A DNA stretch of 64,000 bases, taken from contig NZ_JAGOBJ010000001.1 in the NCBI RefSeq assembly GCF_017983445.1, positions 437,632 to 501,631 on the forward strand, in the 5' to 3' direction. Shown in pieces: positions 1-64,000 of the stretch (position 1 is its first letter; the number at the start of each line of letters is the position of its first letter). The translations under genes and the position numbers were made by a program. Source of the DNA: Halomonas sp. (GTDB lineage: Bacteria; Pseudomonadota; Gammaproteobacteria; Pseudomonadales; Halomonadaceae). The notes beneath the pieces were generated by a model. That model was not told where the DNA came from. It saw only the letters and a list, made by a program, of their open reading frames with translations, and searched no databases.

Positions 1-8
1 GAGGAAAT

Positions 9-260
9 ATGACCCGTACAGCACGAGTCGAGCCGATTAGTAGAGAGCAGGAAGACGCGATCATCGTATCTGGATGGCGCGTTGTTGATGTTACTGAACC
101 CGATAATCCTCAAGAAATATCCCAGCACGAAACCGAGCCGCAAGCGATTGAAGCTGCACGCCACTTTGAAGCCGAAACCTCACATGAACCTGGTTCAGCG
201 CCTGACGACACTCAGGATTACGAAGCGTCTGACCCAAACGCAGGTAAGCATTTCTCATAA
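9..260 (+). CDS. Small acidic hypothetical protein
   Basis: An 83-residue protein that I do not recognise. It starts at an ATG preceded by GAGGAAAT at the very edge of the window, so its promoter cannot be seen. It has no signal peptide, membrane segment or cysteine cluster. The sequence is acidic (many Glu and Asp, especially after residue 30), as expected for a soluble protein of a halophile. It lies 33 bases upstream of the FAD/Rieske oxidoreductase in the same orientation and may be co-transcribed with it. The first half (SGWRVVDVTEPDNPQEI) looks folded, and the last 30 residues look disordered. Confidence 0.6.
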   Translation: MTRTARVEPISREQEDAIIVSGWRVVDVTEPDNPQEISQHETEPQAIEAARHFEAETSHEPGSAPDDTQDYEASDPNAGKHFS

Positions 261-293
261 TAAGATCATTTCAATTTCTGGCCAGGAGGCGTC

Positions 294-1790
294 ATGAAAT
301 CGATTTGGCAAGCAGGTGTGGTTAATCCCTGCAATTTTCCCGCGTTGACTGGCAGTATTGAAACGGATGTAGTGATCGTCGGAGCGGGAATTACAGGCCT
401 CACGACGGCACAGCAGTTGATTGAAAGCGGTAAACGCGTGGTGATCTTGGAGGCTCACCGCGTAGGTAGTGGCTGTACAGGTGGTGCGACCGGTAATTTG
501 TACAGTTCAGTATCGGCTGGGTTGGCGCAAACTGCCGTAAAGTGGGATGACGATACCATCCAGACCATCGTTCGAGCGCGTGCAAGCGCTATCGATTTAA
601 TCGAGGAGACGATCCAGCGCTTTAATATTGACTGCCAGTTCAAGCGGACTCCGCTTTATCGGCTGCTGACAGAAAATGATCAGAAAAGTATCGATGCATT
701 GGAAACAGAGTACGAAACCATGGTGCAGGCGGGGCTAAATGCAAAATTCTGTCTGGATCTGCCGGTGCCGTTTCCAGTCACTCATGGTATTAGCGTTGGT
801 CACCAGGCGCAGTTCAATGCTTTTCGCTACGCTCAAGGGCTTGCCAAAGCGCTTAGCCAGAGTGGCGTGACTATTTACGAGCAAAGCCCTGTGCGTGATA
901 TCGATTACAGGCATTGCATCGTTAAAACCGATAACGCTCAGATTCAAGCCACCGATATCGTGTTAGCAACGCATACCCCTAAAGGGGTGAATATGCTGCA
1001 AACCGGTATGATTGCCTCCCGCGAGTATGGCGTTAGTGGCAAGCTCAATGCCGGATCTTTTCCTGACGGCATCTTCTTCATGCTCGACCCCTTCCACTCC
1101 ATACGCAGCTATCGCCTCAATGGGGAAAACTACGTTATGGCGATCGGGGAAAAGCATCAAACGGGCGAGCAACAGTCGGAACGCGAACGATACCAGGCAC
1201 TGCATAGCTACTTAAATGCTCACTTTGACGTGAGCAAGGTGGAATACGAATGGTCTGCACAGCAGTACAGCTCGGGTGATGGCTTGCCGTATATTGGGCG
1301 AACTTTTGCCAGTGACCATGTATATGTAGCAACCGGTTTTGCCGCCGATGGCCTGACCTGGGGGGCGGTCAGTGGAAAGATAATCGCTGATATCATTCAG
1401 GAACGTGATAACGCCTGGTACCACTGTTTTGACTCGGAACGCTTTACGCCGGTCAACTCCGCCGAACACTGGTTAAAAGAAAATATCTCTGTGATGAAAC
1501 ACTTCATTAAAGATCATTTCGGCACCAAGAAGCTCAAGGAGCTTGAAGGTGTAGCGCCCGGCCAGGCAAGAGTTGTTACCCTGCATGGTGAAAAACTGGC
1601 TGTCTATCGAAGCGAGGCGGGGAATTTATCGGTTCTTTCGGCGGTTTGCCCGCATTTGAAGTGCGTGGTGCACTGGAACGAGGCTGAAACAACCTGGGAC
1701 TGCCCCTGTCATGGCAGTCGATTTGATATTCACGGTGAGGTGATAGAAGGGCCTTCACTGCATCCGCTCGAACACCGCCACTCGGGTTAA
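294..1790 (+). CDS. FAD-dependent oxidoreductase with C-terminal Rieske [2Fe-2S] domain
   Basis: A 498-residue two-domain redox protein. Residues about 24-400 form a DAO/DadA-type flavoprotein with the dinucleotide-binding motif VVIVGAGITG near residue 26 and a late FAD motif (YVATGFAADGLTWG). Residues about 420-498 form a Rieske domain with cluster ligands C452 and H454 (CPH) and C470 and H473 (CPCHG). Proteins of this architecture are usually annotated as FAD-dependent oxidoreductases of unknown substrate. The Rieske domain presumably passes electrons between the flavin and a partner. The start is fixed by a strong AGGAGG seven bases upstream of the ATG. There is no signal peptide, so it is cytoplasmic. 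The substrate cannot be read from the sequence; amine or amino-acid oxidation is the family's usual chemistry. Confidence 0.88.
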   Translation: MKSIWQAGVVNPCNFPALTGSIETDVVIVGAGITGLTTAQQLIESGKRVVILEAHRVGSGCTGGATGNLYSSVSAGLAQTAVKWDDDTIQTIVRARASAIDLIEETIQRFNIDCQFKRTPLYRLLTENDQKSIDALETEYETMVQAGLNAKFCLDLPVPFPVTHGISVGHQAQFNAFRYAQGLAKALSQSGVTIYEQSPVRDIDYRHCIVKTDNAQIQATDIVLATHTPKGVNMLQTGMIASREYGVSGKLNAGSFPDGIFFMLDPFHSIRSYRLNGENYVMAIGEKHQTGEQQSERERYQALHSYLNAHFDVSKVEYEWSAQQYSSGDGLPYIGRTFASDHVYVATGFAADGLTWGAVSGKIIADIIQERDNAWYHCFDSERFTPVNSAEHWLKENISVMKHFIKDHFGTKKLKELEGVAPGQARVVTLHGEKLAVYRSEAGNLSVLSAVCPHLKCVVHWNEAETTWDCPCHGSRFDIHGEVIEGPSLHPLEHRHSG

Positions 1791-1885
1791 GGCCCCTGAT
1801 TTAAAAAGCAAGCTGTTGCGTGGTATTGGTTATTTACAGCTCGGTCGTCTAACTTGTAAGAGTGAGCTTAACAAAGGAGAGCAAC

Positions 1886-2449
1886 ATGAAACGGACTACG
1901 TTAGCTATCGCTATTGCTGCGCTTTTCGCTGGCATCTCAGGCAATGTGTACGCGCAGGATGCCCAAACAGAAGCGGATGACAAGACAGAGGTCATGGAGG
2001 AGCAGGACGACGCTTTAGAGGAAAAGCAGAAAGCGGATGACGAGCGGCCTGCCGCAATGCAGGGCAGTGGGTACCCTAGATCCTCTGACGATACAGACGA
2101 AGAAGAAGAGGATCCCAATAATTTAATGTCACACCAGATCAGGGATCTTGAAGGCAATTCAGTCGTTAATCAGCAGGACGAAGAGATCGGTGAAATCCTG
2201 CGTATCGTCGAACATAAAGCGTCTGGCGATTTATATGCCGTTATCTCTATCGGTGGAGTGTGGGGCATTGGTGACGATGAAGTTGCCCTGCCGTTAGAAA
2301 ATATCGAGATGCGCGATGATCAGCTAGTGACCAATACCACTTACGGTAGCGATGAAATAAAAGCGTCAGCAGAAAAATATGATAAAGAAAACTATAGCCA
2401 AATAGATAACAATATGACGTTAAACCAAGCTCAACAGCATCCTAATTGA
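1886..2449 (+). CDS. Secreted acidic PRC-barrel domain protein (paralogue 1)
   Basis: A 187-residue exported protein. The ATG at 1886 (AAAGGAG just upstream) gives a clean Sec signal peptide, MKRTTLAIAIAALF, cut near VYA-QD around residue 24; an in-frame GTG at 1862 would add eight residues with no purpose. Residues 25-80 are an acidic linker rich in Asp and Glu. Residues about 85-160 match a PRC-barrel (IRDLEGNSVVNQQDEEIGEI, then GDLYAVISIGGVWGIG and DDEVALPLENI). PRC-barrels are small beta-barrels that often bind other proteins or surfaces; a periplasmic or surface role is inferred. It shares signal peptide, barrel and C-terminal tail with the gene at 3518, so the two are paralogues from a local duplication. 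Confidence 0.85.
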   Translation: MKRTTLAIAIAALFAGISGNVYAQDAQTEADDKTEVMEEQDDALEEKQKADDERPAAMQGSGYPRSSDDTDEEEEDPNNLMSHQIRDLEGNSVVNQQDEEIGEILRIVEHKASGDLYAVISIGGVWGIGDDEVALPLENIEMRDDQLVTNTTYGSDEIKASAEKYDKENYSQIDNNMTLNQAQQHPN

Positions 2450-2517
2450 TGCGTGCTAAACAACATGGCTAGTTAAAAGCTACACTAGTAGCTTATAGAT
2501 AACCCAGGTTAATAAAG

Positions 2518-2563
2518 ACGCCTTGTTTTATTCTTTCGAGAATGGAGCAAGGCGTTTTTTATT
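2518..2563 (+). terminator. Rho-independent terminator after PRC-barrel gene 1
   Basis: Arms ACGCCTTG (2518-2525) and CAAGGCGT (2548-2555) are followed directly by a T run. It separates paralogue 1 from the Gly-rich gene, so the three secreted-protein genes are probably separate transcripts. Confidence 0.85.
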
Positions 2564-2693
2564 GGCTAGTTTAACTATCAAATAGATAGCTATTAACTTT
2601 CATTCAAGTTTCAAGAATGACCGTTTTCAGGCTGTGTTATCTCTCATTCGTTAACTAACTTCAAAGAGTAAGACAATCCAAGGAGGACATCAC

Positions 2694-3317
2694 ATGAAGC
2701 GGACAATTCTAGCCATTGCCATTGGTGCGCTTTGTACGGGCGTCTCAGCGGGCGTTATAGCCAGTAATGATACGTCTGGTTCCAGCAGCGGTGGTCAAAT
2801 GACCCAGCACCAAGATGCAGGCCAGCAGCAAAGTACTGATACGCTCAATAGCCAAGGACAAAGTAACACAGAGCGTCGTACCGGCACTCAGGGGCCACAA
2901 CGCGATTTAGGCGGTGGTGATCTGGATATGCAGGATAGAGAAAACCCAGATAGTCAGGAAGAGCAAGGCGAGCCCAGGAGTTCTCAGGATCAGTTGGGTG
3001 CAGGTAATACCGGGGGAGATAGCACTGGAGGAGATAGCACTGGAGGAAATAGCACGGGCGGAAATAGCGCTGGCGGTGCAGACGCAGGCAGCCCGGGCAG
3101 TAGTGATACCGGCGGTGCAGGTACGGGCAGTACAGGGGGTGGCACTGGCACGGGCGATACCGGTGGCGCAGGCACAGGAAATGCGGGTGGTAGTACCGGT
3201 GGCGCAGGAAGTGCGGGTGGAGGTACAGGTGGCGGTAACACCGGTGGTACTGGTGGCGATAGCACAGGTGGTTCAGGCACTGGTGGTACCGGATCAGGCG
3301 GTAGCGCCTCGCAATAA
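2694..3317 (+). CDS. Secreted Gly/Ser/Thr-rich low-complexity repeat protein (paralogue 2)
   Basis: A 207-residue exported protein. Its signal peptide, MKRTILAIAIGALCTG, is nearly the same as that of both neighbours, and AAGGAGGA lies seven bases upstream of the ATG. Residues 25-100 are polar (Gln, Ser, Asp), and the stretch QMTQHQDAGQQQ resembles RMTQQQDATAQT in the gene at 3518, which supports common descent. From about residue 103 to the end the protein is almost only Gly, Thr, Ser, Ala and Asp, starting with GGDST/GGNST pentapeptides and then looser GGTG/GGAG units. There is no PRC-barrel here, so this copy seems to have lost it and gained a glycine tract. Such tracts occur in surface or matrix proteins; the function is unknown. 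The tract is prone to slippage, so length may vary between strains. Confidence 0.78.
   Translation: MKRTILAIAIGALCTGVSAGVIASNDTSGSSSGGQMTQHQDAGQQQSTDTLNSQGQSNTERRTGTQGPQRDLGGGDLDMQDRENPDSQEEQGEPRSSQDQLGAGNTGGDSTGGDSTGGNSTGGNSAGGADAGSPGSSDTGGAGTGSTGGGTGTGDTGGAGTGNAGGSTGGAGSAGGGTGGGNTGGTGGDSTGGSGTGGTGSGGSASQ
2998..3310 (+). repeat. Glycine-rich coding microsatellite-like tract
   Basis: Degenerate GGNGGN repeats within the secreted protein gene. The clearest copies are 15-base units encoding GGDST and GGNST at 3010-3070; later units encode GGTG, GGAG and GSGG. The opposite strand reads as a proline-rich open frame only because of this repetition. Confidence 0.75.
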
Positions 3318-3336
3318 TATAAGTTGCACCATTAAT

Positions 3337-3380
3337 GCCCTATCTCGCCCCACTAGGCGGGGTAGGGCGTTTCTTCTTTA
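3337..3380 (+). terminator. Rho-independent terminator after Gly-rich gene
   Basis: GCCCTA (3337-3342) pairs with TAGGGC (3363-3368), with an inner CGCC/GGCG helix. A T-rich run (TTTCTTCTTT) follows. Confidence 0.75.
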
Positions 3381-3517
3381 ATGAGTGAGTTTACGTATAA
3401 GCGGTTAGCCATTAATGGGCAGTTATTAACCTTTATCATAATTTTTCTTTAGCTTTGATCTCGCACGCTCGTCTCTACTAGCCTTTTTAAGTGTAAGCCA
3501 ACCCAAGGAGAAATATT

Positions 3518-4339
3518 ATGAAACGGACAACACTCGCCATTGCAATTGGCGCCATTTGCACAGGACTTTCAGGTGGCGTTCTGGCTCAAGACAATAATCA
3601 GAATGACACGGACACTTCTGAGCGCATGACCCAGCAGCAAGATGCTACGGCGCAAACTCAGCAGCAAGGTTTAACGAGTGATCAAAATGCAGACACCCAG
3701 TCGACCGATGAAACCATGGACGTGCAGGTCGATCAGGAACCTGCAGAAGTGAAGGTGCAGCAAGAATCACCTGACATCAGAGTAGAGCAATCGCAACCTG
3801 AGGTGACCATTGAGCAACCAGAGCCAAAAGTTACCATTGAGCAGCCCGAGCCGAATGTAACGGTCGAAGAGGCTGAACCCAATGTGACCGTTGAGCAAGG
3901 CGGCGAACCTGATGTCAATGTCGAGCAGGCTGACGAGGCTCAGGTCGACGTTAATAACGATGAGCAGGAACGCCAGCGCGCCGATCAGGATAACCAGGGC
4001 CAGAACGACTCTCTAATGACGCAGCAGATTAGTGACCTGGAAGGCATGACCGTGGTTAACCAGGAAGGCGAAGAAATTGGCGATATTCAGCATATCGCTC
4101 AGCATAATGATTCAGGTGATCTGTACGCTATTATTTCGATAGGCGGTATCTGGGGCTTTGGCGCAACGGATATTGCCTTGCCTGTCGATGAAATGCAGTT
4201 CGAAAATGATCAGCTGGTGATGAATACCAGTTACGGTAGCGATGAAATCGAACAATCTTCAGAAGATTACAGCGAGGATAGCTACACGCAGGTCGATAGT
4301 GAGATGACGCTATCTGAAGCGCAGCAACAGCAGCAGTAG
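3518..4339 (+). CDS. Secreted acidic PRC-barrel protein with nonapeptide V-x-V-E-Q repeats (paralogue 3)
   Basis: A 273-residue exported protein with the family signal peptide (MKRTTLAIAIGAICTG, cut near VLA-QD) and AAGGAG upstream of the ATG. Residues about 69-143 carry eight or nine nine-residue units of the pattern V-x-V/I-E/Q-Q-x-x-P-x (for example VTIEQPEPK, VTIEQPEPN, VTVEEAEPN). The alternating hydrophobic/charged pattern suggests short beta-strands joined by proline turns. After an acidic spacer, residues about 165-245 form a PRC-barrel (ISDLEGMTVVNQEGEEIGDI; GDLYAIISIGGIWGFG) very like the gene at 1886. The Gln-rich C-terminal tail ends at a terminator. A periplasmic or surface role is inferred; nothing nearby names a partner. 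Confidence 0.85.
   Translation: MKRTTLAIAIGAICTGLSGGVLAQDNNQNDTDTSERMTQQQDATAQTQQQGLTSDQNADTQSTDETMDVQVDQEPAEVKVQQESPDIRVEQSQPEVTIEQPEPKVTIEQPEPNVTVEEAEPNVTVEQGGEPDVNVEQADEAQVDVNNDEQERQRADQDNQGQNDSLMTQQISDLEGMTVVNQEGEEIGDIQHIAQHNDSGDLYAIISIGGIWGFGATDIALPVDEMQFENDQLVMNTSYGSDEIEQSSEDYSEDSYTQVDSEMTLSEAQQQQQ
3722..3946 (+). repeat. Coding 27-nt repeats giving nonapeptide units
   Basis: Tandem 27-base units inside the PRC-barrel gene encode V-x-V-E-Q-x-x-P-x. The central units (about 3800-3900) are the most alike, and the outer ones are degenerate, the usual picture for repeats that expand by slippage or unequal exchange. Confidence 0.7.
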
Positions 4340-4376
4340 TGTTTGAAGCTGCTGAGCATTGCTTAATGCTGCCAGA

Positions 4377-4404
4377 GGGCAAGGCGTTTTCGCCTTGCCC
4401 TTTT
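4377..4404 (+). terminator. Rho-independent terminator after PRC-barrel gene 3
   Basis: A perfect ten-base-pair hairpin, GGGCAAGGCG TTTT CGCCTTGCCC, is followed by TTTT. Confidence 0.9.
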
Positions 4405-4540
4405 ATATATGCCAGTGCTTGCTGAATGCCTTGGTAAGCAATGGGCACTGCGACGTCTTTTTTCATATAGAGCCAACAGGCGCTGCCCAAAACCGTGCAA
4501 TTGGGTAAGATGGGGCCTCATTTCCTGACGGCGATTTGGC

Positions 4541-5515
4541 ATGCAGCCCAACCCCTTAACCTCCTCATCAACGTTTGCGCGACAGCGCATCGGGGTATTG
4601 CTGCTGCCTGGGTTTTCAATGCTTTCGCACGCCAGCGCCGTCGAGCCGCTGCTCATGGCCAATCAATTGAGCGGGCAGGTTCTCTATCAGGTTTTTACAC
4701 TAAGTAATGATGAGCAGCCTGTACGAAGCAGCGCCCAGCTCACCTGCAATGCTGATTACACCCTAGCGCATGCGCCGCCTGACCTGGACATGATTCTGGT
4801 CTGTGCACCTTCCCCACTACCCTATGCACTTCCGGCAAGCCTGGTGGAATGGCTACGTCAACAGCATGGGCGCACGCTTTTGGGCGGTTTGGCCGGTGGG
4901 GCGGAAGTACTCGCGCGCGCAGGGTTGCTGGAAGGCTATCGGGCGACCTTGCCCTGGCAGCGTTTTGCAGCATTTTCTCAGGCCTATCCTCAAGTAACAC
5001 TCTCACAGCAGCTGTTTGAAATCGATCGTAACCGGCTGACCTGTGCCAGTGGCACGGCCGCGCTGGATATGATGTTGACCGTTGTTCGCCAGCAGCAAAG
5101 TGACCATTTGGTTGAACAGGTATCCGAGCATTTTATGTGTGAGCGTATCCGCATGGCCGACGAGCGCCAGCATGTGCCGCTGCGCCATCGCCTGGGTCAC
5201 GCCCCGCAAAGCCTGGTTGATGCGGTTACCCTGATGGAAGCCAATATTGAAGAGCCGCTTTCCACTCTGGAGCTTTCTGAACATTTAGGGATCTCTCGCC
5301 GCCAGCTTGAGCGGCTATTCAAAAAACACCTTCAGGCAGTGCCCAGCCGCTACTACCTTAACTTGCGCTTGCAGGAAGCACGCAAGCAACTGCGCGAGAG
5401 TGACCGTCCTGCAGGCGATATCGCTTATGCAACGGGTTTTTCCTCAGGCGCTCACTTCTCTACCGCCTACCGCAACCATTTTGGCTTAACTCCGCGAGAG
5501 GAGCGTTTGGGATAA
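4541..5515 (+). CDS. argR: AraC/GlxA-family transcriptional regulator, Pseudomonas-type ArgR
   Basis: A 324-residue regulator. Residues about 15-190 form a DJ-1/PfpI-like (class I glutamine amidotransferase-like) sensor domain (RIGVLLLPGF; GRTLLGGLAGGAEVLARAGL). Residues about 225-322 are an AraC-type double helix-turn-helix (LSEHLGISRRQLERLFKKHL; GDIAYATGFSSGAHFSTAYR). The segment VTLMEANIEEPLSTLELSEH closely resembles P. aeruginosa ArgR as I recall it, the arginine-responsive activator of the aru/ast operon and repressor of arginine biosynthesis. Here it lies immediately upstream of the AST genes, which strongly supports the same role. It is unrelated to the E. coli ArgR fold. The ribosome binding site is weak. 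The start is kept because RIGVLLLPGF begins the domain only 15 residues in. Confidence 0.88.
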   Translation: MQPNPLTSSSTFARQRIGVLLLPGFSMLSHASAVEPLLMANQLSGQVLYQVFTLSNDEQPVRSSAQLTCNADYTLAHAPPDLDMILVCAPSPLPYALPASLVEWLRQQHGRTLLGGLAGGAEVLARAGLLEGYRATLPWQRFAAFSQAYPQVTLSQQLFEIDRNRLTCASGTAALDMMLTVVRQQQSDHLVEQVSEHFMCERIRMADERQHVPLRHRLGHAPQSLVDAVTLMEANIEEPLSTLELSEHLGISRRQLERLFKKHLQAVPSRYYLNLRLQEARKQLRESDRPAGDIAYATGFSSGAHFSTAYRNHFGLTPREERLG

Positions 5516-5600
5516 GCACACTAAGCGACGTCAAGCCGTATTGCCGCTGAAAAATCCTGAAATAAATGCGGCTTTTCATAATTTACCGTCCCATTACTGA

Positions 5601-6881
<1,281 letters not shown>

Positions 6882-6919
6882 ATTCGCCCACGGCGACATC
6901 AGGAGAGGGGGCGTCAAGA

Positions 6920-8002
6920 ATGCTGGTCATTCGTCCGGTAAAAATGGCGGATCTAGAAGCGCTGGTCATGTTGGCAGAGCACGCGACTCCCAAGCTCACC
7001 AACTTGCCTGCGAATCGTGAACGTCTGGAGGAGCGCATTACGCGCTCCCTGGCGTCGTTTAACGACGATATCGAATTTCCAGGTAACGAGCACTACACCT
7101 TCGTTCTGGAAAACAGCGCGCAGGTAGATGATGCGGGTAATGGTGAAGTGTTAGGTACGGCTACCATTCGCGCCCAGGCGGGCGCCAGTGAAGTCTATTA
7201 TACCTATCGGCAGGAAACCCTGATTCACGCCTCCCAGCAGCTCAACGTACGCCGCGAAGTACAAACCCTGGCACTCTCTCATGAGGTGTCTGACGCCACG
7301 CTACTTTGCGCCTACTCGCTAAATCCGCGCTATAAAGGTACCAGCGCTGAAAGCCTGCTTCGCCGTGCTCGGCTGATGTTTATTGCCCAGTACCCCGAGC
7401 GCTTTTCGCGCATATTGGCCGTGGCATTTCCCGGTTACCTGGATGCCCAGAATGAGTCGCCGTTTTGGGAAAGCGTGGGCCATCACTTTTTTGCCCGCAG
7501 TTTCCACGATATCAACCATATCGCGGGAGTGCGTTCCAAAAGCTTTATTGCCGAAGTAATGCCGCAGTTTCCGCTGTATCTGCCACTGCTCACTCCGCAA
7601 GCCCGGGCGGCGATTGGCCGGGAGCATCCCGCCCACGAGGACGCCTTGCAAGAGATGCTGGCAGAAGGGTTTGTGCGCTCGCGCCACGTGGATATTTTCG
7701 ATGCAGGCCCGATTGTCAAAGCCGAGCGTGAGCGCCTTGCGACCTTTTGCCGGGCCGCCTGGCATCCGGTACGAATTCGCCCGGAAAGCGCCTTGCCGGA
7801 TGCTGAGCCCGCATTGATCGCCAACCAGGCGCTGGACAATTTTCGCTGTATTGTCACTCGCTATGCGCTTTCCCCCACCGGACAACTAATGCTTTCAGAG
7901 GCAGATGCCAAACGTCTAGGCGTGGAGGAAGGGCGAGCCGTGTTTGCCGCACCGCTCACGCTGCCCGCGGCGGTAGATGCTTTTGATGAAGGAGAACTAT
8001 GA
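6920..8002 (+). CDS. aruF: Arginine N-succinyltransferase, alpha subunit
   Basis: One of the two homologous subunits of arginine N-succinyltransferase, which makes N2-succinylarginine from L-arginine and succinyl-CoA, the first AST step. E. coli has one AstA; pseudomonads and relatives have the AruF/AruG pair seen here. The start at 6920 is preferred because AGGAGAG lies about 12 bases upstream and MLVIRPVKMADLEALVML matches the family N-terminus. An ATG at 6878 overlaps the astC stop and would add 14 unconserved residues. Typical segments are TKLTNLP-like PKLTNLPANRERLEERI, ESPFWESVGHHFF and FDAGPIVKAERERL. Length is 360 residues. The stop overlaps the aruG start. Confidence 0.92.
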   Translation: MLVIRPVKMADLEALVMLAEHATPKLTNLPANRERLEERITRSLASFNDDIEFPGNEHYTFVLENSAQVDDAGNGEVLGTATIRAQAGASEVYYTYRQETLIHASQQLNVRREVQTLALSHEVSDATLLCAYSLNPRYKGTSAESLLRRARLMFIAQYPERFSRILAVAFPGYLDAQNESPFWESVGHHFFARSFHDINHIAGVRSKSFIAEVMPQFPLYLPLLTPQARAAIGREHPAHEDALQEMLAEGFVRSRHVDIFDAGPIVKAERERLATFCRAAWHPVRIRPESALPDAEPALIANQALDNFRCIVTRYALSPTGQLMLSEADAKRLGVEEGRAVFAAPLTLPAAVDAFDEGEL

Positions 8003-9030
8003 TGCGCATTCGACCGATTGCCCGGGCTGACGCCGATGGGCTGCTGGCGCTTGCGCAGCAGGCGGGGGTGGGGTTTACCTCGTTGCCTAGCAATCGCGAG
8101 TTTTTAGCCGGCAAAATTGAGTCCTCTGTTCGCGCATTTGAAGAGCGCACCCCCGTCAACGACCGGCTTTACTTTTTTGTGTTGGAAGATGAAGACAATG
8201 GGGAACTGGCTGGCTGCTGTGCGATTGAAGGCCAGGTAGGCCATGAAGTACCTTTTTATAACTATCGTCTGGGCACTCTGGCCCACTCGTCGGTACAGCT
8301 GGATTTGCACCGCACCATCGATACGCTGTTTCTAAGTTCTGACCATACCGGCGATGCGGAAGTCTGCTCGCTATTTTTACGCCCGGAATACCGCGGTGAG
8401 GCAAACAAACATCTGCGCAACGGTGCACTGCTCTCCAAAGCCCGCTGGCTATTTATTGCTCAGTTTCGTGATCGCTTCCCCGAAAAAGTGCTCGCGGAAA
8501 TGCGCGGTGTGTTTGATGAGCAGAACCGTAGCCCCTTCTGGGAAAGCCTGGGCAAGCATTTCTTCCCCATGGACTTTAATGAAGCCGACCGGCTAACGGG
8601 ATTGGGGCAGAAAAGCTTTATTGGCGAATTGATGCCGCGCTTTCCCATTTACACCACCTTTATGGCCGAAGAGGCGCGCGCGTGTATTGGCCAAGTACAT
8701 CGTCATACGAGGCCCGCGCTTGAAATGCTCAAAAAAGAGGGGCTGCGCTGGGAAGGCTACATCGATATTTTCGATGGCGGCCCGACGGTTGAAGCCTATA
8801 TCGATGACGTGCGGGCCGTGCGCAATTCACAGCTTTATCAAGTCGAAGTAGCCACTGATGCCCCTGAAGAGAGCGTTAGCCGTTGGCTGGCAGCGAGCAC
8901 TACCATGCAGTCGTTTACTGCCGCATGGATAGGCCGCGCGCCCACCCGTGACACGATTGTTCTAAGCAGCACAGAAGCTCAGCGTCTTGGGGTAACCTCG
9001 GGCGATACCGTTCGGCTTCTGGAAACCTAA
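7999..9030 (+). CDS. aruG: Arginine N-succinyltransferase, beta subunit
   Basis: The second AstA-family subunit, 343 residues, which is expected to pair with AruF in a heteromer that succinylates arginine. It repeats the family layout: MRIRPIARADADGLLALAQQ at the N-terminus, then GFTSLPSNREFLAGKI, EVCSLFLRPEYRGEAN, RSPFWESLGKHFFPMDF and FDGGPTVEAYIDDVR. Translation is coupled to aruF: ATGATG overlaps the aruF TGA, and GAAGGAGAA sits just before. The second ATG (8002) is an equally good start. The gene is followed after 17 bases by astD. Confidence 0.92.
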   Translation: MMRIRPIARADADGLLALAQQAGVGFTSLPSNREFLAGKIESSVRAFEERTPVNDRLYFFVLEDEDNGELAGCCAIEGQVGHEVPFYNYRLGTLAHSSVQLDLHRTIDTLFLSSDHTGDAEVCSLFLRPEYRGEANKHLRNGALLSKARWLFIAQFRDRFPEKVLAEMRGVFDEQNRSPFWESLGKHFFPMDFNEADRLTGLGQKSFIGELMPRFPIYTTFMAEEARACIGQVHRHTRPALEMLKKEGLRWEGYIDIFDGGPTVEAYIDDVRAVRNSQLYQVEVATDAPEESVSRWLAASTTMQSFTAAWIGRAPTRDTIVLSSTEAQRLGVTSGDTVRLLET

Positions 9031-9047
9031 AAGACGAGGAGAATACG

Positions 9048-10520
9048 ATGCACGCCCAACAGCAGCAGCTTATCAACGGCGTCTGGATGGACGGCGCTGC
9101 AGAATCGCTGGAGAAGTACGATTCCGTATCAGGCGAGCTACTCTGGCAAGGGGTGTCCGCCAGCCGTACGCAGGTCGAGAGCGCGGTGAAAGCTGCCCGC
9201 AACGCTTTTCCCGCGTGGGCAAAAATGCCCTTTAGCAAACGCCAGGCTCTCGTCGAACGCTTTGCCGACGTCGTCAAAAGCCGCTCTGAAGTGTTAGCGA
9301 CCGCAATTGCCAGTGAAACCGGCAAACCGCTCTGGGAAGCACGCACCGAAGTAGGCGCGATGGTCGGTAAGATAGCGCTTTCGATTAACGCCTACACCGA
9401 GCGCACCGGCGAGCGCGAAAAAACGTTAGGCAGTGCCAAAGCGGTACTGCGTCATCGACCTCATGGCGTCATGGCTGTATTCGGCCCGTATAACTTTCCG
9501 GGCCACTTGCCTAATGGCCATATGGTACCTGCCTTGCTTGCGGGCAATACCGTGGTCTTCAAGCCCAGTGACCAAACCCCGCTGACCGCCGATTTAACCC
9601 TGCAGTGCTGGCTTGAGGCCGGGCTGCCCGAGGGTGTCATCAATCTGGTGCAGGGCGGTGTCCCGGTGGGGCAGGCGCTTTCATCACATCCCGGTATCGA
9701 TGGCTTGCTGTTTACCGGCAGCGCCAAAGTCGGCGGCATGTTGCAGCAACAGTTTGCAGGCCAGCTGGATAAAATCCTGGTATTAGAACTGGGCGGCAAC
9801 AACCCGCTGGTAGTCAAAGATATCGAAGACGAACGCGCGGCCGTGCTCACCATTTTACAATCGGCATTTCTTTCCGGCGGCCAGCGCTGCACCTGCGCTC
9901 GCCGCCTTATCGTCCCACAGGGCGAGCAGGGCGACCGGCTTATCGAAGCGCTTTCTGAGGCGATTGCCAAGTTGCACGTGGCGGGGCCGTTTGAAAATAA
10001 TCCCGAGCCGTTTTATGGCGGTTTGGTAAGCGTGGCCGCTGCCGATGGCTTACTGGACGCTCAGGAGGCGTTGGAGGCGCTAGGCGGCACGGTAATCAAC
10101 CGCATGCAGCGCCTCAAAAAGAACACCAGCCTGCTAAGCCCGGCGTTAATTGATATGACCGGCCTGGAAGTGCCTGATGAAGAGTATTTCGGCCCGCTGC
10201 TTAAAATTCATCGCTATAGCGATTGGGATGAAGCGCTCAAGCTTGCCAACGATACGCGCTATGGGCTTTCGGCTGGGCTAATTGGTGGTGATCAAGACGA
10301 TTGGGATGACTTCCTGCTGCGCATTCGTGCGGGCATCGTGAACTGGAACCGCCAGACTACCGGTGCCTCCGGCGATGCGCCTTTCGGCGGTGTCGGCGAC
10401 AGCGGCAACCATCGCCCCAGTGCCTACTATGCAGCCGACTACTGTGCTTATCCGGTGTCTTCCATGGAAGCCGATACCCTTGAGATGCCTGAGGCGTTGC
10501 CGCCAGGAGTCAGTCTGTGA
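9048..10520 (+). CDS. astD: N-succinylglutamate 5-semialdehyde dehydrogenase
   Basis: A 490-residue NAD-dependent aldehyde dehydrogenase that oxidises succinylglutamate semialdehyde to succinylglutamate, the fourth AST step. Visible features are the catalytic cysteine C281 in [14 protein letters not shown], the general-base glutamate in [11 protein letters not shown], and the NAD-binding [29 protein letters not shown] region. Length fits E. coli AstD (492). ACGAGGAG lies upstream of the ATG. Its TGA overlaps the GTG start of astB, so the two are translationally coupled. Confidence 0.94.
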
Positions 10521-11884
10521 GTACCAACGACATAAGCGATGTCAGGGAAGTCAATTTCGACGGTCTGGTAGGCCCAACGCATAATTACTCGGGGCTGGCC
10601 GTGGGAAATGTGGCTTCCATGAACCATGGTGGCCTTGTCTCCAATCCCAAAGAGGGCGCGCTGCAGGGGCTTTTAAAAATGAAGTCGCTGATGGACGCAG
10701 GTTACGCCCAGGGCGTGCTGCCGCCCCAACAGCGCCCGGATATCGGCGCGCTGCGGGACTTGGGTTTTAGTGGCAGCAATCACGACGTACTGGCTGGCGC
10801 TGCTGCCGATGCCCCGCAGCTGCTGCGGGCCGTGTGCTCGGCCTCCAGCATGTGGACGGCTAACGCGGGTACCGTTACTCCCAGCGTCGACGCGCCGGAT
10901 CGCCGGGTTCACTTTACCCCGGCCAACCTGCAGTCGAGCTTTCACCGCTTTCTAGAGCCGCAAACCACGGGCCGCGTACTGCAGGCTATTTTTCACAGTG
11001 AACAGCACTTCGTACATCATCCGGTGCTGCCTGCCACGCCTGCTTTTTCCGATGAGGGGGCAGCCAATCATACTCGCCTGTGTGGTGAGTACGGCGAGCC
11101 GGGCGTTCACCTGTTTGTGTATGGCCGTCAGGCATTTGGTGACGTGCGTAGCGGCGAGCGCGAACCCAAGCGCTATCCCGCCCGCCAAACATTGGAAGCC
11201 AGCCAAGCCGTTGCCCGTCAGCATGGTCTGAGTGACGCTCAAACGGTGTTTGCCCAACAGCACCCCGACGCCATTGATGCGGGAGTGTTTCACAACGATG
11301 TCATCGCCGTAGGCAACGGGGCCGTGCTGCTGTATCACGAAATGGCTTTTCTGGATGAGGAGGGCATGCTCGACGAGCTGCGCCGCAAGATGTCGACGCC
11401 CTTGATTCCCGTTCGCGTACCGATTGAAGCGGTGAGCCTGGAGGACGCGGTGGCGTCGTATCTGTTTAACTCGCAGCTCCTTTCCAACCCGGATGGCACC
11501 ATGACACTGGTCGTGCCCAGCGAATGTCAGGAGCGCGAAGCCGTATGGCGCACCGTTCAAGACTATCTGCTGGCAGGCAATAACCCGATCAGTGACGTGG
11601 TGGTGAAAGACGTCAAGCAAAGTATGCGCAACGGCGGCGGCCCCGCCTGCCTGCGCCTGCGCGTCGCGCTGTCAGAGTCCGAACGCGCAGCACTCACCGG
11701 TCGCGCACTGCTCACCAATGACCTTTATGAAGACCTCACCACCTGGGTCAACCGCCACTACCGCGACCGAATCGCAACACAAGACCTCGCCGACCCACAG
11801 CTTGCAGAAGAATCCCTCACCGCGTTGGATGAGCTTACCCAGCTGTTGAGGATCGGCTCGGTTTATCCGTTTCAGTTGGGATAA
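10517..11884 (+). CDS. astB: N-succinylarginine dihydrolase
   Basis: A 455-residue amidinotransferase-fold hydrolase that converts N2-succinylarginine to succinylornithine with release of two NH3 and CO2, the second AST step. Family segments seen are [56 protein letters not shown] with the catalytic His, and [12 protein letters not shown] with the nucleophile C378. The start is GTG at 10517, overlapping the astD stop, with AGGAG eight bases upstream. It is the last gene before a strong terminator. The astE gene (succinylglutamate desuccinylase), often the final gene of the operon in other bacteria, does not follow and is not elsewhere in this window. Confidence 0.94.
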
Positions 11885-11905
11885 GAAAATTCTAAAGCAA
11901 ACCGA

Positions 11906-11936
11906 AAACGCCAAGGGATTGCCTTGGCGTTTTTAA
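11906..11936 (+). terminator. Terminator of the ast operon
   Basis: The hairpin AAACGCCAAGG GATTG CCTTGGCGTTT is followed by TT. It closes the operon directly after astB, which argues that astE was not simply missed downstream. Confidence 0.92.
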
Positions 11937-12285
11937 CTATGTGTGGGTATACAGATAGAACATTGCTTTAAAGTAGTTATTCTTTGGAAACAAGGCATTG
12001 ATTTTGTTTATTTAATAATAGATATTGTGCGCAAATTTTTAGCATAAAAAGCGCTGGTAAGTGTTGGGAGAAAACCCTTTCTACTTGCTGCTGTATAGCA
12101 GCTGGACTTTAGTGCTGATTGCTTTTCAGAGCGCTCGTCCCATGCGCTCTATAGCCTTCAATTGCGTCTGCTCACGCATGTATCGTCACAATACGCTGGG
12201 CCTTCCAAGCTAATGCCACTCGGTGCTCGAATGAGATTCGTGCTGCCTGCACGATATACTTTCAAACTATTAGGAGAAGAATAAT
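11937..12285 (+). promoter_or_regulatory. Candidate promoter and long structured leader of the NhaC gene
   Basis: This 349-base gene-free stretch has an AT-rich start with a possible promoter, TTGATT (11998-12003), 17-base spacer, GATATT (12021-12026). If used, the transcript has a leader of about 250 bases. Two hairpins are visible in it: AGAGCGC (12128-12134) with GCGCTCT (12144-12150), and TCGTGC (12238-12243) with GCACGA (12249-12254), the latter about 30 bases before the start codon. TTAGGAGAAG is the ribosome binding site. I recognise no known riboswitch in it and no coding sequence. Confidence 0.4.
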
Positions 12286-13803
12286 ATGGAAAATATGGGA
12301 TTCATCTCTCTCATTCCTCCAATATTGTCCATTGTGCTAGCCGTGCTTTTTAGAAATGTCATTATCTCCCTTTTCGTAGGTATCTTTACGGGATTGATGA
12401 TTCTTTCGGGTGGAGACCCGGTCGCTGCGACAATAAGCACCATTCGCGATTACGTCACGCCTCAGCTTACCGATAGCTACAATGCCGCTGTTATCGTCCT
12501 GTTATTTTTCATCGGTGGATTCGTGTCACTCGTCGAGCACTCAGGTGGTGGTGCAGCCCTTGCCAGCCGGACTATTCACTATATTAATACCAAGGCAAAA
12601 ACTCAGATATCAGCGTGGATGGGTGGCTTGATAATATTCTTTTCGGATATGGGCACACCCTTAATAGTGGGGCCTGTATTCGAAAAAATATTTGATAAAG
12701 TCAAAGTTTCACGAGAAAAGCTGGCCTGGATTCTTGACTCAACTTCTTCCCCAGTCGCCATCTTGATCCCCTTTATTGGTTGGGGGGTTTACGTTATGGG
12801 ACTCATTCGGGAAGAGTTTACTCATCTTGGAATTAATACCTCCGAATTTACAGCGTTCGTACAGACGATCCCCTTTCAGTTCTATGCGATTTTGACAGTA
12901 TTGGCCGTTCCGACGGTTGCTCTCGCGCGTATTGATTTTGGGGCCATGGGGCAGGCAGATCGTCGAGTTAGAGAAACTGGTCAACTATATTGGCCCGGTT
13001 CAACCCCATTACGCAAAGTTGATACTCAGCTTAATAATGCGGGAGTAGAAAGCCATCCATCTCTTATCTGGCTGCCACTGAGTGTACTGTTTATTACGCT
13101 ATTCAGCCTATTGGTAGCGGCTGGCTTTCCTTTTGTATCAGTTCCAGGCAGCGACTTTAGAGTCGCGCTGAGTACTGCCTACCTGTTTGCCGCTGTCGCG
13201 CTTATAGGTTTGATGATCTATTTCAAAGTAAAACGTCTTGGCGATATTTTTGATATCTATATCTCTGGTATGCAAAAAATGGTCAGCGTAGTGCTAATTC
13301 TAGTGCTCGCCTGGGCACTTGGTTCGCTGCTCAAAGAGATGGGTACCGCCAATTATATTGTTGATCTTATGAAGGGGAACGTACCGTCCTTTATTGTTCC
13401 AGCGGTTATTTTTCTCTCGGCCGCAGGCATGTCCTTTGCTACGGGAAGCTCTTGGGGAACCTTTGCTATCATGCTTCCCCTGGCAATTCCCATGGCCGTT
13501 GGGTTAGATGCGCCTGTTATCGTAAGTATTGCTGCTGTCCTATCAGGCGGCATCTTTGGAGATCACTGTTCGCCCATTTCTGACTCGACCATTCTGGCAT
13601 CAACAGGCGCTGGTTGTGACCACATCGACCATGTCAGAACACAGCTTCCTTATGCGTTAACGAATGGTGGTATTGCCTTGGCTTCCTTTGTGGTAGCCGG
13701 TATTACTGAAAACAGCTTGACCGTATTGATCAGCGTATTTGCAATGATTGCTACCTTCTATTTGTTATCCCGGGTTCAGAACAATCTTGTGCTAGAGCAT
13801 TAA
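12286..13803 (+). CDS. nhaC: NhaC-family Na+/H+ antiporter-like membrane transporter
   Basis: A 505-residue polytopic membrane protein with about 11-12 hydrophobic segments. The NhaC-family hallmark is clear: GGIFGDHCSPISDSTILAS near residue 420, followed by GCDHIDHVRTQLPYAL, and the related IIFFSDMGTPLIVGPVF near residue 115. Members exchange Na+ for H+, sometimes coupled to an organic acid (malate/lactate types). The exact substrate cannot be told from sequence. In a halophile, sodium extrusion or Na+-coupled uptake is plausible. A long upstream leader may regulate it. The gene stands alone between two terminators, and the downstream neighbour is on the other strand. TTAGGAGAAGAAT precedes the ATG. 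Confidence 0.87.
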   Translation: MENMGFISLIPPILSIVLAVLFRNVIISLFVGIFTGLMILSGGDPVAATISTIRDYVTPQLTDSYNAAVIVLLFFIGGFVSLVEHSGGGAALASRTIHYINTKAKTQISAWMGGLIIFFSDMGTPLIVGPVFEKIFDKVKVSREKLAWILDSTSSPVAILIPFIGWGVYVMGLIREEFTHLGINTSEFTAFVQTIPFQFYAILTVLAVPTVALARIDFGAMGQADRRVRETGQLYWPGSTPLRKVDTQLNNAGVESHPSLIWLPLSVLFITLFSLLVAAGFPFVSVPGSDFRVALSTAYLFAAVALIGLMIYFKVKRLGDIFDIYISGMQKMVSVVLILVLAWALGSLLKEMGTANYIVDLMKGNVPSFIVPAVIFLSAAGMSFATGSSWGTFAIMLPLAIPMAVGLDAPVIVSIAAVLSGGIFGDHCSPISDSTILASTGAGCDHIDHVRTQLPYALTNGGIALASFVVAGITENSLTVLISVFAMIATFYLLSRVQNNLVLEH

Positions 13804-13810
13804 GCCCGTA

Positions 13811-13848
13811 GGTCGTGCCACTAAAATAAAAAGCACTGCGGCACGACC
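13811..13848 (+). terminator. Hairpin after nhaC
   Basis: GGTCGTGCC (13811-13819) and GGCACGACC (13840-13848) form a nine-base-pair stem with a 20-base loop between convergent genes. There is no strong T run, so termination is likely but not certain. Confidence 0.6.
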
Positions 13849-13894
13849 ATTCAAATCCTGCAGTAACCTCCTGTTCTGGAATATCGTTTTGGGT

Positions 13895-14824
13895 TTATCT
13901 AGGTAGCTGTTTGGTTTTGCCGATATGAAGCAGGGCGATGCCTGTACCTATCAGTAGGGCGCCGGGTAATAAGCCCTCCGGCGCGGCTTCTCCCTGTAGC
14001 CATATCGCAACCGGTACGCCGACCACAGCACCAACGGAACCCAGCAGGCTAAGAAGTACCGGCCCACCGGTTTTCTGAAGCAGGAAAAGCAGTAAGAACT
14101 GGCCTGCAAATACCACCGATTGAATGGCGATCAGTAGAAGCGGAAGGCTACGGTCGGTTGGAAGTTCAAGCGAAAAACCAGGCAGCAGGCTGACGCTGAA
14201 CAGCAGGGCGGCCGCGGCGATTAGCATTCCAGGAGCGAGGGCGTCTCCTGAAACACCCGCTGGCCAGCGCAGCGTCCGGTAAAGATTGCCGATGGCCAGC
14301 AACACCGGTCCCGCCAACGCTAGAAGAATCCATACATAATCGGCATCAGGCGCGGAAAGCTTGTGAGCTGCCAAGGTGACGGCGCCCGCAAGCGCGGACA
14401 TAACGCCCACCGCCCGCATGATCTGAAAGCGTTCCAGCTTTAATATCAGCGCGCCAACGTAGGTAAGCAGCGGCGGTAGGGTAATCACCAGGGCGACAAA
14501 GCCCGCCCCGATATGTGGAATAGCCGAGAAGAAAATCAGGTTAGAACCCGCAACGCCAACAAAGGCTGAAACAAGGTAATACTCAAGCGTACGGCCAGTA
14601 ACAGGTGGCAAATTACTGCGTAGCGCAGCTACTACGAGCAAAATTAAAGCCGCGCCGACAATCGACCAAAATAAAAAGGCGAGTGGCGACAACTGTACAT
14701 CACCGGCCACTCTGGCCAAGTTGGTCGAGAGGCCAAGTAGCGCACCTCCGGTGACAAGATAGATAAATGCGGAAAGTCGTCTCTGCTTGGGAAGTGCTCC
14801 TGAAACTGTTTTCGATGGCTGCAT
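13895..14824 (-). CDS. DMT-superfamily (EamA) transporter
   Basis: A 309-residue inner-membrane protein with ten hydrophobic segments in two EamA halves (for example AFIYLVTGGALLGLSTNLAR and ILLALAGPVLLAIGNLYRTL). EamA proteins export metabolites, amino acids or drugs; the substrate here is unknown. It is transcribed divergently from the MarR regulator at 14926, and the shared gap holds two palindromes. The exporter is therefore probably the MarR target, which suggests a small-molecule or toxic-compound efflux role (inference). The start codon lies about 40 bases from the nearer palindrome. Confidence 0.85.
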   Translation of the reverse strand: MQPSKTVSGALPKQRRLSAFIYLVTGGALLGLSTNLARVAGDVQLSPLAFLFWSIVGAALILLVVAALRSNLPPVTGRTLEYYLVSAFVGVAGSNLIFFSAIPHIGAGFVALVITLPPLLTYVGALILKLERFQIMRAVGVMSALAGAVTLAAHKLSAPDADYVWILLALAGPVLLAIGNLYRTLRWPAGVSGDALAPGMLIAAAALLFSVSLLPGFSLELPTDRSLPLLLIAIQSVVFAGQFLLLFLLQKTGGPVLLSLLGSVGAVVGVPVAIWLQGEAAPEGLLPGALLIGTGIALLHIGKTKQLPR

Positions 14825-14866
14825 AGCGTGGCTCTTGTGATTGCGCTTGAAACGGCTTTCTGAAAC

Positions 14867-14909
14867 TACCTTGATATCAAGGTATATGGCCTTTTACCTT
14901 GACGTCAAG
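14867..14909. promoter_or_regulatory. Two palindromic operator candidates for the MarR regulator
   Basis: Between divergent genes lie an 18-base perfect palindrome, TACCTTGATATCAAGGTA (14867-14884), and a 12-base one, CTTGACGTCAAG (14898-14909). Both have the core CTTGA-N2-TCAAG and their centres are 28 bases apart, close to whole helical turns. MarR proteins bind such palindromes of about 16-20 bases as dimers. The sites would cover the promoters of both the exporter and marR, giving autoregulation. Confidence 0.75.
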
Positions 14910-14925
14910 CTAAAAGTCGGTAAGC

Positions 14926-15423
14926 ATGAGCGACATGGATCATGTCGATAGAATACTCGCCCAGTGGCAACAAGAATGCCCCGACCTTAACGTAGCCCCT
15001 ATGGGCACGCTGGGCCGGATTAAACGGCTGCATCAGAGTCTGATGCGGTGTATGGAGCAGACCTGGGCGGAGTATGGGCTTAACGATTCAAGCTTTGATG
15101 TGCTGGCCACACTGCGCCGCGAAGGTCCGCCTTATGCGCTTTCGCCCAGCGACTTAATGGCCTCCACCATGGTGACATCCGGCACCATGACGCATCGGCT
15201 TCAGCAGTTGGAAAAAGCGGAATTGATTGAGCGTGTCAAAAACCCCGCCGACGGGCGAGGCTTTCTGATCTCGCTATCCGAGAAAGGATTTGCGTTGATC
15301 GATGAGGCCATTGCCGCCCACGTAGAGACGCAGGCACAATTAGTCACCGCCTTGACCGATAAGCAACTCGCTCAACTTGATGACTTATTGAAGCAGTTTT
15401 TAAAGGGTGTTGAAGGTGAGTAA
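14926..15423 (+). CDS. MarR-family transcriptional regulator
   Basis: A 165-residue winged-helix regulator. The recognition region is MASTMVTSGTMTHRLQQLEK (about residues 82-101), followed by the wing AELIERVKNPADGRGFLISLSEKG, both typical of MarR. Long N- and C-terminal helices would form the dimer interface. It has no strong ribosome binding site; ATG codons at 14926 and 14935 are both possible. The two palindromes directly upstream are likely its operators, and the divergent DMT exporter its target. The ligand is unknown. Confidence 0.9.
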   Translation: MSDMDHVDRILAQWQQECPDLNVAPMGTLGRIKRLHQSLMRCMEQTWAEYGLNDSSFDVLATLRREGPPYALSPSDLMASTMVTSGTMTHRLQQLEKAELIERVKNPADGRGFLISLSEKGFALIDEAIAAHVETQAQLVTALTDKQLAQLDDLLKQFLKGVEGE

Positions 15424-15506
15424 TGAACGCGCCGTATTGGCAACTCGTAAAATTGCCCTCGTTTTTACCGGCTTTTCAGCTACCTATTCAAGGATACCTT
15501 TGATTC

Positions 15507-15965
15507 ATGACATTACGTTTTAGCTGGTCGCGACTGGATGAATTAAGCACACGCGATTTTTATGAAATCGTAAAAGCACGCGAAGCCGTGTTTGTAGTAG
15601 AGCAGCAGTGTGCCTATCAAGAGATTGATGAGCTGGACCCGCTGGCGTGGCATCTTTCCGCGACGGTTGACGGCCAGCTTGCAGCGTATATCCGCGTGGT
15701 AGGGCCGGGCGATAAATTCGCCGAGCCATCCATTGGCCGGGTGATGACCGTCAAAGCGTTTCGCGGCTATCAGCATGGTCGTGCGCTCATGGCCGAGGCA
15801 ATTCGTTTCACCGAGCAAACCTATCCTGGCCTGGGTATCAAGATTGGCGCCCAAATCTACTTAAATGCTTTCTATGAGTCGTTTGGGTTTGAGCGTGTCA
15901 GTGAGCCCTACGATGAAGATGGCATACCGCATATTGATATGATCAGGCCCGCCCCCCACGCTTAA
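15507..15965 (+). CDS. elaA: ElaA-type GNAT acetyltransferase
   Basis: A 152-residue GNAT N-acetyltransferase of the ElaA group, recognised by FYEIVKAREAVFVVEQQCAY near the N-terminus, the acetyl-CoA loop region IGRVMTVKAFRGYQHGRALM and the end QIYLNAFYESFGFERVSEPY. The acceptor substrate of ElaA proteins is not established. AAGGATA lies upstream of the ATG. It is followed within 30 bases by bluB in the same direction, so co-transcription is likely. Confidence 0.88.
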   Translation: MTLRFSWSRLDELSTRDFYEIVKAREAVFVVEQQCAYQEIDELDPLAWHLSATVDGQLAAYIRVVGPGDKFAEPSIGRVMTVKAFRGYQHGRALMAEAIRFTEQTYPGLGIKIGAQIYLNAFYESFGFERVSEPYDEDGIPHIDMIRPAPHA

Positions 15966-15992
15966 GTCACAATGCAACAGGAGTTTAACCCC

Positions 15993-16715
15993 GTGACCGC
16001 TTCGGACGGCTTCTTTACAGACAGTGAACGCCAGGGGCTTTACCGCGCCATTTACGAGCGCCGTGACGTGCGCTCGCAGTTTCTCCCCGATCCGGTTCCG
16101 GCTGACGTGCTGGCGCGTTTATTGCAGGCCGCACATCACGCGCCGTCCGTTGGGTTCATGCAGCCCTGGGATTTTATGGTCATCGAAAGCCGTGAGGTCA
16201 GGGCATCCATTTTGGCGCTGTTCGAGCAGGCCAATCAAGCGGCGGCTGAGCGGTTTGAAGGCGAGCGGCAAGATCTTTATCGCAGCCTAAAGCTTCAAGG
16301 CATTGTCGAAAGCCCGTTGAATCTGTGCATCACCTGCGACCGCAGTCGCGGCGGCCCCCACGTGCTGGGGCGTAACAGCATTGTGGAGACGGATCTGTTC
16401 AGTACATGCCTTGCGGTACAAAACCTGTGGTTGGCGGCACGTGCTGAGGGGGTGGGTGTCGGCTGGGTGAGCATCATTGATCAGGCCCAGCTAAGTAAGG
16501 CCTTGAATCTGCCTGACCACGTGTATCCCGTGGCCTACCTATGTCTTGGTTATGTCAGCGAGTTTCTGGATCACCCGGAGCTTGAAGCCAAGGGTTGGCG
16601 CTCACGATTGCCCTTAAGCGAACTGGTACATGGTGATCGTTGGGGAGAGGATCTCATCAATGAACCACTTGAGACGGCGTTAAACGAGCAGCCTATCTTT
16701 AGGAAAAACGCATGA
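15993..16715 (+). CDS. bluB: 5,6-dimethylbenzimidazole synthase BluB
   Basis: A 240-residue nitroreductase-fold flavoenzyme. BluB cleaves FMNH2 with O2 to form 5,6-dimethylbenzimidazole, the lower ligand of vitamin B12. Typical segments are YERRDVRSQFLPDPVP, AAHHAPSVGFMQPWDFMVI, DRSRGGPHVLGRNSI and GVGVGWVSIID. The GTG at 15993 is preferred because CAGGAG ends nine bases before it; the ATG at 15972 would place that site inside the gene. No other cobalamin gene is near. The neighbours are two acetyltransferases. Confidence 0.9.
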   Translation: MTASDGFFTDSERQGLYRAIYERRDVRSQFLPDPVPADVLARLLQAAHHAPSVGFMQPWDFMVIESREVRASILALFEQANQAAAERFEGERQDLYRSLKLQGIVESPLNLCITCDRSRGGPHVLGRNSIVETDLFSTCLAVQNLWLAARAEGVGVGWVSIIDQAQLSKALNLPDHVYPVAYLCLGYVSEFLDHPELEAKGWRSRLPLSELVHGDRWGEDLINEPLETALNEQPIFRKNA

Positions 16716-16801
16716 CGTTGCGTTTAGCGCATTAACTCCCATAGTGATTGAAGATATATGTCACTATCATGTCTGCCTTTGCTAAACACTCCGGAAACAG
16801 T

Positions 16802-17281
16802 ATGCACGATGCAATCACCATTGAGCGCCTGGACGCGGGCAGCCCGCATGTCCGTATTGTGACGCAATGGACGTTTACGGCCTGGGGGCACCTCCATCCA
16901 AGGAAAACGCTTCAGAATGCGATTGAAGAAACCATTTTCGAGTGCGGCGCTGGTGGCGTGCCGTCTATCTTTGTTGCCATGCAAGGCGATATACCGGTAG
17001 GTACTGCCAGCCTGACTGCCGATGATATGAGTACGCGCCCTGAGCTAACACCCTGGCTTGCTTCGGTGTTTGTGCTACCTGAATCACGTGGTCGCGGGAT
17101 TGCTTCAGCGCTGGTGCAGCGTGTGGAAGCCGAAGCGCATAAAAATGGTATTCGCCAGTTTTATCTCTATACGCCGGTTCAGCAGGCGCTTTATCAACGC
17201 CTGGGGTGGCTGCCGGTCGAGCGTCTTGAGTACCGGGGTGAAGTTGTGGCGTTAATGTCACGGCAGCTGCCGCTCGCTTAA
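16802..17281 (+). CDS. GNAT-family N-acetyltransferase
   Basis: A 159-residue GNAT enzyme of unknown acceptor. The acetyl-CoA binding loop is visible as LPESRGRGIASALVQRVEAE (about residues 93-112), preceded by the beta-strand SVFV and followed by FYLYTPVQQALYQRLGWLP, typical of the fold. The start is uncertain: ATG 16802 begins just before the first domain strand, ATG 16769 and TTG 16748 are in frame, and none has a good ribosome binding site. It precedes the DUF3311/SSS transporter pair by 15 bases, so it may be in the same transcript. Confidence 0.82.
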   Translation: MHDAITIERLDAGSPHVRIVTQWTFTAWGHLHPRKTLQNAIEETIFECGAGGVPSIFVAMQGDIPVGTASLTADDMSTRPELTPWLASVFVLPESRGRGIASALVQRVEAEAHKNGIRQFYLYTPVQQALYQRLGWLPVERLEYRGEVVALMSRQLPLA

Positions 17282-17296
17282 TAACAGGAAATCACT

Positions 17297-17524
17297 ATGC
17301 AACGTTTATTGGTACTGCCCACTACGCGGGCTGGCTGGGGCTTATTAATCGCGTTTGCGGCACTGATCTTGATGGGTACATGGCCGGTAATCGGCTTTGT
17401 CAATCGGGCAACCCTGGTGTTGGGTCTGCCCCTGATGGTGGTCTGGAGCTATCTGGTTATTTTTGCCTGCGTGGCGGTCATGTTAGTGGGCAATCGTATT
17501 GTCGAGAAGGACAGCCATGAATAG
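17297..17524 (+). CDS. Small DUF3311-like membrane protein, SSS transporter partner
   Basis: A 75-residue protein with two membrane helices (about residues 13-32 and 40-64). The loop VIGFVNRATLVLGLPLMVVW has the Asn-Arg ... Leu-Gly-Leu-Pro pattern of DUF3311 proteins, which are found next to sodium:solute symporters. Its stop overlaps the symporter start by eight bases, giving translational coupling. An accessory-subunit or stability role is inferred. CAGGAAA precedes the ATG. Confidence 0.75.
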   Translation: MQRLLVLPTTRAGWGLLIAFAALILMGTWPVIGFVNRATLVLGLPLMVVWSYLVIFACVAVMLVGNRIVEKDSHE

Positions 17525-19016
17525 CGTTTGGCCGCTCACGATCACGCTAGCTTACGTTGCCATCGTCATGATGATTGGCTTACGCGCACGCAATAAAGGC
17601 GCCAATATGAACAGCCTGGAGGAGTGGGGCGTTGCCGGGCGTAGCATGGGACCGGTCATGCTTTATCTGCTGATTGCGGCAGGTAGCGTCAGTGCTTACA
17701 CCTTTATGGGCGCGCCGGGCTGGGCGTATTCCAAAGGCGTGGCGGTTTTTTATGTGGCCACTTACCTGGCCTATCTGGCGCTTATCGCCTGGTACTTTGG
17801 TCCCAAGGTATGGCAGTTTGGCGCCGAGTTTGGCCATGTGACCCAGGCAAGCGCTATTGCTGATCGCTATCAAAGTCCTGCGTTGGGCGCACTTGCGGCG
17901 CTGGTCATGGCGGTGGGCTCAATTGCTTACGCGGTGCTGCAGACCATTGGTTCGGCTTACATTTTGTTTGTGATGAGCGGGGGGCTGATACCCGTGTGGT
18001 TAGGCGTTGTACTGGTACTGGCCTGCATTGCCGTTTATTTGTACGCCAGCGGGCAGCGGGCCATTGGGCGCACCAATGCCTTCCAGGGCGTGCTGATGCT
18101 GATCGTCGCTTGGGCGGTGGGCATGTGGGCTGTGTACAGTGCAACGGGTGGGTTGAGTTTTGCTGGCGTGTTCGAGCGCATCCAAGCCGAGCATCCTGAG
18201 TTTTTAACCCTGCCAGGCGCCCGTGAAGACATGAGCTACCGTTTCTGGACAACCTCGATCATTGTTTCGATGTTTTCCTTTATGCCGCCGGTATGGACCC
18301 AGTGGATGAGTGCTTCCTCAGCGCGTACTATCCGCCGCAGCGCGACCTGGTTGCCGACTTATTACGTGGTGATCTTGCCCATGGTGGTGGTCGGCTTTAT
18401 CGGGATTTTCTCATTACCTGAATTGGTTCGAGCCGATACTGTCGCCCTTGAATATGCCATGCAGCACCTGCCGGTGGTACTGGTTGGGTTATTGGGGGCG
18501 GGCACCCTGGCGGCTTCCATGTCGTCAAGCGAGCCGTTTATTCACTCGGTGTCGCTCTCATTGTGTAAGGATGTCATTCAGCCACTCTTAACGCTTTCCA
18601 ACGCCACGACCGGCAAGCTTGCCAGGCTAATGATCATTCCCATCATGGCGCTGGTCATCGCGCCCTTGGCGATTGCCGAGCCGGGCAGTCTGGTGATGAT
18701 TTTATTGGTGGGGTTGGGGTTTGCCTCACAGGTATTACCTGCCTTTATCGGCATGTTCTTCTGGCCCCGTGCGTCACGTTTAGGCGTTATGGCAGGCATT
18801 GTGGCAGGCTTTCTGGTAACTGTGGCGTTTACCACGTTATGGTCGCATCCGCTGGGCATTCATGCCGGTTTCTGGGGGCTGATGATCAACTTGCCCGTTT
18901 TCATTGCTATTTCGTTAATGACACCGGCTACTAACCCCGATGTGGTCGAGCGCTTCTTTCGAATTGCGGCGCCGCGTGGTTTGACCCGTCTTGGCAAAGC
19001 TGGCCGCGAGGTCTAA
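17517..19016 (+). CDS. Sodium:solute symporter (SSS) family transporter
   Basis: A 499-residue membrane protein with about 13 hydrophobic segments, typical of the SSS family (PanF/PutP/ActP fold), which couples Na+ entry to solute uptake. Seen are the N-terminal core segment EEWGVAGRSMGPVMLYLLIA, the helix AAGSVSAYTFMGAPGWAYSK, and the late Na+-site segment LAASMSSSEPFIHSVSLSL with Ser-Ser residues. The ATG at 17517 has GAGAAGGA upstream; a GTG at 17499 is less likely. It forms a coupled pair with the DUF3311-like gene. The solute is unknown; a carboxylate or an amino acid is usual for this subgroup. Confidence 0.87.
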   Translation: MNSVWPLTITLAYVAIVMMIGLRARNKGANMNSLEEWGVAGRSMGPVMLYLLIAAGSVSAYTFMGAPGWAYSKGVAVFYVATYLAYLALIAWYFGPKVWQFGAEFGHVTQASAIADRYQSPALGALAALVMAVGSIAYAVLQTIGSAYILFVMSGGLIPVWLGVVLVLACIAVYLYASGQRAIGRTNAFQGVLMLIVAWAVGMWAVYSATGGLSFAGVFERIQAEHPEFLTLPGAREDMSYRFWTTSIIVSMFSFMPPVWTQWMSASSARTIRRSATWLPTYYVVILPMVVVGFIGIFSLPELVRADTVALEYAMQHLPVVLVGLLGAGTLAASMSSSEPFIHSVSLSLCKDVIQPLLTLSNATTGKLARLMIIPIMALVIAPLAIAEPGSLVMILLVGLGFASQVLPAFIGMFFWPRASRLGVMAGIVAGFLVTVAFTTLWSHPLGIHAGFWGLMINLPVFIAISLMTPATNPDVVERFFRIAAPRGLTRLGKAGREV

Positions 19017-19050
19017 AAGATCAGTAGACGACCGCTAGTGGCAGGCATTA

Positions 19051-19080
19051 AAAAACCGGGTAGCGATTACCCGGTTTTTT
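19051..19080. terminator. Bidirectional terminator between SSS and SPFH genes
   Basis: AAAAACCGGGTA (19051-19062) and TACCCGGTTTTT (19068-19079) with loop GCGAT carry a T run in both directions, serving the convergent genes at 17517 and 19094. Confidence 0.92.
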
Positions 19081-19093
19081 GCAACACAAAGGC

Positions 19094-20155
19094 TTAGCTT
19101 CCGCTAACGCCACCGCCTACGACACCGCTGCGAAAGCTGTTGGGTGCGCTGGCACTGCCGGTGCGATGTTTAAGATGTTCCCCCACGGCATCTTCCGGCG
19201 AACCGGCCAGTTCACGAAACATTCCCATGGAGCCCAGCAGGGCAGAGGACTCGTAGGGCACGAATACCCGTTCGCCGTCCTTGGCCATATTGGGCAGGCC
19301 CTTGATATAGCTCTGACCCAGCAGGTAGCCCACTACGGTGCGCTTGTTCTCTTCGCTGTCACCAATGGCGTTAAGTACTAGTTTGATGGACTCCTGTTCG
19401 CCCTGAGCACGTAGAATGGCCGACTCCTTATCGCCTTGGGCGTTAAGAATGGATGATTCCCGCTGCCCCTGCGCCATGGCGATAGCGGCAGATTTTTCAC
19501 CTTCAGCTTCGGTTACCGTGGCGCGGCGTTTACGTTCGGCGGCCATCTGCAGGCGCATGGCGGTTTCCACCTCTTCAGGCATGGCGATATCCTGTACCTC
19601 TACACGGGATATCTTGACGCCCCACTTAGAAGCAGGCTCTTCCATGGCCGCCTGAATCTCGTTGTTCACTTCTGCGCGCGACTCAAACAGCTTATCCAGC
19701 TCCATTTTGCCAACCACCGAGCGCAGGGTCGTCTTGGCCAGTACTTCCACTGCCTGACTCATGTTGACGACTTCATAAACCGCGCGCTTGGGGTCGATGA
19801 TTTGATAATACAGCGCGCCATTGATGCGTACGGTCACGTTATCGGTGGTGACGACCGGCTGGCCGGGGAAGTCCATTACCGTCTCGCGGCGGTCGATGCG
19901 AATCTCGTCGGTGGTGATCGCCTGGTACTCTTCGCCCATTTTGCGATAGCGTAGCATGGTGATGGCGCGGGGCTGCTCGATAAAGGGAACGATGATATTG
20001 ATCCCGCTTTCAAGCACGCGATTAAACGAACCGAGGCGTTCAACTACCATGACCTCAGACTGGCGAACAATCACCAAGCCTTTGGATATGATCACGATGC
20101 CAATGACGACAACGATCAAGCTAATCAGTAAACCGGGGCTAATAGGTAAATCCAT
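19094..20155 (-). CDS. SPFH/stomatin-domain membrane protein (QmcA-like)
   Basis: A 353-residue protein with one N-terminal membrane helix (SPGLLISLIVVVIGIVII) followed by an SPFH (band 7) domain (VVERLGSFNRVLESGINIIV; FPGQPVVTTDNVTVRINGAL) and a long charged helix rich in Ala, Glu and Gln with the repeat AQGDKESAILRAQGEQES. Such slipin/QmcA proteins oligomerise on the inner membrane and help quality control and microdomain order. The ATG at 20155 has AAGGAG upstream. The NfeD gene ends two bases before it, the standard paired arrangement, so they are one operon and likely one complex. Confidence 0.92.
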   Translation of the reverse strand: MDLPISPGLLISLIVVVIGIVIISKGLVIVRQSEVMVVERLGSFNRVLESGINIIVPFIEQPRAITMLRYRKMGEEYQAITTDEIRIDRRETVMDFPGQPVVTTDNVTVRINGALYYQIIDPKRAVYEVVNMSQAVEVLAKTTLRSVVGKMELDKLFESRAEVNNEIQAAMEEPASKWGVKISRVEVQDIAMPEEVETAMRLQMAAERKRRATVTEAEGEKSAAIAMAQGQRESSILNAQGDKESAILRAQGEQESIKLVLNAIGDSEENKRTVVGYLLGQSYIKGLPNMAKDGERVFVPYESSALLGSMGMFRELAGSPEDAVGEHLKHRTGSASAPNSFRSGVVGGGVSGS

Positions 20156-20157
20156 TC

Positions 20158-20652
20158 TCAAGGCTCCTTATGTAGGCTGGTATCGTCTTGTAGAGGGTTA
20201 GAAGCTGACGAGGGGAGGGCGACCAGCGCTGTCGTGCCTTCAAAGCGCTGAAAAATAACGGACGTATCGGGGGGAAGCTCGGTCGTGCCTGTGTCGATAA
20301 CGCGCAAACGGTAGAAGTCGCCATTGATCTTGATGCCCGTTGCATCGTCAAAGTCGCGCCGCAGCGTGTAGTAATAGTTGCCCTTTTCCACGCCTGTACC
20401 GGTGGTGCCATAGGCAACGCCCCGAGGTGAAAAACGCGGGCGGATCACCCAGATGCCTATCGGCACCAGAACACCGGTAAATACCCCCATGCTTAAAAGC
20501 TGCCAGGGTAGTGATAACCCCAATGCTGTAACGGCGGCGGTCAGGGCAGCGGCGATGCCAAGCGCAAGCAGCACCATGGCACCTGACGTTAACTCCCCCA
20601 AACTGAGAAGTAACGCCAGCACTAACCACGTGTAGGCAGGATTCCAATCCAT
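20158..20652 (-). CDS. nfeD: NfeD-family membrane protein
   Basis: A 164-residue protein with three to four N-terminal membrane helices (YTWLVLALLLSLGELTSGAM and following) and a C-terminal OB-fold domain (residues about 85-150, GVAYGTTGTGVEKGNYYYTL ... FYRLRVIDTGTTELPPDTSV). This is the short NfeD form that lacks the ClpP-like protease domain. It partners with SPFH/stomatin proteins, and the QmcA-like gene starts two bases after it. AAGGAGGCACT precedes the ATG. Confidence 0.9.
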   Translation of the reverse strand: MDWNPAYTWLVLALLLSLGELTSGAMVLLALGIAAALTAAVTALGLSLPWQLLSMGVFTGVLVPIGIWVIRPRFSPRGVAYGTTGTGVEKGNYYYTLRRDFDDATGIKINGDFYRLRVIDTGTTELPPDTSVIFQRFEGTTALVALPSSASNPLQDDTSLHKEP

Positions 20653-20764
20653 AGTGCCTCCTTTTAAAGTTGTCGTCAGCCTACCTTAAGTCACTGCGTT
20701 AAGTCTGCTTAATTCGCGCATAAGTAAGCGATAACCGTAAACCGCTTTAGTGCTATTCTGCCCG

Positions 20765-20850
20765 CTTTAAGAGCTTGCTGTTAAGAATCTGGTTTTAAAA
20801 ATCTAGCTTTAAGAACCCGATCTTAAGAACTCGATCTCAAGAACCATAGC
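20765..20850 (+). repeat. Six-unit 14-nt tandem repeat upstream of the TRIC-like gene
   Basis: The hexamer TTAAGA or a one- or two-base variant recurs with an exact 14-base period at 20767, 20781, 20795 (TTAAAA), 20809, 20823 and 20837 (TCAAGA). The best units read TTAAGAACTCGATC and TTAAGAACCCGATC. The array ends about 20 bases before the GTG start, so it lies in the promoter or leader of that gene. Confidence 0.8.
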
Positions 20851-20867
20851 GTACAAAGGGGAATCGC

Positions 20868-21584
20868 GTGATAGGTGTGGTGTACTGGCTGGATATGGCA
20901 GGGGTGATTGTTTTTGCGCTGTCAGGCGTGATTCTGGCATGTCGTTCCAAAATGGATCCGTTTGGCATGCTGGTGCTTGCCGCCGTCACCGGTATTGGCG
21001 GCGGCACCCTGCGTGATTTAGTGCTGGGAGTGCGCCCTGTCTTTTGGGTCACTGACGCGACTTACCTGTGGGTTATTCTAGCAACCGTTGGCGTTTCGCT
21101 GGTTGGGTTTCACTACATTCATCGCCTGTCGCGGGGTTTTCTGCCCATTGCTGATGCATTTGGTTTGGCCCTGTTTACGGTCATCGGCACGCATAAAGCA
21201 CTGTTGCTGGGAACTTCAGGAGTGGTGGCGGTATTGATGGGCATGATGACTGGCGTTGCGGGCGGCATGATTCGTGACATGCTGGCCCAACGCGTGCCTA
21301 TGGTGTTGCGTGAGGAAATCTACGCGACTGCCGCCATGGCAGGCGGGATTGCCTATGTCACACTACAGGCTGTGAATGCACCGCTGAGCGTGAGTATCGC
21401 CATGGCGCTTGTGATTACGCTGAGCCTACGCTTGGCAGCGATTCATTGGCACTTGGCATTGCCGGTCTTTGCCTGGGTGACGGTGCCGCCAATAGAGACC
21501 GATCCGGCAGCGCCGCTTTCGACGCCTGCCAAAGCCAAAGAGCGGGTGAGAATGATACGCCGCGAGCGTAAAACAAAGCGCTAA
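20868..21584 (+). CDS. TRIC-family (UPF0126, YicG/YadS-like) membrane channel
   Basis: A 238-residue membrane protein with two repeats of the three-helix glycine-transporter/TRIC domain, each holding a GGG-x-x-RD motif: GIGGGTLRDLVLG near residue 42 and GVAGGMIRDMLAQ near residue 126. Bacterial members form trimeric cation channels in structural work; the physiological solute is open. A basic C-terminal tail (about residues 205-238) is predicted to be cytoplasmic. The GTG start is supported by AAAGGGGAA upstream. A 14-nt tandem repeat lies right before it. Confidence 0.9.
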   Translation: MIGVVYWLDMAGVIVFALSGVILACRSKMDPFGMLVLAAVTGIGGGTLRDLVLGVRPVFWVTDATYLWVILATVGVSLVGFHYIHRLSRGFLPIADAFGLALFTVIGTHKALLLGTSGVVAVLMGMMTGVAGGMIRDMLAQRVPMVLREEIYATAAMAGGIAYVTLQAVNAPLSVSIAMALVITLSLRLAAIHWHLALPVFAWVTVPPIETDPAAPLSTPAKAKERVRMIRRERKTKR

Positions 21585-21605
21585 GAACATGCATGGCTAA
21601 GGGTG

Positions 21606-24560
21606 TCATTGAGTGCGGCTAGGCGATTGGGCTTGCCGCCAGCGTTCAAACCAGCGGCGCGGCTGTAAAATATGTAGATCAGGCTGATTATCAACCAGCT
21701 CTACCCCAATGCCCAGCGCGCCGAGGCGAGCGTAGAGCGCGCCATTAGCACTGCGCTCGGCCATGGTGATATCCGCAAGCAGCCGTAACGGTCCGCCGGT
21801 TAGAGTAAGATTATTGAGACTTGCGCGGTCACCGTTAATCGCAAGCTCGGCAGAGCCGTTGATATTGCGTACGCTGAGTAACCGACCTAGCCACTCTTTG
21901 TCACGCGCCCGTTCCAGAAAAAGCCTGGCAAGTAGTCCCGTATCGCGCATTTCAAGGCCTACTCGGCTCACTAAACGTATTGGGTCTGCCCAGTCCAGTT
22001 GAGCTTCATTCATGGAAAGCTGCATCCACCAGCCAGCATCTGCCGAGACGTTTTCGCCTGGGCGGATAATATTTTCCAGGCGTAGAAATGAGTTGTCGGC
22101 GGTAAAGCGGCGTGTTTCCAGATCACCCTCCGTCAGCGTCAAGGAAAGATGCAGATCCCCCCGTAGGCGTTGATCAAGCAGCGCCATATCGGCGCCAAAC
22201 GCGCGTAGCGATAGCTCTCCTTGGGCGGTTAAGCCGTCTAGCAACCATTCGCTGGTAAGACTTGCCTGCCCGCCTAACAGCGTGATCCCTGCGCTTTCTG
22301 GAAGATAACGGTTATAACGGGTAAAGTCCGGCACGTCGGTAATCGGTAGAGCAATCCGGGTGACGAAGTGCTTCGCCTCCGGCGATGTCAGCACTTTGCT
22401 GAGCTGGTTGGTCTGGGTGGTCAAGGCGAAGTGGCGTCCCTCTACATGAGGGCTGCCATCATCTTTTCGCTGCAGCGAAAAACGAGGAATTCCTAATGAG
22501 AGCTGGGCCTGTTCAGCGCTATCGACTTGTGCGGTTAGCTCGCCACGCCCCGTCGCCAGGTAATCCAAAAACGCGACTTCGAGTTGATTGGCATTGATGC
22601 GCAGCCGGGTGGGCGCCAGCAGGCGATTGTCACGAAACGACCCTTGGGCAAACAGCTGGCCGTTACCTGAAAGCGATACGCCGTGGGCAGCGGGCAAAAA
22701 GGTGTTTAAAAAACCCAGTTGCTGCACGCTACCTTCCAGCTGAAACTGCCCGCTGGGCGTATCGGCACGCCGCTGAAAACGACCATCTCGCAGCACCAGA
22801 ATACTTTCCAGACGTTCGCCGGGTTGAGTGTCATCGGCGACCTGCCAGCGTAAACGGCTGCCGCTTATATCAATTGACGTGCCGTCGGTCGTGGCCTGCT
22901 TAAGGGAAAGAGAAAGCTGCATGTCGCTGGTTAACGTTATGCGCTCTTCCCCACGCTGCCAGCGGGTGGTAAGTGAGTTACCCGATAAAGAAAGCTCCCC
23001 ACTCAGCTGATCAGCGGTAATGGCAAGCGCTCCATTGCTTTGCGCCTGACCACTAATCAGCTGAAACGGCGCGGGATCCGGCAGGTAGGTGGCCAAATAG
23101 GGCTGCAGGACAGTGATACTGGGCATGCGCGCATCCTGCCAGGCCAGAGTGGCCGTCGCCTGCTCGCGAGCTAGTGTCGTGTCGATCGGGCTTTGAGCGG
23201 TCAGGTCGATCGTAGCGTCGCTGAGTAACGTCCGCCCCTGATGGTTAAGCATTGCCTGGGTAAACTGAAGCGTGGCGTCAACACTCGCGGCATCCGTTAG
23301 CTTTGCATTCAGTGTGCCGCTACCTTGCGCCGTGAAATCCAATGCTTCAGCCGCCAGCATTTCGGCGTCAATAAATAGATGGGCGTTATAGAGTTGGGTG
23401 TCACGCACGCTGACATCGGCCTCTAGACGACCATTGCCTGATAAGCGGACCCCCCGACCCTGTAACGTATCGGCCAGGTAGCCATCAAGCATGTCCAGCC
23501 GTGTGATAGTGCCTTCTAGGGTGAGTTCGGCGTCTGTGGGCGAGCTTAAGAGATCCAGTCGCTGATTGACGATCTTGCTGGTCAAACGTAGCGCGGTATC
23601 AGTGGCGTAGGCTTGAGTATCTGCCAGGGTGACGTCCTGTAGCAGGGTTGCAAAGTTAAGCTGGTTATCGCTCACGCTAAGTTGAACGCTTCCCTGGCCT
23701 GTCGCGATATGCCGGGGCGGCGGGGCGTCCGCGATAACCCAGGTAGTCGGGGCCGTTGGCTCAAGAAGCTTACGCTCATCTAGCGTTAAGCGTAACTCGG
23801 GTGCCTCCAAGGACAGCTGACTGCCATCTTCAAGCGTGCCTGACGCTAGCCCAATATGGCCGCTCAATTCGCCCCGGCCATTTAAATAAAGCCAGGGCAG
23901 AGCATCCAGGTAGGGCATGAACACGTCCCAGGCGTCTGCCTGGGCATGTAGCTCAAGCGTCGCCGAAAGGGCGGCTAAAAGCTCAGGATTAAGCTCACCC
24001 GTGGCTGGGTCGGTCGGCGTGACTTCGTCAAGCGAGGCCGCTGCCTGAAGGTTAATCGCATTCACCAGCGTTGTCTGATCGCTAAGCCGTACCAGGCAGC
24101 CTTCAGTGATGGCAAGGGTTACTTCAGGGATGGCCAGGCGCTCACGGCTAAGCGTAGTGTCGGATACTCGTAATGTGCCTTGAGCTTCAAGGGCAACATC
24201 GCCTATGGTTAAGCGGCGAATGCCTTCTGCGTTCATGGCCTGAATATGTAATTCACCACGCAGTAGCGACAATAAAGATAGCGTAAGCGTGGCGCGTTCA
24301 GCCTCAATGCTGATCGGTAATGCGTCATCTTCACGTGCAAGGTACAGGTTTTCTACCTCCCAGCGCCCTGGGTGGCGGCTGGCACCTTGGCTCCAGCGAA
24401 TCTCGACACCTTCGAACTGGGAGATTTTGTTGGGCAGCCACTGACTATTAAGCAGCCAATAGCTGCCTATCAGCCAAATCGCAACGATAAACAAGGCGCC
24501 GATCAGCGTCGCTAATGTAAAGCGTGGTAAGCGTTTTTTGGCAATATTCGTGTTTGGCAT
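21606..24560 (-). CDS. Large AsmA/YdbH-like bridge-type envelope protein
   Basis: A 984-residue protein with one N-terminal membrane anchor (FTLATLIGALFIVAIWLIGS, about residues 14-33) and a very long periplasmic region made of repeated short beta-strands (patterns such as ELSLSGNSLTTRW, GNGQLFAQGSF, GELTAQVDSAEQAQLSLGI). This is the look of AsmA/YdbH/TamB-type proteins that form hydrophobic grooves for phospholipid transport from inner to outer membrane. E. coli YdbH is of similar size (about 880). I cannot match the C-terminus to a specific family, and no ynbE/ydbL homologue adjoins. AGGAAG precedes the ATG. It is convergent with the TRIC-like gene. Confidence 0.65.
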   Translation of the reverse strand: MPNTNIAKKRLPRFTLATLIGALFIVAIWLIGSYWLLNSQWLPNKISQFEGVEIRWSQGASRHPGRWEVENLYLAREDDALPISIEAERATLTLSLLSLLRGELHIQAMNAEGIRRLTIGDVALEAQGTLRVSDTTLSRERLAIPEVTLAITEGCLVRLSDQTTLVNAINLQAAASLDEVTPTDPATGELNPELLAALSATLELHAQADAWDVFMPYLDALPWLYLNGRGELSGHIGLASGTLEDGSQLSLEAPELRLTLDERKLLEPTAPTTWVIADAPPPRHIATGQGSVQLSVSDNQLNFATLLQDVTLADTQAYATDTALRLTSKIVNQRLDLLSSPTDAELTLEGTITRLDMLDGYLADTLQGRGVRLSGNGRLEADVSVRDTQLYNAHLFIDAEMLAAEALDFTAQGSGTLNAKLTDAASVDATLQFTQAMLNHQGRTLLSDATIDLTAQSPIDTTLAREQATATLAWQDARMPSITVLQPYLATYLPDPAPFQLISGQAQSNGALAITADQLSGELSLSGNSLTTRWQRGEERITLTSDMQLSLSLKQATTDGTSIDISGSRLRWQVADDTQPGERLESILVLRDGRFQRRADTPSGQFQLEGSVQQLGFLNTFLPAAHGVSLSGNGQLFAQGSFRDNRLLAPTRLRINANQLEVAFLDYLATGRGELTAQVDSAEQAQLSLGIPRFSLQRKDDGSPHVEGRHFALTTQTNQLSKVLTSPEAKHFVTRIALPITDVPDFTRYNRYLPESAGITLLGGQASLTSEWLLDGLTAQGELSLRAFGADMALLDQRLRGDLHLSLTLTEGDLETRRFTADNSFLRLENIIRPGENVSADAGWWMQLSMNEAQLDWADPIRLVSRVGLEMRDTGLLARLFLERARDKEWLGRLLSVRNINGSAELAINGDRASLNNLTLTGGPLRLLADITMAERSANGALYARLGALGIGVELVDNQPDLHILQPRRWFERWRQAQSPSRTQ

Positions 24561-24668
24561 ACTCGCTTCCTGGCCGATGACTCCTGTTAGCGCGTGTTTT
24601 ATGGCATTATGCGCGACGTTGGGCAGTTATAGGTTTTCGATTTCAACGCTAGGCAGGCAGCAAACGCC

Positions 24669-25376
24669 ATGTTCAAGGATTTTTACGCGCAACGCGGAGA
24701 GTACATCGTGATCTCTGCAGAGCAGGCCAGCCGTTTCGCTAAAGGCGTGGCTGGCGATTACAACCCCATTCATAATCCGGATGCGCGTCGTTTCTGCGTG
24801 CCTGGTGACTTGCTATTCGCACTGATACTCGTCAAATTTGGGTTGTCGCGGCAAATGGAATTTCGCTTCACCAATATGGTGAGTGCTGATACGCCGCTGC
24901 TGTTTAGTGAAGCAGATAACGGTGAGCTACACGTATCTGACGAGAGCGGCAAGTGCTACTTGCAGGTAGTTCGCGGTGGTGAAACCACCTTTGATAAAAC
25001 CGCTATTGAAGCATTTGCGCGCTGCTATGTGGCTTTTTCGGGAAAAAACTTTCCGCACTATTTAAAGCCGTTAATGGAGCAGCACGGGGTAATGTTTAAC
25101 CCGAAACGCCCGCTGGTAATTTACGATAGCATGGGATTCTCACTGGAGCGTTTAGATGGGTTTAACCCCAATCTTGCGTTAACGCGCTCATCGCTCGATG
25201 TTCAGGGAAAACGGGCGGATGCGCTGCTTGAATTTTCCATTGAGTCGGCTGGAGATGCAGTAGGCGTCGGCTCCAAGAAGTTGGTGGTTAGCGGCTTGTG
25301 TCATTACGACGCCGGTGAAATGGCGGCAATTGTGGATGAATTCTACCGGCTTAAAGCGGCTTACGAAGCGGCCTGA
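24669..25376 (+). CDS. DUF3581 family protein
   Basis: A 235-residue cytoplasmic protein matching DUF3581 through ISAEQASRFAKGVAGDYNPI near residue 17 and PGDLLFALILVKFGLS near residue 46. The pattern DYNPIH plus a later hydrophobic strand resembles hotdog-fold acyl-CoA hydratases (the MaoC signature has a similar Asp-x-Asn-Pro-x-His), so acyl binding is possible, but no enzyme activity is established. It is divergent from the AsmA-like gene and ends at a strong bidirectional terminator. The ribosome binding site is weak (GGCAGG). Confidence 0.82.
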   Translation: MFKDFYAQRGEYIVISAEQASRFAKGVAGDYNPIHNPDARRFCVPGDLLFALILVKFGLSRQMEFRFTNMVSADTPLLFSEADNGELHVSDESGKCYLQVVRGGETTFDKTAIEAFARCYVAFSGKNFPHYLKPLMEQHGVMFNPKRPLVIYDSMGFSLERLDGFNPNLALTRSSLDVQGKRADALLEFSIESAGDAVGVGSKKLVVSGLCHYDAGEMAAIVDEFYRLKAAYEAA

Positions 25377-25403
25377 ACGCTTTGCGCTGAGTTTTATTAA
25401 GGT

Positions 25404-25436
25404 TAATAGCCACCTGCACCGAGCAGGTGGCTATTA
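25404..25436. terminator. Bidirectional terminator between DUF3581 and antiporter genes
   Basis: A perfect 14-base-pair stem, TAATAGCCACCTGC with GCAGGTGGCTATTA, with loop ACCGA lies between convergent genes. Confidence 0.85.
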
Positions 25437-25446
25437 CGTATAGCAG

Positions 25447-27186
25447 TTAGCCTGGCATTTGTGCTGGCACAAGCGTTGGTTGAATGAGTGTTACGCCGAC
25501 GGTAGTAATACGCCCCTCGAGTACCCCCAAGACAGATAACGTCACATCGCCTAGCACTAATTCATCGCCTTCGCTTGGGCTATCGGGCAGACGTTCATGC
25601 AACAGCGTATCCAGTGTGCAGGCCATATCGTCATCAAGGGTAAGACCATACGAGTGGAGAACTTCGCCGACGCTGGTACTTCCTTTAAGGCGTAAGGTTT
25701 GGTCAGGGAATTCGCCGTTAGTGATACTCGCACCTTCAGCAAACACGCAGTTAACAAAAGGCCGAATGTCTGGGCGTAACACGACAAACAAGTGATCGCC
25801 TGGCTGGAGTAGCGTTGAGCCACGTGGTGGGATGACATCCTTGCCGCGCGTGATCATCGCCACTACCGTGCCATCCGGCAGCGCAATTTGCGATAACCGT
25901 CGATTGGCGGCTCTCGCCCCATCGCCTAACCGATACTCCACAATGTCAGCGTCAACATCTTCCAGCGCCGTAATTTCAAGGCTTGCGGCAGGCACAATGG
26001 GCGGCGCCACGGTAAGGCCTAATTTGCGCGCTACATAGGGAAGCGTCGTGCCTTGAATGGTGGCGGAGATTAACACCACGAAGAAAACCACGTTGAAGAT
26101 AAGCTCTGCGCCTTCCAGGCCAAAAATCAGTGGGAATATCGCCAGAATAATAGGCACCGAGCCGCGAAGCCCTACCCAGGCAACCAACCCGGTTTCACGG
26201 TTGGTAAAGCCGAACATCTTGAGAATGGGCGTAACGGCAAGCGGGCGCGCCACCAGGATTAAAATGGCTGCAATCATCAGGCCTTCAAGCCATACGTCCA
26301 GCAGTGACATGGGATTGATAAGCAGGCCCAGCACAACGAACATGACGATCTGGCTCATCCACGCCAAACCATCATGAAACAGGAAGGTGCTGCGCTGAAA
26401 AGCGATGCGACGGTTACCGATCATGACCCCTGCCACGAAGATCGCCAGAAAGCCGCTACCGCCAAGGTTGGCTGCAACACCAAAGGCAAACAGGCCGCAG
26501 GCTGCTACCAGCACGGGATAAAGCCCTGATGTAACCAGTTGGATACGGTTGATTATTTGAACCGATGCCCAGCCCACTACTAAACCCACGATGCCACCAA
26601 CTCCGATCTGCATCACGAACAGCTTCAATAAGCCCACGCCAAGCGGCATATCGTTAACCAGAACTTCAAGCAGGCCAATGGTCAAGAAAATCGCCATAGG
26701 GTCGTTCGAGGCACTTTCGATCTCAAGCGTCGACTTAAGCCGTTTGTTGATATGGATATCGGCATTACGCAGCAGCGAGAAAACGGCCGCCGCATCGGTC
26801 GATCCTACGATGGCACCCAGCAATAACCCGTCGAGTAACGGTAGCTCAAGAATATAGGCCGCTGCTGCGCCAGTGACCATTGATGTGATGAGCACCCCAA
26901 TCGTTGCCAGTAACGATGCGGGTTTCCAAACCATGCGAATCGAGGACATTGGCGTTTGTAGGCCGCCGTCGAAGAGAATCATGGCCAGTGCCAGGGTACC
27001 CAGAGCGTGTGCCAGGATTGGATTGTCAAAGCTGACCCCGCCAATACCCGCCTCTCCAGCCAGCATGCCGGTTCCCAGGAAAAGCACCAGTACCGGCATG
27101 CCTAAACGGGCCGAGAGTTTGCTTGAGATAATACCGATCAGCAGCAGAATAGCTGCCATTAAGATAAGTTGATCCACTTGAAACAT
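25447..27186 (-). CDS. nhaP2: K+/H+ antiporter, NhaP2/CvrA type
   Basis: A 579-residue CPA1 cation/proton antiporter. About 12-13 membrane helices fill residues 1-390 (LGMPVLVLFLGTGMLAGEAG; acidic ion-site segment LGAIVGSTDAAAVFSLLRN; ASNDPMAIFLTIG). They are followed by a TrkA-C (RCK-type) domain around residues 410-490 (YRLGDGARAANRRLSQIALP) and a C-terminal CorC/HlyC-like domain ending at 570. E. coli CvrA and Vibrio NhaP2 have this layout, protecting against excess K+ at high internal potassium. Salt regulation of K+ suits a halophile. AGGAAG precedes the ATG. Confidence 0.9.
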   Translation of the reverse strand: MFQVDQLILMAAILLLIGIISSKLSARLGMPVLVLFLGTGMLAGEAGIGGVSFDNPILAHALGTLALAMILFDGGLQTPMSSIRMVWKPASLLATIGVLITSMVTGAAAAYILELPLLDGLLLGAIVGSTDAAAVFSLLRNADIHINKRLKSTLEIESASNDPMAIFLTIGLLEVLVNDMPLGVGLLKLFVMQIGVGGIVGLVVGWASVQIINRIQLVTSGLYPVLVAACGLFAFGVAANLGGSGFLAIFVAGVMIGNRRIAFQRSTFLFHDGLAWMSQIVMFVVLGLLINPMSLLDVWLEGLMIAAILILVARPLAVTPILKMFGFTNRETGLVAWVGLRGSVPIILAIFPLIFGLEGAELIFNVVFFVVLISATIQGTTLPYVARKLGLTVAPPIVPAASLEITALEDVDADIVEYRLGDGARAANRRLSQIALPDGTVVAMITRGKDVIPPRGSTLLQPGDHLFVVLRPDIRPFVNCVFAEGASITNGEFPDQTLRLKGSTSVGEVLHSYGLTLDDDMACTLDTLLHERLPDSPSEGDELVLGDVTLSVLGVLEGRITTVGVTLIQPTLVPAQMPG

Positions 27187-27273
27187 ACGCGCTTCCTACC
27201 GAACGATGTAAATGGGCGCCGCGTTAAACCGTGGTGCCATGCAGTAATAAAATTCTGAAAGTACGCTAATCAG

Positions 27274-27708
27274 TCAGGCGGCTGGAGGCGCGCGGCTCGG
27301 TGGAAGGCATCTGAATAGGTTATCTGTGCGTGGCGTGATCGAACGCGGCAGAGCACAGCTGGCTGTATGAGCTATGACAACCTGGGCTGCATAAGCAGGC
27401 AAGACCGCATCGCCCATCCCAGCGTCATTCGTATCGGCGATCAAGGCCTTGCTGTTGCGAATCCGTAACGAATGGCTCTGTGTTGCAAGCGGCAGCAGCG
27501 CTTCGCGTTGATCGGCATGCGTGGATGAGCTGTTGACGCCGGTAGCAAGCGAGGCCGGTGAAGACGGAGTGACGCACCAGAGCAGCAGGGTCAGAATGCA
27601 CAGACCGGCATGGCTCAGCTTGGAGGTAATCACTGCTGTGAATGCTTGTTTCTGATAAGGCAAAGCGCCATCTCCATATTCGTACGCTTTATCATCCTTT
27701 ATTGGCAA
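27274..27708 (-). CDS. Possible small secreted hypothetical protein
   Basis: An open frame of up to 144 codons without an ATG near its start. TTG at 27708 or an internal TTG giving MPYQKQAFTAVITSK, with GGAG eight bases upstream, are the options. It then shows a signal-peptide-like helix (GLCILTLLLWCVTP) cut near ASLA, a short polar region and a Pro/Arg-rich end (FRCLPPSRAPPAA). That ending recalls small periplasmic metal-homeostasis proteins (CzcI/DUF2946-like), but I cannot make a firm match. It could be non-coding. Confidence 0.35.
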   Translation of the reverse strand: MPIKDDKAYEYGDGALPYQKQAFTAVITSKLSHAGLCILTLLLWCVTPSSPASLATGVNSSSTHADQREALLPLATQSHSLRIRNSKALIADTNDAGMGDAVLPAYAAQVVIAHTASCALPRSITPRTDNLFRCLPPSRAPPAA

Positions 27709-27790
27709 GGCAGGTCAAGCGGTTAAGCGCCTGCTGGCGATTTCTTTTTTTGTAGCGTCATTGTCGTGCAGTCATTGCATCAATAGCTAA

Positions 27791-27820
27791 TTGACGTTTA
27801 CGTCAACTAACTGCTATACC
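27791..27820 (+). promoter_or_regulatory. mmsA promoter with LiuR-like (MerR-family) operator
   Basis: The inverted repeat TTGACGT-TT-ACGTCAA (27791-27806) overlaps a -35 element TTGACG (27791-27796), and TATACC (27815-27820) follows after an 18-base spacer. A long -35/-10 spacer spanned by a dyad is the arrangement used by MerR-family regulators. The dyad resembles the LiuR site known from branched-chain amino-acid catabolic genes of gammaproteobacteria. Regulation of mmsA, a valine-degradation gene, by LiuR is therefore a reasonable inference. Confidence 0.65.
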
Positions 27821-27890
27821 CTGATCACACCGCAAAGGCAGCGGTAATAGCTGTCTGTACAACAAACAATCACAAGACAGGAGCAACGCA

Positions 27891-29390
27891 ATGGCCGTTC
27901 GCGAAATTTCCATGATCATTGATGGTCAGGCCGTTCCGTCACAGAGTAAAGAGTGGCGTGATGTGGTTAATCCAGCGACTCAGGAAGTGGTAGCCCGAGT
28001 ACCTTTTTGTACCGCAGAAGAGGTAGAGCGTGCGATTGCTAGCGCGCAGGAAGCTTTTAAAGAGTGGCGTAAAGTCCCGCTTGGCAAACGCATGCGTATC
28101 ATGCTGACACTGCAGGCGTTGATTCGTGATCATACTGATGAGCTGGCCGCTTTAATCACCGAGGAGCATGGCAAGACGCTGCCGGATGCCAAAGGTGAAG
28201 TAGGGCGCGGGTTAGAAGTGGTCGAGCATGCCTGCTCGATTACCTCGCTTCAGCTAGGTGAAGTAGCTGCAAACGCTGCAAGTGAAGTAGATGTCTACAC
28301 ACTTCACCAACCGCTAGGTGTTGGTGCGGGTATTACCGCGTTTAATTTCCCCATTATGCTGCCCTGCTTCATGTTTCCACTGGCCATTGCCACGGGCAAT
28401 ACGTTTGTCTTGAAACCCTCCGAGCAGGACCCTAGTTCTACCATGCGCCTGGTGGAACTGGCCCATGAAGCCGGGGTGCCGCCGGGCGTGTTAAACGTCG
28501 TACATGGCGGCCCAGAGGTTGCCAATCAAATCGCCGATCACCCCACGATCAAAGCGCTATCGTTTATTGGTTCAACTCATGTGGGATCACTGCTTTACAA
28601 GCGGGCGGCCGATGCGGGCAAGCGCATGCAAGCCATGATGGGGGCGAAAAATCACTGTGTGGTGATGCCTGATGCGAATCGTAGCCAGGCGATCAATAAT
28701 CTGTTGGGGTCGGCATTTGGCGCCGCCGGGCAGCGGTGTATGGCTAATTCCGTTCTGGTACTGGTAGGGGAGGCGCGCCAGTGGATTGATGATATCGTAG
28801 AAGCCGCGCGCCAGATGAAAGTCGGCCCCGGCACTCAGCAGGATGCCGATTTAGGGCCTCTCGTATCACCCGCTGCGCGTGATCGTGTGCTGCGTTTAAT
28901 TGAGGCGGGTGAAAAAGAAGGTGCCAATCTGCTGGTCGATGGGCGTAATTGCCAAGTAGATGGCTACCCTAATGGCAACTTTGTCGGGCCAACGCTCTTT
29001 ACCGACGTGACGGCGGAAATGACCGTTTACCGCGAAGAAATTTTTGGCCCTGTACTCTGCGTAGTCAATGTGGAAACGCTCGATGAGGCGATTGCATTTA
29101 TCAATGCCAACCCTAACGGCAACGGCACGTCTATCTTCACTAACTCTGGCTGGGTGGCGCGCCGTTTCGAGACCGATATCGATGTGGGACAGGTGGGGAT
29201 TAACGTACCAATTCCGGTGCCCGTTGCTTATTTCAGCTTTACCGGCTCACGGGCTTCAAAGCTTGGCGATCTAGGGCCTAACGGTAAGCAGGCCATTGCG
29301 TTTTGGACACAGACAAAAACAGTCACCGCGCGCTGGTTCGAGCCTGAAAACGTTTCCAGCGGCATCAATAGCACTATCTCCTTAAGCTAG
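27891..29390 (+). CDS. mmsA: Methylmalonate-semialdehyde dehydrogenase (CoA-acylating)
   Basis: A 499-residue aldehyde dehydrogenase-fold enzyme that converts (methyl)malonate semialdehyde, NAD+ and CoA to propionyl- or acetyl-CoA, CO2 and NADH, in valine (and inositol or beta-alanine) breakdown. MmsA features are the catalytic C283 in FGAAGQRCMANSVLV, AFNFPIMLPCFMFPLAIATG near residue 144, and the MMGAKNHCVVMPDA segment, which has NH where ordinary ALDHs have the LELGG-type glutamate region. GACAGGAGCAACGC precedes the ATG. It stands alone between a LiuR-like promoter and a terminator; mmsB and the acyl-CoA dehydrogenases are not adjacent. Confidence 0.93.
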   Translation: MAVREISMIIDGQAVPSQSKEWRDVVNPATQEVVARVPFCTAEEVERAIASAQEAFKEWRKVPLGKRMRIMLTLQALIRDHTDELAALITEEHGKTLPDAKGEVGRGLEVVEHACSITSLQLGEVAANAASEVDVYTLHQPLGVGAGITAFNFPIMLPCFMFPLAIATGNTFVLKPSEQDPSSTMRLVELAHEAGVPPGVLNVVHGGPEVANQIADHPTIKALSFIGSTHVGSLLYKRAADAGKRMQAMMGAKNHCVVMPDANRSQAINNLLGSAFGAAGQRCMANSVLVLVGEARQWIDDIVEAARQMKVGPGTQQDADLGPLVSPAARDRVLRLIEAGEKEGANLLVDGRNCQVDGYPNGNFVGPTLFTDVTAEMTVYREEIFGPVLCVVNVETLDEAIAFINANPNGNGTSIFTNSGWVARRFETDIDVGQVGINVPIPVPVAYFSFTGSRASKLGDLGPNGKQAIAFWTQTKTVTARWFEPENVSSGINSTISLS

Positions 29391-29496
29391 AAACTATGTT
29401 TTAAAGTTATGTTTTGAAACTATGTTTCATTAAGTCAGAAGCCATTGAGATTGTGATTGCATTGATGCTTCAACCAACCCTGAAAGCGTATAACTA

Positions 29497-29532
29497 ACCA
29501 CCACGGGCCACTCTTTAGGGGCCCGTGGTGGT
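29497..29532. terminator. Strong hairpin between mmsA and the convergent hypothetical gene
   Basis: Arms ACCACCACGGGCC and GGCCCGTGGTGGT give 13 base pairs with a ten-base loop, placed between convergent genes. The T run is poor. Confidence 0.75.
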
Positions 29533-29542
29533 GTAGAGCGTA

Positions 29543-30235
29543 TTAAAAGTCCTGCAGCAGGTTAAAGCTTTCCTCCAGCAGTTTTTCAATAGGATCAAGC
29601 TGGCTTTCATGCAGAACAAGGAGCGAGGGCGACGCTTTTACCTGCCCACTAAGCGGCACCAACAGTGCAAACTCACCCTCTTCCAGATGAAATTCATGGA
29701 TTTCACGCGGGCCGTGCGGTGTTTGGCACTGCGAGCAGCGGTAAACATCGTCTTCTCCATATACCAGACGGTGATACATTTTAAACAGCGTATAAAGGGC
29801 GAGACCACCTTCAAACGCGGGCCAGCTCGCCGGCGTTTTTTGTATATCGTCGGCTAATAGTTGCCCTTCAGCCTGAGCGTCGGCAATGGCGTGGGCGAGA
29901 GGGTCTGCTAGAACGGTTGGGGTTTCTGACGGAAGTGGGATGTTTTGTTTAGCGGCCTTCTCAAAGTATTTCACGATGCGCTTAAAATCAGCCAGATCAT
30001 GCAAAGCGTAATCGGCATGCTGCAGGTCATCGGGTTCAAAACTGCCGTTTTCCCAACCATGAATGACGCGAAGCGTCATATCACCGCGTGCCATTGGGCG
30101 TGCCAATAGCATATAAAGCATCACGCGAACGTGAAGCTGACGCTCATCGGTATTGTTTTCAAATGCACGATAAGGATCAGCAAACAGGGCGTGGAGCCGA
30201 CCTTGGGTATGCTCTTTGGCTTCGGTATACGACAT
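29543..30235 (-). CDS. Conserved-looking hypothetical protein with one CxxC motif
   Basis: A 230-residue soluble protein that I do not recognise. The first 140 residues are mostly helical and acidic (for example DLQHADYALHDLADFKRIVK). Around residue 165 there is a single CSQC pair followed by HGPREIHEFHLEEG, which could bind a metal together with the nearby histidines. There is no signal peptide or membrane helix. AGGAAA precedes the ATG. It is divergent from the THI-box transporter transcript, with a 364-base gap. Confidence 0.72.
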   Translation of the reverse strand: MSYTEAKEHTQGRLHALFADPYRAFENNTDERQLHVRVMLYMLLARPMARGDMTLRVIHGWENGSFEPDDLQHADYALHDLADFKRIVKYFEKAAKQNIPLPSETPTVLADPLAHAIADAQAEGQLLADDIQKTPASWPAFEGGLALYTLFKMYHRLVYGEDDVYRCSQCQTPHGPREIHEFHLEEGEFALLVPLSGQVKASPSLLVLHESQLDPIEKLLEESFNLLQDF

Positions 30236-30599
30236 GGCAATTTCCTATGCGCGCCACCGGGACATCCACACGGCGCTTTTGGCATTATTAATTATTAATA
30301 GCGCGAACGGCGGTAGGCCGGTTTTATTCTGCAATGCCGCTATGAGAGCAATACTCTAAGTTTTTATTAGTTTAAGCAACGTTATCGCTAATGAATAGCG
30401 GAAGTAAGCGGTTTTCTTTACAGCTATTTAGCGCATAGCATCAATTGCCGTCGCGGTGAGTGGGTATATCGCCGCTCAGTTTTAAGATCAGTTTTAAGAT
30501 CGGTTTTAAGACCAGTTCTAATATCAGTTTTAGGGTCAGTTTTAACGCTTGGTTTTGACGGTTCGCTTTATTTCACTCAGGATACGCTCTCAATCCACT
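30236..30599 (+). other. Gene-free stretch upstream of the THI-box
   Basis: No gene is seen. The left part would hold the promoter of the hypothetical gene on the minus strand. The right part holds a 12-nt tandem repeat (annotated separately) and, at its end, TTGACG (30555-30560) as a possible -35 for the riboswitch transcript, with only a poor -10 (GATACG, 30581-30586) 20 bases later. Confidence 0.5.
30477..30560 (+). repeat. Seven-unit 12-nt tandem repeat upstream of the THI-box riboswitch
   Basis: Units of exactly 12 bases run from 30477: CAGTTTTAAGAT, CAGTTTTAAGAT, CGGTTTTAAGAC, CAGTTCTAATAT, CAGTTTTAGGGT, CAGTTTTAACGC, and a last divergent TTGGTTTTGACG that forms the -35-like TTGACG. 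The array ends 40 bases before the riboswitch. Confidence 0.85.
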
Positions 30600-30687
30600 G
30601 TCGCCAGGGGAGCCACATGGTGTGGCTGAGAATGCTATTGCAGACCCTGGAACCTGATCCGGTTAGAACCGGCGGAGGAAGAGCGAC
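30600..30687 (+). ncRNA. TPP riboswitch (THI element)
   Basis: Conserved THI-box parts are present in order: AGGGGAGCC (30606-30614), GGCTGAGAAT (30624-30633), ACCCTGGAACCTGATCC (30644-30660), GGTTAGAACCGGCGGAGGAA (30661-30680). The closing P1 helix is GTCGC (30600-30604) with GCGAC (30683-30687) and touches the ATG at 30688. The Shine-Dalgarno GGAGGAA (30674-30680) is part of the aptamer, so thiamine pyrophosphate binding would directly hide it and block translation. There is no separate expression platform or terminator. Confidence 0.95.
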
Positions 30688-32073
30688 ATGCCATACCTGA
30701 CGTCAGCCGTGCTAGGCGCGGCGCTCTGCTGCTTTGCATTTCTAGGTCTTAAAGCCCGTGGGCGAAAAGACTCATTGGATGACTACGTCACCGCGCGAAA
30801 TTCACAAACCAGCACCACGCTTGGGCTGTCTTTTGTGGCCTCTGGAATGGGCGCATGGATATTGTTTGCGCCGCCGGAAATTGGCGCTTTTGTCGGCCCG
30901 CTGGCACTGGCAGGCTATGCCCTTGGTTCTGCGCTACCGTTTATCGTCCTGGGTGTTTATGGCCCGGCCATTCGCCGCGCTTTACCTGAAGGGCGCAGCA
31001 TCGCGGAGTTTGCCGAAGCGTGCTACGGCCGGGGCGTGCGTCACTGGGTAACGCTGGTCTCAGTGGTTTATATGGCGTGCTTCTTGGCCGCTGAGCTAAC
31101 CGCCATCGGGGCCATTACGTCACTGCTTTCTGATGTGCCGCCGAGCTGGGTAATCATTGGGGTTACTGTCGCTACGCTACTTTACACGGTAAGCGGCGGG
31201 CTGCGCGCAAGTCTTGCGACCGATCGTTGGCAGGCATGGCTACTGGTTGTCCTGCTGGTGATCGTCTCAAGCGTCACCCTGTGGCGCCTGCCTGCAATGC
31301 CCAGTGGTTCGGTGCTGCCCTCTGTTCCCACCTCAAGTGCGCTGAGTGTGGCGTTAACACTGGTGATTGCGGTCACCGCGGCCAATCTTTTTCACCAGGG
31401 TTATTGGCAGCGGGTATGGGCTGCGCGAGATAATCAAAGCCTGGAGCGGGGCGCCTGGGTGGGAGGAATTGCCACGGTCGTCATCGTGATGGTGATTGGC
31501 GGTTTGGGCATGATGGCCGCCATGAGTGGAATAGCGCTTGGCGAACCCCCGATGCCTTTTTTTGCGCTATTGAATAATGCGCCATCCTGGGTAGCCATAG
31601 CAGCCTTGGTGCTGGCGGTTACGCTGGTGGCATCCAGTGTGGATACGCTACAAAGTGGTATTGCCTCGCTGATTGTATCGCGCAGTGAGCAGCCTGGTGT
31701 TTCCATAGCACTCACGCGCTGGATGACCGTCTTGCTGATGGTGCCGGTGGTGGTAATCGCGCTTCAGGGACTGTCGGTGTTACGCCTTTTCTTAATTGCC
31801 GATTTATTATGTGCCGCCATTGTTGTGCCTGTTCTACTAGGGCTATGGCAGCGCATGACGCCGTTTGCGGCTATCGGTGGCGGTTTAGCTGGGTTACTTG
31901 GCGCTATCTTGCCTGGGTGGTTCAGCCAACAAAGCCTGAGTGCCGGGATAATGGCTGCAAGTTTTCCGGGTAGCATACCCACGCTAGGTCCATTCCTGGG
32001 CGCACTGTTAGCCTCCGCCGCAGTAAGCGTGGTTCTCGCGTATGTCACGAGTAATAAGCCTATTGAGCAGTGA
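30688..32073 (+). CDS. TPP-riboswitch-controlled SSS-family transporter, probable thiamine (precursor) symporter
   Basis: A 461-residue membrane protein with about 12-13 hydrophobic segments, related to sodium:solute symporters (DDYVTARNSQTSTTLGLSFV matches the N-terminal core; ANLFHQGYWQRVWAARDNQS is the SSS GxxQR-like segment; TLVASSVDTLQSGIASLIV holds the Na2-site serines). The THI-box directly before it means it is switched off when thiamine pyrophosphate is plentiful. The likely solute is thus thiamine, or a precursor such as HMP. Comparative genomics has named a few THI-box SSS transporters (ThiV) in other lineages; orthology to those is not shown here. No thiamine biosynthesis gene is adjacent. 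Confidence 0.85.
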   Translation: MPYLTSAVLGAALCCFAFLGLKARGRKDSLDDYVTARNSQTSTTLGLSFVASGMGAWILFAPPEIGAFVGPLALAGYALGSALPFIVLGVYGPAIRRALPEGRSIAEFAEACYGRGVRHWVTLVSVVYMACFLAAELTAIGAITSLLSDVPPSWVIIGVTVATLLYTVSGGLRASLATDRWQAWLLVVLLVIVSSVTLWRLPAMPSGSVLPSVPTSSALSVALTLVIAVTAANLFHQGYWQRVWAARDNQSLERGAWVGGIATVVIVMVIGGLGMMAAMSGIALGEPPMPFFALLNNAPSWVAIAALVLAVTLVASSVDTLQSGIASLIVSRSEQPGVSIALTRWMTVLLMVPVVVIALQGLSVLRLFLIADLLCAAIVVPVLLGLWQRMTPFAAIGGGLAGLLGAILPGWFSQQSLSAGIMAASFPGSIPTLGPFLGALLASAAVSVVLAYVTSNKPIEQ

Positions 32074-32128
32074 AAATTATTTCACGCTATGATGGACAAA
32101 ACACCTAACGACCTGGGTGAAGCATTTA

Positions 32129-33547
32129 ATGAGTTATCCCATACCGTCAAATGAAAAAGCACGCTTGGAGGTGCTTTATGAGCTTAAATTGCTTGATACG
32201 CCGAGCGAGCCAGTGTTTGACCGTATTACACGGCTTGCCGCAAAGCTGCTTGATGTACCGGCCGTTACGATTACTCTGATCGATGCCAACCGTCAGTGGT
32301 TTAAATCAAGTGTTGGGCTTGATATTCATGAAACGCCGCGTGATATCGCTTTTTGCGCCTACCCGGTTGCCCAAGCCGTTCCCTTGGTCGTGGAGGATGC
32401 CTGTCTCGATAGCCGATTTGCGCAGAACCCTCTGGTAGCAAAATCCGAAGGGATACGTTTTTACGCTGGATTGCCATTAAAAACCACCAAGGGGCTGGTG
32501 CTGGGAACGCTTTGCGCAATAGACACCAAACCACGAAAGCTCAATGAAGACGAATTTTCTACGTTGCAGGATCTTGCCGATCTTGTGACCGACGAAATTC
32601 AACTTCGTGAGCGGCTCAACCGTGAGCAAGAACAAAGAGAGGCCTCTCAGCGAGCCTTGGCTAAGCTTCACCGTAGTCTTGAACAGCAGATAGAACAGCG
32701 TACTCACGAGCTAAAGCTGATCATTGAAACGGCTTACGATGGCTATGTAAGCGTTGATGCAAACGACTGTGTACTGGATTGGAATCTGGCCGCCACCACC
32801 ATGTTTGGTTGGTCGCGCGAGCAGGCGTTGGGTAAGCCAATCAACCAGCTGATGCTGCCGGATGGCTTGCCCCGCGAGGCTGAAAATGTGCTGCTGACTC
32901 ATTTGGCGCATCGATCAGATGGCAGCCTCGTGCCCGTCGAAATTCGCTTTAAATCGCTCTCCTTGTACAGTCGGCAATGGCGTAGCCTGTTTATCCATGA
33001 TATCAGCGAACGCCAGCAGCTTGAGCGCTTGCGTGACCAGCAGGCGCGCGAAGATGTGTTGACTAAACTGGCTAATCGTCGTGCGCTGGACGAACGCCTG
33101 CCTGACGCCATGGCGCGCGTTCGGCGCTCACAAAAGCCTTTAGCTGTTCTGTTTATGGATCTGGATAGCTTTAAGCAGGTCAATGATAACTATGGCCATG
33201 CGGTTGGCGATGAGCTGCTACGCGAAATCGCCAAGCGGTTAATGGCTTCAGCCCGCGAAACCGACTTTGTTGTACGTTGGGCTGGAGATGAGTTTGTCCT
33301 GCTGCTGGAGGGCGTTGCGCTGGAGGCGATTGAGCCTATATCGCAAAAGCTCATTCGAACCATAGAACAGCCGCTGCTTATTGGTGAGGCCCTGCTAAAA
33401 GTGAGCACCAGCATTGGCGTTGCGCTTTATATGCCGGGTGCGGATGAATCGGCGCAAGAACTCCTCAAGCGTGCCGATGTTGCGATGTACGAAGCAAAAC
33501 ACGCGGGCAAGGCCCAGGTTCGTATATCACAGGTACGTATAGCGTAA
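32129..33547 (+). CDS. GAF-PAS diguanylate cyclase
   Basis: A 472-residue cytoplasmic sensor enzyme. It has a GAF domain at about residues 20-155 (RLAAKLLDVPAVTITLIDAN ... IRFYAGLPL), a helical linker (EQQIEQRTHELK), a PAS domain at 200-295 (AYDGYVSVDANDCVLDWNLA) and a GGDEF domain at 310-470. The active-site signature reads AGDEF (residues 385-389) instead of GGDEF, a variant still compatible with activity. The inhibitory I-site RETD (376-379) stands exactly five residues before it. It should make cyclic di-GMP from GTP under product inhibition. The ATG at 32129 (GGGTGA upstream) is preferred over a GTG at 32117 because homologues begin near PIPSNEKARLEVLYEL. Confidence 0.9.
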   Translation: MSYPIPSNEKARLEVLYELKLLDTPSEPVFDRITRLAAKLLDVPAVTITLIDANRQWFKSSVGLDIHETPRDIAFCAYPVAQAVPLVVEDACLDSRFAQNPLVAKSEGIRFYAGLPLKTTKGLVLGTLCAIDTKPRKLNEDEFSTLQDLADLVTDEIQLRERLNREQEQREASQRALAKLHRSLEQQIEQRTHELKLIIETAYDGYVSVDANDCVLDWNLAATTMFGWSREQALGKPINQLMLPDGLPREAENVLLTHLAHRSDGSLVPVEIRFKSLSLYSRQWRSLFIHDISERQQLERLRDQQAREDVLTKLANRRALDERLPDAMARVRRSQKPLAVLFMDLDSFKQVNDNYGHAVGDELLREIAKRLMASARETDFVVRWAGDEFVLLLEGVALEAIEPISQKLIRTIEQPLLIGEALLKVSTSIGVALYMPGADESAQELLKRADVAMYEAKHAGKAQVRISQVRIA

Positions 33548-33581
33548 GCTGCGTATTACGTTAAAGAATTCAAGGAAAGTT

Positions 33582-34550
33582 ATGATTCGCAGTATTGTGA
33601 CAACGCTTGATGGCACTGTTTACGAAGGCGATGAGCAGCTGTTTGCTACGTGGCAAGCCATACCCGACAGCAATATCTGGATAGATATGCAGGGGGAAAA
33701 CGAAGAAACCGTCGAACGTCTGCTCGCAAAATTTGAGTGCCACCCAATGGCGATACAGGATGCTAATAAAGAGCGCCTGCCGCCTAAAATTGAAGAATTC
33801 GATAATCACACGCTGCTGATTTATCGGGGTATTTCCTCGTTTGATGCTCAGCTCAATTTCGTCCCTCAGCAGGTGTGCTTTTTTATAGGCGAGCGCTTTT
33901 TAGTCACGCTACATTCGGGCCTTGCCATGAGTGTCGAGCGATTGTTAAAAGAGCATGGCAAGTCGCTTTTAGCCAAGTCGCCTGAGCAGGTAGCCTTGAA
34001 AATCATGTATACCTCAGCCGGTTACTATATCGATAGCCTGCTTGAGTTCGAGGCCGAATTAAGCGATCTAGAGGATGAGCTGCTCGAAAACGGTAACGAC
34101 GTATTGATGCGTAAAATTACCACCTACCGTTCTCGACTGGTCAAGATGCGCCGCGTGTTTAACTATCATAAAGGGATTACCCAAGAGTTAACGGCCTACG
34201 ACTATCAGCATCTTCCCCGCGAGGAAAGTGAAACGTTGCATGCCATTAACGATGTGGCCGAACGTTTTGAACGGCTCTATACGCTGACCCAGATGTATTA
34301 CGATATTTGCGGCGATCTGGTCGACGGTTATATTTCCATTTCATCGCACCAGCTGAATATCACCATGCGTGTTCTAACGGTGATTACCGCGATCTTTGTA
34401 CCTCTAACGTTTATTGCCGGTGTCTACGGGATGAATTTTGAGTATATGCCAGAGCTTGGCTATCGCTACGGCTACTTCTTTGTGTGGGGCGCCATGATCG
34501 GCATGGCCGTCGTGCTGATCTGGCTTTTCAAGCGAAAGGGGTGGTTCTAG
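33582..34550 (+). CDS. CorA/ZntB-family divalent cation transporter
   Basis: A 322-residue CorA-superfamily protein. It has an alpha/beta cytoplasmic domain (residues 1-170), a long stalk helix, and two C-terminal membrane helices (VLTVITAIFVPLTFIAGVYG; YFFVWGAMIGMAVVLIWLFK). The pore signature YGMN is followed by FEYMPEL, and the protein ends in basic KRKGWF. CorA members move Mg2+/Co2+/Ni2+ and ZntB members move Zn2+ with H+; the sequence alone does not decide, but the N-terminal LDGTVYEGDEQLFATWQAIP recalls the ZntB branch. CAAGGAAAG precedes the ATG. Confidence 0.88.
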   Translation: MIRSIVTTLDGTVYEGDEQLFATWQAIPDSNIWIDMQGENEETVERLLAKFECHPMAIQDANKERLPPKIEEFDNHTLLIYRGISSFDAQLNFVPQQVCFFIGERFLVTLHSGLAMSVERLLKEHGKSLLAKSPEQVALKIMYTSAGYYIDSLLEFEAELSDLEDELLENGNDVLMRKITTYRSRLVKMRRVFNYHKGITQELTAYDYQHLPREESETLHAINDVAERFERLYTLTQMYYDICGDLVDGYISISSHQLNITMRVLTVITAIFVPLTFIAGVYGMNFEYMPELGYRYGYFFVWGAMIGMAVVLIWLFKRKGWF

Positions 34551-34630
34551 TTCAACGGGCTTTTAAGCAGCGGCCAGAGTTTGTTATGGTCGAGCAGTCA
34601 TCTTATTCCTTTGTATCAGGGAGCCTGCCA

Positions 34631-35812
34631 ATGACTGAGTCTGCTACTGCTGTTCCTGCCACGATGGCTGCCATGCTCTTGACCGGGCATGGTGATATCG
34701 AAAAGCTGCATTATCGAGAAGACGTCAAGACTCCCACACCTGGGCCGGGTAATGTTCTGGTTCAGGTGACGGCGACTGCAAAAAACAATACTGACCGTAA
34801 AGCCCGCGAAGGCCTTTATCCCACCAAAGAGAAGGGCGACGTTACGTCCTTTGCCATGGGCGGCACGCCAACGTTAACTTTTCCGCGTATTCAGGGGGCT
34901 GATGTAGCGGGACGGATCGTAGCGGTAGGCGAAGGCGTTGATGCCGGTAGAATTGGCCAGCGGGGTCTGCTTGATTTCAACATTTATGCTGATGAACGCA
35001 GGGATATCAACCTGACCCCGGATTACTATGGCCATGGCGCTGACGGTGGTTACGCTGAATATATTGCCGTACCGGCTGATCAGTTTCACCATGTCGATAA
35101 TCCTCAGCTGCGTGACGCTGAGCTTGCGTCCATGGGCATGTGCTCCTATCAGACGGCCTACCATATGATGACGTCGGCCCACGTCGAAGCGGGTGAGCGC
35201 GTATTGGTAAGCGGCGCAAGTGGCGGTGTGGGCACCGCATTGATTCAACTTTGTCGCATTGTAGGAGCCATTCCATATGCAGTTAGTCAGCCCGATAAAG
35301 CCGATGCGCTGCTGGCGCTAGGCGCCGAAGCGGTAATTGACCGTGGAGACCTGCCTACGTTTGTAGATCGGGTGCTGGCGGCCACCGGTGGTCAATCAAT
35401 AGACGCGGTGATGGATCTCGTCGGTGGAGAAATGACCGATCAGTTCATCGATACCATGATTGTCGATATGCAGAGCCGCCAAACCTATCCGCGTCTTTCG
35501 ATTGCTGGCGCGAGTGGCGGTAATCTCAGCGAAATCATGTGGACACGCATTTACCTTTATCAGGTCCAGATATTTGGTGTGTCTCACGGTACCCGGGAAG
35601 AAGCCGAGCAGCTTATTGACTGGATTCGTCGTGGTGAGCTCAAACCGGTGCTTCACGCCGCTTTCAAGCTTTCCGAGTTGCATGCCGCCGAACGCTATTT
35701 TGTTAATCGAGACAGCAATTATCTAGGCAAGATCGTCATTGTGCCCGATGCGCAGTGGGACACCCATGGCGCTCCTTTTGCCCTAATGAATGCTCAGGAG
35801 CAACGCCCTTGA
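34631..35812 (+). CDS. Zinc-independent MDR-family NAD(P)H:quinone reductase-like protein
   Basis: A 393-residue medium-chain dehydrogenase/reductase of the quinone reductase group. It has an N-terminal GroES-like domain (PGPGNVLVQVTATAKNNTDR; FPRIQGADVAGRIVAVGEGV) and a Rossmann domain with VLVSGASGGVGTALIQLC. The Cys/His zinc ligands of alcohol dehydrogenases are absent. The ATG at 34631 is chosen because AGGGAG lies seven bases upstream; the longer frame overlaps the CorA gene. Its TGA overlaps the TTG start of the proline-racemase-like gene, so the two are coupled and may act on one substrate class. Confidence 0.85.
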   Translation: MTESATAVPATMAAMLLTGHGDIEKLHYREDVKTPTPGPGNVLVQVTATAKNNTDRKAREGLYPTKEKGDVTSFAMGGTPTLTFPRIQGADVAGRIVAVGEGVDAGRIGQRGLLDFNIYADERRDINLTPDYYGHGADGGYAEYIAVPADQFHHVDNPQLRDAELASMGMCSYQTAYHMMTSAHVEAGERVLVSGASGGVGTALIQLCRIVGAIPYAVSQPDKADALLALGAEAVIDRGDLPTFVDRVLAATGGQSIDAVMDLVGGEMTDQFIDTMIVDMQSRQTYPRLSIAGASGGNLSEIMWTRIYLYQVQIFGVSHGTREEAEQLIDWIRRGELKPVLHAAFKLSELHAAERYFVNRDSNYLGKIVIVPDAQWDTHGAPFALMNAQEQRP

Positions 35813-36864
35813 AAAATATCCATACACTTCAATTGATGGATACCCATGCAGGCGGCGATGTTAGCCGGATTGTAACGGGAGGGATTGACGCCCTACCGGG
35901 GGCGACTGTACGGGAACAAATGGAGTACCTGCGTGACGATGCTGATGGCCTGCGTCGGCTGCTGTTGGAAGAGCCTTACGGTATTCCAGAAATGTCAGTC
36001 GATCTGCTGGTCCCCGCTACACATCCTGAGGCAGCGGCGGGTTACATCATTATGGAAGTGATGGGCTATCCGATCTATTCAGGCTCCAACACGTTATGTA
36101 CCGCTACTGCCGTGCTTGAGTGTGGCATTGTGCCCAAGCAGGAAGGTATCCAGCGCTTTGCCCTGGAAGCCCCGGCAGGCCTGGTACATATTGAGGCACG
36201 CGTGCATAACGGGGTGGTGGAGTCGGTTACCTGCGAAGGTCTGCCAAGCTATATCGATACCTATCGCGATACGATTCAGGTGCCGGGTATTGGCACAGTG
36301 ACGTACTCCATCGCTTATAGTGGCGGCTTTTACGCGCTAGTGGACGCCACCGAGCTTGGCTTTAAGTTGATTCGCGAAGAAGAGCAGGCACTTTCAGCCT
36401 GTGCGCATAAAATCGTCGAGGCACTGCAAGCCGAGCGCGGTTTTTCACACTACACGCTGGGTGATGTAGGCCCGCTGCCGTTTTTGCACTTTATGGGGCC
36501 TGAAGAGCAGGTGGGTGAGGGCTATTTTCGCTCGCGCTCAACAACCTACGTGCATCCAGGCGTGATTTGTCGCAGTACCACCGGGACGGGCACCTCCGCC
36601 CGGTTAGCGCTGATGAACTACGAAGGCCGCCTCAATGTAGGCGATAAGCTTGAAACTGTGTCGCTGCGTGAAACCGGATTTATTGGCACGTTTATCGGGA
36701 CGCATCAGGAAGGCGCGTATCAGGTTGTCGAAAATACGATTACCGGACGCAGCTACGTGCTTGCTCAGTCGAATATTGTGATTAACTGTGATGACCCGTT
36801 GGTGGCCTGCGGTGAATTGCACCATATTCTGAGCGACCGCCATGCCGTCAAGTCGAATAGCTAA
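35809..36864 (+). CDS. Proline racemase-family protein with substituted catalytic cysteines
   Basis: A 351-residue member of the proline racemase / hydroxyproline epimerase / trans-3-hydroxyproline dehydratase family. In true racemases the two catalytic cysteines lie in CGH and in PCGTG. Here the first site reads YSGSNTLC (Ser for Cys, Ser for His) and the second CRSTTGTGTSA (Thr for Cys). The acid/base pair is therefore Ser/Thr-like, so racemization is unlikely, and a dehydratase or other activity is possible. The start is TTG at 35809: AGGAG ends eight bases before, it overlaps the upstream TGA, and MKNIHTLQLMDTHAGGD matches the family start. Its 3' end overlaps the convergent DUF1289 gene by four bases. 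Confidence 0.85.
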   Translation: MKNIHTLQLMDTHAGGDVSRIVTGGIDALPGATVREQMEYLRDDADGLRRLLLEEPYGIPEMSVDLLVPATHPEAAAGYIIMEVMGYPIYSGSNTLCTATAVLECGIVPKQEGIQRFALEAPAGLVHIEARVHNGVVESVTCEGLPSYIDTYRDTIQVPGIGTVTYSIAYSGGFYALVDATELGFKLIREEEQALSACAHKIVEALQAERGFSHYTLGDVGPLPFLHFMGPEEQVGEGYFRSRSTTYVHPGVICRSTTGTGTSARLALMNYEGRLNVGDKLETVSLRETGFIGTFIGTHQEGAYQVVENTITGRSYVLAQSNIVINCDDPLVACGELHHILSDRHAVKSNS

Positions 36865-37046
36865 TCGCGGCTTGCTACATCCCTCTTCGCTTCCAGGCGC
36901 TCCCATACCGGGGCCTTTTCGGCCTCGGTCATTTGGCTCCAATAGGCAATTTCATCCAGCGTACGTCCACAGCCCAGGCATACGTTTGCCGGATCTAGCT
37001 GGCAGTGTTGAATACACGGGGAAAGCGGCCGGGAAACCATTGTCAT
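36861..37046 (-). CDS. DUF1289 family small cysteine-rich protein
   Basis: A 61-residue protein with the DUF1289 signature: C-x3-C-x7-C-x2-C followed by GRTLDEIAYWSQMTEAEK. The four cysteines (CIQHC, CLGC) may bind zinc or an Fe-S cluster. The role is unknown. ATG at 37046 or 37040 can be the start. It is transcribed with or near arfB (26 bases downstream of it) and converges on the proline-racemase-like gene. Confidence 0.85.
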   Translation of the reverse strand: MTMVSRPLSPCIQHCQLDPANVCLGCGRTLDEIAYWSQMTEAEKAPVWERLEAKRDVASRD

Positions 37047-37072
37047 GCGGGGCTCAATATACGTTGTGGTGT

Positions 37073-37489
37073 CTATGAGGTGGAAACCTTACCACGTAGC
37101 GATTTGATTTTGCCTTTGCGGGTTTTGTGGTCAACGCGGCGACGCTGTGAGCCTTTGGTCGGCTTGGTCGGGCGGCGAATTTTCTGCTGCTTGGTCGCAC
37201 TGACGATCAGCTCTTTCAGGCGCGCAAGAGCGTCTTCTTTATTAAGCTCCAGCGTGCGATAGCTTTGCGCCTTGATAATCACCACACCCTCTTTGCTGAT
37301 GCGCTGATCATTGAGCGCCATCAAACGCTCTTTATAAAACGTGGGTAAGGTAGAGCGTAAAATATCGAAGCGCAAGTGTACCGCTGACGCCACTTTGTTG
37401 ACGTTCTGGCCGCCAGCACCCTGGGCTCGGATTTGGCTAATATCGATTTCCCAATCGGCTAGGGCAACATGGTTGGAAATAGTGAGCAT
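37073..37489 (-). CDS. arfB: Peptidyl-tRNA hydrolase ArfB (YaeJ), ribosome rescue
   Basis: A 138-residue release-factor homologue with the catalytic GGQ in RAQGAGGQNVNKVASAVHLR (about residues 25-30) and the long basic C-terminal tail (RPTKPTKGSQRRRVDHKTRK) that enters the empty mRNA channel of stalled ribosomes. It frees the nascent chain from ribosomes without a stop codon. It lacks the codon-recognition domains of RF1/RF2, and its length fits E. coli ArfB (140). GAGGAC precedes the ATG. Confidence 0.94.
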   Translation of the reverse strand: MLTISNHVALADWEIDISQIRAQGAGGQNVNKVASAVHLRFDILRSTLPTFYKERLMALNDQRISKEGVVIIKAQSYRTLELNKEDALARLKELIVSATKQQKIRRPTKPTKGSQRRRVDHKTRKGKIKSLRGKVSTS

Positions 37490-37559
37490 CCAGTCCTCTG
37501 TGTCACACGTGAGTTATAAGGCTAGCACAGTTGACACAGAGGAGAGCGCTATCGAGGGG

Positions 37560-38507
37560 TCAAGAGGCTAGGTTAGTGACCGGCTCACCGTTAACAAAAG
37601 CATTTAAATTTGCAAAGGCATCGCCGAAATAGAGCTCATAGCTATCTTTTTCGACGTAACCCAAGTGAGGAGTCGCCACGCAATTAGGAAGTTGAACGAG
37701 CGGATCATCATGAGCGGGCTCACTGTCGAAAACATCGACGGCCGCACGCCCGGGCCTGTCTGCCTTGAGGGCACTGACCAAGGCGCCCGGAGCAATCAAC
37801 GGTGCGCGGCTGGTGTTGACTAGAAGGGCCGTGGTTTTCATGAGGGCAAGGTGATCTGCGGTCACTATACCGCGGGTCTCATCATTCAGGCGCAAGTGCA
37901 GGGTCAGCACATCGGCGCGTTGAAAAAGATCGTCCTGGCTCTCGGCAACCGTTAAACCTGCCTCAAGCGCGCGTGCCTGGGTGCCTTCGCGCCCCCATAC
38001 CAGCACGTTCATCTCGAATGCCTGAGCGTAGCGGGCCACCAGGCTGCCTATTTTTCCGAAACCAAAAATTCCCAGTGTGCGCCCCCTAAGCCCGGTACCT
38101 AGCGTTTGCTGCCAGCGGCCAGCTTTAAGATTGGCGACCTCTTCGGGTAAGTGACGCATGGCTGACAGAATCAGCCCCCAGGTCAATTCAGCCGCCGCGT
38201 AGGGTGAGCCTTTCCCCGCCATTACTGTAATGCCATGACGCTGGCAGGCTTTGATATCCACATGGGCCGCGCCGCCACCGGTTTGGCTAATCACTTTTAA
38301 GTTGGGTAAGCGATCCAAAAGCTCTGCAGTGATAGGAGTACGCTCACGAATGAGCACTAAAGCATCCGCTGACTGAAAACGCTCGACCAGCGCTTCCAGA
38401 TCGGTCAGCGTATCGTGATAAACCGTTACGTCATGCCCACTGAGTGCATCAAAGGCATCCAGGTGGCGCACACAATTCTGGTAATCATCGGCAATCACGA
38501 TCTTCAT
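37560..38507 (-). CDS. D-2-hydroxyacid dehydrogenase family protein
   Basis: A 315-residue NAD(P)-dependent oxidoreductase of the D-isomer-specific 2-hydroxyacid dehydrogenase family. The Rossmann motif is GIFGFGKIGSLVAR. The catalytic triad region is visible as NTSRAPLIAPGALVSAL (Arg), DVFDSEP (Glu) and TPHLGYVEK (His). The N-terminus MKIVIADDYQNCVRHLDAFD resembles the subgroup often found in amino-acid or phosphonate catabolism; the substrate is not readable. The ATG at 38507 has AAAGGA upstream; an upstream ATG at 38540 is less likely. It is divergent from the flavin reductase. Confidence 0.88.
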   Translation of the reverse strand: MKIVIADDYQNCVRHLDAFDALSGHDVTVYHDTLTDLEALVERFQSADALVLIRERTPITAELLDRLPNLKVISQTGGGAAHVDIKACQRHGITVMAGKGSPYAAAELTWGLILSAMRHLPEEVANLKAGRWQQTLGTGLRGRTLGIFGFGKIGSLVARYAQAFEMNVLVWGREGTQARALEAGLTVAESQDDLFQRADVLTLHLRLNDETRGIVTADHLALMKTTALLVNTSRAPLIAPGALVSALKADRPGRAAVDVFDSEPAHDDPLVQLPNCVATPHLGYVEKDSYELYFGDAFANLNAFVNGEPVTNLAS

Positions 38508-38612
38508 TGGCGGGTCCTTTGGTGGGTGTAAAGTCATCAAAAAAAGGCAGTGTCGATAGCGTGCTGTTATAAAGTGATACTACTCTCACGCCTGGCAATC
38601 AAGGAGCAACGA

Positions 38613-39227
38613 ATGAGTGACTATGCATTAGAGGATTCCCCGTTAAGCGCTGGGATTATTTACCGACTACTCTCGGGAAGTATCTGCCCACGCCCGATTG
38701 CGTGGGTGGCCACTCAGGACGCCAATGGGAAGGACAATCTTGCCCCCTTTTCGTTTTTCAATGTGGCAAGCGTAACTCCGCCGGTCTTGGCCTTTTCGCC
38801 GCTTTTGGATGGCAGCGGTCAGCCGAAAGATACCCTACGCAACCTGGAGGAAGTGCCGGAGTGCGTGGTACACATCGGCAGTGAAGCGCTGATCGACGCG
38901 CTGAATACAACCAGTGCCAGCCTGCCCAGAGAGGAAGATGAGTTTACCCTTGCAGGGCTTGAGAAAGCTCCGATGTCAGGCGTCTCGGTGCCGCGCATTG
39001 CCGCATCCCCGGTGGCCTTTGGTTGCAAACTTCATGATCTGATTCGCTTTGGCGATCAGCCTTTGGCGGGTACGCTGGTGCTGGCACAGATAGTATCTAT
39101 TCATATCGACGACGCCGTATGGGATGGTCGTCATGTAGATATCGATTTACTCAAGCCGATTGGCCGACTGGCGGGTAGTGACTACGTTCGCACCACCGAC
39201 CGCTTTGCCATTGAGCGCCCAGCTTAG
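38613..39227 (+). CDS. Flavin reductase family (FMN-binding split barrel) protein
   Basis: A 204-residue protein with a flavin-reductase-like split barrel: ICPRPIAWVATQDANGKDNL, then APFSFFNVASVTPPVLAFSP, which binds FMN, and a C-terminal LKPIGRLAGSDYV. Members reduce FMN/FAD with NAD(P)H for partner oxygenases, or act alone. No monooxygenase is adjacent. AAGGAG seven bases before the ATG fixes the start at 38613, and 21 extra in-frame codons upstream are not used. Confidence 0.87.
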   Translation: MSDYALEDSPLSAGIIYRLLSGSICPRPIAWVATQDANGKDNLAPFSFFNVASVTPPVLAFSPLLDGSGQPKDTLRNLEEVPECVVHIGSEALIDALNTTSASLPREEDEFTLAGLEKAPMSGVSVPRIAASPVAFGCKLHDLIRFGDQPLAGTLVLAQIVSIHIDDAVWDGRHVDIDLLKPIGRLAGSDYVRTTDRFAIERPA

Positions 39228-39599
39228 CTTGCCAAGCCTGTACCGGGTTATGTTAGGCGCTATGTCAAAGACAGTGTCAGAGTCAATGTAGAAAATATGA
39301 CTGCCCGGTGCCTAGGTTGGCAACGCATTCAACAGGGTTTTTACAAAATAGTGCTTATTTAAATTAATTTTAAATAAGCTTTAGTTAAACTATTTCCTGC
39401 CGATACTAACCCCCGGTGAGATCCGTTATTGAAGAGAACGTCGTAATGGCGCTCAAGACCGTCATTCATATCGACTTTTTTGGAAAATGAATACCGAGTT
39501 CTTGCTCTAAGCGGTTATTCTTAGCCGCTTTATTAGATGTGCCTTTTCAAAAAAAGCAGACGTTACCTGCATGACTTCTGACACAAGCGAACACCCATA
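39228..39599 (+). other. Gene-free stretch before chemoreceptor 1
   Basis: No gene is seen. It contains a 27-base AT-rich inverted repeat, GCTTATTTAAA (39353-39363) with TTTAAATAAGC (39369-39379), directly followed by a sigma-28-like promoter (annotated separately), and a small hairpin AAGCGG/CCGCTT near 39509-39530 in the leader of the chemoreceptor mRNA. Confidence 0.6.
39380..39406 (+). promoter_or_regulatory. Sigma-28 (FliA)-like promoter of chemoreceptor 1
   Basis: TTTAGTTA (39380-39387), an 11-base spacer, and GCCGATAC (39399-39406). The consensus is TAAAGTTT-N11-GCCGATAA, so the -10 matches 7/8 and the -35 matches 5/8 with exact spacing. The same element stands before the other two chemotaxis units in this window. 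Confidence 0.7.
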
Positions 39600-41720
39600 A
39601 TGAAAAAGACTTTCAGTATCCGCGCCATGTTAATCAGCCTTTTTATCATGGCAATGCTGGGCGCGGTTGCGCTTGCCGTTACCGGTTGGTTTACCAACCA
39701 GCGGCTTATCAACTCTCAGCACTATATTACCGGTGAGGTGCTTCCCCTCCAGGATGCCAGCCGCCGCTTGGTGCTTACCATGGCCGCCTTTGGCCAACGT
39801 CATAATGAGTTGCTCGCCGCAGAAAATGAGTCAGCTTTGGAAAACATCGTTTCTGAAGAGGCGCTTAATCAGCGTTTTATGGATGCACGCGAAGCGCTAC
39901 AAAGGGAGGGAGCTCAGGCGCAGCTGGCAACGCTCGATAGTCATTATAATGCGTTATTGGACGGTGATGCAGAGCTTGAAATGGTGCGCCAGGTTGAGCT
40001 TAGCCTGAAGTCGCAAATGGACGCCCAACTGAATGATATGGAAATGTTCGTGAGTAGCGCCATGAGCAGTGCTGAAGAGATCGCCAACGTTTCGGTACTT
40101 AACCAGCAGCGCTATCAGCGTGATCAAAGAGATCTTATGGAGGCGTGGCGCGAAGATGAAATGACCACGCTACCCACAACGATTCTTGACGGCCTGTTTG
40201 TTCAAGGCGCTAATATCGGTCGTTATAGTGCTGATGTGCGTACGGCCCTGGCGATGTTGGCAGGTTACGGTCACCAAATGGTACAGGCGCCCAATAGCGG
40301 GATGCTTTCCATGTTGCGCCAGCAGTTTATCGAAACGCAGTTCAACCAGGTGCGTAGTTCATTATCCTCTATTCTCGATGCACCTAATTCCGATAGAAAT
40401 CAGGCACGCATGGTCAATGCGCTGTCTGAGGTGGTCGACGAGCTTGAAAGCATCATGGTAACCGGCCCCATGTCGGTATCCATACTGCGTGAGCAACAGC
40501 TGGAGCTCAGTGAGCAGGTTCAGATAGCACTTACTAATGTCGCAAGCGCCATGCAGGAAATGCAGCAAGCGCTAGGCGAGGTAGAAAGCTATGCCGTCGC
40601 ACAGGCGGATAGTGCCGTTAACCGAGCCGAAGCTCTGGCCGCTACCGGTTTGACGCTGTTGATCAGCGTAACGCTTGGAGTTGTTGCGCTACTCGCAATC
40701 TTTGGCTGGCGCACACTGGTACGCGTTCTAGGTCCGCTGGTGGCCATGCGCCGCCAGATGGAAAATATCAGCGGCGCTGCCGGGGAAAATGCCGATCTCT
40801 CACAACGCCTGACGTTACAGCGTAATGATGAAGTAGGCCAAACCGCCCAGGCCTTTAACCGGATGATGGATACGTTTGAAGGCATGGTTGCGCAGATTCG
40901 GGAAAGCGCTGAGGCCATTGCGGCAAGTAGCCGACAGATTGCCAGCGGTAATGAAAACCTCTCCCAGCGTACCGACCAGCAGTCCGCGTCGCTGGCGGAA
41001 ACGGCGTCCAGCCTCGAGCAAATCACCTCGACCGTGAAGCAGACTGCCGATTACGCGTACCAGGCAAGAGATGCCAGTGGCAGTGTCGATCAGCGGGCAC
41101 GTTCGGCAGGCGATGTGGCCAAGCGCACCACAGCCGCGATGAGTGACATCCGCGAAGCGAGTGAGAAGATCACCTCGATCATTAAAGCCATCGACGATAT
41201 TGCCTTCCAGACCAATTTGCTGGCGCTCAATGCCTCCGTCGAGGCTGCTCGGGCGGGCGAACAGGGGCGTGGCTTTGCGGTGGTCGCCCAGGAAGTGCGT
41301 AAGCTTGCCGGGCGCAGTGCGGATGAGGCAGCGCAAATCCGTCATCTGGTCGATGATAGCGTGGCCAAGGTCAGCGAGGGTGAGCAGTTGGTCAATGCGT
41401 CCAGCACGCACCTGCAGGATATTATCGATAGCCTTTCGGAAGTAACGCGTTACGTCACGGAAATTGCCGACGCAACGCAGGAACAGTCGACAGGAATCGA
41501 GCAGATCAACCAGGCGATTTCCCAGCTGGATCAGGTAACCCATCAGAATGCCCGCCTGGTACAGGATGCTTCAAGCGCGAGCCAGGAACTTGATCAGCGT
41601 GCTGGCGATATGCATACGCTGGTTAGCCGTTTTCGGGTCAGCGATAGCGCAGGGCAGCATCACTTAGCCTTGCCTTCTAGCCAGACACGGCGACTCTCTG
41701 AGCCAGAAGAAACTTACTAA
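39600..41720 (+). CDS. Methyl-accepting chemotaxis protein 1
   Basis: A 706-residue transmembrane chemoreceptor. It has TM1 at about residues 9-31, a long helical periplasmic sensor (32-345), TM2 at about 346-370 ([20 protein letters not shown]), HAMP at 371-425, and a cytoplasmic signalling hairpin at 430-690 whose tip reads [40 protein letters not shown]. It signals to CheA/CheW. The all-helical sensor of about 300 residues suggests a four-helix or double four-helix bundle, a type that can bind ligand-loaded periplasmic proteins. From residue about 410 to 686 it is identical to the receptor at 43236. The C-terminal end EPEETY lacks a CheR-tether pentapeptide. A sigma-28-like promoter lies upstream. 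Confidence 0.93.
40827..41658 (+). repeat. 832-bp near-identical repeat, copy 1 (chemoreceptor signalling domain)
   Basis: Matches 44472-45303 (offset 3645) with six base differences that I count by eye, all synonymous. Identity begins inside the HAMP/signalling junction and stops just before the divergent C-terminal tails. Upstream halves of the two genes are clearly more different. Confidence 0.95.
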
Positions 41721-41763
41721 GCGCTATGGGCGTTAGGTTCAGCCACTGACTGGACCTCCTTTT

Positions 41764-41793
41764 AAAAGCGAACTCATTGAGTTCGCTTTTTTT
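41764..41793 (+). terminator. Terminator after chemoreceptor 1
   Basis: AAAAGCGAACTCA and TGAGTTCGCTTTT form a long perfect stem followed by more T residues. Confidence 0.9.
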
Positions 41794-41872
41794 ATAATCG
41801 TCTATCAAGGATTTTTTCTTATTATTATCAATTGTTAACAAAATATTAAATTTTACTAAAAGAAAATAGTTA

Positions 41873-41899
41873 TTTAGTCGTATGCTTTGCGGCCGATAT
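41873..41899 (+). promoter_or_regulatory. Sigma-28-like promoter of the binding protein / chemoreceptor 2 unit
   Basis: TTTAGTCG (41873-41880), an 11-base spacer, GCCGATAT (41892-41899). The -35 half starts TTTAGT like the element before chemoreceptor 1, and the -10 matches the FliA consensus 7/8. The rest of the 41794-42041 gap is AT-rich with no gene. Confidence 0.6.
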
Positions 41900-42041
41900 G
41901 TCTGTAGGTGAATCGATAAAGTGCAGAACGGAAGTAGACAATACCCGCTTCACCGGTGCAGGCGACCATGTGAGAACTGAGTGACAAAGGCAGTCGTCCG
42001 CTTAAAAAACTACTTAATATAGATACTGACTAGGAAGGGCA

Positions 42042-43196
42042 ATGCGAAAGCTGAAAATACTGATGTTGATAGGAGTGTTGGCTTCGTCCTTGGCTCAGGC
42101 AGAGCTGAAATTCGGTATCGTGGCACCTGAAGCGGGTGACGCTGCTTCTATGGGGCTGGGTATGCAGGAAGGTATCAATGCCTATTTTGCCGAGATAAAC
42201 GCAGCGGGTGGCGTCAACGGGCAACCCTTGACGCTGGTGACTCATGATGACCGGTACGACCCTTTACTGGCAGCACAGAATACGCGGGAGCTGATCGCCG
42301 ATGAGAATATTCTGGCTTCTATCGGCAATGTGGGAACGCCAACGGCTGCCGTTACCGTTCCTATTCACAATGAACAGCAAATGCTGTTATTTGGCGCTTT
42401 TACGGGGGCAGGACTACTGCGCCAATCTCCTCCTGATCGCTATATCATCAATTATCGGGCAAGTTACGCAGAAGAAACCGCCACTATGATTGACGGGCTA
42501 TTGGAAGCCGGGATAGCGCCAGAAGAGATTGCGTTCTTTACTCAAAACGATAGTTTTGGCGATGCGGGCTATTACGGCGCGATAAGCGCTCTGCATGATC
42601 AAGGGATAGAAGACACAGATAGTCTAGCGCATGGACGGTTTACTCGAGGCACGCGCAATATTCATCAAGGGCTTGCCACCATCCTTCAGGCGCCAGTCCC
42701 GCCGCGAGCTATTATCATTGTCAGCACGTTTGGCCCCGCTGCCGACTTTATTCGTGAGGCCCGCAAGGATCTCGAAGATGTGCTGTTTTTGAACGTTTCC
42801 TTCGTAGGTAGCCAGGCACTGGTTGATGAACTGGGCGATATGGCCGAGGGCGTCATGGTCACCCAAGTGGTGCCACCGCTGGATTCAACAATGCCCGCTG
42901 TTGAAAGCTATCACACAGCCTTAAAGCGCTACGCAAGCGGCGCCGAACCTAGCTTTATTTCGTTAGAGGGATACCTGGCGGCCAAGCTGTTCGTTGAAGG
43001 GCTCAAATCTGCCGGAGAGCAGCCGAGTAGAGAGGCGATTGTGAATGGATTGCTCAATCTAGGAACCATCGATATTGGGTTGGAGGAGCCGTTGATGCTC
43101 AATCCCGACCATCATCAAGCCAGTCATGCCGTTTGGCCCACCATTATTCGTAATGGGCATTTTGAGCCGGTGAACTGGTCGTCGCTTACCCCTTAA
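42042..43196 (+). CDS. Periplasmic substrate-binding protein, LivJ/Peripla_BP_6 family, likely chemosensory
   Basis: A 384-residue type I periplasmic binding protein. The signal peptide MRKLKILMLIGVLASSLAQA is cut at residue 20. The mature part shows the family pattern KFGIVAPEAGDAASMGLGMQ, INAAGGVNGQPLTLVTHDD, and FTQNDSFGDAGYYGAI in the hinge region. Such proteins normally bind amino acids or related small molecules for ABC importers, but no permease or ATPase gene is nearby. It sits between two chemoreceptors, 39 bases before the second. Presenting the bound ligand to those receptors is therefore the likeliest job (inference). The ligand is unknown. Confidence 0.9.
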   Translation: MRKLKILMLIGVLASSLAQAELKFGIVAPEAGDAASMGLGMQEGINAYFAEINAAGGVNGQPLTLVTHDDRYDPLLAAQNTRELIADENILASIGNVGTPTAAVTVPIHNEQQMLLFGAFTGAGLLRQSPPDRYIINYRASYAEETATMIDGLLEAGIAPEEIAFFTQNDSFGDAGYYGAISALHDQGIEDTDSLAHGRFTRGTRNIHQGLATILQAPVPPRAIIIVSTFGPAADFIREARKDLEDVLFLNVSFVGSQALVDELGDMAEGVMVTQVVPPLDSTMPAVESYHTALKRYASGAEPSFISLEGYLAAKLFVEGLKSAGEQPSREAIVNGLLNLGTIDIGLEEPLMLNPDHHQASHAVWPTIIRNGHFEPVNWSSLTP

Positions 43197-43235
43197 CCGG
43201 CAAATTTCTACTCCTCCCCTGACAGCGAAAAAAAC

Positions 43236-45350
43236 ATGAAAAGATCTTTGAGTATCCGCGCCATGCTGATCGCGCTATTTCTTGCCGCGGTCGTCGGCGC
43301 TTTGGTGCTGGCTGTGACTGGATGGGCGACTAATCAGCAGCTGATTAACTCTCAGCGCCACATTACTAATGACGTCATGCCGTTACAAAATGCCAGCCGC
43401 AATCTTGTGCTGACAATGGGAGCATTTGGTCAGAGGCATGCCGACTTACTGGCCGCCGACGCAAGTGATATCGATCAAGTAACAACCCAGGCGTTACTCA
43501 CCGCGCGTTTTGATATGGCATTCGATACTTTGCGCAGTGGCAAAACCGCTATTGAACAGCGCGATCAGTTGGCGAAGATCGATACTGATTATCAGCAGTT
43601 GAGCGCGAGTGATACGGTGCTGGAGCAGGTGCGCCGAGAAGAACTGTCACTGACCGTTCGGATGGGTGAGCGACTGGCGCAGATGGAGGCAATGATCGAT
43701 AAAGTGATGTTGAGCGCTGAGAATATTGCAGGGCGTACCGCCTTGGCTCAAGTTCGGCATGAACGCAATCAGCGTGAGCTTATGATGGCGTGGCGCGAAG
43801 ACGGGATGACCACGCTCCCCACACAGTTACTCGATAACATGTTTGAAGGTCAGGCTGATGTCGGCCAGCTTACCGGTAATGTACGCATGGCGGTTGCCAA
43901 GCTTTCCGATCTGGGCAGGCAGATAACCTTGGCGGACCGCCGAGATGCGCTGGTACATCTGCGTGCTAATGAGATTGCCCAGCAAGTTATGCTCGCCCGC
44001 CAGTCGCTCAACGCCATTGCCAGTGCATCCAGCACTGAGGTTGGGCAGCGAGACCTGATTGGCGAACTCGATCAGATCATCATGGATCTTGAAAGCTTAA
44101 TGGTGGGAGATACGGATTCAGTTTTCATGCTTCGCGAACATCAGCTCGATATGGCGTCACGTGTTCAGGCAGCATTGGACGAGGTAGCCAGCGCAATGGA
44201 TAGCATGCGTGCTCAGCTGCACAATATAGAAGTTTATGTGGTAGAGCAGGCGGATAGCGCCGCCGGGCAAGCCGAAACGTTGGCAAATGCTGGTCGTACG
44301 CTGTTGATTACCGTTACGCTTATCGTCATTGCGCTACTGGCAATCTTTGGCTGGCGCACGCTGGTCCGCGTTCTAGGTCCGCTGGTGGCCATGCGCCGTC
44401 AAATGGAAAATATCAGCGGCGCTGCCGGTGAAAATGCGGATCTTTCCATGCGGTTGGCGCTTAAGCATAACGATGAAGTAGGCCAAACCGCCCAGGCCTT
44501 TAACCGGATGATGGATACGTTTGAAGGCATGGTTGCGCAGATTCGGGAAAGCGCTGAAGCCATTGCGGCAAGTAGCCGACAGATTGCCAGCGGTAATGAA
44601 AACCTCTCCCAGCGTACCGACCAGCAGTCCGCGTCGTTGGCGGAAACGGCGTCCAGCCTCGAGCAAATCACCTCGACCGTGAAGCAGACTGCCGATTACG
44701 CGTACCAGGCAAGAGATGCCAGTGGCAGTGTCGATCAGCGGGCACGTTCGGCAGGCGATGTGGCCAAGCGCACCACAGCCGCGATGAGTGACATCCGCGA
44801 AGCGAGTGAGAAGATCACCTCGATCATTAAAGCCATCGACGATATTGCCTTCCAGACCAATTTGCTGGCGCTCAATGCCTCCGTCGAGGCTGCTCGGGCG
44901 GGCGAACAGGGGCGTGGCTTTGCGGTGGTCGCCCAGGAAGTGCGTAAGCTTGCCGGGCGCAGTGCGGATGAGGCAGCGCAAATCCGTCATCTGGTCGATG
45001 ATAGCGTGGCCAAGGTCAGCGAGGGTGAGCAGTTGGTCAATGCGTCCAGCACGCACCTGCAGGATATTATCGATAGCCTTTCGGAAGTAACGCGTTACGT
45101 CACGGAAATTGCCGACGCAACGCAGGAACAGTCGACAGGAATCGAGCAGATCAACCAGGCGATTTCCCAGCTGGATCAGGTAACCCATCAGAATGCCCGC
45201 TTGGTACAGGATGCTTCAAGCGCGAGCCAAGAGCTTGATCAGCGTGCTGGCGATATGCATACGCTGGTTAGTCGTTTTCGGGTCAGCGATAGCGCAGGGC
45301 AGCCTGCGCTATCATTGCCACAACACAAGGCGCCTACACAGTTAGCCTAA
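43236..45350 (+). CDS. Methyl-accepting chemotaxis protein 2
   Basis: A 704-residue paralogue of the receptor at 39600 with the same plan: TM1 at 9-31, helical periplasmic sensor to about 345, TM2 ([20 protein letters not shown]), HAMP, and signalling hairpin. The sensor domains share only part of their residues (common stretches are [28 protein letters not shown] and MTTLPT), so they may respond to different ligands or to different states of one binding protein. The signalling half is identical in protein sequence to receptor 1. It lies 39 bases after the binding-protein gene with no terminator between, so the two are co-transcribed. Confidence 0.93.
44472..45303 (+). repeat. 832-bp near-identical repeat, copy 2 (chemoreceptor signalling domain)
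   Basis: Partner of 40827-41658. Direct repeats of this length and identity are a substrate for gene conversion and for deletion of the 3.6 kb between them, which would remove the binding protein and fuse the receptors. Confidence 0.95.
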
Positions 45351-45373
45351 CTGCCACCGCAGTGCTTTCTTTC

Positions 45374-45406
45374 AGCGAGCGTGCCCTGGGTACGCTCGCT
45401 GTTTTG
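45374..45406 (+). terminator. Terminator after chemoreceptor 2
   Basis: AGCGAGCGT (45374-45382) and ACGCTCGCT (45392-45400) are followed by GTTTTG. Confidence 0.85.
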
Positions 45407-45488
45407 CGTTCTAAGGGTTGATTTATAGACAGTGTGCCTGCACTCACTAATAGATAGCCATGGAACGTAAGCCAACTAAGGAGGCGAA

Positions 45489-46118
45489 ATGACGACACTA
45501 GTGATTGGTGCCAATGGGCAGATTGGTAAACAGTTTTGCGAGCTGGCCAAGCAGGCTGATGTGCCGATAAAGGCCATGGTTCGCAAGGATGAGCAAGCTG
45601 CCTGGTTTACTGAGCGCGGCATCGAAACGGTGATCGCCGACCTTGAAGGTGAGCTTGAACATGCCTTTGAAGGCTGCGACCAAGTGGTTTTTACCGCTGG
45701 CTCTGGCCCGCATACCGGCCCTGATAAAACGCTCATGATTGATCTGTTCGGTGCCATTAGAGCTGCTGATATCGCCAGTGATAAAGGGTTTGATCGCTAT
45801 ATCATGGTGAGCGCTATTCGCGCAGAGCGCCCTTTGGATGCATCCGAAAAGATGCGCCCTTATATGGCCGCCAAATTTGCAGCGGACAGCCATTTACGGT
45901 TCGCCAAGGTCCCCCATGTCATCCTCAAGCCGGGCCCCTTGACTGATGAGAAGGCAACGCACGGATTTGCTGGAACGATGGAGGCATCTCCTGAGCAATC
46001 CATTACCCGGGCAGATGTTGCTCATGCCTTACTACATGTTGTGCAAGCGCCTACGTTGAAAGACAAGGAGTTCACACTCTTGAACGGGAAGGAATCCATT
46101 AGTGACCTGGTGCGCTAG
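45489..46118 (+). CDS. NAD(P)-binding SDR-type protein (YwnB/YhfK-like atypical SDR)
   Basis: A 209-residue Rossmann-fold protein of the atypical short-chain dehydrogenase group (NAD(P)H-binding, SDR_a5-like). The nucleotide motif is TLVIGANGQIGKQFCELAKQ at the N-terminus. The segment RYIMVSAIRAERPLDASEKM ends a central strand, and HVILKPGPLTDEKATHGF follows. No Tyr-x3-Lys catalytic pair is obvious. The function is unknown; relatives act as flavin or quinone reductase-like proteins. AAGGAGGCGAA precedes the ATG. Its 3' end overlaps the phosphoesterase gene by 17 bases. Confidence 0.85.
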   Translation: MTTLVIGANGQIGKQFCELAKQADVPIKAMVRKDEQAAWFTERGIETVIADLEGELEHAFEGCDQVVFTAGSGPHTGPDKTLMIDLFGAIRAADIASDKGFDRYIMVSAIRAERPLDASEKMRPYMAAKFAADSHLRFAKVPHVILKPGPLTDEKATHGFAGTMEASPEQSITRADVAHALLHVVQAPTLKDKEFTLLNGKESISDLVR

Positions 46119-46605
46119 ATCTGGGCATCCGTTGACGCTTGATACGCCTGTTGGTGTAATTGCAGACACCCATGGGTTGCTACGCGAAGAAGCCCTCGCT
46201 TTTTTAGCGGGGTGTGGGCTGATTGTGCATTTAGGCGATGTGGGCCAAAAGCCGGAAGATCTGTCTATTCTTGATCGCCTTGAGCAAATAGCGCCTCTGT
46301 ATGTGGTTAAAGGCAATATTGATACCGCCCCATGGGCCGAGTCGTTACCGCTAACCCTGTCGCTGACCGTAAATGGTTGGCGGCTGCACCTTGTACATCG
46401 CCTTATTGATTTCGATGAAGCGACGCCCTGCGATGTGGTGCTGCACGGCCACTCGCACAAGCCCCGTAACGAGTGGCAGGAGGATCGCCTGCTATTTAAT
46501 CCCGGCGCAGCGGGCAAGCGGCGCTTTAAACTACCCATTACCTTGGGGAAATTATGGCTTGAAGAGCACAAGATAAAGCGTGCGATTATTCACTTACCGC
46601 TTTAA
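46102..46605 (+). CDS. YfcE-like metallophosphoesterase
   Basis: A 167-residue calcineurin-like phosphoesterase with the metal-binding motifs in order: D-x-H (VGVIADTHG), GD (HLGDVGQ), GN (VKGNID), a histidine in LVHRL, and GHSH near residue 116. In most relatives the fourth motif is HG; here it is HR. Relatives hydrolyse phosphodiesters; the natural substrate is unknown. The GTG start at 46102 has GAAGGA upstream and lies inside the preceding gene; a later TTG at 46132 is possible. It ends just before a small conserved gene, suggesting one operon. Confidence 0.85.
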   Translation: MTWCARSGHPLTLDTPVGVIADTHGLLREEALAFLAGCGLIVHLGDVGQKPEDLSILDRLEQIAPLYVVKGNIDTAPWAESLPLTLSLTVNGWRLHLVHRLIDFDEATPCDVVLHGHSHKPRNEWQEDRLLFNPGAAGKRRFKLPITLGKLWLEEHKIKRAIIHLPL

Positions 46606-46607
46606 AG

Positions 46608-46994
46608 ATGTGCTGTTCAGGCGCGAGAAACATAGTGACTATTAAAAATGATATGGCTGATAACGTTGCCGCGGTTCGACACTTGCTTACCCACGTGCCT
46701 GAACAAGCTTTGCCGATAACCTATCAGCAAGTGGCTACAGCGCTGGGTTTGACGCCTCCGCGTACTATTCAGCGGGTGGCGCAGGCGCTGGAACAGCTTA
46801 TGCGCGACGATGCCGCTTCCTGTCGGCCGTTTATCGCCGCATTGGTGGTCAGCCGCCGGGGCGGGAATATGCCCGCCGCTGGTTTTTTTGAGCTAGCCGT
46901 GGCGCTAGGGCGCTTTCCTGCTGACCCTACACAGCATGCTGAAGCTTATCGCACTGAATATCAGCAGGCGCTGGCATCGCGCTCAAACGCATAA
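46608..46994 (+). CDS. Small hypothetical protein, possible winged-helix fold
   Basis: Up to 128 residues. The part ALPITYQQVATALGLTPPRT followed by IQRVAQALEQLMRDDAA looks like a helix-turn-helix/winged-helix pair, and the second half contains AALVVSRRGGNMPAAGFFELA. I have a sense of similar unnamed proteins in pseudomonads but no functional name. The start is uncertain: ATG 46608, GTG 46635 and ATG 46653 are in frame and none has a clear ribosome binding site. It is two bases downstream of the phosphoesterase stop and convergent with the DUF3820 gene. Confidence 0.7.
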   Translation: MCCSGARNIVTIKNDMADNVAAVRHLLTHVPEQALPITYQQVATALGLTPPRTIQRVAQALEQLMRDDAASCRPFIAALVVSRRGGNMPAAGFFELAVALGRFPADPTQHAEAYRTEYQQALASRSNA

Positions 46995-46996
46995 CC

Positions 46997-47215
46997 TTAT
47001 TTTGAGGGCTTGCGTAAGGGGTCCAGCAAGTCGCTTAATCCGTTATGGTCAATCTCCTGCATCAGTTGCAGCAGTTGGCCAATCTCTCCCGATGGAAATC
47101 CCTCCCGCGCAAACCAGTTAAGGTAGGGGCCCGGCAGGTCGGCAATCAGCCAGCCCTGGTGTTTGCCGAACGGCATTGTGCGGGTTACCAGTTTTTCAAG
47201 GTCTTCAGGTCTCAT
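46997..47215 (-). CDS. DUF3820 family protein
   Basis: A 72-residue protein matching DUF3820: TMPFGKHQGWLIADLPGPYL, then NWFAREGFPSGEIGQLLQLM and a C-terminal GLSDLLDPLRK. These proteins are small, cytoplasmic and of unclear role; some databases call them quorum-sensing-regulated virulence factor-like or helicase-associated. Ends two bases from the convergent small gene. A good AAGGAAAGTAAGCC precedes the ATG on this strand. Confidence 0.85.
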   Translation of the reverse strand: MRPEDLEKLVTRTMPFGKHQGWLIADLPGPYLNWFAREGFPSGEIGQLLQLMQEIDHNGLSDLLDPLRKPSK

Positions 47216-47359
47216 GGCTTACTTTCCTTTGGGCTTGTCTATCGCACTGGTTTCCGAAAAGAAGTAATTTTGTTAGACTTTAGTCGACAAATTATACCCC
47301 CCCTCGATGCCGGGCGATTATAGCTTCGGCAAGTTATTTCTGTATCGTCAGGATATGAC

Positions 47360-49075
47360 ATGCATAAACATTTAAGTTTTTTACTCTGCACTCCGCTTTT
47401 AGCGTTTGCAGCGATGCCCGTTGCGGCGGATGAACCTGTTGATGTTGTATTAATTGGTGGCGGTATCATGAGCGCCACACTAGGTACCTATCTTCAAGAA
47501 TTAGAGCCTGATTGGGACATCCATCTTTATGAGCGCCTGGGTCAGGTGGCTGAAGAGAGTTCCAACGCCTGGAACAACGCAGGCAGCGGTCACTCTGCCT
47601 TCATGGAAATGAACTATACACCGGGCGATGGCGATCACGTTGAAATTGAGCGTGCAGTTAACGTTACCGAGCAGTTTGAAATTTCCCGCCAGTTCTGGGC
47701 TCATCAGGTCGATCAGGGGATCCTGAGTGACCCGAAAGCTTTTATCAATTCAGTGCCGCATCACGCGTTGGTGTGGGGGCAGGATGATGTTGCTTTCCTG
47801 CGCGAACGTTATGCACGCATGACCGAAAACCCGCTCTATGAAGGTATGGAATACTCGGAAGATCGCCAAGAGATCGCTGAGTGGATGCCGCTGGTAATGG
47901 CTGGCCGTGATGAAAACGAGCCGGTTGCCGCGACCCGCATGCAAATGGGTACCGAAGTTAACTATGGCGCTCAGACTCGCCAGATGATCGAAGGTCTGGG
48001 CGATAGCGATAACTTCACGCTATCGGTTAACAGTGAAGTACGCGGCCTTGAGCGTAATGACGACGATACCTGGCGCGTGACGATTAAAAACCTGGAAAGC
48101 GGTGATGAGTCTACCGTTGATGCCCGGTTTGTGTTTATTGGTGCTGGCGGCGCAGCTCTGCCGCTGCTTCAGGAATCAGGTATTCCCGAAGCGGATGCCT
48201 ATGCCGGTTTCCCGGTGGGCGGTCAGTTCCTGTACACCACCAATCCTGACGTTGTGGCTCAGCACCAGATCAAGGTGTACGCCAAAGCGGGTGAAGGTTC
48301 CCCGCCGATGTCAGTGCCACACATGGACTTCCGTAACCTGGATGGCCAGCCTGCACTGTTCTATGGTCCATTTGCCACGTTCTCAAGCAAGTTCTTGAAA
48401 GAAGGTTCTTGGACTGATCTTTTTGGCTCCATCACGTTTAACAATCTTTGGCCGACTACCCAGGTGGGCCTGCATAACTTCAATCTGGTGCGCTACCTGG
48501 TCGGTCAGGTAATGATGTCTGATGATGATCGTTTTGAAGCACTGCAGGGCTTTTATCCTGAAGCAAACCCAGACGACTGGAAGCTGTGGACGGCCGGTCA
48601 ACGGGTTCAGATCATCAAGAACGACCCTGAGCGTGGTGGCCTGCTGCAGTTTGGTACCGAAGTAGTAAGCTCTGAAGACGGCTCCATTGCCGCACTTCTG
48701 GGTGCTTCACCGGGTGCGTCAACCGCGCCACCCATCATGCTGCATTTGCTGGAAAACGTGTTTGCTGAGCAGGTGCAAAGCGACGAGTGGCAGGAAAAGC
48801 TTACCCAGATCGTGCCGTCCTACGGCCAGCGCCTTTCCGAAAACCCAGAATTGCTGCGTGAAATGCGTGTGTATACAGCAGAAGTGCTTGAGCTCAATGA
48901 GCCGATGAATGCTGCTGAAACAGGCACAGACGTTCAAACGGAAGTTGAAAACGTACAGCCTGAATCAGAAGCCGCCGATGCCGGTGAAGAAAGCAGCGCT
49001 GATGAAAGCACTGACGAAAATGCTGATACACAAAGCGATGAGCAGGGCGCCGAAACACAAGAAGTTGCTCTGTAA
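47360..49075 (+). CDS. mqo: Malate:quinone oxidoreductase with signal-like N-terminus and acidic tail
   Basis: A 571-residue FAD enzyme that oxidises L-malate to oxaloacetate and passes electrons to quinones, an alternative to NAD-linked malate dehydrogenase. Mqo markers are [60 protein letters not shown] and [18 protein letters not shown]. Residues 1-23 ([20 protein letters not shown]) look like a signal peptide or anchor, as in the E. coli protein. The last 50 residues are almost all Asp, Glu, Ser, Ala and Thr, a disordered acidic extension unusual for Mqo but in keeping with a halophile. It pairs functionally with gltA and sdh in this window. Confidence 0.95.
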
Positions 49076-49132
49076 GATTTTGTCTGCTTAAGCTCTGAAT
49101 GCACTAACGTGTCATATCAGATGCGCTCGATC

Positions 49133-49166
49133 ACGCTAGCCCCTTTCAAGGGCTAGCGTTTTTTTT
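49133..49166 (+). terminator. Terminator after mqo
   Basis: ACGCTAGCCC and GGGCTAGCGT with loop CTTTCAA are followed by TTTTTTT. Confidence 0.93.
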
Positions 49167-49170
49167 AGGT

Positions 49171-50046
49171 TCAATGATAAGGGTTGGCAGCTTCACAAAT
49201 CAGCTGGGCAAGAGCGCGGGCCGGGGCGCTCAGCTGGCTGCTTGTGCGATGAATCAAGCCTACATCGCGATGAAACGTATGCTCGCCGAGTGGTATGGCA
49301 TGCACCGCGGCTGGCCAGGGTTGCAGTGCGGCCACTTCTGGTACCAGGGCAATACCCACACCGTTGGCAACTAGTTGGATAATAGTGTCCAGTTCGTCCA
49401 CCTCACACAGTTCACGCACGTGGCAGTGCTGGGCGCGTAAAAAGCGGTCGACCTGACGCCCACCAAACGAGGTGCGGTCGTAACGCACAAAAGGCTCGCG
49501 GTTGAGTAGCTCGCGCCAGTCATCATCTGCAATAGAGGCCGGGACTATCAGCCGGTAAGGTTCATGGGCCAGCGGCGTCCAGCGTAGATCGCTGTGTAGC
49601 GAGAAAGACGGGCGAATAATGGCCGCCATATCAAGCTCGCCGGCATCCACCTGATTGACCAGGGCCATGGAAAGCCCTGGCAGCACGCGGCTTTGGCAAT
49701 CTGGATAGGCACGGTGAAAGCGAGCCAGAGCGCTGGGCAGTAGCGAGCGCTGAATGGAGGCGATAGCGCCTATGTTCACCGGCGTACTCGCAGGCTTACC
49801 AGTATTGGCTTCGCCAAGCGTCCGGTAGAGGGCTAATAGAGTATGCGCCTGTTGAAGGACTTCCTGGCCTTGCGCCGTTAATACCGCCGCGCGACCTTTT
49901 CGGACAAACAGGATAACGCCCAGCTGTTCTTCAAGCCGCTTCATCTGTGCGCTGACAGCCGCTTGCGTCAAGCCAATCTTATGGCCTGCCGAGGCAAAGG
50001 TGCCTTCTTGAGCAACGGCCGTTAAGGTTTTCAATTCTCTTATCAT
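49171..50046 (-). CDS. LysR-family transcriptional regulator
   Basis: A 291-residue LysR regulator: winged helix at residues 1-60 (MIRELKTLTAVAQEGTFASA; LTQAAVSAQMKRLEEQLGV) and a substrate-binding effector domain (NIGAIASIQRSLLPSALARF onward). The start at 50046 is chosen because the helix begins there; 29 extra upstream codons are not LysR-like. It is divergent from the VOC-family gene at 50177 across a 130-base gap, the usual layout for a LysR protein and its target, so it probably controls that gene. The effector is unknown. Confidence 0.9.
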   Translation of the reverse strand: MIRELKTLTAVAQEGTFASAGHKIGLTQAAVSAQMKRLEEQLGVILFVRKGRAAVLTAQGQEVLQQAHTLLALYRTLGEANTGKPASTPVNIGAIASIQRSLLPSALARFHRAYPDCQSRVLPGLSMALVNQVDAGELDMAAIIRPSFSLHSDLRWTPLAHEPYRLIVPASIADDDWRELLNREPFVRYDRTSFGGRQVDRFLRAQHCHVRELCEVDELDTIIQLVANGVGIALVPEVAALQPWPAAVHAIPLGEHTFHRDVGLIHRTSSQLSAPARALAQLICEAANPYH

Positions 50047-50176
50047 TGATAAATAATATTTGTGAGTTGGCGAAAAAGATATTGATTTTATTTTTATATG
50101 CCTCGGCCTAGGATGATCATTACAGGTTGGCACTCTGTGTCACTCATTACATAACGACAGCGAGCAGGAGACCACT

Positions 50177-50602
50177 ATGAGCCTTTCCCCTTTCCATCTG
50201 GCCATCCCGGTTTACGATGTGGCATTAGCCCGGGCTTTTTACAACGGCGTTTTCGGCCTGGAAGAAGGGCGCTCCAGTGACAACTGGGTCGATTTCAACT
50301 TTTTTGGTCACCAGCTGGTGATTCACGGGCATCCTAAAACGCCCAGTCAAGAGAATGCCCATACCAACCCGGTGGATGGCCACGACGTTCCGGTACCGCA
50401 TTTCGGTGTAATTCTGGAGTGGGACGAGTGGGAAGAGCTTTCCGAGCGATTGAAGTCACGCAACACCGTCTTTGTCATTGAGCCCTATGTGCGCTTTAAA
50501 GGTGAAGTGGGCGAGCAAGCGACCATGTTCCTGCTCGACCCCTGTGGTAACGCGCTAGAGTTCAAGGCGTTTAAGGACAAGAGCCAGATTTTTGCAAAGT
50601 AA
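50177..50602 (+). CDS. VOC-family (glyoxalase/dioxygenase superfamily) protein
   Basis: A 141-residue vicinal-oxygen-chelate fold protein: [20 protein letters not shown] with the first metal-site His, a central [16 protein letters not shown] with a second His, and [16 protein letters not shown] with the metal-site Glu. Members are metal-dependent lyases, dioxygenases or resistance proteins; the substrate is not clear. GCAGGAGACCACT precedes the ATG. It is divergent from and probably regulated by the LysR gene. Confidence 0.86.
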
Positions 50603-50661
50603 GCTTGCCAAGTGTGCTTGTGGCGCAAGTCTGTGAAATAAGCCTGCGCAATTAGCGATAA

Positions 50662-51555
50662 CTACCCCTGCAGCATCTGCTCCTGGCGGCGGTGCTGTAG
50701 GGGAGATTCGCCAAAGTAGCGTTTATAGTCGCGGCTGAACTGCGGCACGCTACGATAGCCCACCGCCAATGCCGCCTGATTGACGTTATGCCCCTGCTGC
50801 GACAAAAGCTGCTGAGCTTTTATCAACCGCAGCCGCTTCAGATACTGGGCTGGCGAGGCGCGAGTAATCTGCTTGAAATAGTGATGGAACGTCGAAACAC
50901 TCATGCTGGCCCGCTGAGCCAGCTGTTCAACCGTAAACTCATCAGCGAAGTTTACGTGAAGCTTCGACAGTACCTGCACAATTCGTGAGTAATGCCCTTG
51001 GCCGTTCACCAGCGCTCTTAACGCTGGCCCCTGATCCCCTTTGAGTGCCTCAAAAATCACTTCGCGGATGCGCGCCGCTCCCATGACCGCGCACTCCGTC
51101 TCGCATTTCAGTGTGTCTGCCAAGCGGGCAACGGCATCCTGCATACCTTCTGTCATGGCAACCGACGCCATGGGCTTGGGAGAAATGGCGGGTGCGTTGA
51201 TATCGCCCATGATCATGACCATCTCGCTTAACAGAGCTGGATTCAGCTTTACCGAAATGCCCAACAGCGGCGCTTCGGGTGAGCCATGGGTTTCACACTC
51301 AAACGGCAGCGGCAGGGTTTGTACCAGGTAGTGTCCGGGATTGTAGTGAATCTCACGATCGCCCAGGTAGCCCACTTTCCGGCCCAAGGCAATAACGGTC
51401 AGGCTGGGCTCGTACAGTAACGGCGTGCGAACCTGGTGACGCCCCAAACAGAGCAGTGAGACGTCTGGCAGGCGTGTCTGGGTGATACCGTCTGACTGGG
51501 TTAGCACGGCAATGGTGCGTGCCAAGGGTGAATAGGTAGGAAGTAACGTGCTCAT
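50662..51555 (-). CDS. AraC-family regulator with AraC_N domain (YqhC-like)
   Basis: A 297-residue regulator. Residues about 25-180 are an AraC_N sensor (LCLGRHQVRTPLLYEPSLTV; YNPGHYLVQTLPLPFECETH), and residues about 195-292 are the AraC helix-turn-helix pair (LAQRASMSVSTFHHYFKQIT; NQAALAVGYRSVPQFSRDYK). The same architecture as E. coli YqhC, which activates an aldehyde reductase. The divergent neighbour here is a zinc alcohol dehydrogenase/aldehyde reductase, so aldehyde-responsive control of that gene is inferred. Confidence 0.9.
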   Translation of the reverse strand: MSTLLPTYSPLARTIAVLTQSDGITQTRLPDVSLLCLGRHQVRTPLLYEPSLTVIALGRKVGYLGDREIHYNPGHYLVQTLPLPFECETHGSPEAPLLGISVKLNPALLSEMVMIMGDINAPAISPKPMASVAMTEGMQDAVARLADTLKCETECAVMGAARIREVIFEALKGDQGPALRALVNGQGHYSRIVQVLSKLHVNFADEFTVEQLAQRASMSVSTFHHYFKQITRASPAQYLKRLRLIKAQQLLSQQGHNVNQAALAVGYRSVPQFSRDYKRYFGESPLQHRRQEQMLQG

Positions 51556-51755
51556 GAAGACCTGCCAAAACGTTCAAAAATGGGTGGCTTCGGATAATAG
51601 TGCCAAAATATCGACCAATTTTGTTATTTTATCACAGTGAGTTGGAGGAATAGGCAAAAAATACGGAGTTTCGCTCATCGTTATTGAAGCTCAATCGGCG
51701 AATAATGGTCAGCCTCCTCATGGTCACGAGGATCACCGATTTAAGGAGTTTTATG

Positions 51756-52817
51756 ATGAGCCAAGCTAAATCCTATGCTGCTTTTGCCGCTGACAAACCA
51801 TTAGCGCCTTTTTCATTCGAGCGTCGTCAACCACGCGCTGACGATGTCGCTATAGAAATTCTTTACTGCGGCGTTTGCCATAGTGATCTGCACTTTGCCC
51901 AGAACGACTGGGGCATGAGCCAATACCCGGTAGTGCCTGGGCACGAAATTGTGGGCCGTGTAACCTCGGTAGGCAGCCAGGTGAGCCGGTTTAAAGCAGG
52001 CGATTTAGTCGGTGTTGGCTGCATGGTGGACTCATGCCGCACCTGTAGTGCCTGTAACGATGGCGTTGAGCAGTACTGCCTGGAGGGGTCTACCATGACC
52101 TACGGCAGTGAAGACCGACAGGATGGCACGATTACTCAGGGCGGCTATTCCGATAGCATCGTGGTGAGCGAGCATTTCGTGTTGAGCATGCCTGATGGCA
52201 TTGACCTTGCCTCAGCAGCCCCTATTTTATGCGCAGGTATCACTACCTATTCGCCGCTTAAGCACTTTGGTATCGGCAAAGGGCATAAGCTGGGCGTTAT
52301 TGGTATGGGTGGTTTGGGCCATATGGCTGTGAAACTGGCCAAGGCGCTGGGTGTAGAGGTCACTGTATTCACCCGTTCTGATGCCAAGGTGGATGAAGCC
52401 AAGCGTAATGGCGCCGACCATGTGGTGGTTTCAAGCGACCCGGCACAGATGGAAGCAGTTGCTGAAAGCTTCGATTTCATGATGGACACTGTGCCTGTTC
52501 AGCATGATCTAAACCCTTACCTAAAAGCACTTAAATACAACGGCACGCATATTCTTGTCGGTTTGCTGGAGCCTATTGAGCCCGCTATTGAAGCCTTCAA
52601 TCTGGTATTCAAGCGGCGTGTCGTAGCAGGCTCTTTAATTGGCGGCATTGCCGAAACGCAAGAGTTGCTCACGCTGTGCGCTGAGCAAAACATCACCTGT
52701 GATATCGAAATGCTGGATATCAATAATATCAACGAAGGCTTAGAGCGCATGGCAAAAGGCGATGTGCGCTACCGTTTCGTGATTGATATGGCGACCCTTA
52801 AAAATACCGCTGTCTAA
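51756..52817 (+). CDS. Zinc-dependent NAD(P) alcohol dehydrogenase / aldehyde reductase (YahK-like)
   Basis: A 353-residue zinc MDR alcohol dehydrogenase of the cinnamyl-alcohol/YahK group. The catalytic zinc ligands lie in CGVCHSDLHFA and PGHEIVG plus a late Cys (PILCAGITTYSPL). The structural zinc cysteines are in VDSCRTCSACNDGVEQYC. The nucleotide motif is VIGMGGLGHMAVKLAKALG. AAGGAG is seven bases before the second ATG of ATGATG, so 51756 is preferred. Likely role: reduction of aldehydes with NADPH, under control of the divergent AraC regulator. Confidence 0.92.
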   Translation: MSQAKSYAAFAADKPLAPFSFERRQPRADDVAIEILYCGVCHSDLHFAQNDWGMSQYPVVPGHEIVGRVTSVGSQVSRFKAGDLVGVGCMVDSCRTCSACNDGVEQYCLEGSTMTYGSEDRQDGTITQGGYSDSIVVSEHFVLSMPDGIDLASAAPILCAGITTYSPLKHFGIGKGHKLGVIGMGGLGHMAVKLAKALGVEVTVFTRSDAKVDEAKRNGADHVVVSSDPAQMEAVAESFDFMMDTVPVQHDLNPYLKALKYNGTHILVGLLEPIEPAIEAFNLVFKRRVVAGSLIGGIAETQELLTLCAEQNITCDIEMLDINNINEGLERMAKGDVRYRFVIDMATLKNTAV

Positions 52818-52839
52818 TTAAAGCAGCTGTGTTTATCCA

Positions 52840-52873
52840 CCCACCGTGTGCCTGGCACGCGGTGGGTTTTTTT
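52840..52873 (+). terminator. Terminator after the alcohol dehydrogenase
   Basis: CCACCGTGTG and CACGCGGTGG form an imperfect stem around CCTGG, followed by GTTTTTTT. Confidence 0.88.
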
Positions 52874-52916
52874 ATTCGCTGCCTTATACATAGGTCGATA
52901 GCCCGCCATATTGTGC

Positions 52917-52943
52917 TCCAGCTTGGTTTATTCTTGCCGATAC
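52917..52943 (+). promoter_or_regulatory. Sigma-28-like promoter of chemoreceptor 3
   Basis: TCCAGCTT (52917-52924), an 11-base spacer, GCCGATAC (52936-52943): 5/8 and 7/8 matches to the FliA consensus with exact spacing, 42 bases before the start codon. Confidence 0.7.
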
Positions 52944-52985
52944 CTAATAAAACGATTTATAAAAAAAAGCACAGGGATCAATAGC

Positions 52986-54668
52986 ATGAAGCACCTATCT
53001 ATTAAATGGAGTTTGACTGCTGCGTTAGCCTTGATGGTACTTATGATTGGGCTGATCAGCGGGTTAGGATTTTATGCCAACCACACAAGCTCCCAAGCCT
53101 TGGAGGAGCTTACCGATGTCAATGTGCGGTTAACCAATCTGGCTAACCGCACGCAGGTAAACGCACTCAGAGCGCAAACGTTTCTAGATCGCTTTGCGAG
53201 TTTTAGTACTCAAGGCAACCCTGAGAAAGGTCAGGAAAGTTTGCAGCTTGCTTCTGAAGCTCTTGCAGCAGCACAAGCGCGCTTTGAGGAATTTCAGGCG
53301 TTACCAGTACCTCCTGAGAGTGAGCTTGCCACCTACCGCAATGCCATTATCAGTACCTATGAGATGTTTGTGACAGAAGGTATGTTGCCGTTACTGGAGG
53401 AGCCGCCGTTTCAGATTCAGCGCCGTCAGGAAGCGCTGGGGGAAAGTGGGGCGCAGTTGGATAGTGCCATGAATCGCTTTATCACTTATACCGAGGCACG
53501 CGGGCAGGATGTCATTGACCAGGTAGACTCTCTGGCAAGTGTCGTAGGCACCATGGCGATTGCGCTATTACTCATATCGTTATTAGCGGCCGTGGTTATT
53601 CGAATGGCGATGATGCGAGGCGTTGTATTGCCGCTTAATCAGGCAATTGCTCATTTTTCCAATATTGCCGATGGCGACCTTACCGGCCATATCGAGGCAA
53701 AAGGACGCAACGAAGTAGGGCAGTTATTTAGCGCCCTGGCATCAATGCAGGCCAAACTAAAAGCGCTCGTTCTTACCTTACGAAGCAATAGTGAAAGTGT
53801 CTTTAGCGGCGCAGGCGAGATCTCGGTAGGAAGCCAGGATCTCTCTTCACGAACGGAGCAGCAAGCCTCGGCGCTTCAGCAGACTGCATCAAGTATGGAA
53901 GAGATGTCGACCACCGTGAGCAAAAATGCCGAAACGGCTGAAACCGCCGATCAACTATCGGTGGCCGCCTCGCAGTCTGCCAGGGCAGGCGGCGAAGAGG
54001 TTCAGCACACGGTACAGTTGATGCGTGACATTGCGGCCAGCGCCAATCGCGTTAACGATATTATCGGCGTGATCGACTCGATTGCTTTTCAAACCAACAT
54101 TCTGGCGCTTAACGCGTCGGTGGAAGCTGCGAGAGCCGGCGAGCAAGGGCGAGGGTTTGCAGTCGTCGCCAGTGAGGTTCGCTTACTTGCCACCCGCAGT
54201 GCTGAATCAGCCAAGGAAATTCGTGGCTTAATTGAGCAAACGACATCGCAAATTACAGGCGGCGCCGCACAGGCTGAACGCAGTGGGCAGACCATTCAAC
54301 AAACAGTTCAGGCGATCGGCCAGGTAACCGCCCTAATGAACGAAATTTCGACGGCAAGTCGCGAGCAAAACGGTGGTATAGAGCAAATAAACGCGGCGCT
54401 GACTGAAATGGATTCAGTTACCCAGCAAAATGCTGCGCTGGTGCAACAAACCAGTGCCGCCGCCGGGGCGCTTGAGGATCAGGCGCGTCAATTAGCCGAA
54501 CTCATGGCAACTTTTCGCCTTGATGAGCAGGCAGGTCATGCGTCAGCACATTCGACACCCTCTGCACTACCTACATCGCGATTCATCGAGACACGTTCTT
54601 CTACTGAAAAGCCTTCCCGGAAGATTGCCGTCAAAGAAGCGACCGCTGATCAGTGGGATGAGTTTTAA
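52986..54668 (+). CDS. Methyl-accepting chemotaxis protein 3 with CheR-tether pentapeptide
   Basis: A 560-residue chemoreceptor: TM1 at about residues 8-32 ([20 protein letters not shown]), a four-helix periplasmic sensor of about 150 residues, TM2 near 190-215 ([20 protein letters not shown]), HAMP, and a signalling domain with the tip [37 protein letters not shown]. The last residues QWDEF fit the x-W-x-x-F tether that recruits CheR/CheB, as in Tar and Tsr. It is not closely related to receptors 1 and 2. The ATG at 52986 is chosen because 25 upstream codons overlap the sigma-28-like promoter. Confidence 0.93.
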
Positions 54669-54690
54669 ATAACGGGTCGAGTATCCTGTC

Positions 54691-54726
54691 TGACCGGGCT
54701 TTATCTAGTTTTAATTAGCCCGGTCA
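54691..54726. terminator. Hairpin between chemoreceptor 3 and the methyltransferase
   Basis: TGACCGGGCT and AGCCCGGTCA give ten base pairs around a T-rich 16-base loop between convergent genes; there is no T run after it. Confidence 0.65.
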
Positions 54727-54761
54727 GAGTGCTAAGCGGAATGTCTTCTGAGTGGAAAGAA

Positions 54762-55529
54762 TCAAACGTGGGCCGATACCCGCAAGCGTACGTAGTCAGC
54801 GGTCCAATTGCCCTGGCCATCGCTTAAACTATGGCTCAGCAACATGATGGTGTTATCAATTATAGAGTGGCGAAGATCCTCTTCCAGCCCATGTAAAAAC
54901 GGGCTGGCAAAGGTTTCAATCCATCCCGCCATGCCCGTGGGTAACGCGGTAGGGCGGGGAATTAGCTCAATGGAATCCACCTGAAACCCAACGGTTTGTA
55001 ACAAATGAGCGTACTCTTCAGTGGTTGGGAAATACCATGGATGCCGTCCGCGGGCGCTGATCCCGCGAAACTGAAGCGACGCAATCAACGCGGTACAAAT
55101 AGCCGCAACGTTACCGTGCCCACCAAACTCAGCGACAAACCGGCCACCCGGTTTCAGTGCGCGCTTAACGCCGGACAGTACCGCCTGTGGATCAAGCATC
55201 CAATGCAGAGCAGCGTTACTAAAAACAGCGTCGAACTCGTGATCAAACGGAAGATCATGCGCATCAACCTGGCGCGCGGTAATACCGCGCTGACGGGTGG
55301 CTTCTACCATCTCTGCTGAAGTATCAACGCCTAACACATCAGCGCCGAGCTCCACCAATCGCTCGGTCAAGGCGCCGTCACCGCAGCCCAGGTCTAAAAT
55401 ACGTTGTCCCGGTTGAGGTGAGAGCAGCTTAACGACATCGCTACCCAGCTTGGGCACAAAGTCAGCGTTTTTAGCATATTGACCAGCATCCCACTCCTGG
55501 CCAGGTGCACTCGACGTAATGTTATTCAT
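54762..55529 (-). CDS. Class I SAM-dependent methyltransferase (trans-aconitate methyltransferase-like)
   Basis: A 255-residue methyltransferase. Motif I is RILDLGCGDGALTERLVELG (about residues 43-62). Later motifs are DAVFSNAALHWMLDPQAVLS and RALKPGGRFVAEFGGHGNV. The layout (Asn-x-Ala-x-His-Trp) recalls Tam and related carboxyl methyltransferases, but the substrate is not certain. There is no strong ribosome binding site (GGAAGCCGCC). Convergent with chemoreceptor 3. Confidence 0.88.
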   Translation of the reverse strand: MNNITSSAPGQEWDAGQYAKNADFVPKLGSDVVKLLSPQPGQRILDLGCGDGALTERLVELGADVLGVDTSAEMVEATRQRGITARQVDAHDLPFDHEFDAVFSNAALHWMLDPQAVLSGVKRALKPGGRFVAEFGGHGNVAAICTALIASLQFRGISARGRHPWYFPTTEEYAHLLQTVGFQVDSIELIPRPTALPTGMAGWIETFASPFLHGLEEDLRHSIIDNTIMLLSHSLSDGQGNWTADYVRLRVSAHV

Positions 55530-56012
55530 GGCGGCTTCCTAGCATCGTTATATTTCAAGGGGAGTATAAAGAGTATAGCCTGCGGCGGTATAACATCATT
55601 GCCAATCAGAAAAAGAGCTTATTTTTTAAGTGTATGGCCATCTTTTCTTCACCATCGATAACCCTCAGGCTATTAATTCGCTATCTGAGCCATCTAAGAA
55701 TTTAGCTGTTTTGAATTACTCTCTGCATTTGACCTGTCGCTAAAGCTAAAGCTAAAGCAGAATTAGTTATTTTTTCGACAGGGTCATCGTAGGGTAAGTT
55801 CGCAATCACATGTCGCTAACAGTCTCGTCTGTGTTTAATTTCAGGAGCTATGCGATTGCCTCGCTTCTTATCTGTCATCTTTGCTGCTGTAGCGGATAGC
55901 AGGAAAGACCACTGTGGTTATAAGCAGTAGGGCTTATTACTGCTACCTTGATAGGTAGGCTAATCAATATGCAGACTAGTAAATAGGGAAACTAGAAAAC
56001 AGGAGGCCGACC
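55530..56012. other. Gene-free stretch upstream of the DksA-like gene
   Basis: No convincing gene. It contains a GCTAAA hexamer three times in tandem (55739-55756), enclosed by CCTGTCG (55733-55739) and CGACAGG (55776-55782), a small hairpin CTACC/GGTAG near 55938-55954, and the promoters of the divergent flanking genes. A 26-codon frame at 55850-55930 was judged too weak. Confidence 0.5.
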
Positions 56013-56279
56013 ATGGCAGGTGGATGGGCAAAGGATGGTGCCGAACAAGAGCAAATCGAAAGAACGCTGGACGATGCTGTTGAGCTTGCTCGCAGTCGGT
56101 TGCCGAGGGGTGAAAGCCGTAAGCATTGTGAAGAGTGCGATGACGTAATTCCTGAAGCGCGCCGTATTGCGGTTCCTGGTGTTCAGCTATGCGTTGCTTG
56201 TCAGAACGAGCACGATAAAAAACAGTCGAACGCTAGTAGCTATAATCGTCGGGGTAGTAAAGACAGCCAGCTGCGTTAG
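56013..56279 (+). CDS. DksA/TraR-type C4 zinc-finger protein (YbiI-like)
   Basis: An 88-residue protein with a four-cysteine zinc finger of the TraR/DksA type: HCEECDDVIPEARRIAVPGV then CVACQNEHD. The N-terminal 35 residues form a short acidic helix (DDAVELARSRLPRG) in place of the long coiled coil of DksA. Short members such as YbiI and TraR may act on the RNA polymerase secondary channel; for this size class that is not shown. CAGGAGGCCGACC precedes the ATG. Confidence 0.88.
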   Translation: MAGGWAKDGAEQEQIERTLDDAVELARSRLPRGESRKHCEECDDVIPEARRIAVPGVQLCVACQNEHDKKQSNASSYNRRGSKDSQLR

Positions 56280-56392
56280 CGGACCTATCCGCTTATCCAT
56301 ATTTGAAAAAGCGTTTAGCGGTAGGATAACGGCGCTATGCTGTGCGATTCTAGTGCTCGATAAGCGATACTGATCCATATAGGCGAGAAAAC

Positions 56393-57124
56393 ATGAACGA
56401 CGTTATTAAACTTTTGAAATCCCACCGCTCCATTCGAAAATTCAGTGACCGCCTGATTGCGCGCGAGTTGCTGATTGAACTTATTCAAGCGGGCCAAGGT
56501 GCGGCAACGTCCAGTCATGTTCAGGCGTACACAGTTATCCATGTCAAAAATTCAGCTAACCGTGAGCAGATTGCTGAGCTGGCGGGTGGGCAGTCTTATA
56601 TTGCCAGTTGTTCGGACTTTCTGGTCTTCTGTGCTGATATGAAACGTCCAACCGAGGCGTCTGAGCGAGTAGGTTCAAACGTAGTACGTGGTATGACTGA
56701 GCAGTTGCTGGTGGCTACTGTGGATACCGCTTTAATGGCGCAGAATGTCGCGACAGCCGCCGAGTCAGAAGGGCTAGGTATTTGTTATATCGGCGGCATT
56801 CGAAATAATCCGCAGGCTATCAGTGATCTTTTAAAGCTGCCTGAGCATGTTTACCCAGTATTTGGCATGTGCCTTGGCTACCCGGCTCACGAGCCAGAGG
56901 TAAAACCCCGCCTGCCGGTTGAAGCGATTTTAAAAGAAGACTATTACACCGACGACAGTGCACAGGTGCAAGCGTTTGATGACACCATGCAGGCGTATTA
57001 TCAATCACGTAGCAGTGGTAATAAGGACTCTGATTGGTCGCAAAACCTGAAGCCGCTGTTCGATAACAAGCTGCGTCCGCATATGCGTGACTTCCTGATT
57101 GAGCGCGGCTTTGAAATGAAATAA
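56393..57124 (+). CDS. nfsA: Oxygen-insensitive NADPH nitroreductase NfsA
   Basis: A 243-residue FMN-dependent nitroreductase of the NfsA/FRP group, which reduces nitro-aromatics and quinones by two electrons with NADPH. Diagnostic segments are LLKSHRSIRKFSDRLI at the N-terminus, AATSSHVQAYTVIHV, MAQNVATAAESEGLGICYIG and PEHVYPVFGMCLGYPAH. Length fits E. coli NfsA (240). AGGCGAGAAAAC precedes the ATG. A stand-alone gene. Confidence 0.92.
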   Translation: MNDVIKLLKSHRSIRKFSDRLIARELLIELIQAGQGAATSSHVQAYTVIHVKNSANREQIAELAGGQSYIASCSDFLVFCADMKRPTEASERVGSNVVRGMTEQLLVATVDTALMAQNVATAAESEGLGICYIGGIRNNPQAISDLLKLPEHVYPVFGMCLGYPAHEPEVKPRLPVEAILKEDYYTDDSAQVQAFDDTMQAYYQSRSSGNKDSDWSQNLKPLFDNKLRPHMRDFLIERGFEMK

Positions 57125-57254
57125 AGCGGTGGCTGGTCAACGCAACGGCAAGGGCTACTGTTGGGTGACTTGATTTACTTCGTGAACGGCCTAATTCACT
57201 GTGGCCTTGGGGCTGCAGTGATAACCTGAAAGCTGCCGTTGTCGAGGAAGTATT

Positions 57255-57833
57255 ATGTATAAGCTACAAACGGGTGTGGGTTTAGTACTGGTTGCGTCGC
57301 TATTGATCGCTGGTTGTGGGGGGGAGGAGAACGAGCCGCTTCGTGAGCGCTCTGAGCCGTTATCTACTCGTGTTCAATCCATTGATGCACCAGCAAACGT
57401 TGAGCAGGTATCGGTCGCACCCTTAGAGGTGGCGATCTCGACGTCTGTTTCTTTACGAACTGACCGTCGTTTAATGGTAGAAGGCGAAACAAATTTACCT
57501 GACCAGGCACAGGTGCAGGTAATTGTAGAGCGTGAAGTAAGTCGGGTTCGTTGGCATGCCCGGGCAAACGTAGACGGTGGTCATTTTAGTGCAGGGCCGT
57601 TCGGCTCGGGAAGTGGTTTGCCGGATGGCGCTTATATAGTAAGCGTGCAGCTTTCTGAAGCGAGCGTACAGCCTGGCGTTGTGCAAGAGCGCATTGGCCG
57701 CCGTGGCGAGCATTTGGCAGGAGAGCTTGTGAGCCAATCCCGCCATGGGTTAGGCCAGATGGCCACCTACTCACGCCGTTTCTTGGTGGGGGATGAACCA
57801 AGACGAACACGTGACCAGGTGGAGATACATTAA
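57255..57833 (+). CDS. Predicted lipoprotein of unknown function
   Basis: A 192-residue lipoprotein precursor: hydrophobic signal segment (VGLVLVASLLIAGC) with lipobox LIAG-C and the lipidated cysteine at residue 21, followed by GGEENEP. The rest looks like a beta-rich domain (TSVSLRTDRRLMVEGETNLP; QVQVIVEREVSRVRWHARAN; GLPDGAYIVSVQLSEASVQP), suggesting an Ig-like fold. No Asp is present at +2, so outer-membrane sorting is expected (inference). No family name is recognised. GAGGAAGTATT precedes the ATG. Confidence 0.82.
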   Translation: MYKLQTGVGLVLVASLLIAGCGGEENEPLRERSEPLSTRVQSIDAPANVEQVSVAPLEVAISTSVSLRTDRRLMVEGETNLPDQAQVQVIVEREVSRVRWHARANVDGGHFSAGPFGSGSGLPDGAYIVSVQLSEASVQPGVVQERIGRRGEHLAGELVSQSRHGLGQMATYSRRFLVGDEPRRTRDQVEIH

Positions 57834-57856
57834 AAAATACGGGGGAGGGAGATGCT

Positions 57857-58381
57857 TTAGACAGAACGCCAATGGGCGAGTAGTACGGCGTGAATAGCAG
57901 TGTCAGAGGGCGCTTTTGCAAAGTGCTCAAGGACAAAGCGATCATCACGTTTTACAAGGTAATGCCCTGCTTTATGGAACACGTGTGTCGGGCCTAATAA
58001 CAGAAGATCATTCGCTGCAACGGGAGCGAAATCTGTGTCTGGACCGGGCGTTGCCATAACGCATGGCGCCTTCCAATCAATGTTTAGAGATAGGTGGTGC
58101 GGCACGGTGATTGTCGTTGCCTGTACCTGTTCCCAGGGGAGGGGGCCGGTGTGCGTCAACGTCAATAGTTGAGGAGCGGTGTCACCTTCTAACAGGGTAG
58201 CAAGCGAACAGTCGAGCGCCTCGGCTAGTGCGACTAAGCGCTCGTGACCAATTTGCTTGATTGCTCCTGATTCCCAATAAGAAATAGTGACATCCGACAC
58301 GCCAACGTTACGTGCTAAGGCAGCTTTATTGAGCTTGGCCCTAAGCCGCAATTGCTTGATACGTGAGCCTAGCGATTCCAT
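57857..58381 (-). CDS. XRE-family regulator with LexA/CI-like C-terminal domain
   Basis: A 174-residue regulator. Residues 1-65 are a Cro/CI helix-turn-helix (RIKQLRLRAKLNKAALARNV; SDVTISYWESGAIKQIGHER). The C-terminal half (FAPVAANDLLLLGPTHVFHK; GHYLVKRDDRFVLEHFAK) resembles the S24/LexA beta-fold, but the Ser-Met-x-Pro catalytic box is missing, so self-cleavage is not expected. Phage-like in type, yet no other phage gene is near. It is divergent from gltX and convergent with the lipoprotein gene. Confidence 0.84.
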   Translation of the reverse strand: MESLGSRIKQLRLRAKLNKAALARNVGVSDVTISYWESGAIKQIGHERLVALAEALDCSLATLLEGDTAPQLLTLTHTGPLPWEQVQATTITVPHHLSLNIDWKAPCVMATPGPDTDFAPVAANDLLLLGPTHVFHKAGHYLVKRDDRFVLEHFAKAPSDTAIHAVLLAHWRSV

Positions 58382-58606
58382 TTCGATTTCCTATAAATGA
58401 GCTTTATCAGCTCGTTCTGTTTACTTCCACCGCAAATGCGGTGATGTGGGCATGCTTGGTGCGTTTAAACACTTTTTATCAGCATGATCGCCGATCATAG
58501 GCGCAGCGCCATACTAAGCGATTGTGCTATATCGCGCATCTTGTAATCTATAACCTTATGACTTTTTATATGACGCTTTTATAAGCCAGTCGTTCCCTTT
58601 ATGACG

Positions 58607-58635
58607 CTGTTGGTTGCGCGTAGGGTAGGTATAAT
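58607..58635 (+). promoter_or_regulatory. Sigma-70-like promoter of gltX
   Basis: A perfect -10 TATAAT at 58630-58635 with a weak -35 CTGTTG (58607-58612) at a 17-base spacing, about 34 bases before the gltX start. The rest of the 58382-58606 gap shows nothing coding. Confidence 0.6.
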
Positions 58636-58668
58636 ATCGCTACGCTTTCTCGCTATAAGGATGTCTTG

Positions 58669-60147
58669 ATGACCGTACGTACTCGCATTGCACCTTCTCC
58701 GACAGGGGACCCTCACGTTGGTACGGCCTATATCGCGCTGTTCAATTTATGCTTTGCGCGTCAGCATGGCGGGCAGTTTATCTTGCGCATTGAGGACACG
58801 GATCGCGTGCGCTCCACGCCTGAGTCAGAGCAGATGATTCTTGATTCCTTGCGCTGGCTAGGTCTTGAATGGGATGAAGGCCCCGATGTTGGCGGCCCGC
58901 ACGGCCCTTATCGGCAAAGTGAACGTGGCGATATCTATGCGAAGTACGCTCAGCAGTTGTTGGATGCCGGGTATGCCTTTAAATGTTACCGCACCGCTGA
59001 AGAGCTGGATGAGCTGCGTGAATCCCGCAAGGCAGAAGGTTTGCAGTTGGCTCTGAAGCCCAGCGATCTGGCTCTGGACGAGGCCGAAGTGGCGCGTCGC
59101 GAGCAGGAAAACTGGCCTTACGTGGTACGTATGAAGGTGCCCAGCGAAGGCGTCTGCGTGGTTAACGATATGCTGCGCGGTACGATTGAAGTGGAGTGGG
59201 CTCAAGTCGATGCGCAGATACTGCTCAAGTCTGACGGAATGCCTACCTATCATCTGGCGAACGTCGTCGATGATCATTTAATGGGCATTACCCACGTTTT
59301 ACGCGGCGAAGAATGGATTAACTCGGCCCCCAAGCATCAGCTGTTGTATGAATACTTTGGCTGGGATATGCCCGAGCTATGTCATATGCCGCTTTTGCGC
59401 AACCCCGACAAGTCCAAGCTTTCCAAACGTAAAAACCCTACGTCGATTAATTACTACCGCCGAATGGGCTTTTTACCTCAGGCGGTGACCAATTACCTGG
59501 GCCGTATGGGCTGGTCCATGCCGGATGAGCGTGAGAAGTTCAGCCTATCCGATATGATGGCCGAGTTTGATATTCAGCGGGTATCGCTAGGCGGGCCGGT
59601 ATTTGATCTTGAAAAGCTCACTTGGCTCAACGGCGTTTATATCCGTGAGGACCTAGATGACGACGCGCTGCTTAATGCACTGCGCGAATGGGCGTTCAAC
59701 GACGCCTATGTGAAGCAGATTCTGCCGCAGGTACGTCCTCGGGTAGAAACGCTTTCACAAGTAATGCCGCTGGCCGGGCATTTCTTCTCTGGGTTGCCTG
59801 CGCTTAGCGAAGATGATTTCGATAGCGTGAAGCTGGATAAAGACGCGTTGGTAAAACTGTTGCAGTTCCTGGTATGGCGTCTTGAAGTCGTGCCTGCCTG
59901 GCATAAAGAAGCCTTATTGGAAGAGGTGAAAGGTCTTGCTGAGCACTTTGAGCTTAAAATGAAGGCGTTCCTGGCACCTGTCTTTATCGCCATTACGGGA
60001 AGTACCTCAAGTACGTCCGTTATGGATGCCATGGCTATTCTAGGCTCGGACGTAACCCGCGCGCGCCTGCGCAGTGCCATTGATGTGCTGGGCGGCGTTT
60101 CCAAGAAGCAGGCGAAACGCTTCGAGAAAGAGTATCGGGATCTGTAA
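58669..60147 (+). CDS. gltX: Glutamyl-tRNA synthetase
   Basis: A 492-residue class I aminoacyl-tRNA synthetase that charges tRNA-Glu. The HIGH-type motif appears as [20 protein letters not shown], and the KMSKS loop is KLSKR at residues 250-254. [20 protein letters not shown] and the helical anticodon-binding C-terminus (about 330-490) are typical. The ATG at 58669 is preferred over the adjacent TTG; AAGGA lies upstream. A tRNA-Glu gene lies just downstream, past tRNA-Ala, so enzyme and substrate are neighbours. Confidence 0.96.
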
Positions 60148-60170
60148 ATCGTTAAGCTGACTTCTGGAAA

Positions 60171-60212
60171 AAACGCCATTCCTTTGTAACGATTCAGAGG
60201 GTGGCGTTTTCC
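60171..60212 (+). terminator. Terminator after gltX
   Basis: AAAACGCCA (60171-60179) and TGGCGTTTT (60203-60211) form the stem, with the T run partly within the stem. Confidence 0.75.
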
Positions 60213-60226
60213 TGATATTGAGAGGT

Positions 60227-60257
60227 TGACGAAGGCAAATGTAATCAGTACTATACG
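60227..60257 (+). promoter_or_regulatory. Promoter of the tRNA pair
   Basis: TTGACG near 60227 and CTATAC/TATACG near 60251-60257 at an 18-19 base spacing, about 20 bases before tRNA-Ala. Confidence 0.6.
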
Positions 60258-60276
60258 CTCCGTCTTCAAGACATGT

Positions 60277-60352
60277 GGGGCCTTAGCTCAGCTGGGAGAG
60301 CGCAACACTGGCAGTGTTGAGGTCAGCGGTTCGATCCCGCTAGGCTCCACCA
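60277..60352 (+). tRNA. tRNA-Ala (anticodon GGC)
   Basis: A 76-base cloverleaf: acceptor GGGGCCT/AGGCTCC with encoded ACCA end, D arm GCTCAGCTGGGAGAGC, anticodon stem CAACA/TGTTG around loop CTGGCAG (anticodon GGC, reading GCC/GCU), T arm with GGTTCGATCCC. The G-U pair at position 3:70 is present (G3 opposite T), the identity element for alanine. Confidence 0.97.
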
Positions 60353-60374
60353 ATTAGTTGGATTTGTCTGTAAC

Positions 60375-60450
60375 GTCCCATTCGTCTAGTGGTCTAGGAC
60401 ACCGCCCTTTCACGGCGGTAACAGGGGTTCGAACCCCCTATGGGACGCCA
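60375..60450 (+). tRNA. tRNA-Glu (anticodon TTC)
   Basis: A 76-base cloverleaf: acceptor GTCCCAT/ATGGGAC with encoded GCCA end, anticodon stem CCGCC/GGCGG around loop CTTTCAC (anticodon TTC), T arm GGGGTTCGAACCCC. It lies 22 bases after tRNA-Ala and was probably made from the same precursor. Confidence 0.97.
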
Positions 60451-61012
60451 TCTCTTTTGTATACTCCCTATTCTGATATTGATGTAGCAATGAGTTCCTT
60501 CATTTGCTGCGTTTTTGCTTGCCCGTTATCCTGTAAAACCGCTAAATCCTCACTTTATTTGAGTTTTTTTTGCTTGACTTGTCCACTTTTGGTGATCCTT
60601 GGCGAAGGTTGTGCACAACCTCTTGCTGCATCCGCGAAAAATATTCAAATTAGCTTATTTTCTTTAAAAACAACAAGTTATAAGAGATCAAAAAATAACC
60701 AATCTAAGGCTAGGTCACTGTTCATGGCGATTGTGGGGCATTCACGAGAGGTTATAAACAAGCTTATCCACAGATAGTGTGGAAAACATTTTTCTACCTT
60801 TGCTCCTCAAAAAGTCAAGCGCTATTACGGCATCTTCCTAGCGTTTTAGCTGGTGCTTTCGTCTACTGCAGGCGCTGGCTGTAACGCTTTGAACAGGCCC
60901 AGGTCGATATCGGGTCAAGACGCGCAGAATGCTCGCCTGAAGCACGCGTGCATAACGTTCAGGTATTGGCTTGTGATAGTAGAAAAGTAGCCTTATAGAA
61001 GCAGAAGGCGCT
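60451..61012. other. AT-rich gene-free stretch with DnaA-box-like sites
   Basis: A 560-base region without a plausible gene. It contains an exact DnaA box TTATCCACA (60764-60772) and, six bases on, its inverted partner TGTGGAAAA (60778-60786, TTTTCCACA on the other strand). Weaker versions are TTGTCCACT (60579-60587), the 14-base palindrome GGTTGTGCACAACC (60607-60620) and TTATAAACA (60752-60760). AT-rich runs at 60638-60700 lie between them. It might be a DnaA-binding or replication-related site, or chance in AT-rich spacer. Confidence 0.4.
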
Positions 61013-61046
61013 TAAAAAAAGAAGGCCACCCGTGGGTGGCCTTCTT
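61013..61046 (-). terminator. Terminator of gltA
   Basis: GAAGGCCACC and GGTGGCCTTC with loop CGTG; the A run at 61014-61020 is the T run on the gltA strand. Confidence 0.92.
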
Positions 61047-61066
61047 CAGGATTAAACCGTCGAAAA

Positions 61067-62353
61067 TTATTTCTTCGGATAATCGCGTTGGTCATGGCCA
61101 ATGTAGAGCTGGCGAGGACGACCAATTTTGTAGCTTTCGCTCAGCATTTCGTTCCAGTGGGAAATCCAGCCAATCGTACGCGACACGGCAAAGATTACTG
61201 TGAACATATTGGTAGGAATGCCCATCGCCTTCAAAATGATGCCTGAGTAGAAGTCAACGTTCGGGTATAGCTTACGCTCGACGAAGTATTCGTCTTCCAG
61301 CGCGATTTGTTCGAGGCGTTTGGCAATTTTAAGCTGCGGATCGTTAGCCATGCCCAGCTCGGCAAGCACTTCGTCGCAGGTCTCTTTCATTACCTTTGCG
61401 CGAGGATCGAAGTTGCGATATACGCGGTGGCCAAAACCCATCAGCTTGAACGGATCTTCTTTGTCTTTCGCCTTGTCGATAAAACGCTGAATGTTCTCTT
61501 CAGAGTCGTCGCCGATCTCGTCGAGCATCGCTAGGACGGCTTCGTTAGCGCCACCGTGTGCCGGGCCCCATAGTGCAGCGATACCTGCACTGATACACGC
61601 AAACGGGTTGGCACCGGTAGAGCCTGCCAAGCGTACGGTAGAGGTGGACGCATTCTGCTCATGGTCGGCATGTAGCATGAAAATGCGATCCATTGCTTTC
61701 GCGTATACCGGATTGATCTTGTACTCTTCGCACGGGTTGCTGAACATCATGTAGAGGAAGTTCTCTGCATAGCTCAGGTCGTTGCGCGGATAGTTGAACG
61801 GCTGACCAACATTATACTTGTGCGACATGGCCGCCAGAGTAGGCATTTTGGCAATCAGGCGAATGGCACTGATAGTGCGGTCTTCTTCTTTAGTAATATC
61901 CATGTGGTCATGATAGAAGGCCGCCAGGCCGCCAACGACACCACAAAGAATCGACATTGGGTGCGCATCACGGCGGAACCCTTTGAAAAAGTTGTTGATC
62001 TGGTCATGCACCATCGTATGGTTGCGAATACGTGCAGCGAAATCCGCATACTGCTCATCGTTAGGCAGCTCGCCAAACAGCAGGGTGTAGCTTAGCTCAA
62101 CAAAATTGGACTCTTTCGCCAGTTGATCAATGGGGTAACCGCGGTGCAGCAGTACGCCCTTGCCGCCATCAATATAAGTAATGGCAGATTGGCAGGAAGA
62201 GGTGGCCATAAAGCCGGGGTCGTAGGTAAACAGGCCTTCAGCACCTAATCCACGAACGTCAATAACGTCAGGGCCAAGTGTGCCGGAATACATGGGTAGC
62301 TCGATCGATTTATCGAGACCGTCTACCGTCAATGTTGCTTTCCTGTCAGCCAT
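61067..62353 (-). CDS. gltA: Citrate synthase
   Basis: A 428-residue type II (NADH-sensitive hexameric class) citrate synthase that condenses acetyl-CoA and oxaloacetate, entering carbon into the TCA cycle. Active-site regions are seen: [20 protein letters not shown] (His), [17 protein letters not shown] (His) and [14 protein letters not shown] (His/Arg), with a later Asp in [17 protein letters not shown] stands five bases before the ATG at 62353; 13 upstream codons are excluded. Length equals that of E. coli GltA (427). It is divergent from sdhCDA, the common gammaproteobacterial arrangement. Confidence 0.96.
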
Positions 62354-62888
62354 GCTGGCCTCCTTTCGGATTCGGGTTGGACGTAAAGTCATTGTTTCGC
62401 ATACCGCGCCGGCGAAAAGGCTTGCCCACTATAGAAGCGTGCGACATTTTGTCAATTAGTCAAAACGCTAGGCGTCGTCGCTGCAAAACGTCATATGAAA
62501 ATTTCATACATATCAAGCTTACAAACATAGTTGTGCAAAATTATTATTGTGAACAATACTTGTATATAGTTGCTGCCCGGTATATTAGCGAAGTGTCAGA
62601 GATTTGACGACTCCTTAACAGGCTTATCAAAACATCACAGCTCTGTCACTATATCGATGCTGCAACGCAAAATCGACTCGGGTTGATAGCTTTTTTTGCT
62701 CAATAGCCGAGTTAGGTCCGAGTTCGGTTTGTCAGCAGGGGCGAAGGTTCTTATAATCCTCGGCGCGCGACCGGCAGGTAGGTGGTCGTGCCAGACTTGG
62801 CAAACGGCCGAGCCCCTTCCAGCAACCACTGCCCGCTCGGGCTATGCCCGACCTGTCGCAGAGCGGGCCAAGAGAGTGTGTATAAGCC
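62354..62888. promoter_or_regulatory. gltA-sdhC divergent control region
   Basis: A 535-base gap. The gltA side (62490-62600) is very AT-rich and should hold the gltA promoter; a possible minus-strand -35 TTGCAC lies near 62532-62537. The sdh side has a good sigma-70 promoter (annotated separately) followed by a GC-rich leader of about 125 bases with potential stems, for example GGCCGAG-containing segments near 62805. No gene is seen within it. Confidence 0.6.
62729..62757 (+). promoter_or_regulatory. Sigma-70 promoter of sdhCDA
   Basis: TTGTCA (62729-62734), a 17-base spacer, and a perfect TATAAT (62752-62757). Transcription would start near 62764, leaving a leader of about 125 bases before sdhC. 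Confidence 0.8.
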
Positions 62889-63266
62889 GTGAATAGCAAA
62901 CGACCCGTAAATCTAGATCTAACAACGATACACTTCCCACTTCCGGCTCTGACGTCGATTACCCACCGTGTTACGGGGGTTATTCTGTTCGTGGGCCTGA
63001 TTTTCGCTTTTTGGGCGCTGGGTAAGTCACTGTCATCACCGGCAGGCTTCGATGCTGTCAGCAATGCGCTGGCCAATAACGTATTGGCCAAATTTATTGC
63101 TTGGGGTCTGCTATCTGCTCTGGCGTTCCATTTCGTGGCGGGTGTCAAGCACCTGTTAATGGATGCAGATATTGGCGTGACGCTAGAAGGTAGCGTGCAA
63201 AAAGCACAGATCACCGTAGTGGTCAGTGCGGTTCTGATTATTCTGGCAGGAGTTTGGGTATGGTAA
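62889..63266 (+). CDS. sdhC: Succinate dehydrogenase cytochrome b556 subunit
   Basis: A 125-residue membrane anchor of complex II with three helices. The conserved N-terminal RPVNLDLTTIHFPLPALTSI and THRVTGV (Ser/Arg quinone-site region) are present, and the haem-ligand histidine is in FHFVAGVKHLLMD (H88). The start is GTG at 62889; CGGGCCAAGAGAG upstream is a weak ribosome binding site. Its stop overlaps the sdhD start. Confidence 0.95.
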   Translation: MNSKRPVNLDLTTIHFPLPALTSITHRVTGVILFVGLIFAFWALGKSLSSPAGFDAVSNALANNVLAKFIAWGLLSALAFHFVAGVKHLLMDADIGVTLEGSVQKAQITVVVSAVLIILAGVWVW

Positions 63267-63607
63267 CCAATATCACAAGTTTTGGCCGCAGCGGGCTGTC
63301 TGACTGGCTGATGCAGCGCGTTTCCGCTGTTGTGCTGGCCGTTTATACGGTCTTTATGGTGGCCTACCTTCTGTTGCACCCAGACCTTGACTACTACACC
63401 TGGAGCGGTCTGTTTAACCAAACGTGGATGCGGATCTTCTCGCTGTTAGCCTTTATCTCTATCGCAGCGCACGCCTGGATTGGCCTGTGGACCGTAACCA
63501 CCGATTACCTCAAGTCCACTCTACTGCGCGTGGGTGCCCAGACGCTGATCATTCTGGCCATCTTCGTATACCTGGTGTGGGGCATTCAAATTCTGTGGGG
63601 AGCTTGA
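63260..63607 (+). CDS. sdhD: Succinate dehydrogenase hydrophobic membrane anchor subunit
   Basis: A 115-residue second anchor subunit of complex II with three helices (QRVSAVVLAVYTVFMVAYLL; IFSLLAFISIAAHAWIGLWT; VGAQTLIILAIFVYLVWGIQ). The haem histidine lies in AAHAWIGLWTVTTDYLK. The ATG at 63260 overlaps the last codons of sdhC, with GCAGGAG nine bases upstream, so translation is coupled. sdhA begins three bases after its stop. Confidence 0.95.
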   Translation: MVTNITSFGRSGLSDWLMQRVSAVVLAVYTVFMVAYLLLHPDLDYYTWSGLFNQTWMRIFSLLAFISIAAHAWIGLWTVTTDYLKSTLLRVGAQTLIILAIFVYLVWGIQILWGA

Positions 63608-63610
63608 TCC

Positions 63611-64000
63611 ATGTCTAACCTTCGTAGCCTGACGTTTGACGCCATTATCATCGGTGGCGGTGGCGCTGGCCTGCGTGCTGCTTTGGAACTGGCGAAGTCC
63701 GGTAAAAAAACAGCCGTTTTGTCTAAAGTGTTCCCGACACGCTCCCACACTGTTTCTGCTCAGGGTGGTATTACCTGTGCTATCGCATCATCCGATCCAG
63801 ATGATGACTGGCGCTGGCACATGTACGACACCGTTAAAGGCGGCGACTATATCGCTGACCAGGACGCGTCAGAGTACATGTGTTCTGAAGGTCCTAAAGC
63901 CGTATTTGAGCTTGAGCACATGGGTTTGCCGTTCTCACGCTTTGATAATGGCCGTATCTATCAGCGTCCGTTCGGTGGCCAGTCCAAGAACTTTGGTGAA
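63611..64000 (+). CDS. sdhA: Succinate dehydrogenase flavoprotein subunit (partial, runs off the window)
   Basis: The first 130 codons of SdhA, the FAD subunit that oxidises succinate to fumarate. The FAD motif is [18 protein letters not shown], and the histidine that carries covalent FAD is in [12 protein letters not shown] (about residue 45). The segment [20 protein letters not shown] and [20 protein letters not shown] agree with the family. The frame is open to the last base; the remaining about 460 residues and sdhB are beyond the window. Confidence 0.96.

Follow-up and report, generated by a model that had tools for sequence, protein, structure and literature searches.

A LivJ-type binding protein gene paired with a chemoreceptor of TorS-like predicted sensor fold in Halomonas

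We analysed a 64,000-nucleotide stretch (the window) of a Halomonas genome of 3.9 Mb in 16 contigs, in which the gene of a periplasmic binding protein (SBP) lies between those of two chemoreceptors, M1 and M2. Our results suggested that SBP and M2 quite probably form a dedicated two-part chemosensor, of which SBP would be the ligand-binding half. We infer the binding, docking, signalling and chemotaxis on an observed basis of gene pairing, predicted fold, output swapping and patch loss. In the proposed mechanism, SBP would bind a small solute in the periplasm and dock on M2 at its helical sensor of TorS type, the probable docking site being a patch around Gly166 together with residues 225-256. 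Docking would alter the helix packing of M2, a change that HAMP would relay to the MCP signalling domain and the kinase CheA. M1 would be a related receptor which has lost the patch and works without SBP.

The gene pair and its surroundings

A sequence-only reading of the window had placed SBP between two chemoreceptors and 39 bases before the second. The order M1, SBP, M2, the plus strand of all three genes and the 39-nt intergenic gap between SBP and M2 were verified from the open reading frames (Table 1). The signal peptide that it assigned to SBP was supported by a signal-peptide-like N-terminus, judged by eye. Its statement that transporter genes are absent near SBP also held, with no PF02653 match on the window's contig and no importer-sized ABC ATPase found by pattern in the family and named loci described below. 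Each receptor consists of HAMP, MCPsignal and a long sensor, and neither sensor matched any of the Pfam families searched. The stem-loop 3' of M1 suggests a separate M1 transcript, though such sites are no commoner in the region than expected by chance (6 found versus 6.3). The closest named record found was Vreelandella (formerly Halomonas) zhanjiangensis, whose SBP is 92% identical.

Table 1. Features of the M1, SBP and M2 locus (positions in the window)
Feature	Coordinates	Strand	Basis or remark
M1 chemoreceptor, 706 aa	39600..41720	+	HAMP + MCPsignal; probable solo receptor, SBP-independent
M1 periplasmic sensor, TM1-TM2 interval	39681..40661	+	45% identity to M2 sensor
M1 near-identical signalling block (apparent gene-conversion tract)	40819..41658	+	matches M2 block
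Terminator-like stem-loop 3' of M1	41764..41790	+	such sites no commoner in the region than chance
SBP, 384 aa, Peripla_BP_6, signal peptide about residues 1-20	42042..43196	+	profile match; signal peptide by eye
M2 chemoreceptor, 704 aa, probable SBP partner	43236..45350	+	HAMP + MCPsignal; gene pairing
M2 sensor, predicted TorS fold	43317..44297	+	AlphaFold2 model; TorS best structural match
Candidate docking segment 1 of M2, residues 154-173 (with Gly166 and Val173)	43695..43754	+	conserved if SBP-paired, often lost in solo receptors
Candidate docking segment 2 of M2, residues 225-256	43908..44003	+	conserved if SBP-paired, often lost in solo receptors
M2 signalling block matching M1 block	44464..45303	+	near-identical
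Terminator-like stem-loop 3' of M2, 13 pairs	45373..45401	+	same chance caution as for the M1 stem

SBP matched Peripla_BP_6 (PF13458) with 164.5 bits, and we call it LivJ-type on this fold together with the signal peptide read by eye. Its nearest solved relative was 4kv7 (405.5 bits), a leucine/isoleucine/valine-binding-like protein of Rhodopirellula baltica, which in a Foldseek alignment was 47% identical to a fused homologue (L188). The genome contains six PF13458 proteins above the cut-off, SBP included, and 12 matches to the permease family PF02653, none of which is on the window's contig. Four permease pairs each adjoin one of four other SBPs, and three further matches stand singly (C12:247774, C14:187921 and C14:248026). 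Since every permease pair adjoins another SBP, no free LivHM-like pair remains in the genome.

A pattern combining Walker A with an LSGGQ-like motif found no ORF in any of the 55 relative loci described below (8.7-13.1 kb each). Within 2.5 kb of SBP in the named loci it found, among the matches listed (80 of 215), a single ORF of 1163 aa (L233), which far exceeds the size of an importer ATPase; ten of these 80 loci extended less than 2.5 kb on one flank. Applied as a control to 12 short loci that surround permeases of this genome, the pattern detected ATPases in three, so its sensitivity is roughly known at best. No cognate ABC permease and ATPase was thus found near SBP by PF02653 on the contig and by the ATPase pattern in the 55 family loci and 80 of the 215 named loci. 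SBP could still serve ordinary transport, feeding a branched-chain-type permease that it shares, and its adjacency to a receptor would then be incidental. Its LivJ-type fold is consistent with this, LivJ and LivK have one permease common to both, and a second SBP of the genome (L002, on contig C13) likewise has no adjoining PF02653 match.

The conservation of the gene pair argues against such a transport role. Among 250 genomes drawn from the family, SBP was present in 56 and the sensor in 63; both occurred in 56, the sensor alone in seven and SBP alone in none. Loci were fetched from 55 SBP genomes, the window's own excluded. SBP was directly followed by the receptor in 55/55 although the neighbours vary, a flavin reductase being present in just 30 of them. 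This adjacency exceeds chance. In one locus (L043) the receptor gene is interrupted. Taken with the lack of an importer-sized ABC ATPase near SBP, and with the SBP homologues fused to or 5' of other signalling proteins (next section), these counts make the transport explanation improbable, and the SBP-M2 chemosensor is preferred.

The named loci, many from the same genomes, gave a similar picture. A sensor gene stands directly 3' of SBP in 74 of 80 among the matches listed (80 of 215), at a median distance of 40 nt when starts were chosen automatically, and in 60 of the 80 the MCP signalling domain is in the same ORF as the sensor. The six exceptions are a receptor ORF of just 408 aa, 216 nt off (L190), a contig end (L203), no sensor gene after SBP (L205), a second SBP followed by a GGDEF protein (L208), a divergent sensor gene (L217) and a 710-aa gene upstream (L234). 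Apart from the window, M1 was seen beside the pair in V. zhanjiangensis alone (L064, L155). The conserved unit is therefore SBP with M2 rather than the M1-SBP-M2 trio, and the cassette with two receptors is a neighbourhood specific to a lineage. The same gene order that had been anticipated in related genomes was seen for SBP and its receptor (55/55) and confined to V. zhanjiangensis and the window for the trio.

Predicted sensor fold and swapped outputs

The M2 sensor was modelled with AlphaFold2 from 72 sequences (pLDDT 92.5, pTM 0.81). In a Foldseek search with this model, ranks 1-4 were TorS-TorT complexes (E 2e-5 to 6e-5), and on the predicted structure the M2 periplasmic sensor has the TorS fold. 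VIA-align scored TorS at 18.0-19.2, McpZ at 14.7, PilJ at 13.9 and McpS (HBM) at 13.3. The unrelated human protein TTYH3 reached 15.0, and by the tool's own warning values to about 13 are usual for helical bundles; TorS thus leads by just 3-4 units. No sequence homology between the M2 sensor and TorS was detected: hhalign gave a probability of 0.7% against E. coli TorS, and no Pfam sensor family matched. M1 and M2 did not match the TorS sequence families PF21689 or TIGR02956, and TorS was absent from the 17 PDB matches of profile A3. Because these sequence routes failed, the link to TorS rests on the fold search and on the kinase partners of homologous SBPs. M2 would work like TorS, yet it is not filed as TorS because it fails the TorS sequence models.

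The L188 protein, in which SBP and sensor form one chain, was modelled from an alignment of 15 fused and 40 unfused rows. This single model, run without a control, had a pTM of 0.72 and a pLDDT of 84.5; by our own estimate, two such domains placed independently would give a pTM of about 0.5. The difference suggests that SBP and sensor hold a defined relative position, for which TM-helix packing could be the cause. The pTM of this fused model bears on docking indirectly, which leaves room for SBP to signal as an antagonist or ligand buffer that does not dock on M2. We regard this as unlikely, as the TorS-type fold is known for TorT docking and one patch was lost repeatedly once SBP was gone (next section). 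Docking of SBP on M2 remains our preferred reading.

The same type of SBP also precedes other outputs. Among the matches listed (80 of 215 named loci), the MCP signalling domain was found in 60 of the 74 sensor genes. Seven Legionella/Fluoribacter loci encode a protein of 971-979 aa after SBP; L216, the only one scanned, is a hybrid histidine kinase which matched the TorS model TIGR02956 over most of its length, with 325 bits, below the cut-off. Two loci of Magnetococcales encode a GGDEF-EAL protein (L219) and a GGDEF protein (L224). In the remaining five of the 74, a contig end or an insertion precedes the output.

An order-level SBP search matched 33 of 341 genomes. Six fetched f39 loci encode a large membrane protein 3' of SBP. 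Of these proteins three were scanned and all proved to be histidine kinases, of which two matched TorS_sensor_domain (27.9 and 24.9 bits, cut-off 27); the L135 kinase partner matched PF21689 at 27.9 bits. Twelve SBP matches of this search lie inside open frames of 869-909 aa, and L126, the only one scanned, is a fusion of a Ser/Thr kinase with SBP. At L132, L134 and L141, SBP is followed by a protein with a Cache-like sensor, in which no output domain was recognised; no partner was seen at L142. PF21689 searched class-wide was found in 1 of 143 genomes.

A phylum search matched 45 of 398 genomes, from which 20 loci were fetched. The closer matches were mostly followed by GGDEF or MCP proteins; one (L284) had no partner at the locus, and the sequence of another (L277) ends too soon. 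Of the weaker matches, L290 and L291 had an MCP next, and L287-L289, L292 and L293 had no partner at the locus. These partnerless homologues confine the signalling link to a close subfamily rather than to every homologue. We lean towards a portable sensor, made up of a LivJ-type SBP and a TorS-fold docking domain with one glycine as its hallmark. This module would serve chemoreceptors, histidine kinases and c-di-GMP enzymes alike, and a receptor whose SBP is lost would shed the same docking patch and become solo.

Solo receptors and the candidate docking patch

When the seven sensor-only genomes were searched with SBP at E 1e-5, five gave no match and two gave weak ones (4e-8 and 6e-12). Their solo receptors, together with the M1-like receptors found in the window, V. 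zhanjiangensis, G192 and G102, were set against 45 SBP-paired family sensors; G230, split over two contigs, and five distant paired rows were left out. In a tree of 60 rows the solo label required four changes. The M1 clade has six rows (M1 of the window and of L155, L236, L237, L242, L243), and includes receptors of genomes without SBP; its stem measures 0.78, the median end branch being 0.057. Other solo rows have long end branches (0.30-0.75), as do some paired rows (L191 0.77, L183 0.49).

Paired sensors are at least 95% conserved at 69 positions. The M1-clade rows keep 74-77% of these and four other solo rows 80-91%, against at least 91% in paired rows left out singly. The losses concentrate in two segments, residues 154-173 and 225-256, which were defined on M1 and then tested on the other four solo rows, where they hold 20 of the 69 positions and took 27 of 41 losses (equalled in 0 of 20000 shuffles). 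Among paired rows, the four that diverge most had each lost 4-6 positions, of which 1-2 were in the segments. Nine positions were lost in at least three of five lineages (p 5e-5); the number lost in at least two was not above shuffles (p 0.17). L235 and L238 may represent one common loss event (support 88/81). By alignment, the same conserved patch is mostly lost in SBP-less receptors.

Residue 166 was glycine in 71/71 SBP-paired sensors examined, across orders and outputs, and in 9/9 further paired sensors reaching the position, three of which were already counted. Five f39 kinases were left out of this count because their glycine reaches the Gly166 column of A3 only via a six-residue insertion. 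Gly166 was lost in the M1 clade, L235, L238 and L239 and kept in L241. Judged by what their signalling domains predict, the sensors of the M1 clade fall 10-14 points short in identity to paired sensors; the shortfall is 9 points for L239, 4-5 for L235/L238 and none for L241, which shows no excess divergence and may have lost SBP recently. A small deletion makes E. coli TorS constitutive; this could not be linked to Gly166 and forms no part of the argument.

The sequence-only reading had proposed that one SBP serves both receptors and gives two responses to one ligand. M1 and M2 do flank SBP in both the window and V. zhanjiangensis, and their sensors are of common ancestry. Against this, M1 has lost the patch and carries Asn in place of Gly166, its clade falls below the paired rows at the conserved positions, and M1-clade or similar solo receptors occur in 7/250 genomes that have no SBP orthologue. 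In two more genomes (G192, G102) an M1-like receptor stands in an M1-type neighbourhood with the SBP-M2 pair about 127 kb away. We did not uphold the shared-SBP proposal, which has little probability. With the patch and Gly166 lost, M1 is probably a solo receptor, independent of SBP. The broader idea of a binding-protein-dependent chemosensory cassette was retained for a dedicated SBP with M2, given the pairing, the lack of a free LivHM pair, the TorS-type fold and the swapped outputs, and dropped for M1 as a second partner.

By gene starts, judged by eye, the solo receptors of L235-L240 occupy an M1-type neighbourhood, and in the window the SBP-M2 pair lies between M1 and a downstream NAD(P)-binding gene. 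M1 and M2 have an 840-base ungapped block in common in their signalling halves. Over residues 420-690 the two are 97-100% identical in 30-codon steps, compared with 84-98% between each receptor and its own V. zhanjiangensis orthologue. Recent gene conversion is apparently the simplest reading of this block.

Relation to known two-part sensing systems

Little is known in the field of which chemoreceptors use binding proteins or of the sites at which these dock, and excerpts of PMC6321045 and PMC11113362 describe such pairs as hard to find experimentally. The natural losses of SBP point to a small receptor patch and a single glycine, which are directly testable, and the tandem M1 and M2 provide a built-in negative and positive in one genome. 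If the same module drives other outputs, a ligand found once could be read in several pathways.

Dedicated binding proteins beside a transducer are known from the archaeal BasB/BasT and CosB/CosT of Halobacterium. In the literature searched, which left out most subscription papers, we found no account of a chemoreceptor with a TorS-type sensor that pairs with an SBP of LivJ type, and a term search of PMC5907407 returned no mention of binding proteins. Among binding-protein-dependent chemoreceptors, excerpts of PMC6321045 name MBP with Tar, AibA/AibB with TlpB, and CtpL. As in these, SBP would signal via a chemoreceptor sensor. Their sensors, according to the same excerpts, are 4HB, sCache or HBM, whereas that of M2 is predicted to be TorS-like, and the SBP of M2, unlike theirs, has no adjoining transporter.

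TorT is described in parts of PMC6321045 and PMC10662104 as a periplasmic binding protein interacting with TorS. SBP on M2 would resemble TorT on TorS in TMAO sensing (PDB 3o1h, 3o1i, 3o1j). The two systems differ in that the output is a hybrid kinase in TorS and an MCP in M2, SBP is of LivJ type (PF13458) in contrast to TorT, the M2 sensor has no detectable sequence homology to TorS, and the torS and torT genes of E. coli are divergent whereas those of SBP and M2 are co-directional. In conclusion, the SBP-M2 pair is most likely an SBP-dependent chemoreceptor with a TorS-like sensor, a variant of known two-part sensing.

Receptors of relatives lacking or flanking the binding protein

The genome of G023 (L241) was searched and no orthologue of SBP, the LivJ-type binding protein, was found. 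Its solo receptor still retained Gly166 of the sensor and diverged normally, and the SBP loss may be recent. At one Halomonas llamarensis locus, fetched as L043, L176 and L245, a transposase-like ORF on the opposite strand was seen by eye to split the receptor gene 3' of SBP.

SBP homologues in other contexts

Domain scans showed that an SBP-family domain is fused to a Ser/Thr protein kinase in L126, a locus with a putative ClpV-like gene (889 aa, named by eye) near the fusion. Similar frames occur in L127-L131 and L133; the scan covered L126. In L135, an SBP homologue shares a cluster with a histidine kinase of TorS type, a receiver-SpoIIE phosphatase and a HATPase_c_2 protein. In Candidatus Magnetocorallium (L208), the gene of an SBP-family protein precedes those of a binding protein of NMT1 type and a PAS/GAF/GGDEF protein.

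Coordinates of the features
Feature	Source	Position
M1 block	window	40819-41658
M2 block	window	44464-45303
M1 end	window	41700-41720
Kinase-SBP fusion	L126	4983-7607
SBP-kinase cluster	L135	3749-8815
SBP-NMT1 cluster	L208	5938-11181

Signalling halves and C-termini of M1 and M2

The signalling halves of chemoreceptors M1 and M2 share near-identical 840-base blocks, closer to each other than to their respective orthologues, which points to recent gene conversion. NWETF is a tether for methylation enzyme. Sequence comparison with M1 revealed no NWETF-like ending in M2, while the M1 ends, EETY here and EAETF in Vreelandella zhanjiangensis (L155), resemble this tether.
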